Assembly (NCBI GenBank): GCA_027024155.1
Contig: JALVTE010000023.1
Coordinates: 1-48,677 of the forward strand
Length of the DNA stretch: 48,677 nucleotides
Origin: Campylobacteraceae bacterium
Lineage (GTDB): Bacteria > Campylobacterota > Campylobacteria > Campylobacterales > Sulfurovaceae
Reading direction: 5' to 3'
Both the position numbers and the translations under genes were made by a program. Below the pieces are notes generated by a model. That model was not told where the DNA came from. It made no database searches and worked only from the letters and a program-made list of their open reading frames with translations. Positions within the stretch are counted from its first letter, which is position 1. Every line of letters begins with the position of its first letter. This document shows, in pieces, positions 1 to 48,677 of the stretch.

Positions 1-848
1 ATAAAATCACTAGAGTAGGGCATAGAGTAGGCGAGCTATTAAATCCAGAAAAACTTTGTGATGGCATTATGAGTTACTTTAAAATAAATAAGCCAATTTT
101 CGATGCAATGGGTGTATCTACTCCAAATGCAGAGGAGCTTTTAGCAGAGTTAAAGAGTTATAAAGAGGCTTTAGGCTCGTATATTACAGATACTACACTA
201 ATGGCTTGGGATGCACTAGATAGCAATAAAAGAGTTCTATTAGAGGGTGCACAAGGTACTATGTTAGATATAGACCATGGAACTTACCCTTATGTAACAA
301 GCTCTACAACAATTAGTGCAGGTGCTTGTAGCGGTTTAGGTATTGCTCCACATCAAATTGGTAATGTAATCGGCATTGCAAAGGCTTACTGTACTCGTGT
401 TGGTAATGGTCCTTTCCCTAGCGAAGATTTGGGTGAAAAAGGTAAGTATTTAAGAGAAAAAGGGCACGAATTTGGCACAACAACAGGGCGTCCTAGAAGA
501 TGTGGCTGGTTCGATGCTGTAGCTATGCGTCACGCTGTTAGATTAAATGGTGTTAGCAATATCTCACTTATGAAGCTAGATGTTTTAGATGGATTAGATG
601 AAGTAAAAGTGTGTGTTGGCTATGAGTTTGAAGGTAAAGAGATAGATTATGTGCCATACACTTTAGAGGATATTAAGCCAATATATAAAAGCTTTAAAGG
701 TTGGGAAAAAAGCGAAGGTGTTAGAGAGTTTAGCAAGTTGCCAAAAGAGGCACAAGATTACATTTTAGAATTAGAAAAGCTATGCGGTGCAAAAGTGGGT
801 ATAATCTCTACATCGCCAGATAGAGACGATACTATAATTAGAGACTAA
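1..848 (+). CDS. purA: Adenylosuccinate synthetase, C-terminal part (cut by window edge)
   Basis: PurA joins IMP and aspartate with GTP to make adenylosuccinate in AMP synthesis (cytoplasmic). The reading frame is open from base 3, upstream of the first in-frame ATG at 69, and the residues there ([19 protein letters not shown]) fit PurA, so this is the last ~281 residues of a ~415-residue protein and not a short gene. Visible family motifs are [20 protein letters not shown] and the IMP-contacting loop [14 protein letters not shown]. The C-terminus is complete. DUF507 follows after 9 bp and carA after that, as in Campylobacter. Confidence 0.97.
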
Positions 849-857
849 GGAGTAGTT

Positions 858-1409
858 ATGAGACTAAAGCCAAACCAGAGTGAATTTGTAGCTAGAAAGA
901 TAGCTGTAGACTTAATTAATGCTCCATTTGTAAAGTTGCTAAAAGGCAAAGATGATGTTGTTGCCGCTGCAAAAGAGATTATACTAGATAACTTAAAGCA
1001 AGAGAGAGAGTTAGATGGTAAAGTGCAAGATATTTTAGAAGAGAATTATGAAGATATTGAAGTACAAAGAGCAGACGAGAGACAGTTATTCTTTATGATA
1101 AAAAAGCGTCTTGCACCTGAATTTGGTATTATTATGAATTATGACGATAGGTATAGTGATATTTCTCATAAAATTTTAGATGAACTTTACGAAGAGTATT
1201 TAATTGAGTACGAAGTAAACGATAACCAAGTAAAAAATGTAATTTTTAACTCATTTAAAGAGTTTGCTAAGAGTTACGAAGAGATAGATGATGTGGTATA
1301 TAACAAAATTAGAAGCCTAGAGAAAGAGGTTATGCCAGGAAGTGAAGAGTATGAAATTCTTTATGAGAGATATTTCCAAGAAGAGCTAACTCGTCGCGGT
1401 TTAATATAA
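858..1409 (+). CDS. DUF507 family protein
   Basis: A 183-residue acidic, helix-rich, soluble protein without signal peptide or membrane segments. It begins MRLKPNQSEFVARKIA, as DUF507 proteins of Campylobacterota and Aquificae do. The molecular function is unknown. A Shine-Dalgarno sequence (aaggag) sits 6 bp before the ATG. It lies 9 bp after purA and 10 bp before carA, so the three are probably co-transcribed; the same purA-DUF507-carA neighbourhood is known in Campylobacter. The family call is firm, the role is not. Confidence 0.85.
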   Translation: MRLKPNQSEFVARKIAVDLINAPFVKLLKGKDDVVAAAKEIILDNLKQERELDGKVQDILEENYEDIEVQRADERQLFFMIKKRLAPEFGIIMNYDDRYSDISHKILDELYEEYLIEYEVNDNQVKNVIFNSFKEFAKSYEEIDDVVYNKIRSLEKEVMPGSEEYEILYERYFQEELTRRGLI

Positions 1410-1419
1410 GGGTGTTGCA

Positions 1420-2544
1420 ATGAAAAAAGTATGGCTATATTTCGAAAATGGACTATTTATAGAGGCTAAAAGTTTTGGAGCAGAGGGTACAGCTGTTGGA
1501 GAAGTTGTATTTAATACCTCTTTAACAGGATACCAAGAGATAATTACAGACCCAAGTTATGCAGGGCAGTTTATTACCTTTACAATGCCAGAGATTGGAA
1601 ATGTTGGTGTAAATAGCGAAGATTATGAAAACTTAAACAATAAAGCTTACTGCAAAGGTGTAATTGTAAGAAATTATCAAGATAGACCATCTAACTTTAG
1701 ATGTGAACATGCGTTAAGTAAACTTTTAAAAGATAACAACACTATCGGTATTTGCGAAGTAGATACAAGATACTTAACAAAAATGTTAAGAGATCAAGGT
1801 GCAATGGAGATGGTGGCTTCTACAGAGATTAGCTCTAAAGAGGAGCTTGAAAAAGTTTTAGAGAGTAGTCCTAAAATAGGAGATATTAACTATATAAAAG
1901 AGGTTACAACTAAAGAGCCATATACTCACACTACTGGTAAATATGATGCTTCTAAATTTGAGTATACAAAACCACTTACATCTAAAAAAGTTGTAGCTTA
2001 CGACTTTGGAATAAAAAGAAATATTTTAAATGAGTTAGTAACTGCTGGCTTAGAGGTAGAGGTTGTTCCAGCCGATACAGATGCACAAATTGTTATAGAT
2101 AAGTTTGAAGCTGGTGAAATTGGCGGAGTCTTCCTATCAAATGGTCCTGGTGACCCATTGGTTTTAGAGGAGCAAAAAGAGATTACTCAAAAACTGTTAA
2201 GTGCAAATATCCCAATGTTTGCAATCTGCCTTGGGCACCAAATGCTCTCTATCGCTAACGGTTACGATACTTACAAGCTAAAGTTTGGACACCATGGCGG
2301 TAACCACCCAGTTAAAAATGCAGAGGGCAAAGTAGAGATAACAGCACAAAACCATAACTATAATGTTCCAGATAACATTACAGAAGTAGCAGAGGTGACT
2401 CATGTAAATCTATTTGATAACACAATAGAGGGTATAAAGTATAAAAATAGAGAAGTATTTTCAGTACAGCACCACCCCGAAGCAAGCCCCGGACCACATG
2501 AGAGTGCTTATGTGTTTAAAGAGTTTGCTAGCAGAGTTAAGTAA
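1420..2544 (+). CDS. carA: Carbamoyl-phosphate synthase small (glutaminase) subunit
   Basis: CarA splits glutamine and passes ammonia to CarB for carbamoyl phosphate, the precursor of arginine and pyrimidines. At 374 residues it is full length. The N-terminal CarA domain shows the PEIGNVGVN segment. The class-I glutamine amidotransferase domain has the nucleophile in ICLGHQ (Cys near 270) and the His-Glu pair in VQHHPEASPGP (near 351 and 353). It closes the purA operon. carB is not adjacent; a repeat-rich gap and ddl follow. argG, which also serves arginine synthesis, lies 9.7 kb away on the other strand. Confidence 0.97.
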   Translation: MKKVWLYFENGLFIEAKSFGAEGTAVGEVVFNTSLTGYQEIITDPSYAGQFITFTMPEIGNVGVNSEDYENLNNKAYCKGVIVRNYQDRPSNFRCEHALSKLLKDNNTIGICEVDTRYLTKMLRDQGAMEMVASTEISSKEELEKVLESSPKIGDINYIKEVTTKEPYTHTTGKYDASKFEYTKPLTSKKVVAYDFGIKRNILNELVTAGLEVEVVPADTDAQIVIDKFEAGEIGGVFLSNGPGDPLVLEEQKEITQKLLSANIPMFAICLGHQMLSIANGYDTYKLKFGHHGGNHPVKNAEGKVEITAQNHNYNVPDNITEVAEVTHVNLFDNTIEGIKYKNREVFSVQHHPEASPGPHESAYVFKEFASRVK

Positions 2545-2750
2545 AATGTAGGTGCGGTAGTACCGCACAATTGAATTAAAAATTAAAAATTAAGAATTAA
2601 GAGTTAAGAGTTTTAGGAATATTTGAAGAGTTGGAAGTTGGAAACCGTTTTCTATTTTCCATATTCCGTCATCCTAATCTAGGTGAGGATGTGCCGCACA
2701 ATAAGAATGACAGCAATGAGTAATTACAAATATAAATAAAAAGGTAAAAA
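2545..2750. repeat. Intergenic repeat patch: hairpin, five heptads, palindrome fragment
   Basis: This 206-bp gap between carA and ddl is built of repeats. First comes a hairpin with GTGCGG and CCGCAC arms at 2552-2568, a possible carA terminator without a T-run. Next are exactly five 7-bp units at 2574-2608 (AATTAAA twice, AATTAAG twice, AGTTAAG once), then looser GTTGGAA and TTTTCYA units. Last, 2666-2718 starts CCGTCATCCT and ends AGAATGACAGCAATG, the same ends as the inner palindrome at 43.3 kb but with a different, shorter interior. The ddl ribosome-binding site (aaaaggt) is at the right edge. Confidence 0.75.
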
Positions 2751-3794
2751 ATGAAAATAGCAATAGTTTTTGGTGGGTCAAGTTATGAGCATGAGATTAG
2801 TATTGTAAGTGCGATTACAGTAAAGAATGTTCTTAAGAAGCATACTCCACTATTCATATTTGTAGATGCAAATAGAGATTTCTATCTTATAGATAGTGAA
2901 AATATGAAATCTAAATTTTTTAGCTCAAAAGAGTACCTTAAGAAGAGTAAAAAATTAAATATAGAGCATGGTGGTTTTTCTGCTAGTGGTGTGTTTGGTT
3001 CTAAAAAAGTAGAATATGATGTAGTGCTTAACCTAATTCATGGAAGAGATGGCGAAGATGGAAAGTTAGCTTCTATATTTGAATTTTTCGATATTAAATT
3101 TATTGGACCTAGATTAGAAGGGGCAGTTTTAAGCTTTAATAAACTTTATACTAAATTTTTAGCTGAGAGTATAAATGTTAAGACATTAGATTATCAATTA
3201 ATAAATAGAAGTGGTAGTAGAGAGTGCAGTTTAGAGTTTCCAGTAATTGTAAAGCCACTTAGACTTGGTAGCTCTATTGGAGTTAGCGTAGTTAAAAGTC
3301 AAGAGGAGTTTGATTACGCTTTAGATGTTGCTTTTGAATTTGATACACAAGTTTTAATAGAACCATTTATAGATGGTATTAAAGAGTATAACCAAGCGGG
3401 TGCTAAAGGTAAAGATTGGATACTATCTATTATAGAAGAGCCTCAGAAAGAGGAGTTTTTAGATTTTGATAAAAAGTATATGGACTTTAGTAGAGATGAG
3501 AGAGTTAGTGAAGCTACTATAGATGATAACTTAAAGTCTAAAATAGAAGAGACATTTAAGAAGATATACGACCCTCTTTTTATGGGTGCAATTATTAGAT
3601 GTGATTTCTTTGTAGTAGATAATGAAGTTTACTTAAATGAGATAAATCCAATACCTGGTTCGATGGCAAATTATCTTTTTGAAGATTTTGATAAAGTACT
3701 ATCTGAAGTTGCTACAAATTTACCCAAAGAGAAAAAAATTAATATAGAGTATTTATATATTAATAATATTCAAAAAGCTAAGGGTAAAGCCTAA
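2751..3794 (+). CDS. ddl: D-alanine--D-alanine ligase
   Basis: Ddl makes the D-Ala-D-Ala dipeptide for peptidoglycan in the cytoplasm, using ATP. The 347-residue protein has the family start (VFGGSSYEHEISIVSA), an ATP-grasp central region (VKPLRLGSSIGVSVV) and the C-terminal metal and substrate-binding stretch (NEINPIPGSMANYLF). The length is normal. It is a single transcription unit followed by a strong hairpin at 3828-3857. In Campylobacter a ddl gene usually sits near murF; here it stands between carA and the cbb3 operon. Confidence 0.95.
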   Translation: MKIAIVFGGSSYEHEISIVSAITVKNVLKKHTPLFIFVDANRDFYLIDSENMKSKFFSSKEYLKKSKKLNIEHGGFSASGVFGSKKVEYDVVLNLIHGRDGEDGKLASIFEFFDIKFIGPRLEGAVLSFNKLYTKFLAESINVKTLDYQLINRSGSRECSLEFPVIVKPLRLGSSIGVSVVKSQEEFDYALDVAFEFDTQVLIEPFIDGIKEYNQAGAKGKDWILSIIEEPQKEEFLDFDKKYMDFSRDERVSEATIDDNLKSKIEETFKKIYDPLFMGAIIRCDFFVVDNEVYLNEINPIPGSMANYLFEDFDKVLSEVATNLPKEKKINIEYLYINNIQKAKGKA

Positions 3795-3827
3795 TAAATT
3801 ACACTATTTATACATAAAATAACACTA

Positions 3828-3857
3828 TTTAGAGAAAAATTATCCTTTTTCTCTAAA
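3828..3857 (+). terminator. Hairpin after ddl
   Basis: A perfect 12-bp inverted repeat, TTTAGAGAAAAA and TTTTTCTCTAAA, with a 6-nt loop, 34 bp after the ddl stop codon. The descending arm carries a T5 run inside the stem. No long T-run follows, so it may be a weak or bidirectional terminator. It separates ddl from the cco promoter region. Confidence 0.6.
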
Positions 3858-3930
3858 ATAAACTACAAACATAGAACTTTCTTAATTTAAACTTAGAAAA
3901 AAAAATTAAAAATATATTTATGATTTTAAG

Positions 3931-3958
3931 TTGATATATATCAATTCTAGCATATAAT
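3931..3958 (+). promoter_or_regulatory. Candidate FNR/CRP-type box and -10 element of the cco operon
   Basis: The perfect dyad TTGAT-ATAT-ATCAA (3931-3944) matches the FNR/CRP-superfamily consensus TTGAT-N4-ATCAA. A TATAAT at 3953-3958 begins 15 bp after the dyad centre, which puts the site between -35 and -10 at about -27. Activators of this family usually bind near -41, so the sequence suggests repression or a different start site. The leader also holds TTGTTAC and GTAACAA arms (3963-3985), then the ribosome-binding site aggaggg before ccoN at 4010. Confidence 0.55.
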
Positions 3959-4009
3959 CACATTGTTACTGTTACTCTGTAACAAAATTTAATTATTTAG
4001 GAGGGCTAT

Positions 4010-5476
4010 ATGCAGTCTAACGCAACTTTGGAATATGATTATACCATTGCTAAGTTATATATGTGGACAGCTGTCATTTTTGGTATTGTTGGTATGACAA
4101 TAGGGGTATTAATTGCTTCTCAGTTGGCATTCCCAGATTTAAACTATTTATTTGGTGAATATGGTACTTTTTCGAGATTAAGACCTATGCACACGAATGT
4201 AGTTATTTATGGTTTTACTGTTAGTGGTATTTTTTCTACATTTTATTATGTATCACAAAGAGTATTAAAAGTTTCGATGGGTGAATCTAAACTTTTAATG
4301 GGATTAGGTAAATTACAATTTGGTTTATACTTAATAGCGGCTACAGGTATGGTAGTAAGTTTAGCTATGGGTATTACTGCAAGTAAAGAGTATGCTCAAA
4401 TGGAGTGGCCATTAGATGCTCTAATCGTTGTTATTTGGGTAATTTGGGGTGTAATTATGTTTGGACTTATTGGTCTAAGACGTGAAAAAACACTTTATAT
4501 TTCTCTATGGTACTATATTGCTACTTTCTTAGGTGTTGCTATGCTTTACCTATTTAACAATGCAGAAGTACCTACAATATTCTTCTCTGGTGGACTTGGT
4601 GCTTGGTATCACTCTGTATCTATGTATGCTGGTACTAACGACGCTCTTGTTCAATGGTGGTGGGGACATAATGCAGTTGCATTCGTATTTACTGTTCCTA
4701 TTATTGCAATTATTTACTATTTCTTGCCTAAAGAGTCTGGTCAAGCTATTTATTCATATAAATTGTCTTTACTATCTTTCTGGGGATTAATGTTTGTTTA
4801 CCTTTGGGCTGGTGGTCACCACTTATTATGGTCTACAGTTCCTGATTGGATGCAAACTATGGGTTCAGTATTCTCAGTTATCTTAATTTTGCCATCTTGG
4901 GGAAGTGCTATCAACATGCTTCTTACAATGAAAGGTGAGTGGAATCAATTAACAAAGAATCCATTAGTTAAGTTTATGGTACTTGCTTCAACATTCTATA
5001 TGTTAAGTACACTTGAAGGTCCAATTCAAGCAGTTAAATCTGTAAACGCTATTGCGCACTTTACAGACTGGATTCCAGGTCACGTTCACGATGGTGTTCT
5101 TGGTTGGGTTGCATTTATGATTTTTGCAGCTATTATGCATATGGCACCAAGAGTATTTAAAAGAGAGATTTACTCTAAATCTTTACTTGAATCTCAATTC
5201 TGGATTCAAACTATAGGTGTTGTTTTATACTTTACATCTATGTGGATTGCAGGTATTACTCAAGGTATGATGTGGAGAGCAGTTGATGAGTATGGTAACT
5301 TAGTATATAGCTTTATCGATACTGTTTCAGTACTTCACCCATATTATGCTCTTAGAGCACTTGGTGGATTGTTGTATTTAATTGGTATGTTTATGTTCGC
5401 TTATAACTTCTTTAAAACTGCTACAGCAGGTAGAAGACTTGAGCAAGAGCCTAGATACAGATCACCTATGGCTTAA
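4010..5476 (+). CDS. ccoN: cbb3-type cytochrome c oxidase subunit I
   Basis: CcoN is the catalytic heme-copper subunit of the high-affinity terminal oxidase in the inner membrane; it reduces O2 and pumps protons. The 488-residue protein has about 12 hydrophobic segments and the metal ligands in RPMHTNVVIYGF (heme b His), WWWGHNAVAF (CuB His), AGGHHLLWS (CuB His pair) and DWIPGHVHDGVLGW (heme His). A strong Shine-Dalgarno sequence (aggaggg) precedes the ATG. It leads the operon ccoN-O-Q-P. A possible FNR-type box lies 66-79 bp upstream of the ATG. Confidence 0.98.
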   Translation: MQSNATLEYDYTIAKLYMWTAVIFGIVGMTIGVLIASQLAFPDLNYLFGEYGTFSRLRPMHTNVVIYGFTVSGIFSTFYYVSQRVLKVSMGESKLLMGLGKLQFGLYLIAATGMVVSLAMGITASKEYAQMEWPLDALIVVIWVIWGVIMFGLIGLRREKTLYISLWYYIATFLGVAMLYLFNNAEVPTIFFSGGLGAWYHSVSMYAGTNDALVQWWWGHNAVAFVFTVPIIAIIYYFLPKESGQAIYSYKLSLLSFWGLMFVYLWAGGHHLLWSTVPDWMQTMGSVFSVILILPSWGSAINMLLTMKGEWNQLTKNPLVKFMVLASTFYMLSTLEGPIQAVKSVNAIAHFTDWIPGHVHDGVLGWVAFMIFAAIMHMAPRVFKREIYSKSLLESQFWIQTIGVVLYFTSMWIAGITQGMMWRAVDEYGNLVYSFIDTVSVLHPYYALRALGGLLYLIGMFMFAYNFFKTATAGRRLEQEPRYRSPMA

Positions 5477-5488
5477 GGAGGTAGGATA

Positions 5489-6157
5489 ATGTTTCATTGG
5501 TTAGAAAAAAACCCATTCTTCTTTGCAGTGGGTGTATTTATAGTAATTGCGTATGCAGGATTAATTGAAATTCTGCCAAACTTTGCAGAGGCAGCGCGCC
5601 CTGTAAAGGGTTTAAAACCTTATACTGTGTTACAACTTGCAGGTAAAGAAGTATATAAAAAAGACAACTGTATTGCTTGTCATTCTCAGTTAATTAGACC
5701 ATTTAAAGCAGAGACTGATAGATATGGTCAATATTCACTATCTGGTGAGTATGCTTATGATAGACCATTCCTTTGGGGTTCTAAAAGAACTGGTCCAGAT
5801 TTACACCGTGTAGGTAACTATAGAACTCCAGATTGGCATGCAAACCATATGTGGAATCCAAAATCTGTAGTTCCAGATTCTATTATGCCGGCATATAAGC
5901 ATCAGTTTACTAATGTTGCTGATTTAGAGACTGCTTATGCAGAAGCTGTAACTGTTAAAAAAGTATTTGGTACTCCATATGGAGCTGACATTGCACCAGG
6001 TAAGGCAGCTTATGAAAAAGAGTTAAAAACTAAAATTTTACCAGAAGCTTTAAAAATTGCTACAGAAATGAAGCGAGATGATTTAATAAAAATGGTAAAA
6101 GCAGGTAAAGTACCTGAAGTAGTAGCTCTTGTAGCATATTTGGAAAAATTAAAATAA
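5489..6157 (+). CDS. ccoO: cbb3-type cytochrome c oxidase subunit II (monoheme c)
   Basis: CcoO is a membrane-anchored monoheme cytochrome c that relays electrons from CcoP to CcoN. The 222-residue protein has one N-terminal membrane anchor (FFFAVGVFIVIAYAGLIEIL) and the heme site CIACH at Cys61, Cys64 and His65, followed by the family segment HSQLIRPFKAETDRYG. Met ligand candidates lie in the DSIMPAYK stretch. It starts 12 bp after ccoN with the ribosome-binding site aaggaggt. Confidence 0.97.
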   Translation: MFHWLEKNPFFFAVGVFIVIAYAGLIEILPNFAEAARPVKGLKPYTVLQLAGKEVYKKDNCIACHSQLIRPFKAETDRYGQYSLSGEYAYDRPFLWGSKRTGPDLHRVGNYRTPDWHANHMWNPKSVVPDSIMPAYKHQFTNVADLETAYAEAVTVKKVFGTPYGADIAPGKAAYEKELKTKILPEALKIATEMKRDDLIKMVKAGKVPEVVALVAYLEKLK

Positions 6158-6164
6158 GGATTTA

Positions 6165-6386
6165 ATGGTGACAACGGTAGAGATTGAACAATTAAGAATT
6201 TATATGTATGTAATTGGTACTGCATTGGCTGTAGGAATTTTTTATTACTACATTATCTATCTCTATCGGAGTGAGAAGAAGGGTGATAAAGATTATGAAA
6301 AGTATTCTAATTTAGCTTTAGATGATGAGTTAGATAGTAAAATACTTGAAAAAAACCCTAAAATTGAGAATGACAAAAAGGAGTAG
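6165..6386 (+). CDS. ccoQ: cbb3 oxidase small subunit CcoQ-like
   Basis: A 73-residue protein with one membrane helix (about residues 12-33, ending YIIYLYRSEKKG) and a charged cytoplasmic tail. Size, topology and position between ccoO and ccoP identify it as CcoQ, which stabilises the cbb3 complex. Sequence conservation in this family is low, so the call rests on context. It starts 7 bp after ccoO and ends 4 bp before ccoP. Confidence 0.85.
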   Translation: MVTTVEIEQLRIYMYVIGTALAVGIFYYYIIYLYRSEKKGDKDYEKYSNLALDDELDSKILEKNPKIENDKKE

Positions 6387-6390
6387 ATTT

Positions 6391-7284
6391 ATGAATGGTA
6401 TGATAGTCAAAGCTCTAGTTATGGCAGGTGTTTTAATTGTTGGAACACTTGTTGTAGTTAAGCAAATGAATATCGATTTAAGCGATCCTATAAACATGAT
6501 TACATTTATAGGTGCTGTTGCAATTGCTGTATTAGCATTTGGTGTTGCTGCAAAGTACATGGCTCAAATGAAAAATGATACTGCTACTGGTGAGCTTGCA
6601 GAAGATAATTGGGATGGTATTGGTGAGTATAAAAACCCACTACCATCTGGTTGGTCTTGGTCATTTGTTGGTACAATGATCTGGGCAATTTGGTATATGT
6701 TAATGGGATATCCTGTAAATGCTTATAGTCAAATTGGTGCTTGGAATAAAGAGACAAAAGAGTACAATAAAAAATTTCAAGCGAAGTTTAAAAATGCAGA
6801 TAAAGAGACTTTAAAAGATATGGGTGAATCAATTTTCTTAGTACAGTGTGCACCTTGTCATGGTGATACTGGAGATGGTATGTCTGGTAAAGCACACGAT
6901 TTAACACATAGAATAAGTAAAGCACAAGTTTTATATGTTATTAAGAATGGTTCACACTACTTTAAGTATCCAATAGGTGCAATGCCAGCTGGTATGGCAC
7001 AAGGTAAAGCTGCTGAAGAAGTTGCGGCATATGTTGCTGGTGGCTTAAAAGGTAAAGCTCCTGCTGCTTGGGCTACATGTGCAGGTTGCCATGGTCAAGA
7101 TGGTAAAGGTAATGGTGGTCAAGCTCCTGATTTAGCAAAGATTGATAGTACTTTAATTAATCAAGTATTAACTCATGGTAAGAAGGGTAGTATTGGTAGA
7201 ATGCCATCATTTGCGAATAGATTTACTCCAGTTCAAGAGAAAGCACTTGCTGAGTATATTAAATCGTTATCAAGTAAGGAGTAG
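6391..7284 (+). CDS. ccoP: cbb3-type cytochrome c oxidase subunit III (diheme c)
   Basis: CcoP accepts electrons from soluble cytochrome c or the bc1 complex and feeds CcoO. The protein has two N-terminal membrane segments, a WSWSFVGTMIWAIWYM stretch, and two heme-c sites: CAPCH (Cys153, Cys156, His157) and CAGCH (Cys230, Cys233, His234). I use the ATG at 6391, preceded by aaaaaggag, giving 297 residues. A longer reading frame from 6346 would overlap ccoQ and add a charged, non-conserved leader. DUF4006 follows after 3 bp. Confidence 0.97.
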   Translation: MNGMIVKALVMAGVLIVGTLVVVKQMNIDLSDPINMITFIGAVAIAVLAFGVAAKYMAQMKNDTATGELAEDNWDGIGEYKNPLPSGWSWSFVGTMIWAIWYMLMGYPVNAYSQIGAWNKETKEYNKKFQAKFKNADKETLKDMGESIFLVQCAPCHGDTGDGMSGKAHDLTHRISKAQVLYVIKNGSHYFKYPIGAMPAGMAQGKAAEEVAAYVAGGLKGKAPAAWATCAGCHGQDGKGNGGQAPDLAKIDSTLINQVLTHGKKGSIGRMPSFANRFTPVQEKALAEYIKSLSSKE

Positions 7285-7287
7285 GAT

Positions 7288-7515
7288 ATGGCAGAAAATA
7301 CAAGCAGAGGTTTATTTAAATTAAACGGTATCACTGGTATGCTTATAGCTACTTTGTTGCTGTTAAGTATTCTTGCATTTTTAGAGATGCATGCTATTAA
7401 AATAGAAAAAGCAGAGGCAAAACATTATTACGACCCTACACCAGTTGTTAGTAGTTTAGATAATGTTAAAGAGATTAGCACTGATAATGCTAAATTCGAT
7501 ATTAGCAAAAGATAG
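7288..7515 (+). CDS. DUF4006 family small membrane protein
   Basis: A 75-residue protein with one hydrophobic segment (GMLIATLLLLSILAFLEM, about residues 17-34) and a polar C-terminal half. It corresponds to the DUF4006 protein that follows ccoP across Campylobacterota. The position, 3 bp after ccoP, suggests a role in cbb3 assembly or stability, but no function is established that I know of. Confidence 0.8.
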   Translation: MAENTSRGLFKLNGITGMLIATLLLLSILAFLEMHAIKIEKAEAKHYYDPTPVVSSLDNVKEISTDNAKFDISKR

Positions 7516-7524
7516 GGGGCTATT

Positions 7525-7614
7525 ATGGATAAATTAATTACATTTCTTTTAGTAATGTGTGCAGCTATTACATTATGGGCTGTTATAACACCTAACCACC
7601 TATTTATATCTTAA
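7525..7614 (+). CDS. Very small membrane protein in the cbb3 cluster
   Basis: A 29-codon frame starting MDKLITFLLVMCAAITLWA, almost wholly one membrane helix, ending in NHLFIS. It starts 9 bp after DUF4006 with a G-rich ribosome-binding site (taggggg) and its stop ends 1 bp before the next start, so it fits the operon spacing exactly. C. jejuni has a small unnamed gene at the same place. Function unknown; a subunit-like role in the oxidase is only an inference. Confidence 0.65.
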   Translation: MDKLITFLLVMCAAITLWAVITPNHLFIS

Positions 7615-7615
7615 A

Positions 7616-8212
7616 ATGAGAGCAAAAGTGGGCTTAGGCTTACTTATGCTTTCTCTTTTCTTTAATTTCTTAAATGCAAAATTTCTTTTTAACGACCATT
7701 TAGTATCTCCTAAAGCTTCTGATTACATTGAGAAGATGGGTAGTGAGTTAAGTAATAAAACAGGTATTAATGCCTATTTAATTACAACTGATGATAAAAT
7801 AAAAAGAGGTGTTAGTGTTTATGATTATCTTAAAAAGTATAAGGATAGCTTAAGTAAGCCATATGTAGGTATTGTTTTTGCTCCAAATTCTATGAGAATT
7901 CATGTTATGGCATCTAATAAAAAGTTGCTAAATTCTATAGATAAGGGTAAGGTTTTAGACTTTGCAATTAAAGTAATTGCTAGTAAAGATAGTAATTCTA
8001 AGCAGAGTAAGTATGATGTTGGATTGGTGCAAGCATATTCAGAATTAGCAGATGAAGTTGCTAACGCTAAGGGTATAAAGTTAAAAAGCACTATTAAAAG
8101 TAGTGGCAGTTGGGTATTAAAAATTGTAAATACTCTAATTATTGTCGGTTCTTTAATAGTAATTTGGATATATTTCATTGCACCAATTTTTAGAAAAAAG
8201 AGGAAACAATGA
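7616..8212 (+). CDS. TPM-domain-like exported membrane protein
   Basis: A 198-residue protein with a signal peptide (about residues 1-21, ending NFLNA), a soluble periplasmic domain resembling TPM domains (segments GINAYLITTDDKI and YVGIVFAPNSMRIHV), and one C-terminal membrane helix (about 169-190) followed by a basic tail KKRKQ. C. jejuni has a similar gene at the same locus. TPM domains are linked to assembly of membrane complexes, so help with cbb3 assembly is plausible but unproven. It overlaps the next gene by 4 bp (ATGA). Confidence 0.65.
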   Translation: MRAKVGLGLLMLSLFFNFLNAKFLFNDHLVSPKASDYIEKMGSELSNKTGINAYLITTDDKIKRGVSVYDYLKKYKDSLSKPYVGIVFAPNSMRIHVMASNKKLLNSIDKGKVLDFAIKVIASKDSNSKQSKYDVGLVQAYSELADEVANAKGIKLKSTIKSSGSWVLKIVNTLIIVGSLIVIWIYFIAPIFRKKRKQ

Positions 8213-8760
8213 GTAAAAAAAACAATAGTGGCAAATTTTGGCCATATATGATTTTAGGTTTTTTAGCGATTGGTATTACCTTGGGGTATTGGACTATAAA
8301 AAATACAATATCTCTACCGGTACATAAATCTAATGAATTTATGCAAAAGTATCAGAGTGCAGATAAGAATGCAAATGAAATTTCTGATGCAGCAGCTAAA
8401 TTTGATTCTAAATATAGCGTTGAATTAAGTGGCTTAGAGAGAAGTAATTTTAAGCCAAAAAATCTTAAACGAAAGCCACATAAATACTATAAGTTAAATA
8501 GTGTAAATGATATTAAAATTATAGTAAAATCAAAAGATGGTAGTAGTCTTAAGAATATTAAACTTATTGGGCTTTTGACTAGACCACAAACAGAGCTTGA
8601 TGATGTACATATAAAAGGTATTCAAAGTAATGGTAATGGTACTTTTGATATAAAAGGATTAAAGGTTAAAAAGCCAGGTAGATATATTTTAAGATTAAAG
8701 CTATCGGATAAAGATGCAATTAAATATATAGACTATTACGGTTTTAAAGATATAAAGTAG
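8209..8760 (+). CDS. FixH-family protein
   Basis: A 183-residue protein with an N-terminal membrane helix (FWPYMILGFLAIGITLGYWT) and a periplasmic beta-sandwich-like domain. FixH proteins are tied to cbb3 oxidase assembly and copper delivery, usually beside fixG/ccoG and a copper ATPase. Those partners are absent here, but the gene is translationally coupled to the cbb3-associated operon. The family match is fair: short N-terminal anchor, then about 130 residues ending GRYILRLKLSDKDA. Confidence 0.65.
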   Translation: MSKKNNSGKFWPYMILGFLAIGITLGYWTIKNTISLPVHKSNEFMQKYQSADKNANEISDAAAKFDSKYSVELSGLERSNFKPKNLKRKPHKYYKLNSVNDIKIIVKSKDGSSLKNIKLIGLLTRPQTELDDVHIKGIQSNGNGTFDIKGLKVKKPGRYILRLKLSDKDAIKYIDYYGFKDIK

Positions 8761-8764
8761 ATTT

Positions 8765-11119
8765 ATGAGTAGCGAAAACTATTTGCATATTCTATCTACA
8801 AGTAGAGCAATTAGGGAAAAGAAGGCTTGTTTTTTAAAGCAAAACTCTTTTTTGCCTAAAATGCTAACTATTTCTGATTTTGAGGCAAAGGCTATAACTC
8901 TTGGTAGTAGCATGCTTATAGATAAAATGCAAAGAGCTCTATATCTTAAAGAAGCAACAAATTTTAGTAACTTTACATTAATAAAAAAAGATATAAATTT
9001 AGTAAAATTTTATACCAATGCCGAAGATTTTTTTAGATTTTTTGAAGAGGTAGGTGCAGAGGGTGTTAAGATAGAAGAGCTATATTTAGCCGATATGTAT
9101 GCAGAGTTTGACAAAGATTTAGAATTGTTAGATAAAACTTTAGCAAATTACAGAGAGTTACTAAATCAGCATGGCTTAAATGATAGAATTTTTATTCCTA
9201 CAGAGTTTAGATTAAATGAAGCTTTTATAAATAGCTTTGATGGTTTTGTTTTGGAATTAGAGGGTTATTTAACTAAGTTTGAGTTAGAGTTGTTTAGAGA
9301 AATAGCTAAGTTAAAACCTTTTATTATTCGCCTTAAAACTACACCTTTTAATCAAAAAATTATAGATAGCTTTAGAGAGTTAAATATTGATTTAGCAGAT
9401 AATTCTATAGTAGAGTTTGATTTAAATAGTAAAAAAATAATCAAAAATAAATTAGAACCAATCAGTATAAATTGTGAAGTTGTTGAAGTAGGTGAACATT
9501 TAGAGCAAATTGCAGTAGCTTTTGCAAAGATAGAAGAGTTTGTTCAGAGTGGAATAAAGCCAGAGCGTATTGCGTTAATAGTACCAGATGAATCTATAGT
9601 GCCTGCAATTAGGGCGTTTGATAGATTAAACAATTTAAACTTTGCAATGGGTCGAAGCTACCGTGAGTATAAGAGTTATAAATTTTTAGAGCAGATAAAC
9701 AGGTTTTTAAGTGGTGACGACATTGCAAAAGAGTTTTTAATACATAATAAATTTGATGTTAAAAAACTTCCTGCTTCTAGTCCAATTAAAGTAGATACTT
9801 TTTTTGCAATATTAAAAGAGTTGGAACTTCCACTCTATAGAAATAAAGATTTATTAAAAGCATTAGATAAGTTAAATTTGCTACAGACATTTTATGATTT
9901 TAATAGAGCATTTAAAGAGAGTGAATTTGATTTTAAGAGTTGGCTTTTTTTGTGGCTTAATGAGATAAAAGAGCATAGTATCGATGATGTAGACGGTGGT
10001 AAAGTTACTGTAATGGGGCTTTTGGAGAGTCGCGGAATTGCTTTTGATGGAGTAATGATAATCGATTTTAACGATGGCGTTGTACCGGCAATTTCAAATA
10101 AAGATAGGTTTCTAAATACTACAGTTAGAGCTAACGCTAAATTACCAACTAAAAGCGATAGAGAAAATTTGCAAAAACATTACTATGCAAGATTACTAGA
10201 GCGAGCAAAATCTTCTGTAGTTATTTATTGTAGTAATGATAATATGCAAGCTTCTAAATTTTTATATGAACTTGGTGTTGCTGATAATATTAGTAGATAC
10301 AAAACTCCATTGAATTTAATTTTTGATTTAGAAAGTAGTTACAAGACATATGCACACTTAGACGATATAGAGGTAGAGTTTAATGCAACTTCTACTACTT
10401 GGTCTGCACATAAACTAAAAACATTTTTAGAGTGTCGAAGAAAGTTCTACTACCGATACATTAAAAAGATAGAGCAGGCAAGTGACGATGAGATAAACGA
10501 GGGTAGAATACTTCATGATGTTATCTCTAAAGTGATAACTCCAAAAGTAAAATTTTCTAGTATAGAAGAGTTGCAAAAAGCTCTTATGATGCAGATTGAT
10601 TTATATAGTAAAGACAGTGCAGAGTTACTATACAAAAAGCCATTGTGGAGTAGCGTATTAAATGGATTTGTACAAAAACAGATAGAACATTTTAAAAAGG
10701 GTTACGAAGTTGCTGGGTGCGAGTTTACTCTTAATGGAGAGATTGCTGGTTTAAAATTTACTGGGCGTGTAGATAGAATGGATATTAAAGATGGTTTTAA
10801 CTTAGTTATAGATTATAAGAGTGGCTCTATTGCAAAGGCAAATAGTAGCGATAGTGAGAAAATAGATGATTTTCAAATGAGTATATATTCAAAACTTTTA
10901 GATAAGCCAGCAAATAGTATAGATTTTATGTTTATAGAGATTTTAAACAGTGGTAAAGAGAGTTATTTAGAAAAGCCAGAAGAGAAAGAGGCGAAGTTAA
11001 TGGAGCATATAGAGTATTTAAAAAGTATAAAAAGCTTCAATGCAGAGCGTTGTGAAGATTTACAAAAGTGTAGATACTGTTCATATCAGTTGTTATGCCA
11101 TCGTGGGGAGTATTTGTAG
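8765..11119 (+). CDS. AddB-like PD-(D/E)XK nuclease with Fe-S cluster motif
   Basis: A 784-residue protein that resembles AddB/RexB subunits of the RecBCD-like double-strand-break repair enzyme. The C-terminal nuclease has the metal-binding segments FTGRVDRMD and LVIDYKSG. Cys557, Cys769, Cys772 and Cys778 reproduce the AddB iron-sulfur spacing (one distant Cys, then C-x2-C-x5-C). The N-terminus (ILSTSRAIREKK) lacks a Walker A, so the helicase half is probably inactive or structural. No addA follows; the next gene is convergent. C. jejuni Cj1481c is the positional equivalent. Confidence 0.85.
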   Translation: MSSENYLHILSTSRAIREKKACFLKQNSFLPKMLTISDFEAKAITLGSSMLIDKMQRALYLKEATNFSNFTLIKKDINLVKFYTNAEDFFRFFEEVGAEGVKIEELYLADMYAEFDKDLELLDKTLANYRELLNQHGLNDRIFIPTEFRLNEAFINSFDGFVLELEGYLTKFELELFREIAKLKPFIIRLKTTPFNQKIIDSFRELNIDLADNSIVEFDLNSKKIIKNKLEPISINCEVVEVGEHLEQIAVAFAKIEEFVQSGIKPERIALIVPDESIVPAIRAFDRLNNLNFAMGRSYREYKSYKFLEQINRFLSGDDIAKEFLIHNKFDVKKLPASSPIKVDTFFAILKELELPLYRNKDLLKALDKLNLLQTFYDFNRAFKESEFDFKSWLFLWLNEIKEHSIDDVDGGKVTVMGLLESRGIAFDGVMIIDFNDGVVPAISNKDRFLNTTVRANAKLPTKSDRENLQKHYYARLLERAKSSVVIYCSNDNMQASKFLYELGVADNISRYKTPLNLIFDLESSYKTYAHLDDIEVEFNATSTTWSAHKLKTFLECRRKFYYRYIKKIEQASDDEINEGRILHDVISKVITPKVKFSSIEELQKALMMQIDLYSKDSAELLYKKPLWSSVLNGFVQKQIEHFKKGYEVAGCEFTLNGEIAGLKFTGRVDRMDIKDGFNLVIDYKSGSIAKANSSDSEKIDDFQMSIYSKLLDKPANSIDFMFIEILNSGKESYLEKPEEKEAKLMEHIEYLKSIKSFNAERCEDLQKCRYCSYQLLCHRGEYL

Positions 11120-11152
11120 TAGGTTGTGCTTAATAGTTTATGGTTACTGAGT

Positions 11153-11821
11153 TTAGAGTATGATTTTACTTGCAACAGCTACAACTGCACTTTCGCTTCT
11201 TAGGATTGTTGGGGTGTTTAAGCCTACTGTTTTTTCTTGAGTAAATAGTTTTATCTCATCTTTGCTTAGTCCACCTTCGCATCCTACTACAATAGAGTCT
11301 ATATCTTGATTTGCTGATACCTTATTTGGGCTAAAATTTAAAAGGTGGCTTTGTGGATATTTGTTTAAAAAATCTTGCAGAGATTGAGAAAACTCTATCT
11401 GCATAAGTGAACTACGCCCACACTGTTGGCTAGAGTTTACTAATATCTTCTCTAGTCTTTCTTTTTTAATTTTGAAATTTGCTTGTGTATAGGCACAGCG
11501 GATAAATACTATTTTAGCAACGCCTATTTCATTAAGGCTAGGTAGAGTTTTTTCTATATTTTTGGGGTCGATTATGCACCAGCCAATAGTTAAATCTTTT
11601 GTTGGAAGCACAGGCTTACTCTCGCCATAAATTAACTCTAAAGAGGCACTTTTTTTATCTATTGACATAACTTTATAACTGTAGAGTTTATCATCTTGAA
11701 GATTTCTAAAATCTATGATATCACCTAGCTTTTTTCGGCGTGCTCTAAATAGATATTTATATGTTTCATCTTCTACTATTAGTATAGGAGATGAAGCATC
11801 TTTATCGTAAACAAATTGCAT
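11153..11821 (-). CDS. rsmE: 16S rRNA (uracil1498-N3)-methyltransferase
   Basis: RsmE methylates U1498 of 16S rRNA. The 222-residue protein has the N-terminal PUA-like part (MQFVYDKDASSPI) and the SPOUT-class knot in the C-terminal half, with signature stretches VVGCEGGLSKDEI and LRSESAVVAVASKI. It is slightly shorter than the E. coli protein (243). It is convergent with the AddB-like gene and lies 7 bp downstream of the next minus-strand gene. Confidence 0.92.
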   Translation of the reverse strand: MQFVYDKDASSPILIVEDETYKYLFRARRKKLGDIIDFRNLQDDKLYSYKVMSIDKKSASLELIYGESKPVLPTKDLTIGWCIIDPKNIEKTLPSLNEIGVAKIVFIRCAYTQANFKIKKERLEKILVNSSQQCGRSSLMQIEFSQSLQDFLNKYPQSHLLNFSPNKVSANQDIDSIVVGCEGGLSKDEIKLFTQEKTVGLNTPTILRSESAVVAVASKIIL

Positions 11822-11828
11822 ATTTTAA

Positions 11829-12221
11829 TTACTTTGCCATAACTGTATAGACAATAGTTGCAGCTATTATAACAATCTCTGCAAGCATAATAGTTATAGA
11901 TAACTTTATGCCTTTACTGTTTTCTCGCCAAAGTTTGCCCAATTTAATTGCTCTGTATCCATCTAATATAGGTAGCAATATGGCGCTAATAATCATAACT
12001 ATAACAATATTACTTAATAGACCCCTTTGGAAGGCAAAAACAACTAAACCACTAAAAACAACCATCGCCCAAAATGCCCAAAATGTAAAGTAGCCAATAC
12101 GAGTAAATTTTACAAAACGCTCAAAGTTATCTTTAAAAACAAGTTGAACCACAATATTGGCAACAATTACAAAAAGCAGTATCTCTACTAAATATTTATG
12201 ATAAGCTATTAAGTAATTCAT
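11829..12221 (-). CDS. Small integral membrane protein of unknown function
   Basis: A 130-residue protein with four predicted membrane helices (about residues 8-29, 42-64, 69-87 and 106-128). I recognise no family signature. It stands 3 bp after argG and 7 bp before rsmE on the same strand, so the three probably share a transcript. Similar four-helix proteins of this size occur in Campylobacterota without known function. Confidence 0.7.
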   Translation of the reverse strand: MNYLIAYHKYLVEILLFVIVANIVVQLVFKDNFERFVKFTRIGYFTFWAFWAMVVFSGLVVFAFQRGLLSNIVIVMIISAILLPILDGYRAIKLGKLWRENSKGIKLSITIMLAEIVIIAATIVYTVMAK

Positions 12222-12224
12222 ATA

Positions 12225-13550
12225 TTATTGAATACCTAAAAAGTCTTTTAATTTTGCGCCAAAACTTACTTTCTCTTCTTCTGTCTTGTCGTTTTCTTTA
12301 CTTTTTTTATCTTCGTTTAAATACTTTGCTGTTCTTTTGGGTTGTAGTTCACCTTCAATAATAAATCTTAAAGCATTTAATCTAATAAAGCCCTCTGCAT
12401 CTTTTTGGTTATATACTTCATCCTCTTCAAATGTAGAGTGTGCTGGTGAGTATAGAGAGTTTTTAGAGTCTCTACCAACAACTATTACATTACCTTTGTA
12501 AAGCTTTAATCTAACATCGCCGTTTACATTCTCTTGAGTCTTATCGATTGCAGCTTGCATCATTTCACGCTCTGGAGAGAACCAGTAACCGTTATAGATT
12601 AAACTTGCATATTTTGGCATTAACTCATCTTTTAAGTGAGCCTCTTCTCTATCTAGTGTAATAGATTCGATTGCTCTGTGAGCTTTTAATAAAATTGTAC
12701 CACCTGGAGTTTCATAGCAACCTCTGGCTTTCATACCAACATAGCGGTTCTCTACTATATCTATTCTTCCAATTCCATGCTTGTTGCCATACTCGTTTAG
12801 AGTTCTTAAAATTGTTGCAGGGCTTAACTTTTCGCCATTAATTGCAACTGCATCTCCATTTTCAAAACTAATTGTAATATACTCAGGTGTATCTGGTGCC
12901 TCTTCTGGAGAGTTTGTCCATAACCACATATCAGCCTCTGGCTCAGCATTCGGGTCTTCTAATACTTGACCTTCGTAAGAGATGTGTAGCAAGTTAGCAT
13001 CCATAGAGTATGGAGACTTTTTACCCTTTTTAGCAATAGGAATTTCGTGTTTCTCTGCATAAGCTAATAGCTTTTCACGGCTATTTAAATCCCACTCTCT
13101 CCAAGGTGCAATTACTTTAATCTCTGGATTTAAGCTTAATGCTCCAATTTCAAAACGAACTTGGTCGTTACCCTTACCAGTTGCTCCGTGAGCTACCGCA
13201 TCTGCACCAGTCTCTTTTGCAATCTCTACTAATCTTTTTGCAATTAGTGGTCTTGCGATTGATGTACCTAGCAGATACTCACCCTCATAAATTGTGTTTG
13301 CTCTAAACATTGGGAATACAAAATCTTTTACAAACTCTTCTTGTAAATCATCTATAAAGATATTTTCAGGTTTAATACCTAGCTTAAGAGCCTTCTCTCT
13401 TGCTGGTTCAACCTCTTCACCTTGCCCAATATCGGCTGTAAATGTTACAACTTCACAGTTATATTCATCTTGTAGCCACTTTAAAATAATACTTGTATCT
13501 AATCCGCCAGAGTATGCTAAAACTACTTTTTTAACCTCTTTTTTATTCAT
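12225..13550 (-). CDS. argG: Argininosuccinate synthase with C-terminal extension
   Basis: ArgG condenses citrulline and aspartate with ATP in arginine synthesis. The PP-loop [11 protein letters not shown] lies at residues 11-21, and the substrate-binding segments [14 protein letters not shown] and [14 protein letters not shown] are present. The body is complete by about residue 405. A further ~35 residues follow, highly charged and then ending [12 protein letters not shown], so the protein is 441 residues against about 400-406 for most relatives. The promoter should lie in the gap shared with pdxJ. Confidence 0.96.
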
Positions 13551-13629
13551 TATCTTACCTTATATAAAAATTATCTGTATTTTAACATAAAGCTTATAAG
13601 AAATGTTATAATTATACAAAAATTTATGG

Positions 13630-13741
13630 AAGCGGAAAGCGGAAAGCGGAAAGCTGAAAGCTAATAATGAAGCTTCGCTTTTTTAAAAAGAGGCGAAGCC
13701 ACACTATTAGCTTTGTGCTTTGTGCTTTGTGCTTTGTGCTT
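13630..13741. repeat. Heptad inverted-repeat element A (upstream of pdxJ)
   Basis: Two 35-bp arms, each exactly five 7-bp units, flank a 42-bp core. The left arm (13630-13664) is AAGCGGA three times, AAGCTGA, AAGCTAA. The right arm (13707-13741), read on the minus strand, is AAGCACA four times, then AAGCTAA. Only two of seven positions differ between arms, in register. The core holds a GCTTCGC/GCGAAGC hairpin (13672-13699). The element fills most of the argG-pdxJ gap and ends directly at the hairpin covering the pdxJ ribosome-binding site. Confidence 0.85.
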
Positions 13742-13762
13742 CCCCCAAAGGGGGAACCAGTG
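13740..13762 (+). promoter_or_regulatory. Hairpin enclosing the pdxJ Shine-Dalgarno sequence
   Basis: TTCCCCC-AAA-GGGGGAA (13740-13756) is a perfect 7-bp stem with a 3-nt loop. Its right arm is the only good Shine-Dalgarno sequence for the GTG start at 13760, five bases downstream. If formed in the mRNA it would hide the ribosome-binding site. Confidence 0.7.
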
Positions 13763-14542
13763 GATTTAGGTGTAAATATAGACCATATCGCAGTTTTGAG
13801 AGAGGCTCGAATGGTAAATAATCCAAACTTTATAGATGCTTTAAGCATTTGTGAGCGTGCGGGGGCGGAGCAGATAACTATTCATTTGCGAGAAGATAGA
13901 CGACATATTCAAGATAAAGATGTAGCCGATGTGCTAGAACACTCAGTACTACCTGTAAATTTAGAGTGTGCTATTGAGCCTAGTATTATAGATATTGTTT
14001 GCAATCTACTGCCACACCGTGCTACTTTAGTGCCTGAAAAACGAGAAGAGGTTACAACAGAGGGTGGCTTGGCGATTAGTACAGATAATACTAGATTAAC
14101 TAATGCGATAGAAAAATTGCACGATAATGAAATAGAGGTATCTCTATTTATCGACCCAACTATAGAGGCAGTAGAGACTTCTAAAGAGTTGGGTGTGGAG
14201 TGGATAGAATTACATACGGGCAGATACTCTAATTTATATGCAATGTTTTACTCTAATTTACCACACTCTAAGCATGCTGTAGAGGAACTTAGACTAAGTC
14301 GAAAAGAGTTAAAAGAGCAGTTGGCTAAAGAGTTGGAGCAGTTAAAAGAGGTATCGATTTTAGCTAAAAAGTTGGGGCTAAAAGTTGCAGCTGGGCATGG
14401 GCTAAATTATCAAAATGTAAAAGATATTGTAGCAATAGAGCAGATAGAGGAGCTAAATATTGGGCAAAGTATTGTTGCTCGCTCAATTTTTAGTGGATTA
14501 TACAGAGCAATTATAGATATGAAAGAGTTGGTAAATGGCTAA
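13760..14542 (+). CDS. pdxJ: Pyridoxine 5'-phosphate synthase
   Basis: PdxJ condenses 3-amino-2-oxopropyl phosphate with deoxyxylulose phosphate, the last step of DXP-dependent vitamin B6 synthesis. I place the start at GTG 13760, giving 260 residues beginning MDLGVNIDHIAVLREAR, the conserved PdxJ N-terminus. An ATG at 13667 in the same frame would translate the heptad repeat and is unlikely. Other signatures are EQITIHLREDRRHIQ and GHGLNYQNV. It overlaps pdxA by 8 bp, giving a coupled B6 operon. The ribosome-binding site lies in a tight hairpin. Confidence 0.96.
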   Translation: MDLGVNIDHIAVLREARMVNNPNFIDALSICERAGAEQITIHLREDRRHIQDKDVADVLEHSVLPVNLECAIEPSIIDIVCNLLPHRATLVPEKREEVTTEGGLAISTDNTRLTNAIEKLHDNEIEVSLFIDPTIEAVETSKELGVEWIELHTGRYSNLYAMFYSNLPHSKHAVEELRLSRKELKEQLAKELEQLKEVSILAKKLGLKVAAGHGLNYQNVKDIVAIEQIEELNIGQSIVARSIFSGLYRAIIDMKELVNG

Positions 14543-15455
14543 AAAAAAGGTTGCAATAAGTATAGGTGATTTAAATGGTATAGGCATAGAGATAGCTTTA
14601 AGAGCCCATAAAGAGGTTGCAAAAATGGTTGAACCTTATTATATAATAGATAGAGTTATGCTAGATATTGCAAGTAGTAAACTTGGAATCAAAGTACCTA
14701 AAGGTTTTAATACTATTTCGGCAGATGAAGAGCCGTTTAAAATAGATGCTGGAAAAGTTAGTAAAAAGAGTGGAGCGTACTCATTTGCATCGTTTAAAAA
14801 AGCGATAGAGTTAGCAAAAAATGGAAAAGTAGATGCAATATGCACTTTGCCAATTCATAAAGAGGCGTGGAGTAAGGCAGGTATAAAATATAAAGGGCAT
14901 ACCGAAGTATTGCGAGATGCTTTTAAAAAAGATGCGATTATGATGCTAGGTTGCCCAAAAATGTATGTATCTCTATTTACCGAGCATATACCTTTAAAAA
15001 ATATTGCTAAAAATATAAAAACAAAAAAGCTTTTAAGATTTTTGCTAGATTTACAAAAGAGTTTAAATACAGATGAACAGGTAGCAGTTTTAGCTCTAAA
15101 CCCACACGCAGGTGATAATGGCGTCTTGGGTAAAGAGGAGAGTAAAATTACAAAAGCTATAAATTTAGCAAATAAAACTTTAGGAAGAGAGCAATTTGTT
15201 GGTCCAATAGTTCCAGATATTGCATTTACTTCAAATTTTAGAAAGAATTACAAACATTTTGTGGCAATGTATCACGACCAAGGCTTAGCACCACTTAAAG
15301 CTTTGTATTTTGAAGAGGGAATAAATGTATCACTAAATCTGCCAATTTTAAGAACATCAGTAGACCACGGAACAGCATTTGATATTGCTTATAAGGGTAA
15401 AGATATCAGTTTAAAAAGTTATTTGAATGCTATTAAGTATATTCAAGAGAGTTGA
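14535..15455 (+). CDS. pdxA: 4-hydroxythreonine-4-phosphate dehydrogenase
   Basis: PdxA oxidises 4-phosphohydroxy-L-threonine to supply the substrate of PdxJ. The 306-residue protein has the metal-binding histidines in KGHTEVLRD, MYHDQGLAPLK and RTSVDHGTAFD, and the ALNPHAGDNGVLGKEE signature. Its start lies inside the end of pdxJ, so translation is probably coupled. The TGA stop at 15453-15455 lies in a small hairpin (AGTTG/CAACT, 15450-15466) shared with the convergent gene. Confidence 0.96.
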   Translation: MAKKKVAISIGDLNGIGIEIALRAHKEVAKMVEPYYIIDRVMLDIASSKLGIKVPKGFNTISADEEPFKIDAGKVSKKSGAYSFASFKKAIELAKNGKVDAICTLPIHKEAWSKAGIKYKGHTEVLRDAFKKDAIMMLGCPKMYVSLFTEHIPLKNIAKNIKTKKLLRFLLDLQKSLNTDEQVAVLALNPHAGDNGVLGKEESKITKAINLANKTLGREQFVGPIVPDIAFTSNFRKNYKHFVAMYHDQGLAPLKALYFEEGINVSLNLPILRTSVDHGTAFDIAYKGKDISLKSYLNAIKYIQES

Positions 15456-15456
15456 A

Positions 15457-15924
15457 TTAAGCAACTGCTCTTAAATTATTAATTTTTTCTAGTGTTGGTT
15501 GATATATACTAAATTCTGAGTAGCTTGCTAATAATTTTTCTGCTTGTGTTAATTTCTCTTTTGGTAAACCAAACCACTCTACACCCATTAATAGTGTGTA
15601 GATGTAGTCAATGGCATAATACTCTTCGTATTGTATTAAAAGAGAGAATCTTAACTCTAATAACTCTTTAAATAAATCTTTTGCTTGCTGCTTTAACTCT
15701 TTTTTTGCTACAAGCATATTATTTAAAACAAGTGCTAACTCTACTTTATCATTATCCTGTTTTAATTGTGGATATAGCTTTTCATATATTTTTAATGCTT
15801 CTTGAGGTTCACCATTCTCTTGGTATTTTACAGCTTTGCTTATATTCTCATTATAATAGTTCTCTTTTGCTTCTTTATTAGAAACATTTTTTGATTTGAA
15901 AATATTTAATATATGGTTGAACAT
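15457..15924 (-). CDS. Hypothetical TPR-like cytoplasmic protein
   Basis: A 155-residue, helix-rich soluble protein. The middle (KAVKYQENGEPQEALKIYEK) fits a tetratricopeptide repeat and is followed by a second helical pair, so a short TPR fold is likely. There is no signal peptide or membrane helix. It is convergent with pdxA, and the two stop codons are 1 bp apart. A 275-bp gap follows upstream. I cannot name a function. Confidence 0.65.
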   Translation of the reverse strand: MFNHILNIFKSKNVSNKEAKENYYNENISKAVKYQENGEPQEALKIYEKLYPQLKQDNDKVELALVLNNMLVAKKELKQQAKDLFKELLELRFSLLIQYEEYYAIDYIYTLLMGVEWFGLPKEKLTQAEKLLASYSEFSIYQPTLEKINNLRAVA

Positions 15925-16199
15925 TTTGCTTTCCTACAATTAATACATATTTTAAAATATAGATATAGCCCATAATATGGAAAATATTATATTCTAATAA
16001 AAGATATTACATTTTAATGACATTTAACTTAAAAGATGATTAAAAGAGTGTGCATAGCATTAATTATAGATAAATTTTACTAAATTTATTTAATTAATTT
16101 GATGATAGAAAAAGGATATAAGGTTTTATCGAAGTTTTATTATCTGAAGTTATTATAGCCTATATCCCCGTTTATACGGGAATAAGGCAGTAATTAGTT

Positions 16200-17492
16200 T
16201 TATATTTTACCGTCTAAATGGTCTGCTAATCTTTGTAGTTTCTCTTTATAAGCTTCGATGTCGAAATCTTTAATTCTAGCTACACCATCTTCGATTGCAG
16301 CTTGTGCAACTGCTGATGCAACATATACAAGAACTCTTCTGTCAAATGGAGAAGGGATAATATAGTCTGGTCCAAACTCCATAGTTTCACGACCATGAGC
16401 TGCTTTTACATTATCAGGAACTGGCTCTTTTGCTAATGATGCTAGTGCACGAGAAGCTGCCATTTTCATATTTTCTGTAATTTTAGTTGCTCTAACATCT
16501 AAAGCACCTCTAAAGATTTGAGGGAATCCTAAAACATTGTTTACTTGGTTAGGGTAATCACTTCTACCTGTTCCAATAATTACATCTGGGCGTGCCTCTT
16601 TTGCAAGTGGAGGCTTAATTTCTGGATTTGGGTTTGCACAAGCAAAGATAATTGGACTCTCTGCCATAGATGCTACCATCTCTTTAGATATTAAATCTGG
16701 TTGGCTTAATCCTAGAATCATATCTGCACCTTTACATGCATCTTCTAGTGTTCTATCTGGTGTATCAAATGCAAATAGTTGCTTATATTCATTAAGGTCA
16801 TCTCTTCCGCTATGTATTACCCCTTTAGAGTCTAGCATAGTAATATTTTTAACACCTAACTCTTTATACATACTAGCACAAGCAATTCCTGAAGCACCTG
16901 CACCAATTACTACAACTTTTAAATCTTCTGGCTTTTTACCGCTCATTTCGATAACATTAATTAAACCAGCTGTTGTAATAACTGCTGTTCCGTGTTGGTC
17001 GTCGTGGAATACTGGTACGTTACAAATCTCTTTTAATCTTTTTTCGATTTCAAAACATCTTGGAGCTGAAATATCTTCTAAGTTTACACCACCAAAACTG
17101 TCTGCCATTGCAGCAACAATTTTGATAATCTCTTCTGTATCTTTTGTGTTAAGCTCAATATCTACTGCATCTACATTTGCAAAGCTCTTAAATAGTACGC
17201 CTTTTCCTTCCATAACGGGCTTACCAGCTAAGTGTCCGATATCTCCAAGTCCTAAAACTGCTGTTCCGTCACTTACAACTGCTACTAAGTTACCTTTGTT
17301 TGTGTATTCGTAAGCTTTGTCGATATCTTTTTCTATCTCTAAACAGGGAAAAGCAACACCTGGGCTGTACGCCATTGATAACTCTTTTTCAGTGTTACAA
17401 GGCTTTGTTAAAAGTGTTCCTGTTTTTCCGTTTGTGTCAAACTCGCTCTGTGCTCTGTGGTACTCTAATGATTCTTGTTCGAAAGTGCTCAT
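16200..17492 (-). CDS. maeB: Malic enzyme (malate to pyruvate, short form)
   Basis: Malic enzyme decarboxylates malate to pyruvate with NAD(P)+ reduction. The 430-residue protein has the N-terminal malic domain (MAYSPGVAFPCLEI), the substrate segment FHDDQHGTAVITTAGL and the Rossmann motif VVIGAGASGIACASMY. The phosphotransacetylase-like C-terminal domain of enterobacterial MaeB is absent, so this is the short form common in Campylobacterota. Cofactor preference cannot be read with certainty. A gap of 188 bp with several hairpins lies upstream. Confidence 0.94.
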   Translation of the reverse strand: MSTFEQESLEYHRAQSEFDTNGKTGTLLTKPCNTEKELSMAYSPGVAFPCLEIEKDIDKAYEYTNKGNLVAVVSDGTAVLGLGDIGHLAGKPVMEGKGVLFKSFANVDAVDIELNTKDTEEIIKIVAAMADSFGGVNLEDISAPRCFEIEKRLKEICNVPVFHDDQHGTAVITTAGLINVIEMSGKKPEDLKVVVIGAGASGIACASMYKELGVKNITMLDSKGVIHSGRDDLNEYKQLFAFDTPDRTLEDACKGADMILGLSQPDLISKEMVASMAESPIIFACANPNPEIKPPLAKEARPDVIIGTGRSDYPNQVNNVLGFPQIFRGALDVRATKITENMKMAASRALASLAKEPVPDNVKAAHGRETMEFGPDYIIPSPFDRRVLVYVASAVAQAAIEDGVARIKDFDIEAYKEKLQRLADHLDGKI

Positions 17493-17559
17493 TAATACTC
17501 CTAATGGTTAATTTTGATAGGAATATTTTACACTTAGTGTGATTAATTTGAGAGCTTAT

Positions 17560-17690
17560 CTCCTAAAATAGGAGTAAAAAAATATTGATTGTAACTTTTT
17601 GTATAGTTATTAATTAAATGAGAAGTTTTAGTGTTTCAAAATGAAACTATTATTAAAGGTATCCTATAACTATTACATCTCTAAAAGAGA
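17560..17690. repeat. Intergenic hairpin cluster
   Basis: Three small perfect palindromes with AAA loops: CTCCTA-AAA-TAGGAG (17560-17574), GTTTCA-AAA-TGAAAC (17633-17647) and TCTCT-AAA-AGAGA (17678-17690). The third straddles the stop codon (17681-17683) of the minus-strand gene that follows. The first could serve as part of the malic-enzyme upstream region; no clear -35/-10 pair stands out. Confidence 0.5.
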
Positions 17691-17920
17691 GTAGCTTCGC
17701 TGTCGCATTCATCTAATAAGCACTCTTTATGTGTTTGTAACTCTTCGCTAATGCAACAAGCGCAATTTTTGCATAGGTAGTTGTAATTTTCTACATCGTA
17801 GTACAATAAATCTTCTTCGTTAAATTCATTGTAGCACTTAGAACAGTATTTTGTTACATTCTCTAAAATATTTCTATCTGCACTCTGCTCTAAAAAGATA
17901 TCTCTATTAATTGTTACCAT
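17681..17920 (-). CDS. Small cysteine-rich, probable zinc-binding protein
   Basis: A 79-residue protein with paired cysteines: YCSKCYNEF, LCKNCACC and a terminal CLLDEC. The CxxC pairs suggest a zinc ribbon. There is no signal peptide. It overlaps the upstream TPR gene by 14 bp, so they are co-translated and may act together. No family I can name; an adaptor or regulatory zinc finger is only a guess. Confidence 0.65.
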   Translation of the reverse strand: MVTINRDIFLEQSADRNILENVTKYCSKCYNEFNEEDLLYYDVENYNYLCKNCACCISEELQTHKECLLDECDSEATLF

Positions 17921-18563
17921 TTTTTAGCTCACTTATCATTTTTTTTGCTTCTTTTAAAGAGTGGTCAAAACTTAATGCTTTTTCATACATTGCTAATGCT
18001 TCATCTTTTTTACCTAAATCGTACAGAGTGTTAGCGTAGTTAAAGTAGTATGGAGCGTAAGATTTATCTAACTCTATTGCTCTTTTATGGTGCTTTATAG
18101 CTTCATCATCTTCACCTAGTTTATGTAGAGTATTTGCCAATAGATTGTGTGTTAAATCATCTTTTTCATCTAACTCTAAAATCTTTATAAAGCTCTCTTT
18201 TGCATTTGTATAATCGTTCATATTTAAATTTACAGTACCTTGCATACGAAGAGCCTCTATATTATTAGGCTCTAATATAAGTAAGGATTGAAGTGCTTTT
18301 TTTGCCTCTATGTTATCGCCTTTTTCTATGGAGCTTTCAGCTATATTTAGTAACTCTTCCTCTCTACTTTTTCGTTGCTCATCTGTATTCTCTTCTTTTG
18401 TAAATATTTTATCTGCTCTTGATACACCACCGATATTTTCATTAGGCAGTTTTGCTTCAAAATCAACTCCGCGTTTTGGATAGTTACCACTGAATAGTTG
18501 TTTAAAAAATATTATAAAAACAGTTAAAGCAATTATTGAAAGTAGTAGTTGAAATTCGTTCAT
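17907..18563 (-). CDS. Membrane-anchored TPR protein
   Basis: A 218-residue protein with an N-terminal membrane helix (about residues 5-25) and four to five tetratricopeptide repeats from about residue 75 (for example KALQSLLILEPNNIEALRMQ and DEAIKHHKRAIELDKSYAPY). TPR arrays mediate protein contacts; the partner is unknown. The small cysteine-rich protein downstream overlaps it by 14 bp. Divergent from yqeY. Confidence 0.8.
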   Translation of the reverse strand: MNEFQLLLSIIALTVFIIFFKQLFSGNYPKRGVDFEAKLPNENIGGVSRADKIFTKEENTDEQRKSREEELLNIAESSIEKGDNIEAKKALQSLLILEPNNIEALRMQGTVNLNMNDYTNAKESFIKILELDEKDDLTHNLLANTLHKLGEDDEAIKHHKRAIELDKSYAPYYFNYANTLYDLGKKDEALAMYEKALSFDHSLKEAKKMISELKNGNN

Positions 18564-18672
18564 ATGAATCCTTCGGAAGTTGATGACTTGATTTGTCTTT
18601 TTAGTATAAAAGATTTTTTATAAGAGAGTGCTAAATATTATGATATAATTTTAAAAAAATTAGGAGAGTTCA

Positions 18673-19116
18673 ATGAATTTAAAAGAGCAAATTAAAGCAG
18701 ATATTAAAGATGCAATGAGAGCAAAAGATACAGCAAAACGAGATACTTTAAGAAATTTAAGTGCAGCAATAAAGCAGATAGAAGTAGATGAGAGAAAAGA
18801 TTTAACAGATGCTGAAGTAGAGGCTATTTTAACAAAATATGCAAAACAGAGAGAGGATGCTTTAACTCAATTTAAAGAGGCTGGTAGAGATGATTTGGTA
18901 GCAAAAGAGCAAGCAGAGTTAGAAATTGTAAGAGCTTATCTGCCAGAGCCATTAACGGATGAAGAGTTAGAGAGTATGGTAAAAGAGATTATCGAACAAG
19001 TTGGTGCTACAAGTATGAAAGATATGGGTAAAATAATGGGAGCAGTTAAAGCAAAAGCAGGTTCTCGTGCAGATGGTGGAAAAGTAAATAAATTAGTTAA
19101 AGAAATTTTAAGTTAA
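18673..19116 (+). CDS. GatB/YqeY domain protein
   Basis: A 147-residue YqeY protein, related to the C-terminal tail of GatB and expected to bind tRNA. It starts MNLKEQIKADIKDAMRAKD and has the family stretches LRNLSAAIKQIEVDERKDLT and KDMGKIMGAVKAKAGSRADG. The biological role of stand-alone YqeY is not settled. The ribosome-binding site is ttaggagag. It is a monocistronic unit just before the liv operon. Confidence 0.92.
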   Translation: MNLKEQIKADIKDAMRAKDTAKRDTLRNLSAAIKQIEVDERKDLTDAEVEAILTKYAKQREDALTQFKEAGRDDLVAKEQAELEIVRAYLPEPLTDEELESMVKEIIEQVGATSMKDMGKIMGAVKAKAGSRADGGKVNKLVKEILS

Positions 19117-19137
19117 ACTGTAGTTTATGTTATATTT

Positions 19138-19178
19138 TTGCTTAAATTAAGCAACTCGTGGTAAGATTATCTTATAAC
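19138..19178 (+). promoter_or_regulatory. Palindrome and -10 upstream of the liv operon
   Basis: TTGCTTA-AAT-TAAGCAA (19138-19154) is a perfect 7-bp dyad 40 bp before the substrate-binding-protein start. A TATAAC at 19173-19178 could be a -10. The half-site resembles the TTGCCTA half-site seen at the nitrogen genes, but spacer (3 against 5) and distance to the -10 (27 against 31) differ. It could also be a terminator of yqeY, although no T-run follows. Confidence 0.4.
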
Positions 19179-19194
19179 TAAAATATAAGGAGAG

Positions 19195-20322
19195 TTGATG
19201 AAAAAATTTACAAGTATTGTAGCAACAATGGCGCTACTTGGTGGAATGGCATATGCAAAAGAGGTTAAAATTGGTGTAGTTTTACCATTAACTGGTAATA
19301 TCGCTGCATTTGGTCAAACAAGTAAAGCTGGTTTAGATATTGCAGCAGCACAAAACAATAAACTTAGCAATGGCGACACTGTTAAATTAGTTGTTGTTGA
19401 TGATAGAGGCGATAAAGTAGAAGCTGCAACAGCAGTAAAAAGATTGTTAGATAAAGATAAAGTATCTGTAATCTTAGGTGAAGTTGCATCTTCTAACTCT
19501 ATGGCTATGGCTCCAGTTGCAGAAAAGGCTAAGACTCCTATGCTTACGCATGCATCTACAAATCCAAGAGTAACAAAGGGTAAAAAGTATGTAACAAGAG
19601 CATGTTTTATTGACCCATTCCAAGGTGCTGTTATGGCTAAATATGCATTAAATCAGGGGTTAAAAACAGCAGTTGTTGTAACAGATGCTAAACAAGATTA
19701 CTCTGTAGGTCTATCAAAAGCATTTAAAAAAGCATATACAGCAGGTGGTGGTAAAATTTTAAAGACTATTTTAATTAACTCTGGCGATAAAGATTTTAAT
19801 GCACAAGTAGCTGCATTAAAACAAGCTAATCCTGCTATTGTTGCATTTACAGGCTACTATCCAGAAGCTGCTCTAATGTTGAAACAAGCAAGAGATATGG
19901 GTGTAAAAACTCCATTCATTGGAGCAGATGGTACTGGATTCCCGCAATTAGTTAAAATTGCAGGTAAAGCAGCAGAAGGTTTTATGTACACAGACCACTT
20001 TAATGAAGCTGCGGTTAGTTCTCCAGAAGCAAAAGCATATGTTGCAGCTTATCATAAAAAATATAAGAAACCAGCAGATTCAATGGGGGCACTTGCAGCT
20101 GATGGCTATGGTATGATAATTCAAGCTATGAACAACTGTATAAAAGCAGGAAAAGCTAGTGATGATAAAGAGTGTATTAATAAAAACTTAAGAAACACAA
20201 AAGGATACAAAGGTATTACTGGTGTTATTACTATCGATAAAGACGGAAATGCTGTTAAATCTGCAGTTATAAATGAAGTTAAAGATGGTAAATTCACTTA
20301 TAAAACCACTGTAAATCCATAA
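19195..20322 (+). CDS. livK: Branched-chain amino-acid ABC transporter, periplasmic binding protein
   Basis: A 375-residue type-I periplasmic binding protein with signal peptide MKKFTSIVATMALLGGMAYA and the family start KEVKIGVVLPLTGNIAAFGQ. It should capture leucine, isoleucine, valine or a related compound for LivHMGF. The first gene of a complete transporter operon. Specificity cannot be read from sequence, and amide or urea binding proteins share this fold; the urea-type neighbours are absent. The stop codon lies at the edge of a perfect hairpin, AATTTATT-AAAA-AATAAATT (20321-20340). Confidence 0.93.
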   Translation: MMKKFTSIVATMALLGGMAYAKEVKIGVVLPLTGNIAAFGQTSKAGLDIAAAQNNKLSNGDTVKLVVVDDRGDKVEAATAVKRLLDKDKVSVILGEVASSNSMAMAPVAEKAKTPMLTHASTNPRVTKGKKYVTRACFIDPFQGAVMAKYALNQGLKTAVVVTDAKQDYSVGLSKAFKKAYTAGGGKILKTILINSGDKDFNAQVAALKQANPAIVAFTGYYPEAALMLKQARDMGVKTPFIGADGTGFPQLVKIAGKAAEGFMYTDHFNEAAVSSPEAKAYVAAYHKKYKKPADSMGALAADGYGMIIQAMNNCIKAGKASDDKECINKNLRNTKGYKGITGVITIDKDGNAVKSAVINEVKDGKFTYKTTVNP

Positions 20323-20361
20323 TTTATTAAAAAATAAATTTAGTGTAGCCTTTGGGCTACA
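20321..20361 (+). terminator. Hairpins between livK and livH
   Basis: Two hairpins follow the binding-protein stop codon: AATTTATT-AAAA-AATAAATT (20321-20340) and TGTAGCC-TTTG-GGCTACA (20344-20361). Neither has a T-run. In transporter operons such structures commonly reduce read-through or stabilise the 3' end, giving more binding protein than permease. The remaining leader to livH (20362-20445) holds an ACTTA/TAAGT arm pair. Confidence 0.5.
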
Positions 20362-20445
20362 TATAGCATATCTATAGTTATGCACTAAACTTATTTATAA
20401 GTGTATTGCTATAGGTGTTCTACAATCCTAATATAAAGGTAAAAT

Positions 20446-21339
20446 ATGGATATGCAAATATTTCTCCAACAACTTGTAAATGGTGCAAGCCTTGGAAGTA
20501 TGTATGCACTAATAGCTATTGGTTATACAATGGTTTATGGAGTATTAAGGTTAATCAACTTTGCTCATGGCGATATTATGATGGTAGGAGCATATTTTAC
20601 TTTTTTCGCAAAAGCAGCTGGTTTACCTTTTGAAGTAGCGGTTCTTATTGGAATTATTGGGGCAGCTATAGTTGGTATTTTAACCGATAAAATTGCCTAT
20701 AAACCACTTAGAGATGCACCTAAAATTTCGCTTTTGATTACTGCTATTGGTATTAGTTTCTTTTTAGAGAACCTATTTACTGTACTATTTGGTAGTACAC
20801 CAAAAGCTTTCAGTGCACCTGAATATTTAACTAAGATATTCCATATTCATGGTATCTACTTGCCAATATCTGTAATAATTATTCCGACAGTTACACTATT
20901 GATATTGGCAGTTGTACTTTGGATTCTCTATAAAACAAAATATGGTATGGCAATTAGAGCTTTAGCTTTCGATATTCAAACCGTTAAATTAATGGGTATA
21001 GATGCAGATAGAATCATTATGATAGTATTTGCTATTGGTTCAGCATTGGCAGCTATTGGGGGTATATTTTACGCTATTAGTTATCCATCAATTGACCCGT
21101 TAATGGGTATTATTGTTGGTCTAAAAGCCTTCGCTGCAGCGGTACTTGGTGGTATTGGTAGTGTTGGTGGTGCTGTTGTTGGTGGCTTTATTTTAGGCTT
21201 TACCGAAATATTTGTGGTTGCAATGTTCCCCGAACTTGGTGGCTATAAAGATGCCTTTGCATTCTTCTTCTTAATCTTAGTACTATTGTTTAAACCAACT
21301 GGTATTATGGGTCAAGATTTAGAACGCGGAAGATTTTAG
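20446..21339 (+). CDS. livH: Branched-chain amino-acid ABC transporter permease LivH
   Basis: A 297-residue inner-membrane permease with eight or so hydrophobic segments. It has the LivH start (QQLVNGASLGSMYALIAIGY) and the conserved loop LINFAHGDIMMVGAYF. The C-terminal coupling region KPTGIMGQDLERGRF is complete. With LivM it forms the membrane channel. The ribosome-binding site is aaaggtaaa and livM follows after 9 bp. Confidence 0.95.
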   Translation: MDMQIFLQQLVNGASLGSMYALIAIGYTMVYGVLRLINFAHGDIMMVGAYFTFFAKAAGLPFEVAVLIGIIGAAIVGILTDKIAYKPLRDAPKISLLITAIGISFFLENLFTVLFGSTPKAFSAPEYLTKIFHIHGIYLPISVIIIPTVTLLILAVVLWILYKTKYGMAIRALAFDIQTVKLMGIDADRIIMIVFAIGSALAAIGGIFYAISYPSIDPLMGIIVGLKAFAAAVLGGIGSVGGAVVGGFILGFTEIFVVAMFPELGGYKDAFAFFFLILVLLFKPTGIMGQDLERGRF

Positions 21340-21348
21340 GAGTGTGCG

Positions 21349-22362
21349 ATGAATAAATTTATAAGAAATATTATATTAATTGCAATAGTAATTTACTTTA
21401 TATATTATGCACAAAAGCATTTTGATTCTTACACTTTGAGTATTTTAGATAATATAGGAATATTTGCAATATTAGCACTTAGCTATAACTTAATAAATGG
21501 AATAGCTGGACAATTCTCGTTAGAGCCAAACGGATTTGTAGCAATAGGGGCATACTTTACTGCAATTTTGCTAATTCCTACCGATACAAAATTAGATATG
21601 TTTGCTTTGGTAGACCCAGCTCCAATTATTTTACAAATGAAAGCTCATTTTTTACCTGCTATACTAATTGGTGGTGTCGCAGCTTCATTTGTAGCTTTAT
21701 TGCTATCGTTTCCTGTATTTAGAGTTAGAGGAGATTATTTAGCAATCGTAACATTGGGCTTTGGTTTTATTATTAGAATTTTTGCTATAAATAATCCAGC
21801 TTATACAAACGGTGCTATGGGTTTAAATGATATACCAGAAGAGGCAAATTTTCTCTGGATAGGTATACTCTGTGTAATCACATTTCTAGTAATGATACAT
21901 GTAATATACTCAAAATTTGGTCGTGCAATGAAGTCAGTTAGAGATGACGAAGATGCAGCGAGTGCAATGGGTATAAATACTTTTAAAATGAAAACGTATG
22001 CATTTATGACAAGTGCATTTTTCGAAGGCGTCGGTGGAGGACTCTTAGCCTCTATGCTTACAACAATTACACCAGACCAGTTTAGTTTCTTGCTTACATT
22101 CCAGCTACTTATAATTATAGTTCTTGGTGGGCTTGGTAGTATGAGTGGTGCATTGATTGCGACTATTTTAGTAATGGGTGGAATGGAGTGGCTAAGATTC
22201 TTAGATGATGATATTAAAATATTTGGTATGGATTTAGGTGCACACCCAGGAATGAGAATGGTAGTATTTGCAATACTCTTAATTGTAATGATGCTATTTG
22301 CAAGACGCGGACTACTAGGCGATAGAGAATTAACAGAATTTTTTAAAAAGAAGAGTAAATAA
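21349..22362 (+). CDS. livM: Branched-chain amino-acid ABC transporter permease LivM
   Basis: A 337-residue inner-membrane permease, the partner of LivH. It shows the LivM signatures NLINGIAGQFSLEPNGFVAIGAY (first part) and VTLGFGFIIRIFAINNP, and ends in the basic tail ELTEFFKKKSK. The TAATG junction couples it to livG by a 1-bp overlap. Confidence 0.95.
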   Translation: MNKFIRNIILIAIVIYFIYYAQKHFDSYTLSILDNIGIFAILALSYNLINGIAGQFSLEPNGFVAIGAYFTAILLIPTDTKLDMFALVDPAPIILQMKAHFLPAILIGGVAASFVALLLSFPVFRVRGDYLAIVTLGFGFIIRIFAINNPAYTNGAMGLNDIPEEANFLWIGILCVITFLVMIHVIYSKFGRAMKSVRDDEDAASAMGINTFKMKTYAFMTSAFFEGVGGGLLASMLTTITPDQFSFLLTFQLLIIIVLGGLGSMSGALIATILVMGGMEWLRFLDDDIKIFGMDLGAHPGMRMVVFAILLIVMMLFARRGLLGDRELTEFFKKKSK

Positions 22363-23138
22363 TGAGCGGTAATATTTTAAAAATCGACCATATTACAATG
22401 CAGTTTGGTGGTGTTACAGCAATAGATGATTTAAGCTTCGAGGTAGAGAAGGGTAGTATCTATGGGCTTATTGGTCCAAATGGTGCAGGTAAAACTACAA
22501 TATTTAATATTATTACTGGAAATTTGTATCCAACAAAAGGTAAAGTTATCTTTGAAGGTAACGATATTACTGGTGTTAAACCAAATAAAGTGGTATATAA
22601 AGGAATTGCTAGAACTTTTCAAAATATTAGACTCTTTAAGAGTATGAGTGTATTAGATAATATACTTATAGGTTTCGATGCACAGGCAAACTATAGCTAC
22701 TTTGAAGCGATTTTAAGACTGCCTAGATACTTTAAGCACGAAAAGTTAATAAAAGAAAAAGCTTATGAACTTATGGATATATTTGGCATTACCCAATTTG
22801 CCAACTCAAATGCAACTGCTTTAAGTTATGGAAACCAGAGAAAGGTAGAGATTGCAAGAGCTTTAGCAACTAATCCAAAGCTTTTATTACTAGATGAGCC
22901 AGCAGCTGGAATGAACCCAAATGAAACAGCAGAGCTATCGGAGATTATTCATAAAATAAAAAAAGATTTCAACCTTAGCATTTTGTTAATAGAACACGAT
23001 ATGAAATTTGTAAATGCAATGTGTGATAATCTTACAGTGCTAGATTATGGAGAAAAAATATTCGAAGGTAAACCAGCAGATGCTATAGTAGATAAAAGAG
23101 TAATATCTGCATATTTAGGAGATTTTACAAATGCTTAA
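22362..23138 (+). CDS. livG: Branched-chain amino-acid ABC transporter ATPase LivG
   Basis: A 258-residue ABC ATPase with Walker [10 protein letters not shown] (about residues 37-45), the family-specific signature [15 protein letters not shown], Walker [14 protein letters not shown] and the H-loop LLIEHDM. It energises import with LivF. It overlaps livF by 8 bp. Confidence 0.96.
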
Positions 23139-23823
23139 AGTTAGAGATTTAGAGGTAAAATATGGTGTTATATTAGCTGTAAGGGGCATAAATATGCATG
23201 TAGAACAGGGCAGTTTGGTTACACTAATTGGTGCAAATGGAGCAGGCAAAACCTCTACACTAAATGCTATTGTAAATTCTGTTAAAAAGAGTGGATATGT
23301 AGAGTTTAATGGCAAAGATATTAGTAAAACTCCTACACACAAAATTATAAAAAGCGGACTAGCTCTAGTACCAGAGGGAAGAAAGATTTTTATAAACTTA
23401 ACAGTAGACGAAAACCTAAGAATGGGAGCATTTAATAACGACGAGCAGTTTGAAACCCTAAGAGCCCATGTATACGAAAAATTTCCAAGACTAAAACAAA
23501 AAATCAACCAAATGGGCGGAACCCTAAGCGGAGGTGAGCAACAAATGCTAGCAATAGGAAGAGCTTTAATGAGCCAACCAAAAATGCTAATGCTAGACGA
23601 ACCAAGCTTAGGCTTAGCCCCAAAAATAATAGGCGAAGTTTTTGAAATTATTACAGAGTTAAAAAAAGATATTCCAATACTACTAATCGAACAAAACGCT
23701 TTTGCAGCATTAAAAATTGCAGATTACGGCTATGTTTTAGAGAACGGCTCAATAGACTTAGAAGGCAAAGCTTCTAACTTGTTGGGTAATGATGAGGTTA
23801 GAGCTAAGTATTTAGGTGGGTGA
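23131..23823 (+). CDS. livF: Branched-chain amino-acid ABC transporter ATPase LivF
   Basis: A 230-residue ABC ATPase with Walker A GANGAGKTS, signature LSGGEQQMLAIGRAL, Walker B MLMLDEPSLGLAP and the LivF-type switch LLIEQNA. It ends the liv operon. The second half (about 23450-23700) uses more C-ending and CNA codons than its neighbours, but the protein is intact and normal in length. Confidence 0.96.
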   Translation: MLKVRDLEVKYGVILAVRGINMHVEQGSLVTLIGANGAGKTSTLNAIVNSVKKSGYVEFNGKDISKTPTHKIIKSGLALVPEGRKIFINLTVDENLRMGAFNNDEQFETLRAHVYEKFPRLKQKINQMGGTLSGGEQQMLAIGRALMSQPKMLMLDEPSLGLAPKIIGEVFEIITELKKDIPILLIEQNAFAALKIADYGYVLENGSIDLEGKASNLLGNDEVRAKYLGG

Positions 23824-24035
23824 TTACTACTTAATTATCATATTGCAAATCCCGTCTTTAAACACTATAGATTGTGAAAAAACTTAGGTTACAAAGGAAA
23901 TGGGACTCTCTCAAAGAGAGTGCAAGCACATTAGTCTCATCTTGTTACTGCCATTTATTGTTATTACTTTTGTGAGACTAAAGTCTCACTTCCAAGAAGT
24001 AGCAAATTTTCTTACAGTCTTATATCTTCTAGCAA
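23824..24035. repeat. Intergenic nested palindrome after livF
   Basis: Between livF and the convergent DinB-like gene lie ACTCTCT-CAA-AGAGAGT (23905-23921) and GTGAGACT-AA-AGTCTCAC (23972-23989). A third segment, TTAGTCTCA (23931-23939), can pair with TGAGACTAA (23973-23981) instead, and GGAAATGGGACT (23897-23908) can pair with AGTCTCACTTCC (23982-23993) with two mismatches. The pairings exclude each other, so the RNA could switch folds. No start codon with a ribosome-binding site is convincing here. Confidence 0.5.
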
Positions 24036-24521
24036 CTATATCTTATTTAAATCTAGCAACTCTTTTATCTCATCTAAATGGAGTTTAAAGTGACGAGGGT
24101 AATCTATTATCATCTCCTCTAGCGTGTATTCCTCTTTTAGTGCACTTATCCATACATTTTGTAATTTTGTTGTGTCAATTTTTTTAATTACATTTGCAAT
24201 GTGAATGTTTGTGTACTTCATTAAATTTATTAAATCGTCCATATCGTAATTATAGTAATCTTGTATCGCTATCCACTTATCATTTACTCCTAAGTTTGCA
24301 TAGTCCGGAAATATTAGCGGACTTGGTTGGTACTGCAAATGGATAATTCTGTGTGTATTGTTAGATGCAGAATCAACTAAATGACCTACAATTTGCTTAA
24401 CAGTTTTATTTTGGCTATTTGTTTTAGTTGCAACAACTTTTCTATCTGCACTTTTTAGTATCTCTTCTAATTCTATAACTTGCTTTAATATATCACTGCT
24501 AATATTGTCTAATAATTCCAT
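24036..24521 (-). CDS. DinB-like superfamily protein
   Basis: A 161-residue four-helix protein. Histidines in VGHLVDSASNNTHRIIH and near the end in YPRHFKLHLDEI are placed as in the metal-binding DinB/YfiT fold. Members include thiol S-transferases and proteins of unknown function, so the reaction cannot be named. Monocistronic; the ribosome-binding site (aaggaga) lies just upstream of the ATG at 24521. Confidence 0.7.
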   Translation of the reverse strand: MELLDNISSDILKQVIELEEILKSADRKVVATKTNSQNKTVKQIVGHLVDSASNNTHRIIHLQYQPSPLIFPDYANLGVNDKWIAIQDYYNYDMDDLINLMKYTNIHIANVIKKIDTTKLQNVWISALKEEYTLEEMIIDYPRHFKLHLDEIKELLDLNKI

Positions 24522-24558
24522 ATATTCTCCTTGTTTTGGTCATGATTATATCGTTTTA

Positions 24559-25218
24559 TTAAGGATTCCAAATATTAATATTATCTTTACTATCAACTGA
24601 AACCAGTATAAATTGTTGTCGCCAGTCAACAAGAATTAGATTTTTCTCTCTATTTAGTTTATTAAAAACCTTAGTTAGGCTTATGTTATCTGTATTTGAT
24701 TCTAATATAGAGCATAAACTCTTAATTTTGCCATTACTTTCTATTCCATATAGCAACACACCACTTTTTGTTCTTAAACTAAATCCATCTTTAACTTGTC
24801 CTAAAGGCTTAGATGATGTGGTCAGTATTGGAGGTGGAGTAGTTTTTGTAGATAATATTTGAGTAAGTTCCACCATTGATATATGAATATTGTCAATATT
24901 AACTTTTCTTACATAAATATCACTCCATCCATATTTTCTACGGTGTGATAACTCAAATTTTTTATACTCACTAAGGATGCTTTTTATATCTTCTAACTGA
25001 CTTTTATGAAAGAATTGAAGTTGACACCATTCATCTTCATGGAATTGCGGAGCATTTGTAAATGATTTACGAGTAGGCATTACATAAGTAATCTTGTTGC
25101 CAGATATTGTTGGCATTGAATAGAGAATATTATCTGTATTTATAGTTTCCATTTTGCAATACCCTTTTGAAACAGTAGAAGTTAAGATAGATAATAAAAT
25201 TACTACTGTTTTTATCAC
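24559..25218 (-). CDS. Exported protein of unknown function
   Basis: A 219-residue protein with a probable signal peptide (MIKTVVILLSILTSTVSKG). The mature part has no membrane segment and a mixed alpha/beta composition, with a central TKTTPPPILTTSSKP linker that may separate two domains. I recognise no family. It stands alone between the DinB-like gene and the nas operon end, and its base composition is AT-rich as in neighbours. Confidence 0.6.
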   Translation of the reverse strand: MIKTVVILLSILTSTVSKGYCKMETINTDNILYSMPTISGNKITYVMPTRKSFTNAPQFHEDEWCQLQFFHKSQLEDIKSILSEYKKFELSHRRKYGWSDIYVRKVNIDNIHISMVELTQILSTKTTPPPILTTSSKPLGQVKDGFSLRTKSGVLLYGIESNGKIKSLCSILESNTDNISLTKVFNKLNREKNLILVDWRQQFILVSVDSKDNINIWNP

Positions 25219-25285
25219 TAGTTTACTAAGCCTTTTACTCTATTAATAGTAACAAAATTTTACTATATAATTAGAGTCAATGTGC

Positions 25286-25522
25286 TTAATCTTCTAAATA
25301 CTCGGTAATAATATCTACAACTAAAAGTTCATCTTCATTGAGGTTTTTACGCATATCAACAGAGAAAAACCATTCATCGAAAGAGAGTATCTCTTCTTCA
25401 TCCATTTTCTCTAAAGCTTCACCGACTATACCTATGAGTTCATCTTTAGCAGCAGGGTGATCTTTGTGTTTAGTGTAAAATTCTGTAGCTTCTTTAATAA
25501 TATTTATAAAGTTATTTGACAT
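25286..25522 (-). CDS. Small acidic protein downstream of nasA
   Basis: A 78-residue, very acidic, helix-rich protein (EALEKMDEEEILSFDEW; ends VVDIITEYLED). It lies 35 bp after nasA on the same strand with a good ribosome-binding site (aggagag), so it may be the last gene of the nir-nas operon. A chaperone or regulator of NasA is possible because many molybdoenzymes have a small partner, but the sequence does not resemble NapD or TorD. Function unknown. Confidence 0.55.
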   Translation of the reverse strand: MSNNFINIIKEATEFYTKHKDHPAAKDELIGIVGEALEKMDEEEILSFDEWFFSVDMRKNLNEDELLVVDIITEYLED

Positions 25523-25557
25523 TTCGCTCTCCTTTGTAGCTGCTAGGCAAAAGAAGA

Positions 25558-27861
25558 TTAGCTCTCTACTTTTGCTTCTTTTTGTCTGACTTGTTCTATC
25601 TTAGTACCCTCTTTTTGGTAAGCTATCTCACCCATAACTTCGGCTTGTTTAAGTACAATTCCGTTTGGAACTTTTTGCGAATGTAATTGTACGGCACACT
25701 GTTTATAATTTGGCTCAAACGATTTTGCATCGAACTCTGGTAATGTGATGGCATTAATTAACTGCTCATTAAAGTGGAAGGGTACGAATATGTTGCCTTC
25801 TCTTACTGTGTTGGCTACTTTTACTACTACATTATCTACTCTGCCTCTGTTTCCACTTATTGAGATTCTCTCGCCACTTTTAACTTTTAGTTTTTGTGCG
25901 TCTAATTCGTTCATCTCTATCCATGCTTCTGGGGCTAGGGCGTCTAGTATTCCTATTGTTCCTGTTTTTGTACGGGTATGGAACTGCTCTACTGTTCTGC
26001 CTGTGTTTAGAATGAGCGGGAAGCTCTCACAGACATTCTCGCTTAGGGGCTTCCAATCTAGTGGTAGTAACTTAGCTTTTCCGTCACTTGTTGGGCATGG
26101 CATCTCTTCGGTGTAGAGGCGTTTTTTGCCTTTTGGGTACTGCTCATTACATGGCCACTGTATTCCGCCTAACTCCTCCATTAGTTCGTAACTCATACCG
26201 CTATAGTCGCATAGGCGGCCTTTGCTAACATGACCCATCTCTTCGAAAGCATCTCTTGGGGTTTCGATATTTCTGTATAGTATATCGTGTACACCCTCAA
26301 AGTGTTTAGAGAACTCTTTAATTATATTAAAATCGCTCATGGTATCTTCGTATGGCTCTACTGCTTGCTTCGCCCAGTTACAACGGCGTTCGCTGTTTGT
26401 GTATGTTCCCTCTTTTTCGCTCCATGTGGCAGCTCCAAATACTACATCTGCAATTTTTGCTGTGTCGCTTAAGAAGGCATCTTGCACTACTAAAATGTCT
26501 AGCTTTTTTAATGCACTTCGTAAGCGGTTTTGGTCTGGGTAGCTAACAAGTGGATTGGTTGCTACAACCCATAGGGCTTTTATTTCGCCTCTATCTATTG
26601 CATCTATAATTTGTGGGTAAGCATAGCCACGCTCTGTTGGTACTAAATTAACATCTACACCAACAATATTTGCAAACTCTTCTCTATCTTTATCGTTTTT
26701 GTAGTCGCGATATCCAGGGATTGAGCTTGTAAATCCAAACTCTCTTGTTCCCATAGCGTTACACTGCCCAGTTATAGACATTGGCGAGCCACCCTCTTTA
26801 CCTAAATTCCCTGTAATTAGGGCTAAGTTGTTAATTGCACTTACTGTATCGGTTCCAATAGCACTTTGGTTAACGCCCATAGTCCATGCACTCATGGCAC
26901 TTTTCGCCATTGCGTAATCTCTTGCTACAGTGTAGAGTGTTTTAACATCTATACCTGTAATTTCGGCTACATCTTGCGGTTTATAGTTTGCTAAAATATG
27001 CTTTTTAAACTCTTTAAAGCCTGTTGTTCGCTCGTTTATAAACTTCTCATCTTCCCAGCCTTGCTCTAAAATAATGTAGCAAAGTCCATTAATTAGTGCC
27101 AAATCGCTTCGCGGTTTTATTGGTAAAAAGGTATCTGCCATTTGGGCTGTTTTACATTTTCTTGGGTCTACTACAATAATTTTTTTATTCTTTTTATTTT
27201 TCATTAAGTGTAGTTTTAAAATAGGGTGGTTATCTGCAATATTTGCACCTATTAGCATAATAACATCTGCTTTTTCAAAATCTTCGTAACAGCCAACTGG
27301 TCCATCGCTTCCAAATGTCTGCTTGTAACCCATAACGGCACTTGCCATACATAGAGTTGTGTTACCGTCGTAATTGTTGGTTTGTAAGCCTAGCTGTACA
27401 AATTTACCTAAAGTATAAAACTCCTCTGTTAGCAGTTGCCCCGTCGAAATTACACTTATAGCTTTGCTTCCATATTTTGCACTTATCTCTTTAAATTTTT
27501 TAGCAACTGTAGAGAAAGCTTCGTCCCACTGGACTTGCCTTAAAACACCGTCTTTTCGAATTAAAGCCCCCTTAGCTCGGCTTGGGGCTGTAACCATTTT
27601 ATGCTCGCTAAGCCCTTTTGGGCAAAGTGTTCCTTGGTTTACTGGATGTAGAGGGTCGCCTTTAGAGTAAACACCCTTGCCATCTTTAACCCCAACATAC
27701 ATACCACACCCAACACCACAATAACCGCAAGTTGTTCTAACCCACTTATCTGGTGCTTTAGATTTAGCAACTTTCCCAAAAATTGGGTCGTCAACTAGTG
27801 CGTATTCATCCTCTTTTATATCTTTGTCTAAAAAGTTTTTGAGTTTTTTTATAAAATCCAT
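25558..27861 (-). CDS. nasA: Assimilatory-type nitrate reductase, molybdopterin catalytic subunit
   Basis: A 767-residue Mo-bis-MGD oxidoreductase that should reduce nitrate to nitrite. One N-terminal [4Fe-4S] site is formed by Cys45, Cys48, Cys52 and Cys80. The stretch TTLCMASAVMGYKQTFGSDG matches NasA/NarB enzymes. There is no twin-arginine leader, so it is cytoplasmic, and the C-terminal [2Fe-2S] domain of some NasA proteins is missing. Context with nirA and narK supports nitrate over formate as substrate. The last gene but one of the nirA-dmsBC-nasA operon; element B separates it from the gene upstream. Confidence 0.85.
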   Translation of the reverse strand: MDFIKKLKNFLDKDIKEDEYALVDDPIFGKVAKSKAPDKWVRTTCGYCGVGCGMYVGVKDGKGVYSKGDPLHPVNQGTLCPKGLSEHKMVTAPSRAKGALIRKDGVLRQVQWDEAFSTVAKKFKEISAKYGSKAISVISTGQLLTEEFYTLGKFVQLGLQTNNYDGNTTLCMASAVMGYKQTFGSDGPVGCYEDFEKADVIMLIGANIADNHPILKLHLMKNKKNKKIIVVDPRKCKTAQMADTFLPIKPRSDLALINGLCYIILEQGWEDEKFINERTTGFKEFKKHILANYKPQDVAEITGIDVKTLYTVARDYAMAKSAMSAWTMGVNQSAIGTDTVSAINNLALITGNLGKEGGSPMSITGQCNAMGTREFGFTSSIPGYRDYKNDKDREEFANIVGVDVNLVPTERGYAYPQIIDAIDRGEIKALWVVATNPLVSYPDQNRLRSALKKLDILVVQDAFLSDTAKIADVVFGAATWSEKEGTYTNSERRCNWAKQAVEPYEDTMSDFNIIKEFSKHFEGVHDILYRNIETPRDAFEEMGHVSKGRLCDYSGMSYELMEELGGIQWPCNEQYPKGKKRLYTEEMPCPTSDGKAKLLPLDWKPLSENVCESFPLILNTGRTVEQFHTRTKTGTIGILDALAPEAWIEMNELDAQKLKVKSGERISISGNRGRVDNVVVKVANTVREGNIFVPFHFNEQLINAITLPEFDAKSFEPNYKQCAVQLHSQKVPNGIVLKQAEVMGEIAYQKEGTKIEQVRQKEAKVES

Positions 27862-27886
27862 TGTTTTTCTCCCTTTGGTTCGAAAA

Positions 27887-28019
27887 AAGCTGAGAGCTTA
27901 GAGCCTAGAGCTCAGAGCTAAAGGCGGCTTCGCTTCTTTTTTTGTGGCAAAGCCACATATTTAAAACGCGACGAAGTCGCACCACTAGCTCTTAGCTCTT
28001 AGCTCTGTGCTCTAAGCTC
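27887..28019. repeat. Heptad inverted-repeat element B (between nasA and dmsBC-like gene)
   Basis: Left arm 27887-27921: AAGCTGA, GAGCTTA, GAGCCTA, GAGCTCA, GAGCTAA. Right arm 27985-28019, read on the minus strand: GAGCTTA, GAGCACA, GAGCTAA twice, GAGCTAG. Each is exactly five 7-bp units. The core has hairpins GTGGC-AAA-GCCAC (27944-27956) and GCGAC-GAA-GTCGC (27968-27980). The core is nearly the same as in element C, in the same orientation, on the other side of the dmsBC-like gene. Confidence 0.85.
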
Positions 28020-28045
28020 CAAAGATAGCCTCACGGCTATCTTTG
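28018..28045 (-). terminator. Hairpin straddling the dmsBC-like stop codon
   Basis: A perfect 12-bp inverted repeat, CCAAAGATAGCC and GGCTATCTTTGG, with a 4-nt loop. The right arm is the end of the coding region with the stop codon (28037-28039); the left arm joins heptad element B. No T-run follows on the minus strand, so termination may be partial, which would allow nasA expression from the same transcript. Confidence 0.6.
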
Positions 28046-29635
28046 GTTCCCTGCAAAAAAGTTTCCTGCTAATCCTAATGGCACTACTGTTGTGTAGAAT
28101 AGGTATCTACCCATTATCTCGCTTGCGAATGCTCCGATTGTTGCGATTGTTACTACAAATAGTGCTAAGCCACTCTGTCCGCTAGATGCGAAAACTATAG
28201 CAAGCAGTGGCAAGGCGACAGCAAATAGTCTTAAACTGTGCACTCTTGCTGTTTTTACTTTTTTAAATCTATCATCTAGTAGAGTTTTTGTTCTATTTAG
28301 CTGATAGTATAGAGGGTTATCCTTGCTTAGATATTTGTAAAAATTAACCTCATCATTTATAATTAAATGTTGCAGTGCACCTGCTAGTAGAGTTACACTA
28401 AGTAGTACTACCGCACCGTTTGAACCACTGCTAGCTAAAAGCACAAGTGATATTAGTAAAAAGCCAACATAGCCACTTCCAAAGAAGCGTTTAGTTGTCG
28501 ATTCTCTATTCCACGCGGGGCGAGCTTTGATTCTGTAAATCATAGATTGTGCATAAATACCATACACCCCAACGCCCACGCCAATAGCTTCGATTAACAG
28601 CTTAAAGAAGCCATTAAAATCAAACAGATATAGCAACCAAACAAGCCCCGCAACTGTTGCAAATGCCCCAAGGGCGATAGCCTCGCGACTTAGCCACGAA
28701 GTTTTGTAATTACGCATTGCCCAAATAGCTTTTGCCGGTCGCCCAAGGTGCAGTGCCGAGAGTGGCAAGCCGATACCTGCTGGAAGCAGCGCCATAAATG
28801 CCATAGTTGCATTTGGTTTTGGCAAGTTAAAGCCAAGCGAATAGAGCAGTTGCCCTAAAAAGAGTGCTACAAAAGCCCCTACCGAAATTTGTGTAAGAAC
28901 TGTCATAAATACCAATGGCCACTCTGGATGGGCAGGCTTTAAAATATGTTCATCTGCTGGCTTAAACTCTGCACCCTCTGGCAACTCTGGAAGGGTGTAG
29001 CGAGTTGTTGGTTTTGTAATCTCTATATCTGGCAAGTGTGGAGCAACGCCCTCTTTAGCCATATCTTCATTTACCCATTGCTCAACATTTACCACTTCGA
29101 TATTAATTGCATTACTAGGACAAGCCTGAACACAAGCAGGGGTTTGCCCCGCCTCTAACTTATCTACACACATATGGCACTTTGTAACTATGCCTCTATC
29201 CGCATTAAATGTTGGCACTTCGTAAGGGCAGTTCCATGTACAGTACTGACACCCAATACAGTTTGGGTCATCATGAAAAACTATTCCATTCTCTAACTTT
29301 GTATATGCATTTGTTGGGCAACCTTTTAGGCACTCTGGGTCTATACAGTGGTTACAACTCATCGAGTTAAATAGCTGTAGAGTATCTGGGAATTGCCCAG
29401 CCTCCATTTCGCCAACGCGACGCCACTTTATATCGTCTGGATTCGCATTTTGCTCGTTACAAGCCACTTCGCAACAGTGACACCCAACACAAGCCGTTGC
29501 ATCAAAATGAAAACGATACTGTTCGCCCTCTTTAAGCTCTGGCAAGTCAATGCTGTAATTTCCACACTGCATACCAGTTTCATTTTTATGATTTATAAAA
29601 CTCTCTAATGGAGTATTCTTTGTTAATGGTTCCAT
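28037..29635 (-). CDS. Fused DmsB-like ferredoxin / DmsC-like membrane anchor
   Basis: A 532-residue fusion. Residues 1-235 hold four [4Fe-4S] sites: Cys49/52/55/59, 94/97/102/106, 126/129/132/136 and 153/156/168/172, the DmsB pattern. From about residue 240 come some eight membrane helices of the DmsC anchor type (PAGIGLPLSALHLGRP is typical). Such anchors oxidise membrane quinol and pass electrons to a molybdoenzyme. Set between nirA and nasA, it should feed NasA from the quinone pool. The usual two genes are one here. Elements B and C flank it. Confidence 0.88.
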   Translation of the reverse strand: MEPLTKNTPLESFINHKNETGMQCGNYSIDLPELKEGEQYRFHFDATACVGCHCCEVACNEQNANPDDIKWRRVGEMEAGQFPDTLQLFNSMSCNHCIDPECLKGCPTNAYTKLENGIVFHDDPNCIGCQYCTWNCPYEVPTFNADRGIVTKCHMCVDKLEAGQTPACVQACPSNAINIEVVNVEQWVNEDMAKEGVAPHLPDIEITKPTTRYTLPELPEGAEFKPADEHILKPAHPEWPLVFMTVLTQISVGAFVALFLGQLLYSLGFNLPKPNATMAFMALLPAGIGLPLSALHLGRPAKAIWAMRNYKTSWLSREAIALGAFATVAGLVWLLYLFDFNGFFKLLIEAIGVGVGVYGIYAQSMIYRIKARPAWNRESTTKRFFGSGYVGFLLISLVLLASSGSNGAVVLLSVTLLAGALQHLIINDEVNFYKYLSKDNPLYYQLNRTKTLLDDRFKKVKTARVHSLRLFAVALPLLAIVFASSGQSGLALFVVTIATIGAFASEIMGRYLFYTTVVPLGLAGNFFAGNQR

Positions 29636-29652
29636 TTTCTCCCCTCTGTAAT

Positions 29653-29788
29653 AAGCAAAAAGCTTTAAGCTTAAAGCAGAAAGCTAACAAGGTAGCTTCG
29701 CTTCTTATTTTTGTGGCAAAGCCACTTATTTTAAACGCGACGAAGTCGCACTGCAAGCTTTCAGCTTTCAGCCTTAAGCTTTTCGCTC
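29653..29788. repeat. Heptad inverted-repeat element C (between dmsBC-like gene and nirA)
   Basis: Left arm 29653-29687: AAGCAAA, AAGCTTT, AAGCTTA, AAGCAGA, AAGCTAA. Right arm 29754-29788, read on the minus strand: GAGCGAA, AAGCTTA, AGGCTGA, AAGCTGA, AAGCTTG. Five units in each arm. Core hairpins GTGGC-AAA-GCCAC (29713-29725) and GCGAC-GAA-GTCGC (29737-29749) match element B nearly base for base over some 58 bp. Confidence 0.85.
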
Positions 29789-29789
29789 T

Positions 29790-29819
29790 GAATTAAAAAG
29801 TCAAAAGACTTTTTAATTC
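29790..29819 (-). terminator. Hairpin straddling the nirA stop codon
   Basis: A perfect 13-bp inverted repeat, GAATTAAAAAGTC and GACTTTTTAATTC, with an AAAA loop. It includes the nirA stop codon (29793-29795) and the last codons. It touches heptad element C. Read on the minus strand the descending arm contains a T5 run, so it may attenuate transcription into the dmsBC-like and nasA genes. Confidence 0.6.
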
Positions 29820-31697
29820 AGTAAACACTTTAGCTCTTTTACTTCTATCTTCGTGTGTCATTAAGTATATTGCCTCACTTAAGCTTAAAGGTACTTTTGG
29901 ATTAAGCTTAGTTACTTCATTCTCTTTTATCTTTCTAGGTTTTACCTTTATTGGCTCTAATCCATCAACTCCATCGAATCTATTTTCACCTGTTAGTAGC
30001 TTAAATAGTTTTAAGCCAAAGTAAAATACTTCGTGCTCTTCATCGCCTAAGCTTTTTGGCTCTTTCTCTAACTCGAACTCTACATTTAAATCGGCACTTT
30101 GCATATAAAAATTAACTTTTGTGAAAAATGCAATCGCTTGGTGGCTATAGTTGTTAAAGAAACGCTCTTCGAAACTCTCGAAGCTCTCATTTTCTTTTTT
30201 AAACTTAGCATATGTCTTTATTAAATATTTAATATGCTCTTTAGCCTCTGGTATAGGTAGAGATTTATGCAGTACATATGCCTCTTTTGCCTCTTTTGTA
30301 ACTTTGCCACCAAAGAAGATATGCACACCATCTACACGATTGCCCTCAGAATCTTTTGCTTTGCAACCCTCTAGCCCAATATCTGCTACACCGTGTATTC
30401 CGCACCCTTTTGGACACGCTGACCAATTTATTCTAACAAGCCCATTTTCTAGTAGTATTTCTCTATTTAAGTAACTAGATAGCTCTATTGCATCTGGCTT
30501 ATTTGGTATTACACCAAACGAGCAAGTAGCAGTTCCGGCACACGCTATCATATTATTAAAGTAGATATTGTTAAACTTTTTATACTTCTGTGCAAGAGGC
30601 GATTTTTCGAACTCTTTGCTCTCGCTAACTCCAAGTATCCATAAGTTTTGCCCAATATCTATACGCAAGTTGCCATCGCCAACAATTTCGCTAAGTTCGC
30701 TAGCGTTTATCATATCGCTTCCGCTAAATATTCCAGAAGGTACAGTTAGTTTCATCGCAAACTTGCCATCGCGAGTAAGTATTTTGTTACTTCCAAAATT
30801 AATAGGTTGCGACTGTACCATATTTACACCGGCACTCTTACGCTCTTTGCCAAGCAGGCTATATACCGCACTCATAAAACTATCATTCCCTACATCTTTT
30901 AATAGATAATGCAGGCGGTTTTTATTACGGTTATCACGGTATCCATACTTTTTATATGTGTTAATAATCGCTTCAAAAACTTCGGCTACCTCTTGTGTTT
31001 CAACAAATGTATTAGCACAAGTTGCTTGCTCTCCAACTTTTCCGCCAAGGTAGAGGTTAAAACCAAAGATACCATCTTTTTGAGCCAATACAAAAGAGCA
31101 GTCGTGCCCATAAATGTTACAACTATTAGAGAGCGAGCCTAAAATTGCACCATTAAATTTACGAGGCAAAGTACCAATATATTCGCTTCTTTTTAAAAAA
31201 ACCTCTTGCATCTGCTCTAGCAAAGGTTGTGTGTGGATAATATTGTCGTGTGCATATCCATCCAATGGGTCTGTTGCTATATTTCTTAAATTGTCAATTC
31301 CAGTTTGGTAAGTTGTAATGCCTACACTATCCAACTCTTTAACAACTGTTGCAATATCTTCTATTTTTATGTAGCGAAGCTCTAATTGCATACGGGTTGT
31401 AAGGTCGATATAGTCATTACCATACTTTAGGGCAACTTCGCCAATTTTTTTAGCTTGCGTGTGCGTTAGCTTTCCACCTGGTACTCTAACACGAAGCATA
31501 AAATCGCTATCTTTAATAAAATAACCAAAGCACTTTAGATAAAACGAGATATCCTCTTTAGATAGATTCTCCCAACTGGCATTTGCTATCTCTTCTAATC
31601 TTTTATATGTATCTTGTGGTATAACTTCTGTTTTTATTGCTTCTATTTTATTTACTTTTTTACTTCTTGCCTCTTTGGCAGATTCTAAAGTTGTCAT
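29793..31697 (-). CDS. nirA: Nitrite (or sulfite) reductase, siroheme type, with C-terminal extension
   Basis: A siroheme/[4Fe-4S] enzyme that should reduce nitrite to ammonium with six electrons from ferredoxin. The cluster ligands are Cys386 and Cys392 (CAGTATC) and Cys428 and Cys432 (CPKGC), and the repeated ferrite-reductase half-domains are present (RVPGGKLTHTQAKKIGEV at 71). At 634 residues it is longer than usual NirA (about 510-560); roughly the last 100 residues are an extension of unknown role. Gene context with nasA and narK favours nitrite over sulfite. First gene of the minus-strand operon, divergent from narK. Confidence 0.88.
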   Translation of the reverse strand: MTTLESAKEARSKKVNKIEAIKTEVIPQDTYKRLEEIANASWENLSKEDISFYLKCFGYFIKDSDFMLRVRVPGGKLTHTQAKKIGEVALKYGNDYIDLTTRMQLELRYIKIEDIATVVKELDSVGITTYQTGIDNLRNIATDPLDGYAHDNIIHTQPLLEQMQEVFLKRSEYIGTLPRKFNGAILGSLSNSCNIYGHDCSFVLAQKDGIFGFNLYLGGKVGEQATCANTFVETQEVAEVFEAIINTYKKYGYRDNRNKNRLHYLLKDVGNDSFMSAVYSLLGKERKSAGVNMVQSQPINFGSNKILTRDGKFAMKLTVPSGIFSGSDMINASELSEIVGDGNLRIDIGQNLWILGVSESKEFEKSPLAQKYKKFNNIYFNNMIACAGTATCSFGVIPNKPDAIELSSYLNREILLENGLVRINWSACPKGCGIHGVADIGLEGCKAKDSEGNRVDGVHIFFGGKVTKEAKEAYVLHKSLPIPEAKEHIKYLIKTYAKFKKENESFESFEERFFNNYSHQAIAFFTKVNFYMQSADLNVEFELEKEPKSLGDEEHEVFYFGLKLFKLLTGENRFDGVDGLEPIKVKPRKIKENEVTKLNPKVPLSLSEAIYLMTHEDRSKRAKVFTELKSLLTF

Positions 31698-31748
31698 TTG
31701 TAACCTTTATATAATAGATTTATACGAAGTCTATTAAACTTTTCCCGA

Positions 31749-31820
31749 ATTATACTAAGATTTTACGCACATCATTGCCTAAAAATTAAGCACCTAATAT
31801 TGTAAAAATTAATCTATAAT
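31749..31820. promoter_or_regulatory. Divergent nirA/narK control region with palindromic operator
   Basis: The site TTGCCTA-aaaat-TAAGCAC (31775-31793, centre 31784) matches the amtB palindrome TTGCCTA-N5-TAGGCAA at 12 of 14 arm positions. A TATAAT for narK starts at 31815, 31 bases to the right of the centre. A TATAAT for nirA on the minus strand starts at 31754, 30 bases to the left. Neither promoter has a good -35. One operator thus stands at the class-II activator position (about -43) for both directions. Confidence 0.7.
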
Positions 31821-31851
31821 TCTACAACTACTTCATAAAAAGGATTTATCT

Positions 31852-33135
31852 ATGGCAAAAGGCTTTAGTGTATTAAAAAAAGAGGGACATTTGCCAACAC
31901 TCTTAATGGCATTTATCTATTTTGATATGAGTTTTATGGTCTGGACAATGTTAGGACCACTATCAACAGAGATTGCAGAGGCTTTAGCAAAGAATGGTTT
32001 TATGATTACACCATCACAAAAGGCAACTTTATTATCTCTACCAATACTTTCAGGGGCAATACTTAGAATACTGCTTGGTTTTCTAGTAGATAAAATAGGT
32101 CCTAAAAAGACAGCTTTAATAGCACAAGCTATAGTTATTGCATCGTTAGCTCTTGCCTTTATGCAAGGTAATAGCATTACATATAACCAACTCTTAATAG
32201 TTGCTTTAGGGCTTGGTTTTGCGGGGGCTAGCTTTGCGGTTGCTCTTCCACAAGCGGGGCAGTGGTATCCACCAAGTTTGCAAGGTGTGGTTATGGGTAT
32301 TGCAGGGGCAGGAAATATCGGTGTGGTTTTAGATTTCTTGCTTGCTCCTAAAATTGCAGAGTATTGGGGTTGGAATGCCGTATTTGGAGTTGGTGCAGTG
32401 CTCGCTTCTATTGTGTGGGTTGCGTACCTATTCTTGGCAAAAGATGCACCAAGCACAGTATATAAAAAGAACCCTAAAAAGTTAAGAGATTATTTAAAAC
32501 TACTAGGCGACAAAGATACATGGTGGTTTAGCCTATTTTATGCAGTAAGTTTTGGTGGCTTTGTTGGATTTGCAGGATATATGAAAGTTTATTTAATGAA
32601 CTCTTATCAAGTAGATATGGCTGAGGTAGGAAAAGCCTTATTAAACGAAGATAATGTAAAAGTTGTAGCTGGTTACTTTGGTGCAATAACAATATTTGCA
32701 GGTGCAGTACTACGCCCTGTTGGTGGTGCTGTTGCAGATAAGTTAGGTGGTGTTAAGTCGTTATATATCTTTTTTGGTGTAGTAACTGCTCTTGCACTAA
32801 TTACAGCATTTGCTAAGTTGCCATTCTGGATTGCCATTGCGGTTCTGTTTTTAATTATGGCAAACTTAGGTATGGCAAACGGAGCAGTATTCCAATTAGT
32901 ACCACAAAGATTTGGTAAAGATATAGGTATTATGACAGGTCTAGTAGGCTGTGCCGGCGGACTTGGCGGAACAGCACTTATTAAGACTCTTGGCTGGTCT
33001 AAAGAGGCATTCAACGGATACAGCGTAGGATTTATGATATTCGCAGGCGTAGTTGTATTGGCAATTATTGGTATAAGCTTAGTAAAAACTCGCTGGAGAA
33101 CAACTTGGGGTGTTAGTGCTGGAGGACGTATTTAG
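31852..33135 (+). CDS. narK: Nitrate/nitrite transporter, NarK family (MFS)
   Basis: A 427-residue inner-membrane protein with about 12 helices. It has the NNP-family nitrate signature GLGFAGASFAVALPQAGQWY, followed by GVVMGIAGAGNIGVV, and a second glycine-rich signature, GIMTGLVGCAGGLGGTAL, in the C-terminal half. It should import nitrate for NasA or export nitrite. Divergent from nirA over a 154-bp control region. The stop codon TAG is inside the first unit of heptad array G. Confidence 0.94.
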   Translation: MAKGFSVLKKEGHLPTLLMAFIYFDMSFMVWTMLGPLSTEIAEALAKNGFMITPSQKATLLSLPILSGAILRILLGFLVDKIGPKKTALIAQAIVIASLALAFMQGNSITYNQLLIVALGLGFAGASFAVALPQAGQWYPPSLQGVVMGIAGAGNIGVVLDFLLAPKIAEYWGWNAVFGVGAVLASIVWVAYLFLAKDAPSTVYKKNPKKLRDYLKLLGDKDTWWFSLFYAVSFGGFVGFAGYMKVYLMNSYQVDMAEVGKALLNEDNVKVVAGYFGAITIFAGAVLRPVGGAVADKLGGVKSLYIFFGVVTALALITAFAKLPFWIAIAVLFLIMANLGMANGAVFQLVPQRFGKDIGIMTGLVGCAGGLGGTALIKTLGWSKEAFNGYSVGFMIFAGVVVLAIIGISLVKTRWRTTWGVSAGGRI

Positions 33136-33184
33136 TGATTAGTTGTTAGGGGTTAGTGATTAGTGCTTTTTACAATAAAGCACT
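33132..33184. repeat. Heptad array G and hairpin after narK
   Basis: Exactly five 7-bp units at 33132-33166: TTAGTGA, TTAGTTG, TTAGGGG, TTAGTGA, TTAGTGC. The narK stop codon (33133-33135) is part of the first unit. The array runs into a hairpin, AGTGCTTT and AAAGCACT with a 7-nt loop (33162-33184), a possible narK terminator without a T-run. There is no opposite heptad arm. Confidence 0.75.
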
Positions 33185-33225
33185 TCTTGCTATAATGTTG
33201 GTCAATTAAATCAAGAGGATTATTA

Positions 33226-33708
33226 ATGCCAAATATACAAATAAGAGAAGCAACAGTGGAAGATGTACCTCTAATATTCAACTTTATCAAACAATTAGCA
33301 ATCTACGAAAAAGCCGAAGATGCAGTAGTTGCGAACGAAACAGATATAAAAAACTCACTATTCTCAGACAGCTCAACTGCCTATGCACTTATAGCTTTAT
33401 TAGACGATAAACCAGTAGGCTTTTCTGTATATTTTTTCAATTACTCCACATGGCTAGGAAAAAACGGTTTGTACTTAGAAGATTTATTCGTCTTACCAGA
33501 ACACCGAGGAGCAGGCATAGGCAAAGCCCTACTAAAACACTTAGCCAAAATAGCAGTACAAAACAACTGCGGACACTTCGAATGGAGCGTACTAGACTGG
33601 AACCAACCAGCAATAGACTTCTACCAATCAATAGGAGCCAAACCACAAGATGAGTGGATAATTTATAGATTGACTGGGGATGCTCTTAAAGAGTTTGCAG
33701 AGGGTTAA
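33226..33708 (+). CDS. GNAT family N-acetyltransferase
   Basis: A 160-residue GNAT protein: begins IQIREATVEDVPLIFNFI, has the acetyl-CoA loop LPEHRGAGIGKALLKHLAK (motif A, R/Q-x-x-G-x-G/A) at about residues 92-110, and the motif B segment WNQPAIDFYQSIGAKPQDEW. It resembles the diamine or thialysine acetyltransferase subgroup, but the substrate cannot be fixed. The codon choice (many CNA and ACA/CTA codons) differs somewhat from neighbours, as does part of livF. Monocistronic, with ribosome-binding site agagga. Confidence 0.88.
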   Translation: MPNIQIREATVEDVPLIFNFIKQLAIYEKAEDAVVANETDIKNSLFSDSSTAYALIALLDDKPVGFSVYFFNYSTWLGKNGLYLEDLFVLPEHRGAGIGKALLKHLAKIAVQNNCGHFEWSVLDWNQPAIDFYQSIGAKPQDEWIIYRLTGDALKEFAEG

Positions 33709-33773
33709 GAGGTTTTTAAAGTTGGCAGAGCCTAATATTAAGTAGCAAAACTAGAGCTTCGCTACTAGAAAAG

Positions 33774-34565
33774 TTAAACTTCAATATATCCTTCAAGATA
33801 CATAACAGCTTGTCCGAGTATTTCTACATTTTCTTTAGAAACATTACATAATAAAATACCACCTCTTTTTGAGGCTTGGTATGCTTTGAGTTTACTCTTA
33901 TTTAATTTTTCTGCCCAATATGGTGCCAGCCCTGTATGTATAGAGCCTGTTACTGGGTCTTCTAATCCGCCATTTGCTGGCCAAAAATATCTTGAGATAA
34001 AGTCGTAATCATTGCCTTTAGCAGTAACAACAACATCATAAGGTGCTATTTTTTTTAACTCTTCAAGGTTTGGTTTAATTTTAATTATATCTTCTTCGTT
34101 ATCATATATGGCAAAATATGCTTGTTGATTTAGCAGTATCTCTTTTGGTTTAATAGATAAACCTTTAATTAATTCAGTTGGTACAGACGAAACTTTTTTA
34201 GGCTTTCGGTTTGGAAATTGCATTTTAATATAGCTATCTTCTTCTTTGGTAATTTTAAAATTTCCAACACTTTTTGTTATAAATTCAATTTCGTTTAATT
34301 GTCTATTCTCTTTAAAAAGAACAAATGCAGAAGCTAAAGTGGCATGACCACAAAAATCTATCTCTTTTAAAGGAGAAAACCATCGAATTTCATAACTTAT
34401 ATCAGTTACCTTTTTAATAAAAGCAGTTTCAGAAAGATTATTTTCTGTTGCAATAGATTGCATTAAATCAGTAGATAGCCACTCTGTTAGTGGAACTACT
34501 GCTGCATAATTACCAGTAAAAACTTTATCTGTAAATGCATCCACTTGATATATTTTTAACTTCAT
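33774..34565 (-). CDS. PhzF family isomerase/epimerase-like protein
   Basis: A 263-residue PhzF-like protein with the two-domain diaminopimelate-epimerase fold: KIYQVDAFTDKVFTGNYAAV at the start, the catalytic Glu in NNLSETAFI, DFCGHATLASAFVL, and a second-half GGLEDPVTGSIHTGLAPYW. Most bacterial members are of unknown function; phenazine synthesis is not implied because no other phz gene is near. Transcribed from a promoter with TATAAT (minus strand, 34588-34583). Confidence 0.9.
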   Translation of the reverse strand: MKLKIYQVDAFTDKVFTGNYAAVVPLTEWLSTDLMQSIATENNLSETAFIKKVTDISYEIRWFSPLKEIDFCGHATLASAFVLFKENRQLNEIEFITKSVGNFKITKEEDSYIKMQFPNRKPKKVSSVPTELIKGLSIKPKEILLNQQAYFAIYDNEEDIIKIKPNLEELKKIAPYDVVVTAKGNDYDFISRYFWPANGGLEDPVTGSIHTGLAPYWAEKLNKSKLKAYQASKRGGILLCNVSKENVEILGQAVMYLEGYIEV

Positions 34566-34589
34566 AAACTACCTTTTTTAATATTATAC

Positions 34590-34622
34590 TAAAAATTGCC
34601 TACATTTTAAACACCTACAATC
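34590..34622. repeat. Direct repeat DR1 flanking brnTA
   Basis: This 33-bp segment matches 35397-35429 at 30 of 33 positions, including the unbroken 18-base run TGCCTACATTTTAAACAC. The two copies flank the brnTA pair on either side. DR1 contains a degenerate form of the nitrogen-gene palindrome (TTGCCTA-cattt-TAAACAC at 34596-34614). Relative to the phzF -10 its centre is only 17 bases upstream, so here it would overlap the core promoter. Confidence 0.7.
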
Positions 34623-34635
34623 TAAAACTTTCTCT

Positions 34636-34667
34636 GGTTACAAAATTGCATTTTGTAACCTTTTTTT
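34636..34667 (+). terminator. Strong intrinsic terminator, plus strand
   Basis: A perfect 10-bp stem, GGTTACAAAA and TTTTGTAACC, with a 5-nt loop and a T7 run (34661-34667): the clearest intrinsic terminator of the window. It points rightward, but both flanking genes (phzF, brnA) are on the minus strand and the nearest plus gene ends 930 bp upstream. For brnTA transcripts the hairpin lacks a T-run. It may insulate against antisense reading or be left from an earlier arrangement. Confidence 0.75.
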
Positions 34668-34725
34668 AAGCAAGCCAATACGGTAAACTAGATTTAGCAA
34701 CTATGCTACTCTTAAAGCCCACAAC

Positions 34726-34995
34726 TCAAGCTCTCTTATTTGAAAGCCCCTCTTGTAAAAGCATTTTTATCAATGACTGATAAGGCACATCCATACTGTT
34801 TGCTTTTACTTTTAATGCATCTATCATGTCTACAGGAAGGCGGATAGAGATACTTTTGGTTGTTTTTTTTAAGTTTGGAAAGCGTACTTTTTTTACTTTT
34901 GATTTGTCAAAATAGTCTAAAGTGTCGTGATTTTCCCAAAACTCTCGCTCTTCATTTTCATTTTTAAATGTAGGGATTGTTTTTGTTGTTTTCAT
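34726..34995 (-). CDS. brnA: BrnA-like antitoxin (ribbon-helix-helix)
   Basis: An 89-residue protein with a charged N-terminus and a C-terminal ribbon-helix-helix DNA-binding domain (KSISIRLPVDMIDALKVKAN), as in BrnA/CopG antitoxins. It should bind and neutralise BrnT and, with it, repress the operon. The ATG lies inside the end of brnT (32-bp overlap), preceded by aaggagaaaaa. The toxin-first order is typical of brnTA. Confidence 0.88.
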   Translation of the reverse strand: MKTTKTIPTFKNENEEREFWENHDTLDYFDKSKVKKVRFPNLKKTTKSISIRLPVDMIDALKVKANSMDVPYQSLIKMLLQEGLSNKRA

Positions 34996-35287
34996 AAAAC
35001 TTTTTCTCCTTTTTTGTCATTGTTCTTGCTGATATTACACAAATTAAGCCATCTCTTACGGTAAAAACTACCATAATTTTATTGTTGTTATTGTCTCGCC
35101 CGAAAGCGATACATCGACACTCTTCGTAAGAGTGTGAAAAATCTTCAACAATAAGAAGTGGTTCATTAAAAAATACCTCTTCAATTAGTTTATAGTTTAA
35201 TCCATGTTTTTTTTCGTTTTTATAGACATTAGCATCGTCCCAGTCAAAACCAGTTATTGATTCTGTATCTAAACAATCAAATTCCAT
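34964..35287 (-). CDS. brnT: BrnT-like ribonuclease toxin
   Basis: A 107-residue RelE-fold toxin of the BrnT family: FDWDDANVYKNEKKHGLNYK at the start, EVFFNEPLLIVED in the middle, and RDGLICVISARTMTKKEKKF near the end, matching the BrnT R-x-I-S-A-R-x-M-T-x-x-E motif. I use the ATG at 35287, with ribosome-binding site agagg; a longer frame to 35359 would run through the operator. BrnT toxins cleave RNA and stop translation. It stands between the nitrate genes and the kinase gene, flanked by direct repeats. Confidence 0.88.
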   Translation of the reverse strand: MEFDCLDTESITGFDWDDANVYKNEKKHGLNYKLIEEVFFNEPLLIVEDFSHSYEECRCIAFGRDNNNNKIMVVFTVRDGLICVISARTMTKKEKKFYENNKNNPYI

Positions 35288-35303
35288 ATTGCACCTCTTT
35301 TGT

Positions 35304-35324
35304 ATATGTATATTATATACATAT
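35304..35324 (-). promoter_or_regulatory. Probable brnTA operator
   Basis: A dyad with 9-bp arms, ATATGTATA and TATACATAT, around a 3-nt centre, 16 bp upstream of the brnT ATG. Position and symmetry suit binding by the BrnA ribbon-helix-helix domain for autoregulation, as known for this family. Confidence 0.6.
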
Positions 35325-35396
35325 TTGTTTAAAAGAAGATAAAATATTAGGGGTAACAATTTGTTATTCTTTTTTAGGTTCTTGCTATTAACGGTT

Positions 35397-35448
35397 TAAA
35401 AACTGCCTACATTTTAAACACCCATAATCCCACAAATTTAGATAATAT
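35397..35448 (+). promoter_or_regulatory. Promoter of the PP2C-kinase gene with operator (and repeat DR2)
   Basis: Repeat DR2 (35397-35429) holds CTGCCTA-cattt-TAAACAC (35403-35421, centre 35412), a degenerate copy of the amtB palindrome (10 of 14 arm positions). A -10-like TAATAT starts at 35443, exactly 31 bases from the centre, the same distance as at amtB and narK. There is no -35 consensus. The ribosome-binding site (caggaggg) and ATG 35472 follow. Confidence 0.6.
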
Positions 35449-35471
35449 AGAGCAAATCAGGAGGGCTATCT

Positions 35472-37100
35472 ATGTCTAAAAAAAATTTAGAGATTTCAGC
35501 ATTTAACTTAGCAAAGGGTAAAGAGTTAAAGGGTGATGATTATTTTGCTTACAAGCAGTTGGATGATATTACTATAGCTGTTGTTTGTGATGGTGTGGGT
35601 AGTGCTAGGGCTGGGGCTAAGGCTGCTAAGAGAGCGGTAGAGTTTTTGATAAATGCTCTTAAGAATCGCCCTGTCTCTTGGAGTATGGAGAAGTCGATAC
35701 TGCATTTTATTGAGAATATTAACCATATTTTGTATATGGAGTCACAGCAAGAGTATGAGAGTGTAGAGTATGTAACTACATTAGCAATGGTTGTTATAGA
35801 GGGTAATCGGCTTTATGGGGCTAATGTTGGGGATAGTAGAATTTATTTAAAAAGAGAGCAAGAGCTTACACAGCTCTCTACCGACCATTCGATGAGCGAA
35901 GAGAGTATGCAACATATTTTAATTTCGGCACTTGGGCTTGAGGAGAGTGTTACTCCACACTATTTTGAGAATAATTTGCACATTAATGATAAGTTGCTTC
36001 TATGTAGTGACGGTTTATATAATGAACTAACAGAGCAAGAGTTAAGCGATGGAATAGATATAAATGCCTCTTTTTTAGTTAGAAAGGCGAGCAAAAAGCA
36101 TAATGATAATTTGCCAGATGATACAACAGCTATTGTAATTAAGGTAAAAGAGCTTGACCCAAGGTTGCATTTTAAACAGAAAAATTTGATTGTTCAAGAT
36201 AAATACTCAAAGGGTGAAGTTATAGATGGCTATACACTTATAAAACCATTAGCCATTCATAGACGAGTTTGGAAAGCAAGTAAAAGAGGACAAAATTATG
36301 TAATTAAATTTGCCCCTTACGATGCAATAGATGACCCAAAAGCTTTGGATATGTTTGTTAAAGAGGTGTGGAATGCAAAACGACTTAAAGCTGGATTCTT
36401 TGTAAAAGCGGTTGTGCCAACCAATAGAACACACCGCTACTATATAATGCAATATATAGATGGAGTCGAGTTAAAAGAGCAGATAAAAAAGCGACCTATT
36501 AGCGTAGATAGCGGGGTGGAGTTAGCTAAGTTTACATTAAAGATGTCACAATATTTAATACGGCAAGATTTAGTGCATGGCGATATAAAGCCAGAGAATA
36601 TTATGATTTATGAGCGAAAAGGAAAAGAGGCTTTTAAATTTGTGGATTTTGGCTCTATTACTGAAGCGTATAGTAATGTTAGCCGTGCAGGAACACCAAG
36701 CTATCTGGCACCAGAGCGTTTTGAAGGTTTACCAATAACAGAGCAGAGCGAAATATTTGCAATAGGTGTTACACTATACGAAGCACTTACTGGAAAGTTC
36801 CCATATGGAGAGATAGAGCCGTTTCAGAGCCCTACATTTAAGACAGCTAAAAGACCAAGCACCTTAAACCCAAAAGTTCCAAAGTGGCTTGATAGTATTA
36901 TAATGAAAGCTATCGAAGTGGATACTAAAAGACGATACACCCACTATTCTAATATGCTTTATGAACTAAATAACCCGCAAAAGGTTGAGCCATACTATGC
37001 AAGTGAAGAGAATCTTTTAAGTAAAAATCCTCTTACAGTATGTAGAGTGGCGTTGGTTTTGTCGCTTCTTGCGAATTTTGCGTTTATGATTTTTGGTTAG
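35472..37100 (+). CDS. PP2C phosphatase - Ser/Thr kinase fusion, membrane-tethered
   Basis: A 542-residue protein. Residues 1-230 form a PP2C phosphatase with metal aspartates at D40 (CDGVGS), D121 (VGDSR), D180 (CSDG) and D216-D217 (DDTT). Residues 250-500 form a protein kinase: K279 (VIK), HGD with D371, K373 and N376, DFG at 392-394 and APE at 413-415. The Gly-rich loop is poor. One membrane helix ends the protein (521-541). A similar gene sits in the nitrate-assimilation cluster of Pseudomonas aeruginosa (PA1782), which supports a role in nitrogen control. The target is unknown. Confidence 0.92.
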   Translation: MSKKNLEISAFNLAKGKELKGDDYFAYKQLDDITIAVVCDGVGSARAGAKAAKRAVEFLINALKNRPVSWSMEKSILHFIENINHILYMESQQEYESVEYVTTLAMVVIEGNRLYGANVGDSRIYLKREQELTQLSTDHSMSEESMQHILISALGLEESVTPHYFENNLHINDKLLLCSDGLYNELTEQELSDGIDINASFLVRKASKKHNDNLPDDTTAIVIKVKELDPRLHFKQKNLIVQDKYSKGEVIDGYTLIKPLAIHRRVWKASKRGQNYVIKFAPYDAIDDPKALDMFVKEVWNAKRLKAGFFVKAVVPTNRTHRYYIMQYIDGVELKEQIKKRPISVDSGVELAKFTLKMSQYLIRQDLVHGDIKPENIMIYERKGKEAFKFVDFGSITEAYSNVSRAGTPSYLAPERFEGLPITEQSEIFAIGVTLYEALTGKFPYGEIEPFQSPTFKTAKRPSTLNPKVPKWLDSIIMKAIEVDTKRRYTHYSNMLYELNNPQKVEPYYASEENLLSKNPLTVCRVALVLSLLANFAFMIFG

Positions 37101-37450
37101 TGGTGTGCGTAACTTCAGTTAAATAAACTGCAATTTCGTAGGTATGACCATGTCACACATTAAATAAAGCTTTTCGCGTAGGGTTGGTTTATCGACCATA
37201 AAATAGGCATTCATTCGAATAATTGGTCGATAAATCGACCCTACGCATATATGAATATTTTAAACTCCATAATATTGAGGTTTTAATCCTTAGGTTGATG
37301 TGTATACTACATGGTCACACCTACAGTTAAATTATAGAGTAATATAATACCCAATTATGCAAGAAAATCTAAATTGCCTATTTTTTAGGCAACTCTATTA
37401 ACTACTTTTAATATATAATGGTAAGATAAATTTTATTTTAAGGATGAGAA
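37101..37450. repeat. 350-bp gap: nested palindrome element, then amtB promoter
   Basis: The left part is a two-level palindrome. Outer arms: GTAGGTATGACCATGT (37138-37153) and ACATGGTCACACCTAC (37309-37324), one mismatch. Inner arms of 23 bp (37176-37198 and 37224-37246) with two mismatches, containing GCGTAGGGT and ACCCTACGC. A small hairpin CAGTT/AACTG (37116-37130) lies outside. Nothing in it looks coding. The right part (37374-37450) is the amtB promoter and leader. Confidence 0.75.
37374..37419 (+). promoter_or_regulatory. amtB-glnK promoter with perfect palindromic operator
   Basis: TTGCCTA-ttttt-TAGGCAA (37374-37392, centre 37383) is a perfect 7-bp dyad. The -10 TATAAT (37414-37419) starts 31 bases from the centre, so the site would be near -43 from the transcription start. 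The -35 position reads aactct and is not a consensus, as expected for an activator-dependent promoter. It is the best copy of the motif also found at nirA/narK and at the PP2C-kinase gene. Confidence 0.72.
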
Positions 37451-38758
37451 ATGAAGATTAAACTTCTTGCGCTTTTAGCGTTGATGCTTCCAGCTTTAGC
37501 TTTTGCTGGTGATGCTCCAAAATTAGATAGTGGTGATACTGCGTGGATGATGATATCTACAGCTTTAGTATTATTAATGACTCCAGCTGGTCTTGCACTA
37601 TTTTATTCAGGTATGACTAGAAGTAAAAACTCACTTAACACATATGCTATGGTTGTTGGTGCGTTTGTAGTAGCTATGATTGTATGGATTGTAGCAGGTT
37701 ACTCAATAGCATTTGGTGCTAATGCAGATGCAGGTATGCAAAAGTTCTTTGGTGGTTTTGCAAATGTTATGTTAAATGGTATTAAGTGGACAGACCTTAG
37801 TGGTACTTACCCAACATATGTATTTGTTGCATTCCAAGGTACATTTGCAGCAATTACTGTTGCGATTGCTAGTGGTTCTGTAATTGAGAGAATTAAATTC
37901 TCTACTTGGATTGTTATTGTAATTCTTTGGGGTTTAATTGTTTATGCTCCTGTCGCTCATATGGTATGGGGTGGAGGAATACTAATGGGTAAAGGTGCTC
38001 TTGACTTTGCAGGTGGTACAGTTGTACATATGAATGGCGGTCTTGCTGGTTTAGTACTTGCTATTTTAGTTGGTAAAAGAGCTAACTATCCAAAAATTGC
38101 TGTTAAACCTATGAGTGTAATGCTTACTGCACTTGGTGCTGCACTATTGTGGTTTGGCTGGTATGGATTTAACGCAGGTAGTGCATTTGGTGCAAATGCG
38201 ATTGCTGGTTTGGCACTTTTAACAACTACTATTGCAACTGCATTAGCTGGTATTGTATGGATGCTTTTAGAGTGGATTATCTATAAAAAGCCTACATTAC
38301 TTGGTTTAGCTTCTGGTATTGTTGCAGGTCTTGTTGCTATTACTCCAGCAGCTGGTTTTGTTAATGTAGAGGGTTCTATGATTGTTGGTGCAGTTGGTTC
38401 GCTAGTTGGATTCTTTGGTGTTGTTTCTTTAAAGAAAATCTTTAAATACGATGATAGTTTAGATGCATTTGGTATTCACTTTATAGCTGGTCTATGGGGT
38501 GCATTAGCAACTGGTTTACTAGCTGTAAAAGATAACGATTTATTATGGGATGGTCCTTTAAAAGCTAGTGGTGATAGAATGGGTCAATTTATGGTTCAGT
38601 TAGAGTCTGTTGGCGTTACTATTGCATGGGTAATTGTTGGTACAGTTGTTGTTTACTTTATTGCATCTGCAGTAACTGGTGGTGGTAGAGTAGATAAAGA
38701 GACTGAAGAGATGGGTCTTGATGAAGCAACTCACGGAGAAAAGAGTTTTAACCTATAA
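37451..38758 (+). CDS. amtB: Ammonium transporter
   Basis: A 435-residue Amt protein with a cleavable signal peptide (MKIKLLALLALMLPALAFAG) and 11 membrane helices. The Amt start GDTAWMMISTALVLLMTPAG, the signature VVHMNGGLAGLVLAIL with the first pore histidine, and the second in FGIHFIAGLWGALATGL are present. It takes up ammonium and is gated by GlnK, which is encoded 74 bp downstream. The stop codon lies at the edge of a hairpin, AATTTA-TCTC-TAAATT (38757-38772). Confidence 0.97.
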   Translation: MKIKLLALLALMLPALAFAGDAPKLDSGDTAWMMISTALVLLMTPAGLALFYSGMTRSKNSLNTYAMVVGAFVVAMIVWIVAGYSIAFGANADAGMQKFFGGFANVMLNGIKWTDLSGTYPTYVFVAFQGTFAAITVAIASGSVIERIKFSTWIVIVILWGLIVYAPVAHMVWGGGILMGKGALDFAGGTVVHMNGGLAGLVLAILVGKRANYPKIAVKPMSVMLTALGAALLWFGWYGFNAGSAFGANAIAGLALLTTTIATALAGIVWMLLEWIIYKKPTLLGLASGIVAGLVAITPAAGFVNVEGSMIVGAVGSLVGFFGVVSLKKIFKYDDSLDAFGIHFIAGLWGALATGLLAVKDNDLLWDGPLKASGDRMGQFMVQLESVGVTIAWVIVGTVVVYFIASAVTGGGRVDKETEEMGLDEATHGEKSFNL

Positions 38759-38776
38759 TTTATCTCTAAATTAAGA

Positions 38777-38814
38777 TATAATTATAAACACAATAGCTAG
38801 GTTCCTACTAGCTA
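38777..38814 (+). promoter_or_regulatory. amtB-glnK intergenic promoter-like site and hairpin
   Basis: A TATAAT (38777-38782) without a clear -35 and a 7-bp hairpin, TAGCTAG and CTAGCTA with a 7-nt loop (38794-38814), lie before the glnK ribosome-binding site (aaaggag). They could give glnK its own transcript or set the AmtB to GlnK ratio. Confidence 0.35.
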
Positions 38815-38829
38815 AATAAAGGAGAATAA

Positions 38830-39174
<345 letters not shown>

Positions 39175-39176
39175 GA

Positions 39177-39295
39177 AAGCAATAAGCTAAAAGCATAAAG
39201 CTGAAAGCTCATTGTGTGGCTTCGCCACTTTTAAAGTAAGCGAAGCTACATCTGAAACTATTAGCTATTGACCATTAACCATCAACTAAACAACT
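39177..39295. repeat. Heptad inverted-repeat element D (glnK / FAH-family gene)
   Basis: Left arm 39177-39211: AAGCAAT, AAGCTAA, AAGCATA, AAGCTGA, AAGCTCA (five units), starting 3 bp after the glnK stop. The core has GTGGC-TTC-GCCAC (39216-39228), and AAGCGAAGC at 39238-39246 can pair back with it. The right arm (39261-39295) is more diverged: TTAGCTA, TTGACCA, TTAACCA, TCAACTA, AACAACT. Its last unit runs into the end of the convergent gene, whose stop is at 39286. Confidence 0.75.
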
Positions 39296-39894
39296 CTCCA
39301 CTCACAATTTAATATCTCTTTACCTTTTTCATAAATAATAGCACTAAATCTGTCACCTATTTTGTAACTGCCTACACCTTTTGGAGTTCCGCTCATTATT
39401 ATGTCGTTATCTTCTAAGCTTAAAAAGCTCTCTATCTCTTCTACTATAGTAAGTGGCTTGTATATCATTAAGTCAAAATTTGCCTCTTGTTGAAGCTTGC
39501 CATTTATAAATAGTTTGAAAGATAAATCTTCTAAATTTCCGTTAAAGTCTATAAAGTGGCTCATTACAGCAGAGCCATTAAATGCTTTTGCTCTCTCCCA
39601 TGGTAAGCCTTTGGCTTTTGCGTAAGCTTGTGCATCTGCATTTGTTAAATCTAACCCAAAGCCTATACCTGCTATTTTTTTATCTTTAATAAGGAAGCAA
39701 AGTTCACCCTCGAAGCGATGTGTATCGCTAAAAAATTTAAGCTCATTTGTAATTGCAGAGTTTGGCTTGTTAAAAAGCACCATTTGGCTAGGTGTTTCAT
39801 TGTTTAACTCTTTTATATGCTCTACATAGTTTCGTCCCACACAGACTACTTTTGATGGATAAACTAACTCTTTATTATATTTTATGCTATTCAT
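39286..39894 (-). CDS. Fumarylacetoacetate hydrolase (FAH) family protein
   Basis: A 202-residue single-domain FAH-fold protein: [19 protein letters not shown] at the start, metal-binding [10 protein letters not shown], and [15 protein letters not shown] near the end. Such proteins are acylpyruvase, oxaloacetate decarboxylase or hydratase-like; the substrate cannot be told. I start at ATG 39894 with the ribosome-binding site aaagga. A frame open to 40083 would overlap luxS and add a non-conserved leader. Divergent from luxS by 55 bp. Confidence 0.88.
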
Positions 39895-39949
39895 AATTTT
39901 CCTTTCAGTTTTTTTAAGTATTATAACTAAAAAACTCAAAGGAATAGAT

Positions 39950-40456
39950 ATGCCATTACTAGATAGCTTTTTAGTAGACCATACAATTATGCCAGCGCCT
40001 GCGGTTAGGGTAGCAAAAACAATGCAAAGCCCAAGTGGTGATACAATTACAGTTTTCGATTTACGCTTTTGTAAACCAAACAAAGAGATTATAGGCGAGA
40101 GAGGAATACATACGCTAGAGCACCTATTTGCAGGCTTTATGAGAGAGCATTTAAACAGTGATACGGTTGAAATTATAGATATTTCACCAATGGGGTGTAG
40201 AACAGGTTTTTATATGAGTCTTTTAGGTAATCCAAGCGAAGAAGAGGTTGCTAAAGCATGGGAAGCTTCTATGCAAGATGTGCTAGCAGTTAAAAGCCAA
40301 GATGATATTCCAGAGTTAAATGTTTACCAGTGTGGAACTTACACAATGCACTCATTAGATGAGGCTAAAGAGGTGGCTAAAAATGTTTTGGATAGAGGTA
40401 TTGGCATTATGAATAACGAAGAATTAAAATTAGATTTATCTAAGGTAGAGGGTTAA
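39950..40456 (+). CDS. luxS: S-ribosylhomocysteine lyase (autoinducer-2 synthase)
   Basis: LuxS splits S-ribosylhomocysteine to homocysteine and the AI-2 precursor DPD in the activated methyl cycle. The 168-residue protein has the zinc motif HTLEH (about residues 53-57) with the third ligand Cys in [11 protein letters not shown]'s neighbourhood of YQCGTYT, and the catalytic Cys in [13 protein letters not shown] start at ATG 39950 with aaagga upstream; an earlier in-frame ATG at 39884 lies inside the divergent gene's start. The next gene follows after 1 bp. Confidence 0.96.
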
Positions 40457-40457
40457 A

Positions 40458-40766
40458 ATGTATATAGCAATTCCACTAAACTCTAACGACTTTAAAAATG
40501 CAACAATATCAAATATGGCAGATGCAAAATCTTGGGCATTAATAGATTTTGATGAGGGTGTAGTAAAGAGTATAAAAGAGATACCAAGCTGGCAAGAGCA
40601 TGGTACGGATTGGCTAGATTTTGTCGTTTTAGAGAACAAATACGAAAATATTATGGATTTTTTAAACGAAGGTACAACTGTGCTAGTTAGAAGAGAGGGG
40701 CAAGATAGCATAGATAATATAATCGAAGCCTTTAAATTTAAAGAGTTAGATGAAGCAGGATTTTAA
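40458..40766 (+). CDS. Small conserved protein, possibly NifX/NifB-type fold
   Basis: A 102-residue soluble protein starting MYIAIPLNSNDFKNATISN. The layout (beta start, WALIDFDEGVV, then DFVVLENKYENIMDFLNEG and a closing helix) resembles the NifX/dinitrogenase-cofactor-binding fold, but conserved residues are too few to be sure. It lies between luxS (1 bp) and the mnmC-like gene (1-bp overlap), so it is co-translated with both. Function unknown. Confidence 0.6.
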   Translation: MYIAIPLNSNDFKNATISNMADAKSWALIDFDEGVVKSIKEIPSWQEHGTDWLDFVVLENKYENIMDFLNEGTTVLVRREGQDSIDNIIEAFKFKELDEAGF

Positions 40767-41545
40767 TGTTTTCTAAACTCTACAACCCAGCCCTAAGGGC
40801 TGAAAAAAAAGAGATGCTAACAAAAGATGGCACTACTACACTATACACTGCCGAGTTTGACGAATACTACCACTCTATAAAAGATGGTGCACTGCAAGAG
40901 AGTTTGCAAAAGCATATTATCCCTGCTTTTAAATTATGCAAAAAAGATAAATTAACAATATTAGACATATGTTTTGGTTTAGGCTACAATACTTTAAGTG
41001 CAATTTACTACTACAAAAAACATAGTCCAGATACAAAACTGCATATAATATCGCCAGAGATAGATGAAGAGTTGGTTCGTAGTTTAAAAAACTTTAAATA
41101 TCCAAAAGAGTTTGATGAGTTCAAAGCAATTATAGAAGCTATTAGTGATAATTTTTACTATGAAGATGAGAAGCTTAAAATAGAAGTTTTAATAGGCGAT
41201 GCAAGAGATAGTATAAAAGAGATAAAAGAGGCAGTAGATATAGTATATCAAGATGCTTTTAGCCCACGCACAAATCCAGCTCTTTGGAGTGTAGAGTACT
41301 TTAGCGACATTAAAAAAATCGCAAGCGAAGATATTATAATAACCACCTACTCCATAGCAACACCAGCAAGACTATCTATGCACGAAGCAGGCTTTAAAGT
41401 ATATATTTTACCTAAAGATAAGGTGTTAAGCGGAACTATAGCCTCACTTAAAAAGCTAGATTTAGAAGAGGTAGATATGGAGCTTAAAAAGCAGAGAAAC
41501 CCTAGTGCTAAGGCTTATAGAGATAGTGAGATTTTGGAAGTTTGA
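40766..41545 (+). CDS. mnmC: MnmC-type tRNA methyltransferase (methyltransferase domain only)
   Basis: A 259-residue S-adenosylmethionine-dependent methyltransferase matching the N-terminal half of E. coli MnmC, which makes mnm5(s2)U at tRNA position 34. Motifs: LDICFGLGYNTL (SAM binding), YQDAFSPRTNPALWS (catalytic region with DAFSP) and TYSIATPARLSMHEAGF. The FAD-oxidase half of enterobacterial MnmC is absent. The TGA stop lies inside the first heptads of array F. Confidence 0.9.
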   Translation: MFSKLYNPALRAEKKEMLTKDGTTTLYTAEFDEYYHSIKDGALQESLQKHIIPAFKLCKKDKLTILDICFGLGYNTLSAIYYYKKHSPDTKLHIISPEIDEELVRSLKNFKYPKEFDEFKAIIEAISDNFYYEDEKLKIEVLIGDARDSIKEIKEAVDIVYQDAFSPRTNPALWSVEYFSDIKKIASEDIIITTYSIATPARLSMHEAGFKVYILPKDKVLSGTIASLKKLDLEEVDMELKKQRNPSAKAYRDSEILEV

Positions 41546-41587
41546 AGTTTGAAGATTTCGCTTTTTCTTCCAACTTCCAACTTCAAA
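41534..41587. repeat. Heptad inverted repeat F, likely bidirectional terminator
   Basis: Three 7-bp units on each side: TTGGAAG, TTTGAAG, TTTGAAG (41534-41554) and, read on the minus strand, TTTGAAG, TTGGAAG, TTGGAAG (41567-41587), around a 12-nt loop that has a T5 run. It lies exactly between the convergent mnmC-like and metF genes and includes the mnmC stop (41543-41545). A 21-bp imperfect stem here should stop transcription both ways. Confidence 0.75.
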
Positions 41588-41591
41588 CTTG

Positions 41592-42515
41592 CTACAAGCT
41601 ATCAATCAACTTAGAACACAAATCAAAGCGGTTATGGGTCATTAAGTGTACTTTTGGGTTTATTGCTACTATATCTTTTAAGATATTTTTAGAGATTTCA
41701 AAACCTACTTCTGCCTCTTTATCTTCTGAATCCATCGCAGCTAAGTTCATTTCGTCTATTATCTCTTTTGGTACCTTTATACCTGGTACTTTGTCGGCTA
41801 TAAAGTTTACTGTGCGGGCTCTGACTGCGGGGAATTGTCCGAATATTATTTGTGCCTCTTTAGAGCTCTCTCTTATACTCTCTTTTTTCGCCTCTTCGAA
41901 TATCTCTAAGAGTATTTTAGAATTCTCTATGTCGTAAACTGGTTGTGTTATTATTGCTCTTGTGCCGTAGTTTAGTTTTTTTAACATTCTTTTTTGCAAG
42001 GTTTTGTAATCTTTTGCATATGAGTTGCTAACTGCAAATGGGTATATCGGTTTTGGTGCTGGCTTTAGAGGTTTGTTAGAGTAATCTAAGCCATTATTTA
42101 AGCGGTATATTATGCTTAAAAGTAGGGTAGAGTCACGCTCTAGCACACCTTTTACCTCTGGTTGGTCACTAAATTTTGCAGGGTCGCCTGTTAGGGCTAA
42201 GATTAGTCTAATGTCAAAGTCGTTTGCACCCAAAAGGCTAGATTGTAGAGATAGTTTGTTTCTATCACGCATAGAAATTGTAGAGATTACCGGTTTATTA
42301 AATTTTTGTTGAACTTTTATAGCACTTAAAATAGAGGACATCTTAAGTTTTGCTAATGGATTATCGGTTACGCTAAAGCCATCTATTTTTTCGCAGATAC
42401 CACTTTGTTCAATTTTATCTAATATTCCACTCATAGAAGCACCGTGAGGTGGTGTTATCTCTACTGTTATAAATGTATCGTTACTTTGTAGTTTTTTACA
42501 AAACTTTTTAAACAT
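41592..42515 (-). CDS. metF: Methylenetetrahydrofolate reductase
   Basis: MetF reduces methylene-THF to methyl-THF for methionine synthesis. The protein has TVEITPPHGASMSG at the start (catalytic Glu in the TVE stretch), the FAD-binding LILALTGDPAKF and TRAIITQPVYD segments, and a TIM-barrel length of 307 residues from ATG 42515 (ribosome-binding site aaaagg). A GTG at 42536 is a weaker start. With luxS it belongs to sulfur amino-acid and methyl metabolism. C. jejuni has metF near luxS too. Confidence 0.9.
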   Translation of the reverse strand: MFKKFCKKLQSNDTFITVEITPPHGASMSGILDKIEQSGICEKIDGFSVTDNPLAKLKMSSILSAIKVQQKFNKPVISTISMRDRNKLSLQSSLLGANDFDIRLILALTGDPAKFSDQPEVKGVLERDSTLLLSIIYRLNNGLDYSNKPLKPAPKPIYPFAVSNSYAKDYKTLQKRMLKKLNYGTRAIITQPVYDIENSKILLEIFEEAKKESIRESSKEAQIIFGQFPAVRARTVNFIADKVPGIKVPKEIIDEMNLAAMDSEDKEAEVGFEISKNILKDIVAINPKVHLMTHNRFDLCSKLIDSL

Positions 42516-42595
42516 ATCTTGCCTTTTAAAATGCACCTTACTAAGGTTTGTGTAAATTTAGATATAATTCTACCTAAAAAACTATAAGGGTATAG

Positions 42596-43228
42596 ATGAA
42601 ATTGGCAGTTTTTGATTTTGACTCTACATTAATGGATGGGGAGACAATCGACTTTTTAGCAAAAGAGCTAGGTTTCGAAGCTGAAGTAGCAGAGATTACA
42701 GAGCGTGCAATGGCGGGAGAGTTAGACTTTTTCGACTCTTTAGTTAGCAGGGTTTCACTATTAAAAGGGTTAGAGGTAGACAGAGTAAATAGCATTTGCC
42801 AAAACTTGCCACTAATTAACGGAGCAAAAGAGGCAGTAGAGTCGTTAAAGAGTCAAGGCTTTAGAGTTGTATGCTTCTCTGGCGGATTTAGAAATGCCAC
42901 AGAGCCAGTTTGTGCAAGCTTAGGAATAGATGCCGATTTCTCTAACTATCTACACGAAAAAGATGGTATTCTAACTGGTTTAGTTGGCGGAGAGATGATG
43001 TTTAGTGACTCTAAGGGTAAAATGGTTAAAAGATTACAAAACTTACTTGGTGTTAGCAAAGCAAATACTTTAGTTGTTGGCGATGGAGCAAACGATATTA
43101 GTATGTTCAGACATGCAGGTGTAAGTGTTGCTTTTTGTGCAAAGCCGATACTTAAAGAGGCAGCTACCGATATTGTAGATGTTAAAGATTTAAGAGAAGT
43201 AGCAAAGATAGCTAGTGAGAAGCTATAA
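42596..43228 (+). CDS. serB: Phosphoserine phosphatase
   Basis: SerB makes serine from phosphoserine. The 210-residue HAD-family protein has the catalytic motif FDFDSTLMDGETID (nucleophile Asp8), motif II in CFSGGF, and VVGDGANDISMFRHAG with the metal-binding aspartates. It lacks the N-terminal ACT domain of enterobacterial SerB, as in other Campylobacterota. The stop codon lies at the edge of a hairpin, ATAGCT/AGCTAT (43208-43226). Confidence 0.95.
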   Translation: MKLAVFDFDSTLMDGETIDFLAKELGFEAEVAEITERAMAGELDFFDSLVSRVSLLKGLEVDRVNSICQNLPLINGAKEAVESLKSQGFRVVCFSGGFRNATEPVCASLGIDADFSNYLHEKDGILTGLVGGEMMFSDSKGKMVKRLQNLLGVSKANTLVVGDGANDISMFRHAGVSVAFCAKPILKEAATDIVDVKDLREVAKIASEKL

Positions 43229-43618
43229 TGTACCATCATTGTCATTAAGTTAAGGATTTTATATCAGTAAAATGACATGTTATAAAACAGTGCCATCTCC
43301 GTCATTCTGAGCGGATGCGAAGAATCTAGTTTAAACGGCTGTAAAGCCAAGAGTTAATTTAGGCAAATTGGGTTAGATTCTTCGCATCCGCTCAGAATGA
43401 CAGCAATGGTAAATATTTTCATTGCTTCAGGCTTTATGCTTTTGGCTTTGAGCCAATAAATGGATATAAAATCCTTAACTTAATGGCAATGCAGGGCACC
43501 TCATACTATTGGTATTTTTGCTGAGGTAAGTGTACTGCACACTACGATAATGTGCAAGGTGAAGTGCTCTCGCTGCACCTTTATGCCAAGAACAACCTTT
43601 TAATTTGGAGAGAATAAA
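43229..43618. repeat. 390-bp gap: large nested palindrome element
   Basis: Outer arms of 29 bp (43237-43265 and 43463-43491) match with one mismatch. Inside are arms of 28 bp (43301-43328 and 43374-43401) that match perfectly and contain GTCATTCTGAGCGGATGCG. Smaller hairpins lie within (GGCT/AGCC near 43337; TTGGCT-TTG-AGCCAA at 43442-43456). To the right are TGCACA/TGTGCA (about 43533-43553) and AAGGTG/CACCTT pairs before the ABC exporter gene. I see no ORF with a ribosome-binding site. It looks like a non-coding mobile (MITE-like) element or structured RNA. Confidence 0.8.
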
Positions 43619-45373
43619 TTGAATAGATGTAAAATAAAAGAGTTACTTTTAGAGATTGTTAAGTATAAAAAAGAGTTGTTTATTGGTAATGGCTTTGCTA
43701 TTTTGGCAACTTTGCTAACTGTTACTATACCTCTGTTTATTCCAATGCTTATAGATGAGTTGTTGTTGCATAAAAAGCCAAAATTAACAGCTTTGGTTGC
43801 CGAGTATATAACCCCTATGAGCCTTGTTGGCTATGTGATATTCTTTTTATGTTTAACTATTCTTATGCGATTTTTGGGTGTAATTTTTGCCAATATGCAG
43901 GTAAAAATGTTGCTAAAAGTCTCTAAAGATATTACTTATAAATTGCGTATAAATGCGATAGAACATTTAAAAAGGGTAGCCCTAAAAGAGTATGAGCGTT
44001 TTAGCCCAGGGGCGATTACTTCGAAGCTTGTAACAGATATTAATACAGTAGATATATTTATTGGTACAACAGTAGGCAAACTTATTATCTCTACACTTAT
44101 TTTGCTTTTTACATCTATAATTTTGTTTATTATAAATTGGAAGTTGGCTATTTTTATACTTGTAACTAACCCTGTAGTTGTATATTTTACAGCAAAATTA
44201 GCTAGACGAGTTGGTAAATTAAAGAGAGTAGAAAATAAAAGTGTAGAGGCGTTTCAAGAGTCTTTAAGTGATTCGTTAGAGCTGTTTAACCAGATAAAAG
44301 CTTCGAATAAAGAGGAGTACTTTTTTAGCAAAGTTGCCAACAAGGCAAAAGAGTTAAAAGATAAGAGTATAGAGTTCTCTTACAAGAGCGATAGAGCTAT
44401 TAGAGTTTCGTTTTTTACATTTTTAAGTGGATATGAGCTATTTCGCTCTGTTAGTATTTTGGCTGTTGCATATAGTAACTTATCTATTGGGTTAATGCTT
44501 GCAATTTTTGGTTATCTTTGGATTATGATGACTCCTACACAAGATATTATAAACTTTCAGTATGCACTATTTAATGCTAAATCATCTTGCAATAGAGTAA
44601 ACGAAATTTTTGAATTAGAGCAAGAGAGAAGTGTACAAAATGCTCAAAACCCTTTTAATAAAGAGGTTAGCATTGAATTTAAAGATATGTCGTTTGCCTA
44701 CACAGATGGCAAAGATATTTTGCAAAATTTAACATTTAAAATAGAACCTTTAAGTAAAGTAGCAATAGTTGGACCAAGCGGTAGCGGAAAAAGCACACTT
44801 GCAAACTTAATAGCAGGATTTTATGAGCCAAGTGGCGGAGAGTTAAAATACAGTGATATTAGTTACAAATTGATATTACCACAAGTAATTCGGGAAAATA
44901 TTTATCTAATTTTACAGCATCCTAAACTATTTAATGATACAATGCGGTTTAATTTAACCCTCGGTAAGAGTTATAGCGACGATGAGGTAGAGAGAGCTTT
45001 GCATATTGCACAGTTAGATAGCGTAATATCTAACTTAGAAGATGGGCTTGATACTGTTGTTGGTAAAGAGGGGGTTAAGTTAAGCGGTGGACAGAGACAA
45101 CGCGTAGCAATAGCAAGAATGGTTTTAGAAGACCCACAAGTCGTTATTTTTGATGAATCAACTTCGGCACTAGATATACACACCGAAGCGAACCTCTTTA
45201 GAGATTTAAAAGAGTTTCTGAATAGAAAAACAGTTATTACTATTGCACATAGACTTAGCACAATAGAGCAAGCAGAAGTTATCTTTGTATTAGAAGATGG
45301 CAAACTAGCCGACAGCGGAAGCCCAAAAGAGCTTTTAGCAAAAGATAGCGGTTATTTTGCGAAAATGATATAG
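43619..45373 (+). CDS. ABC transporter, fused permease and ATPase (exporter type)
   Basis: A 584-residue half-transporter with six membrane helices (residues 20-310) and a C-terminal ATPase: Walker A GPSGSGKST, Q-loop LILQHP, signature LSGGQRQRVAIARMV, Walker B VVIFDEST and H-loop TIAHRLST. It resembles MsbA and multidrug or lipid exporters and works as a dimer. The start codon is TTG (43619) with ggagag upstream. The insertion YKLILPQVIRENIY before the Q-loop is normal for the group. The substrate is unknown. Heptad element E begins immediately after the stop. Confidence 0.9.
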   Translation: MNRCKIKELLLEIVKYKKELFIGNGFAILATLLTVTIPLFIPMLIDELLLHKKPKLTALVAEYITPMSLVGYVIFFLCLTILMRFLGVIFANMQVKMLLKVSKDITYKLRINAIEHLKRVALKEYERFSPGAITSKLVTDINTVDIFIGTTVGKLIISTLILLFTSIILFIINWKLAIFILVTNPVVVYFTAKLARRVGKLKRVENKSVEAFQESLSDSLELFNQIKASNKEEYFFSKVANKAKELKDKSIEFSYKSDRAIRVSFFTFLSGYELFRSVSILAVAYSNLSIGLMLAIFGYLWIMMTPTQDIINFQYALFNAKSSCNRVNEIFELEQERSVQNAQNPFNKEVSIEFKDMSFAYTDGKDILQNLTFKIEPLSKVAIVGPSGSGKSTLANLIAGFYEPSGGELKYSDISYKLILPQVIRENIYLILQHPKLFNDTMRFNLTLGKSYSDDEVERALHIAQLDSVISNLEDGLDTVVGKEGVKLSGGQRQRVAIARMVLEDPQVVIFDESTSALDIHTEANLFRDLKEFLNRKTVITIAHRLSTIEQAEVIFVLEDGKLADSGSPKELLAKDSGYFAKMI

Positions 45374-45482
45374 AAGCACAAAGCACAAAGCACAAAGCGC
45401 AAAGCTAACAAGGTGGCTTCGCCTTTTTTAAATAAGCGAAGCTACAATTAGCTTTAAGCTTTAGGCTTTTAGCTTTAAGCTT
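45374..45482. repeat. Heptad inverted-repeat element E (upstream of helicase gene)
   Basis: Left arm 45374-45408: AAGCACA three times, AAGCGCA, AAGCTAA. Right arm 45448-45482, read on the minus strand: AAGCTTA, AAGCTAA, AAGCCTA, AAGCTTA, AAGCTAA. Both have exactly five units and end inward with AAGCTAA. The core has GGCTTCGCC and AAGCGAAGC (45415-45442). It begins on the base after the ABC gene stop and ends where the hairpin over the helicase ribosome-binding site begins. Confidence 0.85.
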
Positions 45483-45501
45483 CCCAAAAAGGAAGAATTT
45501 G
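45480..45501 (+). promoter_or_regulatory. Hairpin enclosing the helicase Shine-Dalgarno sequence
   Basis: CTTCC (45480-45484) and GGAAG (45491-45495) flank a 6-nt loop, and the right arm is the Shine-Dalgarno sequence of the TTG start at 45499. The layout (heptad arm, then hairpin over the ribosome-binding site, then a non-ATG start) repeats that of pdxJ. Confidence 0.55.
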
Positions 45502-46881
45502 AATTTTACAGAATTTAACTTTCACCCAGATGTAGCAAAGGGTGTAAAGATTGCAGGTTTTAGAGAGCCTAGCCCAATACAGGAAGAGGCGATTCCTCTT
45601 ATATTGGATGGAATAGATATTGTGGCACAAGCTCACACAGGTACAGGTAAAACAGCAGCATTTGGTTTGCCAATACTAGAGAAAATTGCAAATGGCGAGA
45701 TAGAAAAAGCACTTGTAATTACACCAACAAGAGAGCTTGCAACACAAGTTAGCGACGAGCTTTACCACTTAGGGCGTTTTGCCGGTATTAGAACTTTAGC
45801 AGTTTATGGTGGTGTTGGATATGGGCGACAAATTGCACTTATAAACAAGGGTGTGCAAATTGTAGTAGCAACACCAGGGCGTTTAAAAGACCTTTATCAA
45901 AAAGGTAAAATAGATAGCTTTAACCCAGAGATTGTTGTACTAGATGAAGCAGATGAAATGCTAGATATGGGCTTTTTAGAGAGTGTAAAAGAGATTTTCG
46001 ATTACATCCCTCAAAACCGTCAAACTCTACTTTTTTCAGCAACAATGCCAGAACCAATTAAAGATTTGGCAGAGACACTGCTTTATAATCCAGAGTATAT
46101 ATCGGTAGTTAGCGATGAAGATAGTACAACAAACAATAAAATCGAGCAACTCTACTATGTAATCGAAGAGGAGCAGAGAGATAATGCCATTGTAAACTTG
46201 TTAGAGAGCGAAAATTACAATAAAGCTTTGATTTTCTGTAGAATGAAGCGAGAAGTAGATAGATTAACCGAGCATCTACAAGCTTTGGGCTTTCATGTCG
46301 AGGGCTTGCATGGTGATATAGAGCAGATGCAAAGAGATGCCATAGTTAAAAACTACCGACGCGGAAATACAAAACTTTTAATTGCAACAGATGTTGCAGC
46401 TAGAGGACTAGATATTAAAGATGTTACGCATGTATTTAACTACCATATACCGTTTGACCCACAAAGCTATGTTCACCGAATCGGAAGAACAGGTCGTGCC
46501 GGCAAAGATGGTAGAGCAATTACTTTAGTTACAACTCAAGAGTTTAGAGAACTTGCTAGAATAAAAAAAGATGTAGGTGCCGATATGCACTTAACTACTT
46601 TAAAAATTGGTGGCTCAAAACTTAGCCAAGAAGATGTAGCAAAAGTTAAAAGCACAATAGAATCTGTAGATATTATCGAAGATGTAGATATGCTAATGCA
46701 AGGCTTATCAGAGTTTGAATTAAACGATTTACTAAAAAGATTGCTATCATATGTAGCTACCAAAGAGAACTTAGGCGGCAAAGACTCCATAGGCTACAAC
46801 CAAAGCGAAACCGACGAAATGTATAAACTCTTTTTAAAAGAGGAGAAAGCTGCTAAGAGTAAGAAGAAGAAAAGAAGGTAA
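45499..46881 (+). CDS. DEAD-box RNA helicase
   Basis: A 460-residue ATP-dependent RNA helicase: Q-motif FREPSPIQEEAIPLIL, Walker A AHTGTGKTAA, motif Ia PTRELATQ, DEAD in VLDEADEMLDMG, SAT in LFSATMPE, and motif VI HRIGRTGRAG. A basic tail (KAAKSKKKKRR) could hold RNA. It is closest to the DeaD/CsdA and RhlE groups, which act in ribosome assembly, cold growth and mRNA decay. The start is TTG 45499, with its Shine-Dalgarno in a hairpin. Confidence 0.93.
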   Translation: MNFTEFNFHPDVAKGVKIAGFREPSPIQEEAIPLILDGIDIVAQAHTGTGKTAAFGLPILEKIANGEIEKALVITPTRELATQVSDELYHLGRFAGIRTLAVYGGVGYGRQIALINKGVQIVVATPGRLKDLYQKGKIDSFNPEIVVLDEADEMLDMGFLESVKEIFDYIPQNRQTLLFSATMPEPIKDLAETLLYNPEYISVVSDEDSTTNNKIEQLYYVIEEEQRDNAIVNLLESENYNKALIFCRMKREVDRLTEHLQALGFHVEGLHGDIEQMQRDAIVKNYRRGNTKLLIATDVAARGLDIKDVTHVFNYHIPFDPQSYVHRIGRTGRAGKDGRAITLVTTQEFRELARIKKDVGADMHLTTLKIGGSKLSQEDVAKVKSTIESVDIIEDVDMLMQGLSEFELNDLLKRLLSYVATKENLGGKDSIGYNQSETDEMYKLFLKEEKAAKSKKKKRR

Positions 46882-46900
46882 AAGGCTTTAGCCTTCTTTT
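46873..46900 (+). terminator. Terminator of the helicase gene
   Basis: AAGGCT-TT-AGCCTT (46882-46895) followed by CTTTT is an intrinsic terminator right after the stop codon (46879-46881). AGAAGG (46873-46878) before the stop can extend or replace the stem by pairing with CCTTCT (46892-46897), so the hairpin partly uses coding sequence. Confidence 0.75.
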
Positions 46901-46916
46901 ATTAGGTAAGTTAAAT

Positions 46917-47201
46917 TTAACAATCTTTAGTCAATCTATCATACTTGTCATGATTCATAATATCTTGAAAATAGACAATATTATCTTTATGAGTAAGTAA
47001 AATTCTATATCCACTATTTCCAAGAACTCGAATAGATTGCTTATGTTTGTCTCGTTTGCAGACAATATTTTTTAAATTTAATTTTGTATGTGAGGGATTG
47101 GATTTATAGAGTTCTTCAGTCTCTACAATAAGAGCTAAAGATATTTTTTTAGCGATTTTCTTTTTGCTTCGCTCATACTTAATATCAAATTTAAGAAGCA
47201 T
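46917..47201 (-). CDS. RelE/ParE-superfamily toxin-like protein
   Basis: A 94-residue basic protein: FDIKYERSKKKIAKKISLAL at the start, KQSIRVLGNSGYRILLTHKD in the middle and YFQDIMNHDKYDRL at the end, the layout of RelE-fold mRNA interferases. The start overlaps the upstream gene by 11 bp, the usual antitoxin-toxin coupling. The toxic activity is inferred from the fold only. Confidence 0.7.
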   Translation of the reverse strand: MLLKFDIKYERSKKKIAKKISLALIVETEELYKSNPSHTKLNLKNIVCKRDKHKQSIRVLGNSGYRILLTHKDNIVYFQDIMNHDKYDRLTKDC

Positions 47202-47520
47202 GGCGATGTTCGAGAATCAAATCTCCAATCTCCATTTCTAATTTTGCCATTTGTGCTAAAAGTTCATCAAGAATATTTTTTGTTTTTGCATCTTCGCTAT
47301 TTTTAAAAATCTCTTCTACTACTTCATAGTTATCATCAAGGTTAAACTGCAAAGTGCGAAGTTTCTCTTCATCAAAATTAAGCTCGTCAAGAATTTCACG
47401 AAAACCTTTTACCATCATTAGAGCAATTTTAATAGCATTTTCTGTTTCAACACTTGTCAAACTATTTAATGACTTAAAATACTCAACATTAAGAAGAGGC
47501 ATATAGTGTAACTCACTCAT
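47191..47520 (-). CDS. Putative antitoxin partner of the RelE-like toxin
   Basis: A 109-residue acidic, helical protein (VVEEIFKNSEDAKTKNILDELL; ends GDLILEHRHAS). It lies directly upstream of, and overlaps, the RelE-like gene, as an antitoxin would, and its charge is opposite to the basic toxin. I see no ribbon-helix-helix, Xre or Phd-type DNA-binding motif, so if it is an antitoxin its type is not one I recognise. Ribosome-binding site aaaagga before ATG 47520. Confidence 0.55.
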   Translation of the reverse strand: MSELHYMPLLNVEYFKSLNSLTSVETENAIKIALMMVKGFREILDELNFDEEKLRTLQFNLDDNYEVVEEIFKNSEDAKTKNILDELLAQMAKLEMEIGDLILEHRHAS

Positions 47521-47611
47521 ATGTATCCTTTTTAAAATTAATGTTTATTTACAATTATAGCAGAAAAATAGGAATTGTTAATTTTTAAAATATTAACTAG
47601 GGTAAATTTAT

Positions 47612-48172
47612 TTAGCTTTGTATTTTATCAGAATCAAATACCCCATTATAATCTTCAAATTCTTTAATCCATAGTTCACCAGATATTTCAGGCATTAAAC
47701 TTCTGTAGTTATCGTAATTAAATATGCGTATATTTTTAAATTCTTCTAATTTAGCTTTATCTCTACTAATTGTTAAAATATTGGAAGAGTTTCTTGCTGG
47801 TTCATGAGCAAATATAAGCATTTTTTCTGCAATATCTATCATTTTATCCCATATTTTTTCTGAGGGTGGTTGGTTTTTTGCGAATAATCTTCCAACATAA
47901 AATTTAATATTTTTATAATCAGCATTATACTCCCAAGCTTCTTGAGATAAGCGTTTAGCAAATGTTTGTCTTGCCGCTTGCCCGATGTAAAGTAGAACAT
48001 CATTTCCATATATAGGATGAAAACCATAAACTTGATATATACCAAAATCTTTACATTCATCATTTAATATATCATCAAGTGTATATTTTCCTGTTTCTTC
48101 ATTATATCCAATATCAATAAGGCTATATGGTCCATCCCATTCTATTCTAATATTCTCTATTTTTATATTCAC
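47612..48172 (-). CDS. GIY-YIG-like nuclease domain protein
   Basis: A 186-residue protein. FGIYQVYG (about residue 42) followed by VLLYIGQAARQTFAKRLSQE gives the GIY...YIG pattern and the catalytic Arg region, and EKMLIFAHEPARNSSN supplies candidate Glu and Asn residues. Such single-domain proteins occur in restriction-like, repair and mobile contexts. No partner gene is next to it. The domain call is likely; the biological role is open. Confidence 0.65.
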   Translation of the reverse strand: MNIKIENIRIEWDGPYSLIDIGYNEETGKYTLDDILNDECKDFGIYQVYGFHPIYGNDVLLYIGQAARQTFAKRLSQEAWEYNADYKNIKFYVGRLFAKNQPPSEKIWDKMIDIAEKMLIFAHEPARNSSNILTISRDKAKLEEFKNIRIFNYDNYRSLMPEISGELWIKEFEDYNGVFDSDKIQS

Positions 48173-48518
48173 TTTTTTATCCTAGTATAGAGTTTATTCA
48201 TTTTTATACATTTAAAAACTATGAACGAAGCTTTTATTTAGCACAGCCTTAATGATGTTATCTAATGAATATAATAATATACACCTCTTATTCTTAATTC
48301 TCACCTAATTTAGACTTTCTCTTTCATTTTTTTAGAAAGAAATCGCACAAAAAATGAGATTTTCGCCAGATTGTTTAATTTACGTTAAAAATGCAAAACT
48401 TAGCCTATTGGCTTCAGACAGTTGCATTTTCTTAACACTACAATTAAATTAAATCTCAATTTCTTAAAATCTCAAATTGTGCAGGAATGCTCAATGAATT
48501 GAGCATAGTTTAAGAGTT
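48173..48518. repeat. 346-bp gap with an imperfect nested palindrome
   Basis: Arms at 48345-48363 and 48466-48482 share GCACAA and TGAGATTTT (right arm read on the minus strand) with small indels. Inside, GTTAAAAATGCAA (48384-48396) pairs with TTGCATTTTCTTAAC (48422-48436), and TTTAATTT/AAATTAAA segments lie between. Near the right end TGCTCAAT-GA-ATTGAGCA (48488-48505) is a perfect hairpin just after the stop codon of the minus-strand gene. No coding frame stands out. Confidence 0.55.
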
Positions 48519-48677
48519 TTATTTGTACCTATTGTCATAAAGTTGCTTGACTATTTCTATTATTTTTTTGTTGTGCATTAATCCTTCGATTAAATCATTG
48601 TCTATATTGTCAATTCCATAATAGGCACCAGCTATTGAGCCGTAAATTGCTCCTATTGTGTCGCTATCTTTTCCTAG
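48519..48677 (-). CDS. ADP-ribosylglycohydrolase family protein, C-terminal end (cut by window edge)
   Basis: The last 52 codons of a minus-strand gene, starting GKDSDTIGAIYGSIAGAYYG at the window edge. This is the metal-binding C-terminal motif of the ADP-ribosylglycohydrolase/DraG family (D-x-D-T-I-G-A-I-x-G-x-I-x-G-A-x-Y-G). These enzymes remove ADP-ribose from proteins; DraG itself reactivates nitrogenase and binds PII, but most family members act on other targets. Which subgroup this is cannot be told from the fragment. Confidence 0.85.
   Translation of the reverse strand, partial: LGKDSDTIGAIYGSIAGAYYGIDNIDNDLIEGLMHNKKIIEIVKQLYDNRYK

Follow-up and report, generated by a model that had tools for sequence, protein, structure and literature searches.

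A palindromic operator at nitrogen-gene promoters of Campylobacterota, probably read by a reduced NtrC-like protein

The window, by which we mean the whole stretch of 48,677 nucleotides that was analysed, carries divergent nirA and narK genes, a PP2C phosphatase–kinase gene and an amtB-glnK pair (Table 1). The exact palindrome TTGCCTATTTTTTAGGCAA (centre 37383) precedes amtB, and a second exact dyad, TTGCCTAAAAATTAAGCAC (centre 31784), is common to both divergent promoters; the TATAAT boxes of amtB, narK and nirA begin at the distances from these centres (+31, +31 and 30 bp) that the original prediction had given. That prediction also placed a copy with a −10 at +31 before the PP2C-kinase gene. 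Here the dyad stands—CTGCCTACATTTTAAACAC (centre 35412) is degenerate yet kept in two relatives, with identical sequence and position (−60) in G004 and as TTGCCTACTATTTAATCAA at −69 in G033—but its −10 is weak, either TAATAT at +31 or GATAAT at +29. The amtB dyad of G004 is likewise identical to that of the window. Sigma-70 promoters in this phylum usually have no −35, and its absence is not evidence on its own.

Table 1. Genes, operator dyads and −10 boxes of the window (positions in the 48,677-nt stretch).
Feature	Position	Strand	Remarks
Molybdopterin oxidoreductase, probable assimilatory nitrate reductase	25558..27861	-	
4Fe-4S/DmsC-like subunit	28037..29635	-	following gene on nirA strand
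nirA, ferredoxin-nitrite reductase family	29793..31697	-	proposed target; Pfam NIR_SIR; NCBIfam PRK09566 335 bits, below cut-off
-10 box TATAAT, nirA	31749..31754	-	30 bp from dyad centre
Operator dyad, narK and nirA	31775..31793	.	21.9 bits (PWM), 18.6 bits (leave-genus-out matrix); dyads at orthologous narK
-10 box TATAAT, narK	31815..31820	+	31 bp from dyad centre
narK-type nitrate/nitrite MFS transporter	31852..33135	+	proposed target
Fourth operator-like copy	34596..34614	.	upstream of PhzF gene
Degenerate operator, PP2C-kinase gene	35403..35421	.	14.4 bits; relatives G004, G033
Candidate weak -10 TAATAT, PP2C-kinase gene	35443..35448	+	
PP2C phosphatase + Ser/Thr kinase protein	35472..37100	+	proposed target
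Perfect operator dyad, amtB-glnK	37374..37392	.	21.5 bits (PWM)
-10 box TATAAT, amtB	37414..37419	+	31 bp from dyad centre
amtB, ammonium transporter	37451..38758	+	proposed target
glnK, P-II signal protein	38833..39174	+	next after amtB; proposed signal input

With three mismatches allowed, the consensus TTGCCTA-N5-TAGGCAA matched the whole window 6 times against 4.3 expected, which is chance level, and we replaced it for that reason with a weight matrix. When the matrix was trained on other genera only, the four window sites were the top four in 48.7 kb, all intergenic (18.6, 18.0, 15.7, and 12.7 bits), while simulated windows held on average 0.025 sites of at least 17 bits and 0.35 of at least 13 bits. 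A relaxed 17-bp pattern, TGHHTA-W5-TADDCA, occurred 12 times in the organism's own genome, and its reversed control not once; sites above 20 bits there lie at amtB, narK/nirA, glnA, the gene of the candidate regulator described below and the gene of a 205-aa membrane protein (a double site). The general operator is TGnnTA-W5-TAnnCA, an odd-centred dyad with an N5 spacer in which TG/CA and TA/TA are invariant, the positions between them are free and the centre is A/T only. The consensus of the original prediction is one variant of it, TAGGCAA being one form of a TGnnTA half-site that also occurs as TGATTA, TGCTTA, and TGTATA.

The operator recurs at orthologous amtB and narK promoters throughout Campylobacterota, which supports the earlier claim that nitrate reduction and transport, the PP2C-kinase and ammonium uptake share one operator. 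Across 48 loci no match of at least 17 bits fell well within coding sequence, and nearly all preceded a nitrogen gene or the regulator gene. In the scan of relatives that the original prediction had proposed, the motif clustered at narK and, as anticipated, at amtB and glnA, the last in every readable genome that carries the regulator (15 of 15, against none of 8 without it; 7 of 30 glnA loci were unreadable and left out). Genome-wide, the pattern outnumbered its control by 282 to 55 in the 44 regulator-carrying genomes and by 235 to 120 in the 106 without. These counts are uncorrected for phylogeny, and the regulator-less genomes are concentrated in a few families. The A/T-only centre in AT-rich genomes and the chance-level consensus search could suggest a core-promoter or AT-rich feature of low-GC Campylobacterota promoters with no dedicated regulator. 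Such a feature is hardly tenable and already contradicted by the invariant positions with free ones between them, by the specificity for nitrogen genes and by the lack of a glnA dyad in regulator-less genomes.

The candidate regulator, encoded outside the window at G000:C106:2969-3688 (minus strand) of the same genome, has 240 aa; its family, with members of about 240 aa, is present in 53 of 60 relatives and combines a shortened AAA+ domain with a C-terminal Fis/NtrC-type helix-turn-helix (HTH). Its gene often adjoins amtB and has a dyad at its own promoter. Pfam HTH_8 matches above its cut-off and HTH_50 below; among NCBIfam families the HTH matches ntrC best, though far under the cut-off, and no regulator matches the NtrC family TIGR01818 (cut-off 558.6 bits) over its full length, only the HTH doing so at 31–41 bits. 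No receiver domain was matched by Pfam, and Walker A begins near residue 31 in most members. The Walker A GK is retained, the Walker B Asp is mostly replaced by Asn, the GAFTGA loop is absent from all 53 sequences, and Sigma54_activat scores only just above cut-off in three members (G055, G053, and G050). Judged by its predicted structure (pLDDT 91.9), whose AAA+ part aligns with PspF (Z 15.2, 2.3 Å, 170 residues) and which also matches NtrC1 (Z 14.9) and NtrX (aligned over 228 residues), the regulator meets the fold criteria of a bacterial enhancer-binding protein, with a sigma-54-activator-type AAA+ domain and a C-terminal Fis HTH. Its sequence, in the absence of activity data, speaks against ATP hydrolysis driving a sigma-54 open complex, given the missing GAFTGA and the mostly replaced Walker B Asp. 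Outside the HTH, sequence support for NtrC ancestry is weak. The organism's own genome yielded no full-length NtrC, only receiver-only matches.

The original prediction had found the motif to be none of the known operators, NtrC included. This stands for the half-site only: the known NtrC site, TGCACC(A/T)4TGGTGCA, is 17 bp long and odd-centred (PMC4987338), and its geometry, TGCACC-W5-GGTGCA, equals that of the operator described here. From general knowledge and without a database test, half-site and centre geometry led us to reject CRP/NtcA, LysR (T-N11-A), and GlnR/TnrA operators. A DUF234 protein beside the regulator was rejected as the binder (no HTH match, divergent placement), and a full-length sigma-54 activator nearby (cluster c13) was set aside because the target promoters carry TATAAT boxes.

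We infer with considerable confidence, in the absence of binding or footprint data, that the 240-aa NtrC-like protein binds the dyad. The same lack of data leaves room for a different transcription factor of equal distribution (CRP/FNR, GlnR/MerR, or LysR type), with the NtrC-like pair a mere member of the regulon, and the regulator gene, which has the operator itself, is possibly just a target. Yet this is unlikely: CRP/FNR dyads are even-centred, unlike the odd-centred N5 dyad with its NtrC-site geometry; the candidate's HTH is of NtrC/Fis type; the glnA dyad is missing where the regulator is missing; and TGTATA half-sites accompany a recognition helix that has Ile instead of Asn (8/10 vs 7/136). 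Two helix variants, Val and Gly, depart from this Ile/Ala-to-TGTATA trend.

A partner protein, composed of a PAS and an NtrB-like ATPase domain, co-occurs with the regulator even where the two are unlinked (one mismatch in 60), and its gene adjoins the regulator gene, overlapping it by 14–20 bp in most genomes. Its sequence found nothing significant among solved structures and no NCBIfam family. Structurally, its model comes closest to the C-terminal domain of NtrB (1r62; Z 15.2, 2.6 Å, 121 residues), a likeness of fold only, as other kinase ATPase domains score within 1 Z. The His-carrying dimerisation helices are not in the partner model, where one helix of about 15 residues joins the PAS and ATPase parts; without phospho-acceptor helices there is therefore no phosphorelay.

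At 58 of 86 sites the best −10 box begins 30/31 or 40/41 bp from the dyad centre, two spacings that, as read from sequence, are one helical turn apart. The original prediction had likened the position to that of CRP or NtcA at class-II promoters; this fits the window, where the site lies near −42, but many genera have it one helical turn further upstream, and the comparison fails for the protein, the probable binder having an HTH of NtrC/Fis rather than CRP/NtcA type and the dyad being odd-centred. That the regulator is an activator is inferred from this position and not shown; in the absence of transcription data, we think it probable that binding activates the target genes. The dyads might instead block sigma-70 RNA polymerase under plentiful nitrogen, with release leading to expression, as the dyad 24–34 bp before the regulator start codon in several genera and the 34605 dyad, 17 bp from a −10 box, could be taken to indicate. 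For the nitrogen genes, however, repression is improbable, since their dyads are fixed 30/31 or 40/41 bp upstream of the −10, the usual activating zone, and simple blocking would need no helical phasing. In the window's genome the spacing rule is broken at the regulator's own gene, where about 26 bp separate the −10 from the dyad centre; in several other genera the dyad of this gene is only about 25–35 bp before the start codon, and the regulator may repress there.

Our preferred reading, to which we assign a probability of roughly 0.83 as a whole, is that a nitrogen regulator spread across Campylobacterota, a reduced NtrC-like protein, has the palindrome as its operator. A regulator dimer would bind TGnnTA-W5-TAnnCA at amtB-glnK, narK, the nirA operon, the PP2C-kinase gene, glnA and its own gene, its shortened AAA+ domain probably binding nucleotide. 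With the dyad centre about 42–43 bp upstream of the expected start (about 52–53 bp in other genera), dyad and TATAAT would lie on one helix face, and the regulator would activate by contacting sigma-70 RNA polymerase directly. The partner may hold or release it through direct contact, with NifL–NifA as the analogy and GlnK as the likely nitrogen signal. Control by GlnK and the partner is an inference we hold at even odds; besides the analogy, its sole link to GlnK is that the regulator/partner neighbourhood includes amtB-glnK. Operator, target set, spacing rule, co-occurrence, and domain make-up are established at the level of sequence. We are evenly divided on the wider proposal of a phylum-wide NtrB/NtrC-like pair that has lost its phosphorelay ends and sigma-54 interface, and in which protein contact (GlnK, the PAS/ATPase partner and the AAA+/HTH protein) serves sigma-70 promoters at two spacings.

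The system resembles NtrB/NtrC of E. coli and Salmonella in its targets (glnA, glnK-amtB), its odd-centred dyad of 17 bp, which has an A/T centre between TG...CA ends, its regulator with Fis-type HTH and AAA+ fold and its partner with an NtrB-like ATPase domain, but differs in lacking the receiver and GAFTGA, in the TGnnTA half-site and in a sigma-70-type −10 with the site at about −42/−52. NtrC proteins of Rhodobacter capsulatus and Caulobacter also lack GAFTGA and control sigma-70 promoters, in Caulobacter including that of glnA (PMC10274813); those, however, keep a receiver and require its phosphorylated Asp, whereas the regulator here is about 240 aa with the receiver gone, as are the partner's His helices. 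In NifL–NifA, GlnK acts via the ATPase domain of a NifL-type partner (PMC8219145), and here too a partner with PAS and kinase-like ATPase domains stands alongside an AAA+ protein, although direct contact is not shown. NifA itself is a complete sigma-54 activator that carries a GAF domain and serves nif genes; both the GAF domain and the sigma-54 loop are missing from the regulator described here. TyrR and VpsR-type proteins are members of the enhancer-binding class that act at sigma-70 promoters, but they are larger and have other ligands and targets. The sub-cut-off HTH_50 match of the regulator's HTH is a further point of likeness to them.

Free-living Campylobacterota are major chemolithotrophs in vents and sulfidic waters, and a literature search, with most subscription journals outside its reach, turned up neither an earlier description of this system nor a master regulator of nitrogen for them. 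What the finding supplies can be tested in culturable members: the operator, the candidate protein, its partner, the regulon and the rule on promoter spacing. If true, it would mean that a two-component system can keep its regulon even after losing both the phosphorelay and the alternative sigma factor, and the reading agrees with the absence of the glnA operator from lineages without the regulator.

Two details of the window remain. The PP2C-kinase gene lies close behind narK in several relatives. The near-copy centred at 34605, which the original prediction overlooked, sits within a 33-nt direct repeat flanking a BrnT-type toxin-antitoxin module and is possibly a leftover duplicate.

Loci of amtB and narK from 60 relatives, collected via protein searches, carry a single dyad type (TGnnTA-W5-TAnnCA, 17 bp) at almost all readable promoters of the two genes, as the original prediction of a shared motif at nitrogen genes of related Campylobacterota had anticipated. 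Its weight matrix has TG at -8/-7 and TA at -4/-3 invariant in each half and five central A/T-only positions. Because two positions per half are free, the half-site first read from the window, TGCCTA, is real but only one among several variants (TGATTA is most frequent; TGCTTA, TGTATA and TGTCTA are also used). Matches of at least 17 bits in the 48 loci scanned lie nearly all 5' of amtB, glnK, narK, nirA, nas genes, the PP2C-kinase gene or c8—a small gene beside amtB encoding a candidate regulator—and none lies well within coding sequence.

Within the window, the dyads at amtB, narK/nirA and the PP2C-kinase gene were borne out in position, the first two also in -10 distance, and with their recurrence in relatives (amt genes, narK, nirA) they support the proposal that one regulator serves nitrate reduction and transport, the kinase and ammonium uptake. 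The originally proposed consensus, searched in the window with three mismatches, gave no more matches than chance; the weight matrix, trained on other genera only, ranked these sites and a near-copy as the window's top four (simulated windows: mean 0.35 sites of at least 13 bits). The near-copy and the kinase site each lie in one copy of a direct repeat, whose copies are 807 bp apart and 91% identical. Between them sits a module of a BrnT-type toxin (PF04365, 73 bits) and a probable antitoxin of 89 aa, an arrangement suggestive of an insertion that duplicated the kinase operator.

Operator sites and repeats, with coordinates in the window unless a contig is named
Feature	Position	Remarks
amtB dyad, perfect TTGCCTATTTTTTAGGCAA	37374-37392	TATAAT starts 31 bp from centre
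narK/nirA shared dyad, faces both ways	31775-31793	TATAAT at 31 bp (narK), 30 bp (nirA)
PP2C-kinase dyad, degenerate	35403-35421	weak -10
Fourth near-copy of dyad	34596-34614	
Double dyad (L230) before 205-aa membrane protein	G000:C20:97763-97810	31 bp apart, 24.8 + 21.6 bits
33-nt direct repeat with operator	34590-34622, 35397-35429	
Nested inverted repeats 5' of amtB	37138-37324	MITE-like; 23-nt arms 37176/37224, 16-nt arms 37138/37309

Genome-wide, TGHHTA-W5-TADDCA matched 12 times in the own genome vs 0 for the reversed control. Sites above 20 bits precede amtB, narK/nirA, glnA (centre ~75 bp before the start), c8 and, as a double site, a 205-aa membrane protein; the remainder score below 16 bits, mostly in or at coding sequence. 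Readable matches in other genomes again fall at amt genes, narK, nirA, glnA, c8 and the 205-aa protein. The PP2C-kinase gene mostly lacks its own site and in many relatives lies close behind narK; where the two are apart (own genome and relatives G004 and G033), a site occurs at -60 to -69. The membrane protein has no Pfam match above cut-off and resembles cupredoxin/oxidase subunit II; relative G041 has a related gene with a dyad (L242).

The predicted fixed distance takes two values across genera, with the best -10 starting 30/31 or 40/41 bp from the dyad centre at 58 of 86 sites (not all independent, as close relatives are included) and few at other distances; our genus belongs to the 30/31 class. 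Since the two distances are separated by a single turn of the helix, the spacing argues for a regulator that would touch RNA polymerase from one DNA face, at sigma-70-type promoters. The c8 promoter itself breaks the rule (-10 ~26 bp from the dyad in the own genome), and in several other genera its dyad lies 24–34 bp before the start codon, far closer than at targets (L176–L205; L206 is G000:C106), so autorepression is possible.

Full-length c8 (E below 1e-50) occurs in 44 of 150 genomes sampled class-wide, the others having only fragments of other activators. Pattern matches outnumbered control matches 282 to 55 in the genomes carrying c8, and 235 to 120 in those lacking it (Mann–Whitney p 7e-12, no phylogeny correction). 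The sharpest test of the c8–operator link is the glnA promoter: among 30 genomes, all with glnA (7 unreadable loci are outside the counts), a dyad lies 62–83 bp before the gene in 15/15 readable genomes with c8 (8.8–26.2 bits) and in 0/8 without (maximum 5.4 bits). Where Ile replaces Asn after NR in the recognition helix, half-sites are TGTATA in 8/10 cases vs 7/136, and with Ala there in 6/6; Val and Gly do not follow. The claim that the motif is unlike the NtrC operator stands for the half-site, which differs from that of NtrC (TGCACC(A/T)4TGGTGCA; PMC4987338), but not for the 17-bp odd-centred geometry, which is the same.

The c8 protein (~240 aa) matches Pfam HTH_8 (Fis) above cut-off; c8 proteins from other families also narrowly pass the cut-off for the first part of Sigma54_activat, and one has AAA_lid_14 below its cut-off. 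The best NCBIfam match of its HTH is ntrC, at 31–41 bits vs a cut-off of 558.6, which excludes c8 from that family. Its AlphaFold2 model (pLDDT 91.9) matches PspF (Z 15.2, 170 residues, 2.3 A), NtrC1, and NtrX over 228 residues; as the PspF domain has ~235 residues, ~65 are missing. A receiver is absent, as is GAFTGA in 53/53 sequences. Walker A keeps its GK and Walker B mostly has Asn in place of Asp, so nucleotide binding without hydrolysis is plausible, as described for R. capsulatus NtrC (PMC10274813). No full-length NtrC was found in the own genome.

The partner c10 (~235 aa), which overlaps c8 by 14–20 bp in most genomes and in families where it does not adjoin c8 lies elsewhere in the genome, is jointly present or absent with c8 in 59/60 genomes. 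Its model (pLDDT 88.8) comprises a PAS and an ATPase domain; for the latter, the closest structure is 1r62, the C-terminal domain of NtrB (Z 15.2, 121 residues, 2.6 A; other kinase ATPase domains within 1 Z); the two-helix phospho-acceptor domain is absent in c10.

As far as sequence comparison can demonstrate them, operator, target genes, spacing, co-occurrence and domain losses are established. We infer, without binding data, that c8 would attach to the dyad as a dimer and act there as an activator of sigma-70 polymerase. By analogy with NifL–NifA, where GlnK acts on NifL's ATPase domain (PMC8219145), c10 may work by contact and GlnK, encoded behind amtB, may give the signal. The system would work like an NtrC-kind nitrogen regulator, although neither its domains (no receiver, no GAFTGA) nor its family score place c8 in NtrC; we found no earlier description in the open-access literature (most subscription journals not covered). 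In many Sulfurovum/Sulfurimonas, a DUF234 protein (cluster c7; L076, L078, L085, L086) is divergent from c8, and the dyad region is common to both.
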